Shown here: positions 1 through 23,856 of the stretch, in pieces
Layout: every line of letters starts with the position of its first letter
How positions within the stretch are numbered: the first letter of the stretch is position 1
DNA from: an uncultured Candidatus Melainabacteria bacterium
GTDB lineage: Bacteria > Cyanobacteriota > Vampirovibrionia > Gastranaerophilales > Gastranaerophilaceae
DNA length: 23,856 nt
Direction: 5' to 3'
Assembly: GCA_934717895.1 (NCBI GenBank)
Contig: CAKUZO010000024.1
Span: forward strand, 1-23,856
Notes under the pieces: model-generated
Told to the model about the DNA's origin: nothing
What the model saw: the letters and a program-made list of their open reading frames with translations, nothing else
Databases searched by the model: none
Translations under genes and position numbers: made by a program

Positions 1-4
1 GGGT

Positions 5-1228
5 ATGGTAGCTCAACAAAATACAAATTCAATAGATTACAAAGAACTGTATTCGCAATACAACTGGTTTGCGGAATCTTATTTGCCTGCCGTACAAGCT
101 TCGTGTGACGAGTTTTTCCTTAGCGGATTTGAGTTCACATTGTTGGGAATAAGCAAAAACGTTAATACTTTAATGGACAAAGACGCATATTTTGTCACCA
201 AAGTTCGTATTGACAAGCTTCACGATATGTTTTTCAGAACATCTGAAAAAGCAGTTGCAATTATACTCGACAAAATTTTGGGCAAACCTAATTCTCGATT
301 TAATCTAAATAAACTAACTGACTTGGAAGCAAAAATTATTACGTCATTCAATGATTTTATGTTCAATTCGCTTTCCCAGTTTTTGAACCCTGCTCAACCT
401 TCTCTGAAAAGAACAAATTTTGACGTAATTCACTTAACATTTTTGATAAAAGACACAAGTACTGGAAAAGTTGCTAAACTTATTATATCTTTACCCGAAG
501 AGCTTTTAACCCCTGATGAAGTAATATCGGAAGAAGAAAAATTCGGACCGGAAGACTTTCCGACAAGTATTATTAATGCAATAGTTAAAGTCGGTTCAAC
601 CCGCACAAAACTTATTGATGTAAAGAATATTGATATTGATGATATTGTCGTTTTGGATAACAGCAATACATCACGTATGGTTCTAAAATTAAACGAATAT
701 GAAGAAGACATTAATCTAAACCCAAACTTGGGACTGGTTGTTCCGGTTGATAACGATGGAGGAAATATTGAAATGGCAGGAGAAATAACAAATCTTTGGG
801 ACAGTATTGAAGTTGAGATGGACGCTCAATTTGATTCTGTCAAAATTACTCTTGGCGAATTAAAGAATATAGAAAAAGGCTTGGTTGTCGATTTGACATC
901 AATTTATGACAATAAAGTTACACTCAGCGTAGAGAATAAACCTATCGCAAAAGGCGAACTTGTTATTGTTAACGATAGATATGGTGTAAAAATCGAAGAA
1001 GTTATTGCAAATTCTCAAAAAACGAATTCCGAAGAAGAAATAGAAGGACCGCAGGAAGAATTTGACGAAAATGAAGAGCACCCACAATCTGATGACGATT
1101 TTGGGGACGAAACAATGGACTTTGATGAAAATTCTGAACAACATCAAGAAGAAAATGAAGAAGGCGAACATTCAGATGAAGATGAATTTGATTACAGCGA
1201 TTTTGAACTGGAAGATGAGGACATATAG
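5..1228 (+). CDS. flagellar motor switch protein, FliM/FliN family (two SpoA domains)
   Basis: This is probably a component of the flagellar switch/C-ring, on the cytoplasmic face of the export gate. Residues about 80-130 resemble the middle part of FliM/SctQ-type proteins (a 'LTDLEAKI' helix). Two SpoA-like domains follow, at about 186-250 and 265-335; the second (from 'WDSIEVEMDAQF' to 'YGVKIEEVI') is the clearer. A highly acidic, probably disordered tail runs from about 340 to 407. The two-SpoA layout resembles SctQ or a FliM/FliN hybrid more than classical FliN, which has one SpoA domain and is much shorter. I see no FliM-type CheY-binding peptide at the N-terminus. The ATG lies five bases from the window edge, so the ribosome site cannot be judged and the true start could be upstream. 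fliO, fliP, fliQ and fliR follow on the same strand, which supports a flagellar rather than virulence-secretion role. The fliM versus fliN name is unsettled. Confidence 0.8.
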   Translation: MVAQQNTNSIDYKELYSQYNWFAESYLPAVQASCDEFFLSGFEFTLLGISKNVNTLMDKDAYFVTKVRIDKLHDMFFRTSEKAVAIILDKILGKPNSRFNLNKLTDLEAKIITSFNDFMFNSLSQFLNPAQPSLKRTNFDVIHLTFLIKDTSTGKVAKLIISLPEELLTPDEVISEEEKFGPEDFPTSIINAIVKVGSTRTKLIDVKNIDIDDIVVLDNSNTSRMVLKLNEYEEDINLNPNLGLVVPVDNDGGNIEMAGEITNLWDSIEVEMDAQFDSVKITLGELKNIEKGLVVDLTSIYDNKVTLSVENKPIAKGELVIVNDRYGVKIEEVIANSQKTNSEEEIEGPQEEFDENEEHPQSDDDFGDETMDFDENSEQHQEENEEGEHSDEDEFDYSDFELEDEDI

Positions 1229-1335
1229 GTGAGTAGTGAATGGTGAGTCGTGAGTAGTTCTTTTCGTAAAAAGTTGTATTGGAGCGAAAGCGACCGAAAA
1301 GGTCTATTCACCACTCACTAATTGCTATTCACTAA
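1229..1335. repeat. imperfect inverted repeat of GTGAGTAGTGAATGG-type units between switch gene and fliO
   Basis: Directly after the switch-gene stop codon come short direct units built from 'GTGAGTAGTGAATGGTGAGT'. The complementary form follows at about 1304-1335 ('TATTCACCACTCACTA', then 'GCTATTCACTA'), so the stretch can fold into a long imperfect hairpin around 1260-1300. The same unit abuts the atpD stop codon at 12465. I see no promoter or coding potential here. Confidence 0.7.
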
Positions 1336-1355
1336 AATAACAAGAGGAGGAACAC

Positions 1356-1814
1356 ATGGGATATATGATAAATTTCATAGTTTACACAATTGCAATGGTA
1401 GGGATAATTTCTCTTGCCGTATTTGTTTATAAAAAATTCTCTTTTTGTGCCGGCTCAAAATCAAAATTCTTAAATGTTGAAGATTGTATAAGTATTGGAC
1501 CTAGAAAAGAACTTTTTGTTGTCAGAGCAGGCAACGAAAGATTTTTAGTAGCCTCTGATGTTGGCAGAACAAGTTTGATTTCTAAATTAAACACAAATTC
1601 TAACTATGTTGAAGAAGTAAAAGAAATTGCTCAAAATTCGTATAATCAAAAATCTATAAATAATTCAAAATCAATTTTGAATTCTCAAAAGAGAGAAAAT
1701 ACAACAAGTGTTGATGATTTGCCGGAAATTTTAAATATTTCAAGACAAAATCGTCCAACAATGAAAAACCACCAACCTAAAAAAGTTTTTAGGAACATCG
1801 TAAATAATATATAG
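1356..1814 (+). CDS. fliO: flagellar biosynthesis protein FliO
   Basis: FliO is a small membrane protein that helps assemble the FliP ring of the flagellar export gate. The 152-residue product has one N-terminal membrane segment (about residues 5-25). A small FliO-type cytoplasmic domain follows, with the 'VEDCISIGPRKELFVVRAGNERFLV' pattern (roughly 41-65), and then a polar Asn/Lys/Ser-rich tail. A strong ribosome site (AGAGGAGG) lies just before the ATG. The stop is only 9 bases before fliP, so the two are co-transcribed. FliO is absent from most non-flagellar type III systems, so its presence favours a true flagellum. The tail from about residue 100 is low-complexity and not recognisable. 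Confidence 0.85.
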   Translation: MGYMINFIVYTIAMVGIISLAVFVYKKFSFCAGSKSKFLNVEDCISIGPRKELFVVRAGNERFLVASDVGRTSLISKLNTNSNYVEEVKEIAQNSYNQKSINNSKSILNSQKRENTTSVDDLPEILNISRQNRPTMKNHQPKKVFRNIVNNI

Positions 1815-1823
1815 AGGGATATA

Positions 1824-2465
1824 ATGGAAACAATAATTAAAGATATGAATCCGGTATTACAAATGTTGATATTAATGACAGTTTTCTCATTAATACCATT
1901 GATTTTTTGCTGTATGACAAGTTTTTTAAGATTTGTCATTGTGTTTTCAATGCTGAAAACCGCAATGGGTACTCAACAGGTTCCTCCATCAATTGTAATT
2001 ATCGGACTTGCAATGATTTTGACATTTTATACAATGGGCGGAACTTTCCAGAAAATGTACGATATGGGTTCTGTTCCATACCAAAAGAACCAAAATATCA
2101 TTGAGGCAATAAATGAGGGTTCAAAACCATTAAAAGAATTTATGATGAAACAAACCAGAGAAAGCGATCTTGCATTCTTTGTAGAAGCTTCAAAAGGAGC
2201 TCCGCCAAAGAGTCCTGATGAAATTACGGTTTGGCAGGTAGCTCCTGCATTCATCATAAGCGAATTGAAAACCTCATTCGAAATCGGATTTATCATTTTC
2301 GTACCGTTTATCGTGCTAGACCTTGTTGTGGCAAACATCTTGCTGGCACTAGGTATGTTTATGTTATCTCCAACAATCATTTCCTTGCCGTTTAAACTGC
2401 TGATATTTATTGCGGTAGACGGTTGGGCGCTGATTGTACAAGGGCTCGTGACGAGCTACAATTAA
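1824..2465 (+). CDS. fliP: flagellar export gate protein FliP
   Basis: FliP is the main subunit of the core export gate of the flagellar type III apparatus in the inner membrane. The 213-residue product contains the family hallmarks: 'SFLRFVIVFSMLKTAMGTQQVPP' near residues 33-55, and in the C-terminal half 'AFIISELKTSFEIGF', 'PFIVLDLVVANILLALGMFMLSP' and 'ISLPFKLLIFIAVDGW'. About four hydrophobic segments are visible. There is no cleavable signal peptide of the kind seen in some proteobacterial FliP proteins. An AGAGGG ribosome site precedes the ATG. It sits between fliO and fliQ as in most flagellar operons. Confidence 0.95.
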   Translation: METIIKDMNPVLQMLILMTVFSLIPLIFCCMTSFLRFVIVFSMLKTAMGTQQVPPSIVIIGLAMILTFYTMGGTFQKMYDMGSVPYQKNQNIIEAINEGSKPLKEFMMKQTRESDLAFFVEASKGAPPKSPDEITVWQVAPAFIISELKTSFEIGFIIFVPFIVLDLVVANILLALGMFMLSPTIISLPFKLLIFIAVDGWALIVQGLVTSYN

Positions 2466-2611
2466 GCTTATCAGATGCTAAGAGGCATAGATGCAAAGTC
2501 CGTTACAGGCAAGTAGATTTTAGGGACTCACCAAACAACCATACAAAAACAAACAAGTAGTAAATAGGTCAGGTTCCGACTGACAACAAAAAAAACAAAA
2601 AGAGGACAAAA
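2466..2611. repeat. 146-bp spacer within the flagellar operon carrying dispersed-repeat sequence
   Basis: This gap separates fliP from fliQ, which are normally adjacent. It includes a 16-base word, AAGAGGCATAGATGCA (2480-2495), that recurs exactly at 19026-19041, and a small hairpin GTCAG/CTGAC with a 7-base loop around 2567-2583. The last 20 bases are A-rich and hold the fliQ ribosome site (AGAGGAC). No T-tract terminator or convincing promoter is visible, so the operon probably reads through. Confidence 0.55.
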
Positions 2612-3100
2612 ATGGAAGTTTTAGTAGAATATTTAGCAAAAGGATTTTTAATAATGCTTGCAATATCTATGCCTTGCGTACTGGTTGCTGCCGGCATTGG
2701 TCTGGTTGTAGGTATTTTACAGGCTGTAACTCAGGTTCAAGAACAAACTATTGCTGCTGCTCCAAAAATTTTGGGCGTATTTCTTGTTATCGTTATCGGC
2801 GGAATCGGGTTTATAAATATGTTAAAAGGATTTTTTACTGACGGTATGTCAATAGCTTTTAATCTTGTTTCAAAAAACGACTCTTATGTTTTGCCGGCAG
2901 ACTATTTTAAATATACTTCTCCTTTTGAAAAAGAAATGTCTGACAAATTTAAAAATCAAGGTGATGTTGATTACTTGATGAAGCACCCTGGAAAAGTTCC
3001 ATTCATAGATAATCAACAAAAAACAAAATACATATCAAGTCCTCAAACCCCAATGCCAAAGCCTAATTTTGTAGAAACAAATAAAATTATTGGAAGATAG
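2612..3100 (+). CDS. fliQ: flagellar export gate protein FliQ with C-terminal extension
   Basis: FliQ is a small two-helix subunit that wraps the FliP-FliR gate in the inner membrane. Residues 1-85 are a normal FliQ: first helix about 12-37, the conserved 'ILQAVTQVQEQTIAAAPKILGV' loop (about 35-56), then a second helix about 54-75. The usual protein ends near residue 90. This one continues for about 75 more polar residues, rich in Lys, Asn, Pro and Gln, with no recognisable domain. An AGAGGAC ribosome site precedes the ATG. fliR follows 13 bases after the stop. The extension is in frame with no sign of a frameshift. Confidence 0.9.
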   Translation: MEVLVEYLAKGFLIMLAISMPCVLVAAGIGLVVGILQAVTQVQEQTIAAAPKILGVFLVIVIGGIGFINMLKGFFTDGMSIAFNLVSKNDSYVLPADYFKYTSPFEKEMSDKFKNQGDVDYLMKHPGKVPFIDNQQKTKYISSPQTPMPKPNFVETNKIIGR

Positions 3101-3113
3101 AAAGGAAACGTAA

Positions 3114-3893
3114 GTGGAGCAAATTATTTCAGAATTAATGAAAATGTTTCCTTTGTTGAGCGCTTATTTAGCCGGCGGAATTTTTATTTTCGCAAGGCTT
3201 TTGGGCTTTTTTAGGCTTGCTCCCGTCTTCAATAGAAAAGAAATCCCTGGAATGGTAAAAATTTCATTGTGCCTCTTAATGACGATAGTTTTAACTTGTA
3301 CCGTAAAACCTGACGTTACTGTAATACAAGGTTCGTTTGCATTATCAATCGTTTTGAATATGGTTGTCGGAGCTATGATTGGATATATTGCTCAACTAAT
3401 TCTTCTGGCAGTAGATGCCGGTGGTGATATGGTAAATATGCAAATGGGGCTTTCTTCTGCAATGGTATTGGATCCTACAACGTCTTCACAAGTATCCATT
3501 GTTGGAAAATGCTTTCAACTTTTAGGGCTTGTTATTTTTATCCAACTAGGTGGAATTTATTGGTTAATTACCGCATTAATTCATAGTATTCATATATTCC
3601 CTCTTGGAGCTACAACTGTTCCGTTGCATGAAATCGTTAATATGGATTATATGGTTAAACTATCATCAAATGTCCTATTTATGGGATTACAAATTGCATC
3701 TCCAATACTCTTAGCGACTTTGGGACAAGATATTATCTTAGGGGTAATTTCCAAAACAGCACCACAAGTAAACGTATTTCAATTGAGTTTCCTTTTTAAA
3801 CCGGTTTTAGGAGCGGCAATTATGGTGTGGATTTTGCCAATGCTTGTAAATATTATTTCAGATTACTTTTTGTCATTTTCACAAATTATATAG
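3114..3893 (+). CDS. fliR: flagellar export gate protein FliR
   Basis: FliR caps the FliP/FliQ helical assembly and completes the core export gate. The 259-residue product is highly hydrophobic with about six membrane segments. It carries family features such as 'ARLLGFFRLAPVF' (about 27-39), 'QMGLSSAMVLDPTTSSQV' (about 110-127) and a C-terminal 'GAAIMVWILPMLV' region. The start is GTG, preceded by AAAGGA. Length is normal for FliR. flhB, which often follows or is fused to fliR, is absent. A bidirectional terminator comes about 50 bases downstream. Confidence 0.92.
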   Translation: MEQIISELMKMFPLLSAYLAGGIFIFARLLGFFRLAPVFNRKEIPGMVKISLCLLMTIVLTCTVKPDVTVIQGSFALSIVLNMVVGAMIGYIAQLILLAVDAGGDMVNMQMGLSSAMVLDPTTSSQVSIVGKCFQLLGLVIFIQLGGIYWLITALIHSIHIFPLGATTVPLHEIVNMDYMVKLSSNVLFMGLQIASPILLATLGQDIILGVISKTAPQVNVFQLSFLFKPVLGAAIMVWILPMLVNIISDYFLSFSQII

Positions 3894-3946
3894 TTTGTAA
3901 CTTTATAATGTCAAAATATTTGTGTTCGTACAAGTTTTTTAATATA

Positions 3947-3978
3947 AAAATGGAGTACGTTTTGTCGTACTCCATTTT
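3947..3978. terminator. bidirectional rho-independent terminator between fliR and minE
   Basis: A perfect 13-bp stem, AAAATGGAGTACG with CGTACTCCATTTT, surrounds a 6-base loop (TTTTGT). A-rich and T-rich flanks serve both strands. It lies between the convergent flagellar and min operons and can end both. Confidence 0.88.
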
Positions 3979-3998
3979 AAACTTAAAAAACAGAATAA

Positions 3999-4511
3999 CT
4001 ATTCTTCTTTGTCATCATCATCAGATTCTTCATCTTCGCCATCTTCAGCGTAATCATCATCTGACATATCATCGTCCAAAGATTCTTCATTCAAAACGAT
4101 TTCAGTTTCTTCCACTACAACATCTTCATCGTCAGAAACATCTTCGTCGTCTGGGTTTTCAGAACTTTCGTCAGCTTTTTCTGCATCTTCTTTTGCCAAA
4201 GCTTCTTTAATTTCTTCTTCATCTTTAGCACGAATTACAGGAATTGAAAGCATCAAAGCAACCTGATCGCCGTCTTGTTCAAGGTTAAGTTCCAAAGCTT
4301 CTTTATCCATTTCAACATATTTTGAAAGAAGTTCTACCATTTCCTTGCGCATACGTTCCATAAGCTCAGGCGTCAAATTTGTTCTATCTTGCATTAAAAC
4401 GACACGTAATCTGTTGCAAGCCGTATCTTTTGCGGATTCAACCTGTTCTTGTTCAGCATCTGTTTGACGGAAGAAACCTAAGACTTTATTATATAAATTT
4501 TGCAATATCAT
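3999..4511 (-). CDS. minE: cell division topological specificity factor MinE with long acidic tail
   Basis: MinE binds MinD at the membrane and stimulates its ATPase, producing the oscillation or gradient that keeps the division site at midcell. Residues 1-17 form the membrane-binding helix ('MILQNLYNKVLGFFRQT'). Residues about 26-95 match MinE, with the MinD-contact helix 'SAKDTACNRLRVVLMQDR' and the dimer core 'MERMRKEMVELLSKYVEMD'. Typical MinE is about 85-100 residues; here a further 75 residues consist almost entirely of Asp, Glu and Ser. The ATG is 1 base from the minD stop, so the genes are translationally coupled. The ribosome site overlaps the minD 3' end (AAAGGAGAAATAAG). Confidence 0.92.
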   Translation of the reverse strand: MILQNLYNKVLGFFRQTDAEQEQVESAKDTACNRLRVVLMQDRTNLTPELMERMRKEMVELLSKYVEMDKEALELNLEQDGDQVALMLSIPVIRAKDEEEIKEALAKEDAEKADESSENPDDEDVSDDEDVVVEETEIVLNEESLDDDMSDDDYAEDGEDEESDDDDKEE

Positions 4512-4512
4512 C

Positions 4513-5328
4513 TTATTTCTCCTTTCCTGTCAAGCCTGAGAAGAATTTTTTAATTCTTGCAACAACACCTTTTGGCTCGTCCAAATTCAAGAACGGAACA
4601 TCTTCACCGATAATTCTTCTTGCTACATTATTATAAGCTTTCCCTGCTAACGATTTTTCATCATTTACAATCGGCTCACCTTTGTTTGTAGAAGTGATAA
4701 TTCCGGTATCCTCAGGAATTATACCTATCAATTCTGCTGAAAGAATTTCTACAACATCGTCAACGCTCATCATATCTTTTGATTCAATTAGGTTTGGTCG
4801 AACTCTGTTTAGCAAAAGTTTGTAAGACTTAATTTCTTCTTTTGCTTCCAAAAGTCCGATAATTCTATCAGCGTCACGAACTGCTGACATTTCAGGAGTT
4901 GTAACAACAATTGCCTCAGAAGCACCTGCAACAGCATTTTGGAACCCTTGTTCAATACCAGCCGGACAGTCTACAAGAATAAAGTCAAAATCTTTTTTCA
5001 ACTTTTCGCAAATATCTCTCAACTGTTCTTCTGTAACCGCTGTTTTATCTCTTGTTTGAGCCGCTGCCAAAAGACAAAGGTTAGGGTTTTTCTTATCTTT
5101 AACCAAAGCCTGTTTCAATTTGCAACGTTCTTCAACAACGTCAACAATTGTATAAACAATTCTATTTTCCAGACCAAGTAGTAGGTCTAAGTTTCTCAAT
5201 CCGAGGTCAGTATCAATCATTACAACCTTTTTACCGGCTCTCGCCAAAGCTGTACCGATATTGGCATTAGTTGTAGTTTTGCCTACTCCACCCTTTCCGG
5301 AAGTTATTACGATAACTCTACCGCTCAT
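4513..5328 (-). CDS. minD: septum site-determining ATPase MinD
   Basis: MinD is the membrane-bound ATPase that recruits MinC and MinE. The deviant Walker A motif 'GKGGVGKTT' is at residues 11-19. Switch and Walker B regions follow: 'MIDTDLGLRNLDLLLGLENR' (about 37-56) and 'FDFILVDCPAGIEQGF' (about 113-128). 'TTPEMSAVRDADRIIGLL' (about 143-160) is typical of MinD. The C-terminus ends in an amphipathic membrane-targeting helix ('VVARIKKFFSGL', about 255-266). Length 271 is normal. An AAAGGAGAAATA ribosome site precedes the ATG. It sits between minC and minE. Confidence 0.97.
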   Translation of the reverse strand: MSGRVIVITSGKGGVGKTTTNANIGTALARAGKKVVMIDTDLGLRNLDLLLGLENRIVYTIVDVVEERCKLKQALVKDKKNPNLCLLAAAQTRDKTAVTEEQLRDICEKLKKDFDFILVDCPAGIEQGFQNAVAGASEAIVVTTPEMSAVRDADRIIGLLEAKEEIKSYKLLLNRVRPNLIESKDMMSVDDVVEILSAELIGIIPEDTGIITSTNKGEPIVNDEKSLAGKAYNNVARRIIGEDVPFLNLDEPKGVVARIKKFFSGLTGKEK

Positions 5329-5339
5329 TATTTCTCCTT

Positions 5340-6446
5340 TTATGATTCATGTATCTTATGTATAATAATTTGTCTTTTGTAAATACAAGCTTCTTCCGGC
5401 ACAAAAGTATCTGTCTTTTGAATATACGGAATGTTAGCATTGTCAGGACGTCTTGCAAATGTATCAGCAATTCTTAATTGAATTGCGTTCATTTTTAATG
5501 CTCTGATTTTTGCGTATTGATTACCCGCAGAACCGGCATGAGCAATACCGCCCAAAATTCCCCAAACAGTAATATCGCCTTTTGCAATTATTTCGGAACC
5601 CGGGTTTGCATCTCCGATAATTACAATATTTCCGTCAGACGTAATGCTTTGACCTGAACGCAAAGTTCTTTGGATATACAAAGTAGGAAGTTTTTCTGTT
5701 TCTCTTAAAGATTTTCTCAAATCGTCAAGATTGTAGTCGATATCTTCAATATCGTCACCTTCAATTTTATTTGCGTTTTCAAGTTCACTGTTGAAATTAT
5801 TAAGTTCTTCTTTTAATTCTGAATTATCAGCATCTTCTTCTTTAACATTTGCAAAATCAGCTGTTTCTGTTGTTCTTTTTAATTCAGATGTATTTTGAAC
5901 TTCTTCATCTTGTGTTAAAGGCTCAACAATCGGAGCTTCAACTGTTTCCATTTGATTATTCAAATCAATACTTTCCGGTGCAATTTCAGGCAACGGTACA
6001 ACTTCTTCAACAGGAGCATTTTTCTTTAATTCTTTTAAATCATGTTCTTGTGCAAAAGTTTTAATTTCAGTTGTTTCATCTCCAAAAATTTTGTCTAATG
6101 CTTTTTCAAGCTCTGCATTAACTTTTTCTTGATCTGCATTAAATTCAGGAGTTGGAACTATGTTTTCCAAAATTGAAACTTGAATTCCTAAATCTTTTGC
6201 AGCTTTTGCTGTTGCATCAGAACTTGTATTTATGAATTCTATTTCTGAGTTCATGGATTCTACAAGAGCTTTAATGCTTGTTAACTCGGTAGGAGTAAGA
6301 TTAATAGCCCCTAACTTCAAACAAACATTTTTATTTTGTGCTTCCGGCAAGTCCAAAATTCGACTCAACTCATAAATAATCTCAGAGGTTTTCTGAGCGT
6401 TGCTGACATCTACAATAAAACCATTTTCTATGTATCCCTTATCCAT
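5340..6446 (-). CDS. minC: septum site-determining protein MinC with long acidic linker
   Basis: MinC inhibits FtsZ assembly away from midcell and is positioned by MinD. I chose the ATG at 6446 (product begins 'MDKGYIENGF'). It has a good ribosome site (GGAAGGA) six bases upstream, whereas an upstream ATG at 6491 has none and abuts a likely -10 element. Residues about 1-93 are the N-terminal FtsZ-interacting domain. Residues about 95-250 are an unusually long linker rich in Glu, Asp, Asn and Pro. Residues about 255-345 are the beta-helical MinD-binding domain with 'RSGQSITSDGNIVIIGDANPG', 'GDITVWGILGGIAHAG' and 'QLRIA'. Typical MinC is about 220-260 residues; this one is 368. minD follows after 11 bases. 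Confidence 0.93.
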   Translation of the reverse strand: MDKGYIENGFIVDVSNAQKTSEIIYELSRILDLPEAQNKNVCLKLGAINLTPTELTSIKALVESMNSEIEFINTSSDATAKAAKDLGIQVSILENIVPTPEFNADQEKVNAELEKALDKIFGDETTEIKTFAQEHDLKELKKNAPVEEVVPLPEIAPESIDLNNQMETVEAPIVEPLTQDEEVQNTSELKRTTETADFANVKEEDADNSELKEELNNFNSELENANKIEGDDIEDIDYNLDDLRKSLRETEKLPTLYIQRTLRSGQSITSDGNIVIIGDANPGSEIIAKGDITVWGILGGIAHAGSAGNQYAKIRALKMNAIQLRIADTFARRPDNANIPYIQKTDTFVPEEACIYKRQIIIHKIHES

Positions 6447-6482
6447 TGTCAATCCTTCCGCAATAGTTTCATCTATTCCATG

Positions 6483-6511
6483 ACAATACATGAAACATCA
6501 TAGAACATCAA
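6483..6511 (-). promoter_or_regulatory. predicted sigma-70 promoter for minCDE
   Basis: Read on the - strand: TTGATG (6511-6506), a 17-base spacer, TATTGT (6488-6483). The start of transcription would fall near 6476, leaving a leader of about 30 bases to the ATG at 6446. This also argues against the upstream ATG at 6491. Confidence 0.5.
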
Positions 6512-6549
6512 TGGATTATTTCGAATTGTAATAATTTTGACTTAAACCA

Positions 6550-7467
6550 TTATGCAAAAATTGATTCTTTCACGCTTTTTTCTCTAATTCTTCTGCTCAT
6601 TTCAGATTTTGTAATTTTACCGTCTTTGTTGTAATCCATTTTTGCGTTTGTTGGGTTATAACCGCTTTCGCCTTTTGAGTAAAGAACTTCTCTGTTAGCT
6701 CTTCCCGGTGCCAAAATCATTGCATACAAATCTCCTGCTGATAATCTTGCGTTAGGAGAGAATTTCCATTTTTTGATATATAGCAAAAGTTTTTCTGCCA
6801 ATTCAAGTTGTTCTAATCTTGACATATTCGGAATTTGTTCTTTTGTTAAGCCTTTGCAGCCACATTTGTTTCTAAGTTCTTCAACCGCAGCATCTCCAAA
6901 TTGAATTAGTCCTACATAGCTTCCGCATTTTGCTTTCGGATCAAAACCTGATTCACTGTTAATCAAAGCTAATAAATCTTTATAATCACAGTTTAATTTT
7001 TTAGCAACTTTCTTAACTTTTCTCAAAAAATGTTTGTCCAATTTTCCTGTATCTTTAATTGGAGAATTATCAGTATCTGAAACATCAGTTGTTTTGTCTG
7101 TTTTATTCGTGCTTTCTACCGGTTTCCAACTTGCATAATTTACTGTCGGTATTGAGAACAAATTTCCAAAATTGAAAGTTGGCATAGTAAATAGAGGTAT
7201 TGAATAATTATTTAAAATTGGCATTGAAGCGTAATTGCCGGAAAAAATTGACGGATAAGCAGTTGTAGAACCGAAAGTCGGCATCATAGGCATTGTTAAT
7301 CCGCTAAATATTGGCATTGAAGGCATTCCGAATTGGAATGAATTCATGAAACTAAAAGGATTCATATATGAATTACAGTGGCAACCGCCAAACATGAACG
7401 GATTAAAACCTGCAAACGGATTGCAGTTTCCAGCTATATTAAAGTTATGAAATCCAAAAAAGTTCAT
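6550..7467 (-). CDS. lysozyme/transglycosylase-like muralytic protein with Phe/Met/Pro-rich N-terminus
   Basis: The C-terminal half (about residues 140-300) looks like a goose/SLT-type lysozyme fold that cleaves peptidoglycan. It has 'LLALINSESGFDPKAKCGSYVGLIQFG' (about 165-191), with Glu172 as the likely catalytic acid and the usual GLIQF strand. 'LYAMILAPGRANREVLY' (about 247-263) follows. Near the end is an EF-hand-like loop, 'DYNKDGKITKSE' (278-289), common at the end of phage-type muramidases. The first 115 residues are unlike an enzyme: rich in Phe, Met, Pro, Asn, Gly and Ser, with repeated MNPF/FNPF/MPTF-type words and no classical signal peptide. A Thr/Lys/Asp linker (about 116-145) joins the halves. 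An AAGGGA ribosome site precedes the ATG. It could act in flagellar rod penetration, wall turnover or as a secreted effector; context does not decide. No immunity gene is evident. Confidence 0.72.
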   Translation of the reverse strand: MNFFGFHNFNIAGNCNPFAGFNPFMFGGCHCNSYMNPFSFMNSFQFGMPSMPIFSGLTMPMMPTFGSTTAYPSIFSGNYASMPILNNYSIPLFTMPTFNFGNLFSIPTVNYASWKPVESTNKTDKTTDVSDTDNSPIKDTGKLDKHFLRKVKKVAKKLNCDYKDLLALINSESGFDPKAKCGSYVGLIQFGDAAVEELRNKCGCKGLTKEQIPNMSRLEQLELAEKLLLYIKKWKFSPNARLSAGDLYAMILAPGRANREVLYSKGESGYNPTNAKMDYNKDGKITKSEMSRRIREKSVKESIFA

Positions 7468-7629
7468 ATTTTATCCCTTGTAATTCCCCGTTATATATAT
7501 AAAGTATTTATCGCAGAAATAATTGCCTTGTTTTTAGTACATGTTAAATTTTGTTACTAAAATCAAACTATTAACTTATGTAAAATTTTATTTTTATTAT
7601 ATGATATATCTTAGGGACAGAGAATTAAT

Positions 7630-8316
7630 ATGATATTTAACGAAACCAAAACACACGAAATTACAGTCGACGTAGTTATTGTAACTATGAAGAACGACGC
7701 TCTTCAAGTTCTACTTGTGAAACGTACAAACGAACCTTTTAAAGACAAATGGGCAATCCCCGGAGGTTATGTAAGATTATCTGAAAACCTTGATCAAGCG
7801 GCACTAAGAGTTTTGAAAGAGCGTACAAACATTGACAACGTTTACCTTGAACAACTTTACACATTTGGCGATCCGCTTCGTCACCCGAATGCCAGAGTTA
7901 TTACATGTGCGTATTTCGCATTGGTTAGAGCCGAAGATATTAATATTGTAACAACTGATGAACTTGGTTGGCACAAAATTTTGGACTTGCCTCCACTAGC
8001 TTTTGACCACAAAGAAATTATTGAGTATTCTTTAAAAAGAACTCGTGAAAGACTTGAACTTTGTCCTGTTGCATATCAGCTTTTGAATGAAAAATTTACT
8101 TTGACTGAAATGCAAAAAGCTTATGAATTGATTATGGGCAAAAAGCTTGATAAACGTAATTTTAGGAAAAAAGCGCTTGCAACAGACGGACTTATTGAAC
8201 TTGATGAATACACAAAATCATCATCAAAAAGACCTGCAAGGCTGTACACTTTTAAAGATATTAAATTGAACTCAAAACGAGCTCATTTTATCTCTAAGAA
8301 AAAGGAGAAAAAATAA
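7630..8316 (+). CDS. NrtR-like Nudix-domain transcriptional regulator
   Basis: The product has an N-terminal Nudix fold (about 10-140) and a C-terminal winged-helix region (about 145-220), the architecture of NrtR regulators, which sense ADP-ribose or related nucleotides and repress NAD-metabolism genes. 'WAIPGGYVRLSENLDQAALR' (41-60) is the start of the Nudix box. The catalytic REUxEExGU segment is degraded to 'RVLKERTNI' (60-68): the first Glu of that core is Val, the second Glu of the EE pair is Arg, and the Gly is Asn. This suggests a ligand sensor with weak or no hydrolase activity. The C-terminal tail is very basic. It has an AGGGA ribosome site and its stop touches the secG ATG. Its target genes cannot be told from the window. 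Confidence 0.8.
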   Translation: MIFNETKTHEITVDVVIVTMKNDALQVLLVKRTNEPFKDKWAIPGGYVRLSENLDQAALRVLKERTNIDNVYLEQLYTFGDPLRHPNARVITCAYFALVRAEDINIVTTDELGWHKILDLPPLAFDHKEIIEYSLKRTRERLELCPVAYQLLNEKFTLTEMQKAYELIMGKKLDKRNFRKKALATDGLIELDEYTKSSSKRPARLYTFKDIKLNSKRAHFISKKKEKK

Positions 8317-8544
8317 ATGTTATTAAATATGGTATGGGCTGTACAAATCTTATCAGCATTACTTTTGATTGTATTAATTCTTTTGCACTCCCCGAAAGGC
8401 GATGGCATCGCAGGTATCGGCGGAGCATCTCATGTTTTTGCATCACAAAAAAGTGCAGAAAAAGGTTTGAACAAACTAACAGGTATTGTTGCTGCAATTT
8501 TCTTGGTTTGCACATTCCTTCTAGGCTTTGGGATAATTAAGTAG
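8317..8544 (+). CDS. secG: protein translocase subunit SecG
   Basis: SecG is the small auxiliary subunit of the SecYEG channel. The 75-residue product has two membrane helices (about 4-24 and 52-72) around the conserved loop 'LHSPKGDGIAGIGGASHVF' (about 23-41), the usual SecG pattern. The start codon follows the stop of the upstream regulator with no gap, and its ribosome site (AAAGGAG) lies inside that gene, so the two are translated together. Confidence 0.93.
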   Translation: MLLNMVWAVQILSALLLIVLILLHSPKGDGIAGIGGASHVFASQKSAEKGLNKLTGIVAAIFLVCTFLLGFGIIK

Positions 8545-8817
8545 TAAACTTTTCCTCGCCCCGTCGGGAAGAGCGGATTGTTAGCTGAGGGCGGAGGAAG
8601 CACACGTCGGCGTGGAGCCGCGGAATATTCCATAGACCTGTTAAACGCGAACAACCAAGCAGGGTAGGGTGAGGGGTTTAAACAACTCTTATATGAATTG
8701 TAGCAAATGTAGGTCGGCATTGCTATGCCGACAAGTAAAAGCAGTAGAGCAGGCACTGCCTGACATAATTATTTAAAGTGTGGCACCCACACCGCCATCA
8801 ATTTTAATTAATCAACT
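8545..8817. repeat. gene-free gap with GC-richer inverted repeats
   Basis: This 273-base stretch is visibly richer in G and C than its neighbours. It contains an imperfect inverted repeat (CCTCGCCC at 8554-8561 against GGGCGGAGG at 8589-8597) and a perfect hairpin in 8708-8733. The hairpin has arms GTCGGCAT/ATGCCGAC and the flank TGTAG, and is a member of a family also found at 18971 and 19204. No open reading frame or RNA gene is supported. Confidence 0.6.
8708..8733 (+). repeat. TGTAGGTCGG palindromic repeat, copy 1
   Basis: The unit is TGTAGGTCGGCAT, four loop bases, then ATGCCGACA. The arms GTCGGCAT/ATGCCGAC pair perfectly over 8 bp. Copies 2 (18971-18996) and 3 (19204-19229, inverted and diverged) share the TGTAGGTCGG flank. 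Confidence 0.8.
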
Positions 8818-9519
8818 ATGAACATACTCGTAACAGGTGCATCAAAAGGTATCGGAAACGCAATCGCACACGAGCTTCAAACACTCGGAGAAGTTTTCGT
8901 AACCGGTAGAAACGAAAAAGCTTTGGCAGAATGTAATGCCAAAGGTTTTTGTGTATGCGATTTGGCAAAAGACATCAATGTTTTGGCAAAATTTATTGAA
9001 GAAAACGACATTGATGTTTTGGTTAACAACGCCGGAGAATATATTTATTCTGCTCTGGAAAGTATGAATATAACTGATATTCAGCGACTTTATCAAACAA
9101 ATCTGATAGCGCCTGCATATCTTGCATCAAAAGTAATTCCGAACATGAAAAACAAAAAATGGGGGCGAATTATTAATATTGGCTCAATTTCAGGGGTTAT
9201 GGGAGAGGCTTATGCAAGTATTTATTCAAGTTCAAAAGCAGGGCTTGTCGGGCTTACCAAGGCGTTGGCGCTTGAGCTTGCGGAATATAATATTACAGTA
9301 AATACAATTAATCCAGGGTGGGTTGAGACAGAACTCGGCATGGCATCGATTGATGAGAGCGAATTTTCAAGAGAAGAAATTGTCGAAACTATTCCGCAAA
9401 GACGATTTGTCAAACCGGAAGAGGTTGCAAAGCTTTGTAAATATTTGATTTCAGAAGATGCAAAAGGCATAACTGGACAATCCATAAATCTTTGCGCCGG
9501 ATTAAGTGTCGGAATTTAG
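8818..9519 (+). CDS. short-chain dehydrogenase/reductase (FabG-like)
   Basis: This is an NAD(P)H-dependent oxidoreductase of the SDR family. The cofactor motif TGASKGIG is at 6-13, NNAG at 70-73, the catalytic Ser region 'INIGSISG' at about 119-126, and YSSSK at 136-140 gives the catalytic Tyr and Lys. The 'INPGWVETE' turn and the C-terminal 'GITGQSINLCAGLSVG' match FabG-type proteins (3-oxoacyl-ACP reductase). At 233 residues it is slightly short, mainly near the N-terminus. No acyl-carrier or fatty-acid genes are nearby, so the substrate is open; FabG proper is only one option. I see no ribosome site before the ATG. Confidence 0.85.
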   Translation: MNILVTGASKGIGNAIAHELQTLGEVFVTGRNEKALAECNAKGFCVCDLAKDINVLAKFIEENDIDVLVNNAGEYIYSALESMNITDIQRLYQTNLIAPAYLASKVIPNMKNKKWGRIINIGSISGVMGEAYASIYSSSKAGLVGLTKALALELAEYNITVNTINPGWVETELGMASIDESEFSREEIVETIPQRRFVKPEEVAKLCKYLISEDAKGITGQSINLCAGLSVGI

Positions 9520-9615
9520 CCGCAAAACAATTACCTTGTGACTGTCACCCCCCTCCGAGGTGAAGTCTGTTCTATTTGGTAATAGATTCTGAATAGCAAA
9601 ACATTTGTAAACAAA

Positions 9616-9644
9616 TTGAAAAATTTCTGATTAGTTATTATAAT
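9616..9644 (+). promoter_or_regulatory. consensus sigma-70 promoter directing leaderless fliI transcription
   Basis: TTGAAA (9616-9621), a 17-base spacer and TATAAT (9639-9644). The expected start point, seven bases after the -10 box, is base 9651, the A of the fliI ATG. There is no Shine-Dalgarno sequence between the -10 box and the ATG. Confidence 0.78.
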
Positions 9645-9650
9645 AAATAT

Positions 9651-10997
9651 ATGGACGGATTGGACACAAGTAGTTTAGAAGAGCTTAAAACTCGAATACA
9701 CGAAAAGCTTGAAGCGACAGAGATGTATCGCTACAAGGGAACTGTATCAAAGCTTTTGGGGTTGACGGTTGAAGTTAAACTTCCGGGACTTAAAGTTGGT
9801 GACTTATGTTATATAGAAACAAAAGATGGAAGGCGAAAACCGGCAGAAGTTCAAGCTTTCAAGGGAGAAGTTGCACAATTACTTTTGCTTTATGATGGTG
9901 AAGGTATTGGGCAAGGTAGTTTGGTGACTTCGACAGGAAAACCTATTACAATTCCTGTTGGGGACTTTCTTTTGGGACGATTGATTAATCCGATGGGAGA
10001 GCCGATTGACGGAAAGCCTCTTGATACATCAGGTGCGACTTGGCGTCCGGTTGAAGGTCCACCTCCGGGACCTTTTGAAAGACCAATTATTACGGAAGTC
10101 TTTTCAACAGGTGTTCGTGCAATTGACAGCTGCATGACAATGGGTTGCGGGCAGCGTCTAGGGCTGTTTGCAGGTTCAGGCGTTGGTAAAAGTACATTGC
10201 TTGGTATGATTGCACGAAATTCTGATGCGGACGTAAACGTAGTTGCACTAATCGGAGAACGTGGGCGTGAAGTTAAAGAGTTTGTTGAAGATGCACTTGG
10301 CGAAAAAGGTATGGCAAAATCCGTTCTTGTTTGCTCCACAGGCGACCAACCGCCACTAATTCGTCAAAAAGCACTTTTGACAGCGACTGCTGTGTGTGAA
10401 TATTTTAGAGATCAAGGTAAAAAAGTTTTCTTGATGACAGATACCGTAACTCGTTGTGCCATGGCTGGACGTGAAGTTGGCTTGTCACTAGGTGAACCGC
10501 CAACAATGAAAGGTTATCCGCCATCAATTTTCTCTTGGTTACAAAAAGTTTTGGAAAGAGCCGGAAACAGTCCGAAAGGCTCTGTTACGGCACTTTATAC
10601 AGTACTTATGGAAGGTGATGATATTTCCGACCCGATTGTAGATATTGTGCGTGGTATTGTTGACGGTCACATTTTCTTGTCAAGAAAAGTTGCCGAAATG
10701 AATCACTACCCAGCAATTGACGTTTTGGGAAGTATTTCAAGGTTGATGTCATCTATTGTTCAGCCGGAACACAAAGAGGCAGCAGGTAAAATGCGTACGA
10801 TTATGGCTCTTTATCGAGAAAATAAAGACCTTATCGATGTCGGCATGTACCAACCGGGGACAAATCCTCGACTTGATACTGCAATTGAGATGATGCCGAA
10901 AATTAATGCATTTTTACAACAAAGAACCACTGATATTGTGAGCATGGACACAACTATTCAAACCCTCGTTGATATGATGCGTGGCGTAGAGATTTAG
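9651..10997 (+). CDS. fliI: flagellar type III export ATPase FliI
   Basis: FliI is the cytoplasmic hexameric ATPase that energises and unfolds cargo for the flagellar export gate (FliP/Q/R above). Residues 20-95 are the beta-barrel domain. Walker A is GSGVGKST (175-182), followed by 'IGERGREV' (201-208) and Walker B 'VFLMTD' (259-264). The segment 'GEPPTMKGYPPSIFSWLQKVLERAG' is diagnostic of FliI/SctN ATPases and separates them from F1-alpha/beta. Length 448 is normal. It is unlinked to the fliOPQR cluster and lies just before atpD, but ends without a shared ribosome site; atpD has its own promoter. No ribosome site precedes the ATG and a perfect promoter ends just upstream, so the mRNA is probably leaderless. 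Confidence 0.93.
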   Translation: MDGLDTSSLEELKTRIHEKLEATEMYRYKGTVSKLLGLTVEVKLPGLKVGDLCYIETKDGRRKPAEVQAFKGEVAQLLLLYDGEGIGQGSLVTSTGKPITIPVGDFLLGRLINPMGEPIDGKPLDTSGATWRPVEGPPPGPFERPIITEVFSTGVRAIDSCMTMGCGQRLGLFAGSGVGKSTLLGMIARNSDADVNVVALIGERGREVKEFVEDALGEKGMAKSVLVCSTGDQPPLIRQKALLTATAVCEYFRDQGKKVFLMTDTVTRCAMAGREVGLSLGEPPTMKGYPPSIFSWLQKVLERAGNSPKGSVTALYTVLMEGDDISDPIVDIVRGIVDGHIFLSRKVAEMNHYPAIDVLGSISRLMSSIVQPEHKEAAGKMRTIMALYRENKDLIDVGMYQPGTNPRLDTAIEMMPKINAFLQQRTTDIVSMDTTIQTLVDMMRGVEI

Positions 10998-12464
<1,467 letters not shown>

Positions 12465-12467
<3 letters not shown>

Positions 12468-12518
12468 TGAATGGTGAGTAGTGAGTGGTGAATTATCTGT
12501 TGCAAGAGGTAATTCACC
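12465..12518 (+). repeat. TAGTGAATGGTGAGTAGTG repeat abutting the atpD stop, with hairpin
   Basis: The repeat begins at the atpD stop codon itself. It continues into a 9-bp stem, GGTGAATTA (12487-12495) and TAATTCACC (12510-12518), with a 14-base loop. The same unit occurs after the switch gene at 1229. There is no T-tract, so it need not end transcription before atpC. Confidence 0.7.
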
Positions 12519-12545
12519 CTTTACTCCGTCACATGAGGAATAATT

Positions 12546-12938
12546 ATGCACTTAAAAATAATTACACACGAAAAAGTTGTTTTTGACGATAATGTCGATG
12601 AAATATACACCAAAACTACTGATGGGGAAATGGGTATTTTGAAAAACCACGTACCTGTTATGGCTGCCTTGGATATCGGTGTGACCAAAGCTATTAAAGA
12701 TAATCAACCGATTTTGTTTACAACAATGGGCGGTGTTTTGCAGTTTAAAGAAGATGAAGCTTTGATTTTGACAACTACCGCAGAACGTGGCGACGAAATT
12801 GATGTTGCAAGGGCAAAAGAAGCTTTAAACAGAGCCAAGGCAAGACTTGCAGATTCAGAAGCAGAAATTGATGCAAAACGAGCAGAAGCAGCTGTTGCAA
12901 GAGCCATGGTAAGATTAAAAGCAAAATTAAATTCATAA
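12546..12938 (+). CDS. atpC: F-type ATP synthase subunit epsilon
   Basis: The epsilon subunit sits on the central stalk and regulates ATP hydrolysis. The N-terminal beta-sandwich (about 1-82) carries 'TTDGEMGILKNHVPVMAALDIG', and the C-terminal helical hairpin (about 88-130) is Ala/Arg/Lys-rich. Length 130 is typical. A TGAGGA ribosome site precedes the ATG. It is separated from atpD by a 78-base repeat-bearing gap but is presumably co-transcribed with it. Confidence 0.95.
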   Translation: MHLKIITHEKVVFDDNVDEIYTKTTDGEMGILKNHVPVMAALDIGVTKAIKDNQPILFTTMGGVLQFKEDEALILTTTAERGDEIDVARAKEALNRAKARLADSEAEIDAKRAEAAVARAMVRLKAKLNS

Positions 12939-12986
12939 TTTTGGCTAACTATGAAGAATTGTAAATTACTTTTTATTTAAAAAATA

Positions 12987-13015
12987 TTGAAAAATAAATC
13001 ATTATATGATACAAT
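12987..13015 (+). promoter_or_regulatory. sigma-70 promoter for the structured RNA
   Basis: TTGAAA (12987-12992), exactly 17 bases, then TACAAT (13010-13015). The predicted start point is base 13022, the first base of the closing stem of the downstream RNA. Confidence 0.8.
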
Positions 13016-13021
13016 GGAATT

Positions 13022-13206
13022 AGCTCTGTACGGGTGCTCATTTTGTTCCTACATTTATTATAAAAGGGAGAATTTGCTCCGATTGAGTGTGAAGTATACC
13101 CACCATTTCATATCGAGCTCTTTTGTGGGAAACGGATAACTCAGGGCGTTCACCCACCTGCGAGACCACGCAGGTAACAAAATCACATTCGTATAGGGCT
13201 TTTTTT
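13022..13206 (+). ncRNA. ssrS: 6S-like regulatory RNA (about 185 nt)
   Basis: The stretch has its own promoter and terminator but no reading frame. Its ends form a 15-bp closing stem, AGCTCTGTACGGGTG (13022-13036) with CATTCGTATAGGGCT (13186-13200), including a few G-U pairs. A second perfect 8-bp stem lies inside (13040-13047 with 13176-13183). Within the 3' side sits a 7-bp hairpin, ACCTGCG/CGCAGGT (13156-13175), and on the 5' side GGAG/CTCC (13067-13080). The apical part has CCCAC/GTGGG pairing. A long rod with an internal bulge bearing a 3'-side hairpin, and this length, fit 6S RNA, which mimics an open promoter and binds RNA polymerase. I see no SRP Alu/GGAA motif or tmRNA features. The 6S name rests on architecture, not on matched sequence. 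Confidence 0.65.
13186..13206 (+). terminator. terminator of the 6S-like RNA
   Basis: The 3' arm of the closing stem runs directly into seven T residues (13200-13206), so the RNA's own terminal helix can act as the terminator hairpin. The nth ATG lies 21 bases further on. Confidence 0.65.
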
Positions 13207-13226
13207 ATGAATGATTAGTGTGAAAA

Positions 13227-13859
13227 ATGTATGTTGATATTGATAAAATTGTTGAGATTTTAAAAGAGGCTAAACAACCTAAAAGTGATTTTGTTTTATT
13301 GATGGATAATTTTAAAAATCCGTTTTTGGTGTTGATTGCATGTATTTTAAGCCTTAGAACGAATGACAAAACGACGTATCCGGCAACGTTAAGAATGCTT
13401 GAATTGGGAAAGACGCCAAAAGATTTTGCAGATTGTGATGAAAAAGTTTTAGAAAAAGCAATTTATCCTGTCGGGTTTTATGCAAACAAAGCCAAACAAA
13501 TTGTAGAATTATCTAAAAAACTTGTTAAAGATTATAATTCACAAGTGCCCTGTTCGATAGAAGAACTTTGTAAATTTAATGGCGTTGGACGAAAAACCGC
13601 CAATCTAACGCTTTCTCTCGGGTTTAATAAACCTGCAATTTGTGTAGATGTCCATGTTCATAGAATTTTCAATCGTCTTGGGTATATAAAAACCAAAAAT
13701 CCGGAAGAAACAGAATTTGCTCTTCGTGAAAAGCTTCCGCAAAAATATTGGATAGATATAAATACGCTACTTGTAACGCATGGGCAAAATATTTGTAAAC
13801 CAATTAAACCAAAATGTGCAGAATGTCCGATTAAAGAATATTGTAAAAAAATAATATAG
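13227..13859 (+). CDS. nth: endonuclease III (DNA glycosylase/AP lyase)
   Basis: The enzyme removes oxidised pyrimidines and nicks the abasic site in base-excision repair. The helix-hairpin-helix 'LCKFNGVGRKTANL' is at 114-127, with catalytic Lys123 and Asp141 in 'CVDVHVHRI'. An iron-sulfur cluster motif ends the protein: Cys190, Cys197, Cys200 and Cys206, with the standard 6-2-5 spacing. The usual 'LSAQTTD' region reads 'LSLRTND' (41-47), as in some divergent Nth-like subgroups. Length 210 is normal. No ribosome site is visible before the ATG; the gene follows the 6S-like terminator, so it needs readthrough or a promoter I cannot see. Confidence 0.92.
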   Translation: MYVDIDKIVEILKEAKQPKSDFVLLMDNFKNPFLVLIACILSLRTNDKTTYPATLRMLELGKTPKDFADCDEKVLEKAIYPVGFYANKAKQIVELSKKLVKDYNSQVPCSIEELCKFNGVGRKTANLTLSLGFNKPAICVDVHVHRIFNRLGYIKTKNPEETEFALREKLPQKYWIDINTLLVTHGQNICKPIKPKCAECPIKEYCKKII

Positions 13860-13883
13860 TTCGTTTAATAACAAAGAACTTGT

Positions 13884-15437
13884 TTATATTTTTGCAACAT
13901 CAAGTTTTGCCAGATTTTTGACGAATTCTTCTTCTGGTATTGTAATATCAACACCGGCTCTATGAGGATTTGTTATAGTGTATGTTCTATTTACAGCATC
14001 AAAAGATTTTAGAGAATATGCATGGCTCGTTAACATATTATATTTTGGATTATTTTGTAAAAAGGCAATTCTTAATAAATAATCTTTATTATTAACGTAT
14101 TTATGGAAATCTCCAAATAATATTTTCTGTACTTCTCGAGGTGTAAATGCGTGATGAATAACTTGACAACCATTTTCACCTATTGCAGAAAATCCAGCAA
14201 TAGAACTTAAACTGGTATTTGTTTTGTTAAATTCTCTTTCTATTAAAGCGAGTCCAGGACAACCACTTAATTCTTTTTCGGAACTGCTTAATTTATCTAT
14301 TCGTATGCTGTTCCCCTTAGTATTTAAGAATAAATTTCCATATTTGTCTTGCGAAAACATTTTATATATTTCGCATCTGCCTTTGGGAGTATTCATAGCA
14401 TTTTCTAATGGGGAGATAAGAAAACAATCCCCTGTATACTTACTTTGATTTATATTGAATCTTTCTAACGGAGGAAATAGCTTTTTGTACATTTCTTCGC
14501 TTATTTTTAATTCTTCAATATTTTTTCCATTATTTAAGTACATTTTTCCATTAATAGAAATTGCATCTCCTAATTTAGTTGAATTTTGTATTTGACTTAA
14601 AGAAACATTGCCATTAAACTTTGGAAAATAATTTTGTCCATGGGCAATCGCTTCAATATCATTTAATAAATTTTTGTTCAGGCTAGCATTGAACCAAACT
14701 CCTTTTTTATTAATCATATTGTATTTTAGGGCAGAATATATATCCGGACTATTTTTTTTAAGATTGGACATCATTAACTCGCTTCTCTGCAAGAACGTCG
14801 TCATTTGTTGCGGGTTGTTTAGTAACTCTACAATATTTTTATTATTTCTGTTAAATTGTACAACGCTGGCAATTTCATCTGCACTTAAATTCATTAATTT
14901 GCCGTTTTCTAATTTTTGTAAAGGTTTGCCGTTCAAATATCTTGTTAATATTTGGGCTGTATCTTGATTTGTTGAATTTAATATTCTAGTAAAAGCACTT
15001 TGATTTGCTTTTACCCCGAGTGTTGAATGTTCAAGTAATCGCTTAATTAAGTCATAATCTCCATTCGTATTTGCAATAAATCTGTCGAATTGTGTTTTAA
15101 AAATTGGTTCATTAAAAATGTATCTTGGGTTTTCAGCCATTTTGTTCGCAAAATATGTTTTTGCTTCTAAATTAAAAGCTTTTTTAAGCTCGCCTCTTTT
15201 TTTCAAAAAGGCATTTTCCAAATTATCAGTACAATATCCATTAATTCTTGCTTGTTGGTATTCTTTCCCTAAAGCATTAAATTCCTCTCGAGTTGTGCAT
15301 TGTTGCAATTTTCGTAAGAAATTTGAATTTTCTACTGATTTTGATAAACTTCCCATAGAAGTAATAGGAGGCTTTTTACTGATACATGGCCTTATATGGC
15401 TTATAATCGTATTGGCATTGCGTGTATTAATTAACAT
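13884..15437 (-). CDS. calpain-like cysteine protease domain protein, unknown role
   Basis: I take the ATG at 15437 (517 residues), with GGGGA nine bases upstream; a TTG at 15452 is an alternative. Residues 1-320 are mostly helical and polar and match nothing I know. From about 325 the protein shows the papain/calpain (C2) arrangement: 'NQSKYTGDCFLISPLENAMNTP' with Gln331 and nucleophile Cys338, then 'LTSHAYSLKSF' with His472, then 'TYTITNPHRAG' with Asn490. These correspond to the calpain Q-GDC-F-L, HAY and NP blocks. The family cleaves proteins intracellularly in eukaryotes; bacterial members are scattered and poorly understood. There is no signal peptide or membrane segment. It is convergent with nth and divergent from a small unknown gene. 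An effector, toxin or regulated housekeeping protease are all possible. The family call is by motif only. Confidence 0.65.
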   Translation of the reverse strand: MLINTRNANTIISHIRPCISKKPPITSMGSLSKSVENSNFLRKLQQCTTREEFNALGKEYQQARINGYCTDNLENAFLKKRGELKKAFNLEAKTYFANKMAENPRYIFNEPIFKTQFDRFIANTNGDYDLIKRLLEHSTLGVKANQSAFTRILNSTNQDTAQILTRYLNGKPLQKLENGKLMNLSADEIASVVQFNRNNKNIVELLNNPQQMTTFLQRSELMMSNLKKNSPDIYSALKYNMINKKGVWFNASLNKNLLNDIEAIAHGQNYFPKFNGNVSLSQIQNSTKLGDAISINGKMYLNNGKNIEELKISEEMYKKLFPPLERFNINQSKYTGDCFLISPLENAMNTPKGRCEIYKMFSQDKYGNLFLNTKGNSIRIDKLSSSEKELSGCPGLALIEREFNKTNTSLSSIAGFSAIGENGCQVIHHAFTPREVQKILFGDFHKYVNNKDYLLRIAFLQNNPKYNMLTSHAYSLKSFDAVNRTYTITNPHRAGVDITIPEEEFVKNLAKLDVAKI

Positions 15438-15627
15438 ATATATTTTCCCCAAAAAATTTCCCCATGTACATTAATAAACACATTTCGTCGATCTTAATTG
15501 CCTATTCATTAAGTTATGTAACGAAACAAACCTTCTATAAGAGGACTTTGCACAAATTAATATAAATTAATAAATTAGCAAAAATTTCTTTTATTGGACT
15601 TATTATAAAGAAAAGAAAGGTAAAACA

Positions 15628-16029
15628 ATGAAAATTGGACGAATTATAAACAATATGCAAGAAAAGTTGAGAATTAACAAACTTGTACAACACGACAAAA
15701 AGTTGAATTCTCTCGTAACTATCCATGAGAACGGATTTAACAGAGCAAATATGCGAGAAATCTATGATGCTCAAGAAGTTTTAGCAAACTATGCTGAACA
15801 AAAAGGAATTCATGTTGATGTGTTTGATAAACTTCCGGAAGCTGAGGCTTTGAAACATGAAGGCGATGCAATCACAAATCACGATATCTTTTTAAAGGTT
15901 ACAGATGATGTAACAGGAAAAGAAAAAGCTGCATCTGTTCAAACTCCAAATTATTTTGAAAAACCCTTTTTACGTGCACTGTATGAAAGTTTGGACAATT
16001 TGACAAAAGCGTTTAGAAATCAACACTAA
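15628..16029 (+). CDS. hypothetical protein, 133 aa
   Basis: I do not recognise this protein. It begins with a basic amphipathic stretch ('MKIGRIINNMQEKLRINKLV'), continues with 'HENGFNRANMREIYDAQEVLANYAEQKGI' and ends in a helical segment. No membrane segment, signal peptide or catalytic motif is visible. A good ribosome site (GAAAGG) precedes the ATG and a terminator follows, so it is a genuine single-gene unit. It is divergent from the calpain-like gene, sharing a 190-base intergenic region, which allows but does not prove a functional link. Confidence 0.7.
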   Translation: MKIGRIINNMQEKLRINKLVQHDKKLNSLVTIHENGFNRANMREIYDAQEVLANYAEQKGIHVDVFDKLPEAEALKHEGDAITNHDIFLKVTDDVTGKEKAASVQTPNYFEKPFLRALYESLDNLTKAFRNQH

Positions 16030-16059
16030 TATCTTTTTAAATAAAAATTATTCAAAATA

Positions 16060-16087
16060 AAAAGCTCCCCTGTATTGAGGAGCTTTT
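16060..16087. terminator. bidirectional terminator between the 133-aa gene and the skp-like gene
   Basis: Stem AAAAGCTCC (16060-16068) with GGAGCTTTT (16079-16087), flanked by A and T tracts, between convergent genes. Confidence 0.85.
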
Positions 16088-16112
16088 TAGATTTCTTTAA
16101 TCGAATTTAAAA

Positions 16113-16574
16113 CTATTTTACAGCTTTTTTTACGGCTTCTGTAATATCAGAACCACCGTAAAGAACAACACCTTTTGCTAAAACGATGTCATAACCGCCC
16201 ATTTTAGCTTGGTTTTCAATCTGTTTAGAAATTGTAGAATCAATTGCTGTCAACTTGTCAGAATAGTTTTTATCCATTGCAACTTTCTTTGCATTTAATT
16301 CTTTGTTATATTTTTCTTCCAAGGCTTGCTTTTTCTTAACATCAGTTACTGCTGCAACGTCTTTTCTTGCTTTTTCAATAAAGGCAACAATTTCTTTTGT
16401 TTTGGCTTGTTGCTCTTTTTTCAAAGCTTGAACTTGTGATGAAGAGTTTACAACTGCCTGAACATCAACTACTGCTATTTTTGACGGAACATCTGACATT
16501 GCATAATTGCTAAATGCAAACCCAACTACAAATGTCAATAAACCAACTGCAAAAAATTTAATTTTGTTATTCAT
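16113..16574 (-). CDS. OmpH/Skp-like periplasmic chaperone
   Basis: Skp/OmpH proteins are periplasmic chaperones that hold unfolded outer-membrane proteins on the way to the Bam complex. I place the start at 16574 because GAGGAGA lies seven bases upstream; the reading frame extends further 5' without a ribosome site. The N-terminus is a signal peptide (Lys-rich start, hydrophobic core about 6-20, likely cleavage near residue 25). Next comes 'KIAVVDVQAVVNSSSQVQALKKEQQAK' (the standard OmpH strand and first helix), a long Lys/Ala/Glu coiled coil to about residue 110, and the closing 'YDIVLAKGVVLYGGSDITEAV', typical of the family. Length 153 is usual. It is divergent from the TpsB-like barrel gene, a plausible client. 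Confidence 0.88.
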   Translation of the reverse strand: MNNKIKFFAVGLLTFVVGFAFSNYAMSDVPSKIAVVDVQAVVNSSSQVQALKKEQQAKTKEIVAFIEKARKDVAAVTDVKKKQALEEKYNKELNAKKVAMDKNYSDKLTAIDSTISKQIENQAKMGGYDIVLAKGVVLYGGSDITEAVKKAVK

Positions 16575-16613
16575 AACTTTCTCCTCATAAACTATATAAA
16601 CTATTATAAATAT

Positions 16614-16642
16614 TTTATACATTAAAAGAAGGATTTTTTCAA
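16614..16642 (-). promoter_or_regulatory. sigma-70 promoter for the skp-like gene
   Basis: On the - strand: TTGAAA (16642-16637), 17 bases, TATAAA (16619-16614). Transcription would start near 16607, about 33 bases before the ATG at 16574, which supports that start over the longer frame. Confidence 0.75.
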
Positions 16643-16777
16643 TTCCTTCTTTACAAGTTTGGCAAAATTTAATATAATATGTGCAGGTCATATTATCACG
16701 AGGTTAACTTTTGTTAATATTGTGTAATAAAACTTCAAAAATCGTTTTTATTTATGTTCCTATACGCAAAAATAAAA

Positions 16778-16807
16778 TTGACCGAACTTTAAACAAATAT
16801 ATATATT
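16778..16807 (+). promoter_or_regulatory. predicted sigma-70 promoter for the TpsB-like gene
   Basis: TTGACC (16778-16783), 18 bases, TATATT (16802-16807). The start would fall near 16814, about 17 bases before the ATG, leaving room for the AAAGGTG ribosome site. Confidence 0.55.
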
Positions 16808-16830
16808 TTTTAATTTTAAAAGGTGAATAA

Positions 16831-18828
16831 ATGAAAAAGATGAATTCAAAGAAGAATATTCTAATTATGTGTGCAGCATTTGCACTATCTCTATCAATTA
16901 CCCCAGCAAATGCAGATTTATATGGTGGCTATAACGGAGTTATGCAGAGTGGTCAGATGGCAGATGTCGCTCGTACGGTACAAGATTTGCAAAATCAAGC
17001 CGGTATGAACCAAATGCATGATAGCAACTATCTAAGAGAACGCTCTCAAGAAAATTATAGAAACGAAGATTATAATTATTATCAACAACGTAAAAAACTT
17101 AACGGACAAGACGAAGGCAGTACGGTTATTCAAAATTACAATGGCGGCTCAATTCAACAAGCTACCGTTGAAGAAATGAACACAAAAGGTGTCTATGTTA
17201 ATTCAATTGAAGTTGCTCCGTCAGAAATCTTGACGAAAGACGAAATAAATAAACTTGTTCAACCATTGGTTGGACGAAATGTCTTTATTGATGATATTCA
17301 AAAAGTTATTGATAATATCAACAATTTATATGCAGAAAAAGGCTTTGTTACAGCAAGAGCCTTTTTGCCTGAGCAGACTGTTGAAAACGGGCATATCTAC
17401 ATAGCTTTGACTGAAAGTAAAATCGGAAGTATTACTGTTCAACAAAACAAATGGACAAAAGACGGCTATATCACAAGAACATTGCCGGAAAAAGAAGGAC
17501 AACTGTTTGATATTGTTGAGTTGGAAAAAGATGTTTTGGATTTCAACAGGTATAACGAAGGTGTTAAACTTTCAGCAAATTTAAAAGCGGGTGAAAAGCC
17601 AGGCACAACAGACATTGAAGTTGTTGCAGATGAAACTTTTCCGTTCCACGTAATGGGTATTATGGATAACGCAGGTCGTTATAATACCGGTAGTATCCGT
17701 GGTGGTGCTATGCTGTATGCGGACAGTTTATTCGGACATCGTGACAGAATGTCATTAGGTTCATATTTTTCAAAAGGTGCACAGAGCCCTTTTGCTGACT
17801 ATAACTTCCCTGTAAACAAAAAAGACGGACGTGTTGGATTTACTTATTCATCAACATTTGCAAAAGTTAAATATGGACCTTATGCAGATATTTTTGATTT
17901 AAGAAGTGCCGGTTCGCAATATTCATTGTACTATTCTCAACCGATTGTGAGAAAACCTGGATTTGAATTGAAAACTTATACAGCTGCAAACTACAAAAGA
18001 GCTAGAACTGATATCGGTTTAAAACAGTTTCCAGACGATGATATTCCGGCATCTATTGATAATGTAACATCTTTGGAAGCTGCTTTGCAAATGAGAAAAG
18101 ATACTAAATACGGTATTTGGTATTTGAACCAAGATGCTTATTATGCAATTCCAATATTTAATAGTGAAAGAGATAACAACTACTTTAAATATAGCGGTAG
18201 TTTAGTTAGATTACACGACTTTTCACATGGATTTATCGGTCAGTTAAGAGGTAATTATCAAATTGTACCGGGAGATAAAAGAATTCCTTACTTAGATCAA
18301 ATGCAAACCGGTGGTTTGGCAACTGTCAGAGGTTATTCAGAAGGTTTGATGATTGGTAAGAATGGCTATTTTGTTAGTGGAGAACTTATGTTCCCTATTA
18401 TGCCGCGAGAAATTACCAGCCCAAGAAGCGGAGAAAAAATTCCGTTTATCGGTAGATACGTAAAAGGTGCTGTATTTGCAGATACAGCAGGAATTTTCCC
18501 GGCAGCAAGAGAAGATGCATTGGGCGGAAGTTATTTTGCCGCATCTCTTGGTATGGGATTAAGAGTTCAACTTCCGGGCGATTTAAGTGCAAGACTATAT
18601 TGGGGTTATCCGTTGATTAGAAACTTCAACGAACCATATAGCAAAATGGGCAGATTCCACTTTGAATTAACACTTGCTCCAAATATTGATGCATTGTTAG
18701 CATCAAGAAGTACGGTTGCTGCTCCAAAAACTCAATTCCAAAAGAATGTTGAAGCAGAATATGTTAACAACTATGATGATGTAAGACATTATGACTACTT
18801 CCGAGATGGTGGCGGCGGTCAATTGTAA
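16831..18828 (+). CDS. TpsB/ShlB-family outer-membrane transporter (POTRA plus beta-barrel)
   Basis: The product is a 665-residue Omp85-superfamily protein of the two-partner-secretion type, which exports a partner protein across the outer membrane. A signal peptide ends at about Ala28 ('TPANA'). Residues 29-115 are a Gln/Asn/Tyr-rich extension. A first POTRA spans about 118-196 ('VNSIEVAPSEILTKDEINKLV' to 'IALTESKIG') and a second about 197-268. The barrel covers about 270-632, with the signature VRGY at 499-502 in 'GGLATVRGYSEG' and the late strand 'YVKGAVFADTAG'. Most barrels end in a terminal aromatic; here about 33 further residues follow, ending Gly-rich. No TpsA partner lies next to it. 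An AAAGGTG ribosome site precedes the ATG. Confidence 0.86.
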   Translation: MKKMNSKKNILIMCAAFALSLSITPANADLYGGYNGVMQSGQMADVARTVQDLQNQAGMNQMHDSNYLRERSQENYRNEDYNYYQQRKKLNGQDEGSTVIQNYNGGSIQQATVEEMNTKGVYVNSIEVAPSEILTKDEINKLVQPLVGRNVFIDDIQKVIDNINNLYAEKGFVTARAFLPEQTVENGHIYIALTESKIGSITVQQNKWTKDGYITRTLPEKEGQLFDIVELEKDVLDFNRYNEGVKLSANLKAGEKPGTTDIEVVADETFPFHVMGIMDNAGRYNTGSIRGGAMLYADSLFGHRDRMSLGSYFSKGAQSPFADYNFPVNKKDGRVGFTYSSTFAKVKYGPYADIFDLRSAGSQYSLYYSQPIVRKPGFELKTYTAANYKRARTDIGLKQFPDDDIPASIDNVTSLEAALQMRKDTKYGIWYLNQDAYYAIPIFNSERDNNYFKYSGSLVRLHDFSHGFIGQLRGNYQIVPGDKRIPYLDQMQTGGLATVRGYSEGLMIGKNGYFVSGELMFPIMPREITSPRSGEKIPFIGRYVKGAVFADTAGIFPAAREDALGGSYFAASLGMGLRVQLPGDLSARLYWGYPLIRNFNEPYSKMGRFHFELTLAPNIDALLASRSTVAAPKTQFQKNVEAEYVNNYDDVRHYDYFRDGGGGQL

Positions 18829-18865
18829 TAAATAAAAAAATAAATTTATAATTTTTGTCAATTAA

Positions 18866-18896
18866 TTAAATCATGGGTATATTATCCATGATTTAA
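18866..18896 (+). other. 11-bp perfect hairpin downstream of the TpsB-like gene
   Basis: Arms TTAAATCATGG (18866-18876) and CCATGATTTAA (18886-18896) enclose a 9-base loop. There is no T-tract. It may stabilise the 3' end of the message or act with the terminator just downstream. Confidence 0.6.
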
Positions 18897-18901
18897 TACC
18901 T

Positions 18902-18927
18902 TCTGCCAAAGTAAAGGCAGATTTTTT
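18902..18927 (+). terminator. rho-independent terminator after the TpsB-like gene
   Basis: Stem TCTGCC/GGCAGA (18902-18907 and 18916-18921) with an 8-base loop, followed directly by a run of T. Confidence 0.7.
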
Positions 18928-18970
18928 AGCAGCTAAGCGGCTAGGAAGCGAAGCAGCTAGGTTTTTTAGA

Positions 18971-18996
18971 TGTAGGTCGGCATTGCCATGCCGACA
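18971..18996 (+). repeat. TGTAGGTCGG palindromic repeat, copy 2
   Basis: It is identical to the copy at 8708 except for one base in the loop (TGCC instead of TGCT). Confidence 0.8.
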
Positions 18997-19103
18997 TCAT
19001 GTGTTAATTTAGATGCAAAGACGCCAAGAGGCATAGATGCATGGTCTGTTTCGGTTGAGTTGTTTATGTTTATTTCTTCCTTTGATTTATTTTTATTGCA
19101 ATA

Positions 19104-19140
19104 AGCTGGATTCTTTCGCTAATCGCTCAGAATGACGACT
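19104..19140 (+). repeat. CTGGATTCTTTCGCT...CTCAGAATGACG repeat, copy 1
   Basis: An imperfect palindrome: GGATTCTTTCGCT is followed by a partly complementary CGCTCAGAATGACG. Copies occur at 19340-19374 and, diverged, at 23722-23753. This word family is known to be scattered in intergenic regions of many unrelated bacteria. Confidence 0.75.
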
Positions 19141-19203
19141 AATAGCAACTATTCCCGATACAGACTTCGCCTCTTTGCGTCTTCGCATCTAAATCAGTTT
19201 CGT

Positions 19204-19229
19204 TGTCGGATTGGCAAATCCGACCTACA
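19204..19229 (-). repeat. TGTAGGTCGG palindromic repeat, copy 3 (inverted, diverged)
   Basis: On the - strand it reads TGTAGGTCGGATTTGCC and then AATCCGACA. The flank is the same as in copies 1 and 2, but both arms carry the matching change GGATT/AATCC, so the hairpin is kept by compensating differences. Confidence 0.78.
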
Positions 19230-19339
19230 TCTAAAAACCTAGCTGCTAAAACTTTACACAAATGTATGAAGTATAAACCAATGTTGTTACAGAGGGCTAC
19301 GTGCGTAGCACCGCTTCCTAGCTGCTTAGCTACTTTATC

Positions 19340-19374
19340 AGCTGGATTCTTTCGCTGTCGCTCAGAATGACGAC
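19340..19374 (+). repeat. CTGGATTCTTTCGCT...CTCAGAATGACG repeat, copy 2
   Basis: It differs from copy 1 mainly in the centre (TGTCG in place of TAATCG); the ends are the same. Confidence 0.75.
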
Positions 19375-19392
19375 AAATTGCTTCTGTTTCGA

Positions 19393-19432
19393 ACTTAACG
19401 ACTTAACGACTTAACGCCTTATCGTCCTATCG
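19393..19432 (+). repeat. 8-bp tandem repeat (ACTTAACG x3 plus two degenerate units)
   Basis: Three exact ACTTAACG units (19393-19416) are followed by CCTTATCG and TCCTATCG. It lies just downstream of the dCMP deaminase stop codon. Confidence 0.75.
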
Positions 19433-19453
19433 TCTTTTAATTCCGATATCACA

Positions 19454-19900
19454 CTATACTTCTTCTAATTCATGTCTAATATCATCGACGGTTACATGTA
19501 AAATAGGCGAGTTTTCGTCTTTTCTCAAAACAACATCTTTTATGCCTGACTGAACAATAAATCTTTTACACAAAATGCAAATAAAATTATGTCCCCAAAT
19601 ATACATAGTAGAACCTTTACATCTGTCTTGTCCGGCTTGGATTATAGCGTTTTGCTCTGCGTGGATTGAACGGCAAGTTTCATATTTTGTACCGGAAGGT
19701 ATGTTGTTTTTGATTCTGTAACATTCTCCACGTTCATAACAAGATTCGACTTTTGATGGTGTTCCATTATAGCCGGTTGCTTTAATTTTTTTGTCTTCCC
19801 CGACAATAACGGCTCCAACTTGTGCTCTTAAACAATTTGAACGGCTTGCACAGGTTTTTGCTAAGTCCAAAAAATATTCTTCCCACGACTTTATTTCCAT
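19454..19900 (-). CDS. dCMP deaminase (ComEB-like zinc cytidine deaminase family)
   Basis: The enzyme probably deaminates dCMP to dUMP, supplying dTMP synthesis. The zinc-site signature 'SIHAEQNAI' (His80, Glu82 as the catalytic acid) and the second block 'FICILCKRFI' (Cys108, Cys111) are in place. The usual Pro before the first Cys is Ile. An insert with Cys54, Cys60 and Cys76 ('ESCYERGECYRIKN'...'YETCRSIH') is typical of dCMP deaminases of this type, which bind a second metal. Length 148 is normal. A strong AGGAGG ribosome site precedes the ATG. It is divergent from the glycosyltransferase gene. Confidence 0.9.
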   Translation of the reverse strand: MEIKSWEEYFLDLAKTCASRSNCLRAQVGAVIVGEDKKIKATGYNGTPSKVESCYERGECYRIKNNIPSGTKYETCRSIHAEQNAIIQAGQDRCKGSTMYIWGHNFICILCKRFIVQSGIKDVVLRKDENSPILHVTVDDIRHELEEV

Positions 19901-19959
19901 TATACTTTCCTCCTATTTTATTCTATTATAAAATTTATACCTTGCAAATACTTATTTAT

Positions 19960-19965
19960 TATAAT
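19960..19965 (+). promoter_or_regulatory. -10 box very close to the glycosyltransferase start
   Basis: TATAAT lies only 11 bases before the ATG at 19977, so the leader would be about 5 bases. I see no matching -35 box at good spacing and no ribosome site. This would be a second nearly leaderless gene. Confidence 0.4.
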
Positions 19966-19976
19966 AATATGAGACT

Positions 19977-20846
19977 ATGTTTAATTTGTTAAAAAAGAAT
20001 TCGCTGAAAACAATTGACAAACCTGTAATAGATGAAAAAATTGATGGTTTTCAGTCAAAAGGTACGTGTGATGATAATGATTTACTAATTTCGCTTACGT
20101 CTTTCCCTGAAAGAATGTATGAACTTCATTACACATTGTATTCTTTGCTTACTCAGTCTATAAAACCAAAACAAGTGATTTTGTGGCTTGCAAGAGAACA
20201 ATTTCCAAATCTTGAAAAAGATATTCCTGCAAGAGTTTTGGAGCTTCAAAAGAACGGTTTGACTATAAAATGGACTCATAATATTTATTCTTATAAAAAA
20301 CTTATTCCAGCTTTGCAAGAATATCCAAATAGCATTATTGTAACGGCTGATGATGATATTTTTTATGACAAAGATTGGTTGAAAATGTTACTTGATGCTC
20401 ACAAAAAATTCCCAAATAGTATTATTTGTCATAGAGGTCATATAGCAAAACTTTCGAAAGACGGACTTGCACCTTACAAAAAATGGAAAAAGAAAGCAAC
20501 ATGTAAAGTTCCGTCATTTTTTAATTTATCAACGGGAGCGGGTGGGGTTTTGTATCCGCCAAATTCGCTTTATAAAGATGTTTTAGATGAAAATCTTTTT
20601 ACACAATTGGCTTCTAAGGGCGATGATTTGTGGTTTTGGGCAATGGCAACGCTTCAACATACTCCAACAATGATTGTAAAAAATGGCATTAAAGATTTAA
20701 CCTATGTAAATCCTGAAAGGGAACGTGGTTTAACAGATGAAACAACATTATTTTCGACTAATAAACAAGGAGGTAATGACAGTCAGCTAACAAGCATTCT
20801 TAATCATTACCCACAAATTCTTGATATTTTAAAAGCTAATAAATAG
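19977..20846 (+). CDS. glycosyltransferase (GT-A type, DXD motif)
   Basis: A cytoplasmic sugar transferase, probably working on a surface polysaccharide or glycan. The N-terminal 'LISLTSFPERMYELHYTLYSLLTQSIKPKQVILWLA' (about 37-72) is the first Rossmann-like unit of a family-2-like enzyme. 'IVTADDDIFY' (121-130) carries the metal/nucleotide-binding DXD acids. 'STGAGGVLYPP' and 'ASKGDDLWFWAMA' follow, as in related capsule-type transferases. There is no membrane segment. No other glycan gene lies alongside, so the acceptor is unknown. No ribosome site is visible. It is convergent with purH, with a 20-base gap. Confidence 0.8.
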   Translation: MFNLLKKNSLKTIDKPVIDEKIDGFQSKGTCDDNDLLISLTSFPERMYELHYTLYSLLTQSIKPKQVILWLAREQFPNLEKDIPARVLELQKNGLTIKWTHNIYSYKKLIPALQEYPNSIIVTADDDIFYDKDWLKMLLDAHKKFPNSIICHRGHIAKLSKDGLAPYKKWKKKATCKVPSFFNLSTGAGGVLYPPNSLYKDVLDENLFTQLASKGDDLWFWAMATLQHTPTMIVKNGIKDLTYVNPERERGLTDETTLFSTNKQGGNDSQLTSILNHYPQILDILKANK

Positions 20847-20866
20847 TTGTTTAAAGTTTATTATGA

Positions 20867-22372
20867 TTATTGTCTATAATTTCGAATTCCGGTTGTAATC
20901 ATCGCAATACCGTACTTGTCGCATAAATCAATTATGCTTTGATCTTTTACGGAGCCTCCCGGTTGAATAATTAAACTAATTCTACCTTGAAGAGCTGAAT
21001 AAATACAATCTTCTGCATATATAATGGCATCAGACGCCAAAACAGCTTCTTTTGAGTTGTCACAAGCGTAATTTAAGGCTTGTTCAATTGCGATAATTGA
21101 GTTTGTTTGCCCTTGCGAAATTGCAGAAGTTTTAAAATCTCTTGCAATTACAGCAGAGTTTGTTTTCGAATATTTTACGACTTTCCAAGCAAAAATTGCA
21201 TCTTCAATTTGTTCTTTTGTAGGTTTTTCTTTTGTAACAACTTTGAACGTGTCTTTTGCTAATTCACTAGAATTGCTGTCTTGAACAAGTGCCCCAAACG
21301 GTGACATTATAACTTCTTCTCTAATCAAGTTTCGATATTCTTTCAAACTTGTTTTAAGTTTTACAAGCTTAATATCAGAATTATCTTTGAATACTTCAAG
21401 GGCTTCTTTGTCATAATCAGGAGCGATTATAACTTCTATTGCCATTGAATTCAAGTGCTTTGCGATTTCTGCATCGACAGTTTTTGAAAATCCCACAGTT
21501 CCGTAGTACGAACTTACAGGGTCACAGTCAAAAGCTTTGGTATAAGCTTCGTATAGCGAACGTCCGAGAGCAACGCCGCAAGGCTTTGTATGTCTGATTA
21601 TAGAAACGGCGTTTACGTCATAAAATTCACTAACAATATTAGTTGCTTCTGTAACATTCAAAATGTCGTTGAAAGATAACTCTTTATCATCTATAACTTC
21701 GTAATCAACCATTCTGTCTGTTTTGTAAATAGACCCTTTTTGGTGAGGGTTTTCACCATATTTCAAATCTTTTAATTTCTCAAAGTTAAACATTTTGAAT
21801 GGTTTGTCGCCTGTTTGTTCTAACATTTTTTGAGAAATTAGCCTGTCATAATTTGATGTAAAGTTAAATGCTTTTGCTGCAAGTTTTAAGCGTCCAAATT
21901 CGTTTGCATTCATAGCCAAATAGTAATCAATTTTGTCCATGATTACTGTAACATTTTTATAGTTTTTTGCACCTGCTCTTAACAGTGTAATTCCTGCAAT
22001 ATCAATTTTTCCGAGCAATTCTTCAACATCTGTAACATCAAGTTCTAATCTGTCAAACGGACAAAGATTTACAACAACCATATCAAATGGTTTTATAGTC
22101 ATCTTTTCCATTTCAGAAAGTTCTTTTGTATCTGAACTGTTTGCCAAAACTCCGGATAAAACTGATGAATTTAATGCATCAAAGTTTTCGCCGAGTAAAC
22201 TTCCGATAGGAGCAAACTCTGCCAAGTTCTGAGCCGGAATATCAGCTTTTTTTAATAATTCATAAGTGTCACCGCTTGCAACAATTTCATATTCAAATTT
22301 TTCAGTCAGATTTCTTGCAAAATCTATTAATCCAACTTTATCATATACACTAATAAATGCACGTCTTTTCAT
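20867..22372 (-). CDS. purH: bifunctional AICAR formyltransferase/IMP cyclohydrolase PurH, divergent
   Basis: PurH makes the last two steps of IMP synthesis. The N-terminal cyclohydrolase domain is recognisable from 'RAFISVYDKVGLIDFA', 'FDMVVVNLCPF' and 'GKIDIAGITLLRAGAKNYKNVTVI'. The formyltransferase domain is recognisable from 'LKYGENPHQKGSIYKTDR', 'KTSAISQGQTNSI', 'LQGRISLIIQPGGSVKD' and 'YGIAMITTGIRNYR'. Length 501 is normal. Several hallmarks are changed: the usual GRVKTLHPxIHGG block reads 'FDALNSSVLSGVLAN', and the formyltransferase KHxNPCG reads 'RHTKPCG'. The frame is intact, so it is not an obvious pseudogene. It could be a fast-evolving true PurH or a paralog with altered activity. 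An AGGG ribosome site precedes the ATG. Confidence 0.85.
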   Translation of the reverse strand: MKRRAFISVYDKVGLIDFARNLTEKFEYEIVASGDTYELLKKADIPAQNLAEFAPIGSLLGENFDALNSSVLSGVLANSSDTKELSEMEKMTIKPFDMVVVNLCPFDRLELDVTDVEELLGKIDIAGITLLRAGAKNYKNVTVIMDKIDYYLAMNANEFGRLKLAAKAFNFTSNYDRLISQKMLEQTGDKPFKMFNFEKLKDLKYGENPHQKGSIYKTDRMVDYEVIDDKELSFNDILNVTEATNIVSEFYDVNAVSIIRHTKPCGVALGRSLYEAYTKAFDCDPVSSYYGTVGFSKTVDAEIAKHLNSMAIEVIIAPDYDKEALEVFKDNSDIKLVKLKTSLKEYRNLIREEVIMSPFGALVQDSNSSELAKDTFKVVTKEKPTKEQIEDAIFAWKVVKYSKTNSAVIARDFKTSAISQGQTNSIIAIEQALNYACDNSKEAVLASDAIIYAEDCIYSALQGRISLIIQPGGSVKDQSIIDLCDKYGIAMITTGIRNYRQ

Positions 22373-22426
22373 TCTTTAACCCTGTCTGCTCCTAATTGGA
22401 AGCCTTATATTTCTTTTTGTTTCTAA

Positions 22427-22435
22427 ATTATAACA
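22427..22435 (-). promoter_or_regulatory. extended -10 promoter element for purH
   Basis: On the - strand this reads TGTTATAAT, an extended -10 box, with no good -35 match. The leader to the ATG would be about 45-50 bases. I see no purine riboswitch fold in that short leader. Confidence 0.5.
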
Positions 22436-22489
22436 CACAAATAAAAAACTCGTAGTTTCTTAGCATTTCGTAACTATTTATAGATTTTC

Positions 22490-22518
22490 TTGAAAATATT
22501 TCTTTGCTATATTATAAT
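22490..22518 (+). promoter_or_regulatory. consensus sigma-70 promoter for the 211-aa coiled-coil protein
   Basis: TTGAAA (22490-22495), 17 bases, TATAAT (22513-22518). The start would fall near 22525, giving a leader of about 19 bases with an AGAGGA ribosome site. Confidence 0.8.
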
Positions 22519-22543
22519 TGTTCCGTAAAAAAGAGGATTATTG

Positions 22544-23179
22544 ATGGTAAGTAACAGAATTACAGAAGGCGTTGGAAAAAAAATCGTAGAAGCCTTGAAA
22601 CAACAATCAGATATTGAAATTCAAAAAGTAGTGGAAAGCCCTGTGCCGGATATGAATTCGGACAATAGCTCAGAATTAGAATTTACAACAAATGAAGAAG
22701 AAAATTCTCCCCAATTTGTTGCCCCTGAGTTTGAAAACGAAACAGCAGCTCAACACGAGGAAACAACTGATGCGTTTAATAATGCTTTTTCTAACCCTAA
22801 TGTAATGTTTACTCAGCCGTCATCGGCTCCTGTTATGGGGAAAAATGATTTTGCAAGTGAGTTAGATGGCTTTGAAATTCCGACCAATATTGCAGTGTTA
22901 AAACAGCTTATTAACCAGTTGCCGGCAGGTGTTTCTCGACAAACAGGTGCTCAAATTATTAAACAAACTATGGAAGCCCTTGGTATTTCAATGAAAGGTG
23001 TGCTGCAAGAAGCTCAACAAGTTCAAGAAAGCTTGAACAACTCATCAAGAGAATGTCAGGCATCTATTATGGAATACAAGAAGCAAATCGGTGTTTTAGA
23101 ACAACAATCACAAAAATTCCAAAGACAATATGCTGCATTGAATGACGTTATAAGTTTATTTGTACAGACAAATTTGTAA
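22544..23179 (+). CDS. hypothetical coiled-coil protein, 211 aa
   Basis: I do not recognise this family. The ATG at 22544 is best placed after AGAGGA; an in-frame TTG sits one codon upstream. Residues 1-30 are a basic/amphipathic helix. Residues 31-110 are acidic and probably disordered (Glu, Asn, Ser, Pro). Residues 112-150 form a compact helical block ('IPTNIAVLKQLINQLPAGVSRQTGAQIIKQTMEALGIS'), and about 150-205 is a Gln-rich coiled coil ending 'ALNDVISLFVQTNL'. There is no signal peptide or membrane segment. A consensus promoter suggests strong expression. The adaptor-like build (helix, disordered arm, coiled coil) fits a cell-division or scaffold role, but that is a guess. Confidence 0.8.
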   Translation: MVSNRITEGVGKKIVEALKQQSDIEIQKVVESPVPDMNSDNSSELEFTTNEEENSPQFVAPEFENETAAQHEETTDAFNNAFSNPNVMFTQPSSAPVMGKNDFASELDGFEIPTNIAVLKQLINQLPAGVSRQTGAQIIKQTMEALGISMKGVLQEAQQVQESLNNSSRECQASIMEYKKQIGVLEQQSQKFQRQYAALNDVISLFVQTNL

Positions 23180-23311
23180 GTTTAAAACTGATATTTAAGC
23201 GTTTTGACAATATGTAAACAAATGTAACAAAATGTGCACTTTGTGAAATTCGCTCATCTCAAAAAACTTTATTAAGGTAAGAGAGATTAAAAAAATATAA
23301 GGAGAGATGAG

Positions 23312-23638
23312 ATGACTTTTTTAGCATTAGATGCACAGAAAAATTTGTTTACATTACAAAAGAGCCAACTGCAATTTGAACAGACTCTTGTTATGAGCAG
23401 ATGTAATTATATTACAAAACAAATGGGTTACAGAGCACAAGAATTGGAAGATACTGGTGTTGATACAGACGACGATCCGACTTATGTAGCACTTCAACAG
23501 GAAGAGTCGTATCTGGAAACCCGACAGGATTCACTGGATTCTCAGATTAGTTTGATGGAAAACGAAATTTCAGGTTTGAAAACTCTTGTTCAAAATAACA
23601 TCAAATCAGCTTGTACATTGAACTTAATCGGCGGATAG
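23312..23638 (+). CDS. hypothetical helical protein, 108 aa
   Basis: I do not recognise the family. It has an excellent ribosome site (AAGGAGAGATGAG) and an intact frame. The first 40 residues are a probable amphipathic helix ('LDAQKNLFTLQKSQLQFEQTLVMSRCNYITKQMG'). An acidic loop follows ('DTGVDTDDDP', about 48-57), then a coiled coil (about 58-95) and a short hydrophobic tail ending Gly-Gly. The helix-loop-helix layout resembles small filament, needle or inner-rod-type subunits, but there is no sequence proof. A TTGACA box at 23204-23209 lacks a good -10 partner. Confidence 0.72.
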   Translation: MTFLALDAQKNLFTLQKSQLQFEQTLVMSRCNYITKQMGYRAQELEDTGVDTDDDPTYVALQQEESYLETRQDSLDSQISLMENEISGLKTLVQNNIKSACTLNLIGG

Positions 23639-23721
23639 TAAATTAAGTCCAACGCGGACAGCGTGAACTTTTTATGGAAAAAGTTCCACAAAAACAGCCA
23701 CACGCTTCATTCGCTAATCGA

Positions 23722-23753
23722 CTGGATTGCTTCGCTAATCGCTCGCAATGACG
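23722..23753 (+). repeat. CTGGATTGCTTCGCT...CTCGCAATGACG repeat, copy 3
   Basis: An imperfect palindrome (ATTGC...GCAAT ends) related to the units at 19104 and 19340 by paired changes in the two arms. It is preceded by a partial duplicate, TTCATTCGCTAATCG (23706-23720). The GTCATTGCGAGCGA-type word is known to be widespread in intergenic DNA of unrelated bacteria. Confidence 0.75.
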
Positions 23754-23794
23754 TGAACAGCAATTACTTTCGTCATTCTAAAACACAAAAAACA

Positions 23795-23856
23795 TTACTT
23801 TCCTGCCAATTCAACCGTATTAAGCATCAAAGATGCAATAGTCATTGGGCCTACAC
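23795..23856 (-). CDS. folD: 3' end of folD (methylenetetrahydrofolate dehydrogenase/cyclohydrolase), partial
   Basis: The - strand encodes 'VGPMTIASLMLNTVELAGK' followed by TAA. This is the C-terminal signature of FolD (usual form GGVGPMTxAMLxxNT), the enzyme that interconverts methylene-, methenyl- and 10-formyl-tetrahydrofolate. The rest of the gene lies beyond the window edge. Its 10-formyl product is a substrate of PurH, encoded about 1.4 kb away on the same strand. Confidence 0.8.
   Translation of the reverse strand, partial: VGPMTIASLMLNTVELAGK

Follow-up and report, generated by a model that had tools for sequence, protein, structure and literature searches.

The gene at positions 13884..15437 (minus strand) is predicted to encode a catalytically complete calpain-type peptidase, with all four active-site residues present, from a branch of calpains that appears specific to one bacterial order. 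The window, i.e. the whole stretch of 23,856 nucleotides that was analysed, derives from an uncultured Candidatus Melainabacteria bacterium, most likely a relative of cyanobacteria that does not photosynthesize. A sequence-only reading had placed a calpain-like cysteine protease here, and the coordinates of its open reading frame were borne out. The coding strand is the minus strand; the plus-strand frame over 13884..15437 is full of stops. From the ATG at 15437 the frame comprises 517 codons and a stop, an assignment based on the open reading frame, the homologs and alignment A1. An alternative TTG start at 15452 would give 522 amino acids. The homolog P0001 has the same length of 517 amino acids and shows 91% identity.

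The four catalytic motifs named in the sequence-only reading, including their numbering, were found to be correct. They comprise the codons of Gln331 (14445..14447, oxyanion-hole position), Cys338 (14424..14426, nucleophile position), His472 (14022..14024) and Asn490 (13968..13970), all on the minus strand. In the ten rows of alignment A1 the four residues are invariant. In an alignment of 31 rows Gln, Cys and His are present in 31/31 and Asn in 30/31. With 44 family rows, Gln, Cys and His were each found in 44/44, and the column of Asn490 holds N in 33, D in 9, L in 1 and a gap in 1. With 63 rows the values were 62/63 for Gln and 63/63 for Cys; the Asn490 column holds N in 43, D in 15, L in 1, Q in 1 and a gap in 3. 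The conservation expected among homologs thus holds throughout for Cys338. For His472 it holds in 59 of the 63 rows and fails in four (K in 2, E in 1, gap in 1). In these four rows (L187, L189, L192 and a single copy from L197) the sequence may have degenerated, or the alignment may be at fault. L187, L189 and L192 are close kin of 444-453 aa with Lys or Glu at this column, and are possibly inactive or else misaligned. Because the motifs are conserved across the 44 and the 63 family rows, they are, at the level of sequence, more than a product of chance. Judged from fold and conservation, Cys338 would be the attacking residue and His472 the base, Asn490 would orient His472, and Gln331 would contribute to the oxyanion hole.

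The calpain-fold peptidase domain covers residues 314-517 (13887..14498, minus strand). A structure prediction had been proposed as a check, and the model of these residues has the fold of calpain protease cores; the closest solved structures to the window's protein are the cores of calpain-1, -3 and -9. With these members of family C2 (PF00648) it has in common the protease-core fold and the same four residues, Gln, Cys, His and Asn, in the same order. In contrast, the identity amounts to 13-18% (VIA rows 1-18), and the window's protein carries family-specific pre-catalytic and helical N-terminal modules. The profile comparison with Peptidase_C2 gave a divided result: the window's protein itself was not reported at E up to 10, whereas four of the ten aligned proteins, the window's row not among them, matched at E up to 1 (best 4.2e-7). 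Among the nine long relatives scanned, eight matched this profile, three of them over the cut-off. A profile of the ten rows found calpain-9 weakly in the PDB (E 0.17), ranked under two SAKe6 chains which match another stretch of the profile. As a single sequence the window's protein had no match in a PDB sequence search, and its only Pfam match was Nif11 (E 0.026, below the cut-off). Taken together, catalytic residues and predicted fold strongly support calpain-type identity, as the first reading had proposed. The protein is not classed as a classical calpain. In contrast to the Ca-dependent enzymes it has no EF-hand and no domain III (no Pfam match to EF-hand or Calpain_III), and it ends with the protease core.

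Upstream of the protease three further regions were distinguished, all on the minus strand. Residues 1-37 (15327..15437) form an N-terminus with pLDDT below 50, in which by eye no obvious Sec signal peptide is seen, in line with the earlier judgement. Residues 38-240 (14718..15326) form a mostly helical module; residues 38-320 modelled alone reached a pLDDT of 90.5. No Pfam match over the cut-off and no convincing PDB fold match was obtained for the helical module, which agrees with the previous statement that no known domain is recognizable in the first 320 residues. Residues 241-326 (14460..14717) form a pre-catalytic module with the pattern GDAxxIxGKxY...LFPPxxRF, and its part 283-327 is present in 31/31 aligned rows.

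The distribution of the family was examined with alignment A1 in 286 genomes of the order, taken to be Gastranaerophilales. At most about five candidates were scored per genome, and 133 of the 286 genomes had a match; the open frames that contain the listed matches measure from about 340 to 4139 aa. In a set of 289 genomes of the class, those outside the order sample reached a best E of 7e-14 or weaker. On this sequence evidence the family seems largely specific to the order. A protein search yielded nine homologs among 7996 scored candidates, and its repetition with A1 gave the same nine only, owing to the length window. P0011 and P0028, found with the calpain unit of a giant member, carry Candidatus Gastranaerophilales as their source name, and on this the identification of the order is based. 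Scanning of genome contigs gave no relative with the single window protein and one with A1 (L001 in genome G001, 39% identity). Viral contigs scanned with A1 contained no relative, and for three proteins submitted to PADLOC no family was assigned. The absence of a PF00648 match in G001 carries no weight, since the control genomes were likewise silent.

Calpains had been called rare in bacteria. This agrees with the survey of Rawlings (2015; PMC4631099), excerpts of which describe bacterial C2 peptidases as rare and varied in architecture, with some proposed to be secreted, and all bacterial homologues as free of an EF-hand domain. It does not hold within this order, where nearly half of the genomes match and one protein (L045) has an EF-hand over the cut-off. 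In the main text of that survey the word "Melainabacteria" is absent. Furthermore, LysM domains over the cut-off were found in L032, L036 and L045 and FHA domains in L032 and L036 among the nine long relatives; EF-hand matches below the cut-off occurred in L032, L042 and L044. Partner-free short relatives of about 440-790 aa were seen in L185, L187-L189, L192, L194, L198 and L202, and several of them start with MGL... or MGI... and a basic stretch. Two divergent calpain-like frames were also noted: 8043-8810 of L041 (minus strand, 255 aa), immediately downstream of the pair formed by a giant calpain gene and its partner gene, and 640-1461 of L124 (plus strand, 273 aa).

A survey of the neighbours of homologs had been suggested, and it revealed a small partner gene. 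Among the first 22 calpain loci (the window, L001 and 20 more), a member of one family lies directly downstream on the same strand in 16; the window, L001, L039, L043, L046 and L051 are without it. Over 93 loci scanned, the partner profile matched only the same 16. Over the 286 genomes of the order it gave 39 match rows in 34 genomes, and a calpain frame adjoins the partner in 38 of the 39 rows. These rows consist of the 16 first loci, 21 rows in 20 new loci, and one row each in G283 and G269. The two rows in G129 are pieces of one gene, and the row in G283 is adjacent to a calpain match by coordinates. The row in G269 is weak (26 bits), and this genome is without a calpain match. When the 20 further partner loci were fetched, a calpain-domain frame ended 0-58 bp upstream in all 20. 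Partner genes were located in L032-L038, L040-L042, L044, L045, L047-L050 and L165-L184, almost exclusively beside calpain genes. Two truncated calpain frames of 182 and 186 aa (L166, 10168-10716; L182, 8570-9130) also keep the downstream partner.

For 34 pairs, which omit the two truncated frames and of which 18 come from loci fetched through the partner itself, the partner measures 93-128 aa with a median pI of 5.5 (4.7-9.4), and the gap to the calpain gene is 0-101 bp. Distances among partners and among calpains are correlated (Mantel r 0.78, 0/2000), which is also expected from shared descent. Complete partner-bearing calpain frames range from 806 to 4136 aa. Their N-termini fall into several clusters at 150 aa and mostly into one at 300 aa (E 1e-5, single linkage), so that the partner may track either the N-terminus or the calpain unit. 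The partner itself matched Pfam weakly (best E 0.00033, below the cut-off). Against the PDB its profile reached E 1e-4 at best, over 29 positions of a chain named CAP REPEAT. One otherwise unmatched family of small genes pairs with part of the calpain family, which is new here.

Conversely, a calpain gene does not predict a partner: a match to the partner occurs in only 33 of the 133 calpain genomes, and the partner was absent in 20/20 next-best calpain loci fetched as a check. The idea that it accompanies every long calpain was weakened, since partner-free frames among these loci include ones of 1033, 1473 and 2863 aa. Beside the calpain gene of the window no gene of the partner family was found. 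Given these three observations, little can be learned from the pairing about the calpain gene of the window itself. A fusion of the partner to the window's protein as its helical N-terminus was also considered and found no support: HHalign probabilities of 0.17 and 0.35 (percent scale, two cuts) compare with up to 0.34 in 20 column-shuffled controls. Two kinds of gene can be told apart, long to giant ones with a usually terminal calpain unit and a downstream partner of about 100 aa, and partner-free ones, mostly short, which include that of the window.

In a tree of 44 calpain units the proteins of about 520 aa join the clade of partner-bearing L032-L038 (99/97), and they do so again with 63 units (98/96). 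In the larger tree partner-free short forms sit just outside the window's neighbourhood, and the partner label changes eight times compared with three times in the smaller one. A single partner loss as the origin of the short forms is weakened by the eight changes. Because of these changes, the partner-free forms next outside and the midpoint root, both gain and loss of the partner fit the tree. Against the family profile the sister proteins of L032-L036 align from position 90-100 and the other two of the seven from about 170. By these start positions the window's protein resembles the C-terminal part of its sisters with another N-terminus. The first 30 residues are net positive in 26/28 partner-free or unlabelled forms and in 13/21 partner-bearing ones. 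As a lead from sequence, the basic N-terminus of partner-free forms could be a separate targeting signal.

The window also contains genes of flagellar type on the plus strand: a FliM/SctQ-like protein with one FliMN_C domain (5..1228), which is candidate export machinery, fliO-fliP-fliQ-fliR-like genes of an export gate (1356..3893), and a FliI/SctN-like ATPase (9651..10997). The ATPase shares 81 and 86% identity with two copies from a second apparatus and 48% with two flagellar copies. FliP was found in 284 of the 286 genomes of the order and the FliF family in 283. A canonical FliF occurs in 118 genomes, and by subtraction a divergent copy in about 279. Among 25 calpain-bearing genomes, flagellin was detected in 7 (18 without a match), FlhB in 25 and YscJ/FliF in 24; exactly the seven flagellin-bearing genomes have two FlhB copies. 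Divergent FlhB and FlhA share 72-93% identity among genomes and 31-38% with the flagellar copies of G176. For divergent FliF the values are 57-86% among genomes versus 23-25% to flagellar copies. Rod-protein matches occur in 25/25 genomes and are weak where flagellin is absent. In G001 the cluster in L059 (9058-14993) has matches to FliE, FliF, FliH and FHIPEP, with a protein without FliG match at the place of FliG and with FlhB on another contig. Related genes were located in L060 and L068. From these sequences the order appears to possess a second export apparatus, which differs from the flagellum and has no flagellin.

Partial flagellar gene sets in this order are described in excerpts of Soo et al. 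(2014; PMC4040986), where a functional flagellum is taken to be lost, and of Utami et al. (2018; PMC5877343). These sets may correspond to genes of the second apparatus. In the portions consulted of the open-licence literature on secretion systems of Gastranaerophilales, Melainabacteria or Vampirovibrion-, including PMC7018530, no description of the apparatus was found.

Several further observations were made around these genes. Gene order around fliM-fliR is not conserved, and the Min, Atp and Nth genes of the window are unmatched nearby in 60 relatives (L074-L133). The window encodes at 6550-7467 (minus strand) a transglycosylase (SLT, just under the cut-off) that has an EF-hand-like stretch close to its C-terminal end and lacks an obvious signal peptide; at a guess, it could be a wall-cutting enzyme of the apparatus. 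Close to the divergent fliF cluster of L059 (3963-6721), L063 and L065 there are homologs of the protein at 22541-23179 and proteins starting with MG[LM]AASQAR, and MGLAASQAR-type proteins lie near fliM-fliR in L124. All of these could be components of the apparatus or its cargo. An N-terminal motif [SNTPAI]F[KGQ][GA] within residues 5-40 occurs in 23 of 477 frames of the window and loci, whereas two internal windows gave 4 and 1. The motif was picked post hoc and is absent from the window's calpain; it is no more than a lead for an export tag. Genome G175 has 23 Flagellin_N matches.

The link between calpains and the apparatus is circumstantial. Export genes lie near four of the first 22 calpain loci (the window, L001, L037 and L044 with FliI). 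That such proximity is the rule was not supported: of 60 FliP loci only L124 holds a calpain-like frame, and this one is weak (E 1.5e-10, 273 aa). These loci come from 60 genomes chosen by similarity of FliP to that of the window, 25 of which have a calpain match; the first 20 extend unevenly, with about 2 kb to one side and up to 17 kb to the other, and contig ends truncate several of the loci. Nor do calpains go with loss of the flagellum, canonical FliF being present in 50/133 calpain genomes and 68/153 others (Fisher p 0.28). Co-occurrence is uninformative, because the apparatus is near-universal in the order and calpains occur in under half. A direct sign of export was not found for the window's protein.

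We tentatively favour the reading that the window encodes an intact calpain-type peptidase of what is most likely an exported, effector-type family, with the partner as chaperone and/or inhibitor in one branch. What the sequences show are the predicted fold, the catalytic residues, the family, the pairing in part of it and the nearest relatives; activity, export, export route, partner role and target are what we infer here. In the partner-bearing branch the partner would bind the calpain protein before export; the partner-free forms, mostly with a basic N-terminus, would dispense with it. The likeliest gate would be the second flagellar-type apparatus of the order. In the window's form the helical module might keep the protease switched off or position the substrate. 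A eukaryotic target would be a guess.

A purely intracellular protease for regulation or quality control, controlled by the helical N-terminal module, is a possibility to be taken seriously. It would fit the lack of a signal peptide by eye, the lack of a partner at the window's gene and the numerous short partner-free relatives. In L001, too, a full-length relative is found close to atpC, a hint of vertical maintenance. A housekeeping role would be odd, however, given the patchy occurrence: among the six genomes whose FliP is most similar to that of the window, four (G165, G044, G038, G024) are without a calpain match, and two (G075, G039) have only a partial one.

In polymorphic toxin systems many unrelated immunity genes are expected. 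Papain-like toxin/immunity pairs (PDB 9l5u, 8ssk) resemble the present case in a clan CA-like fold match and in the small gene that follows some members of the family. That these calpains are antibacterial toxins, with the small gene encoding the immunity protein, is nevertheless improbable: the partner is a single family, most calpain genomes are without it, no gene of the partner family stands beside the window's gene, and the nearest fold matches are calpains rather than papain-like toxins. Still less probable is a self-processing module that cuts long proteins, with stand-alone forms acting on them in trans. Many long proteins do carry the calpain unit at a constant position, and some have two units (L048, L049, L167, L180, L181), but in 23 of 34 long proteins no other domain follows it, which leaves little downstream to release. 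Least expected of all is a calpain fold without peptidase activity, used for other clan CA chemistry or for binding, as all four active-site residues are present and invariant in the ten-row alignment.

Calpain with calpastatin or with the calpain small subunit is a case of a protease with a small dedicated partner. Part of the bacterial family is alike in this respect; comparison of the partner profile with PDB chains found no sequence relation to either protein. In the parts of the open-licence literature consulted, nothing was found on a Melainabacteria calpain, nor, by title, anything on the subject for a Gastranaerophilales cysteine protease. New here are the wide occurrence of calpains in one order (133/286 genomes), the absence of the partner from the window's form although the clade nearest to it has one, the pairing with a partner gene and the second export apparatus, to which the flagellar-type genes of the window belong; the latter two are the likeliest surprises for a specialist.

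Returning to the exported-effector reading, its widest form is rather doubtful. It would give the order a flagellum-derived, flagellin-free export machine and calpain effectors of its own: giants with an inhibitor or chaperone, and short partner-free forms with basic N-termini, the 517-aa protein of the window included. If true, two things would have been met together: a calpain system of two genes in bacteria, and a secretion system that had gone unreported. Independently of this, the analysis points to a lineage in which bacterial calpains are common, both short and giant forms are available for comparison, and part of the family has a specific partner gene. It draws attention to the second export apparatus of the order, and it offers a practical system for asking how a bacterial calpain stays off and where it acts.
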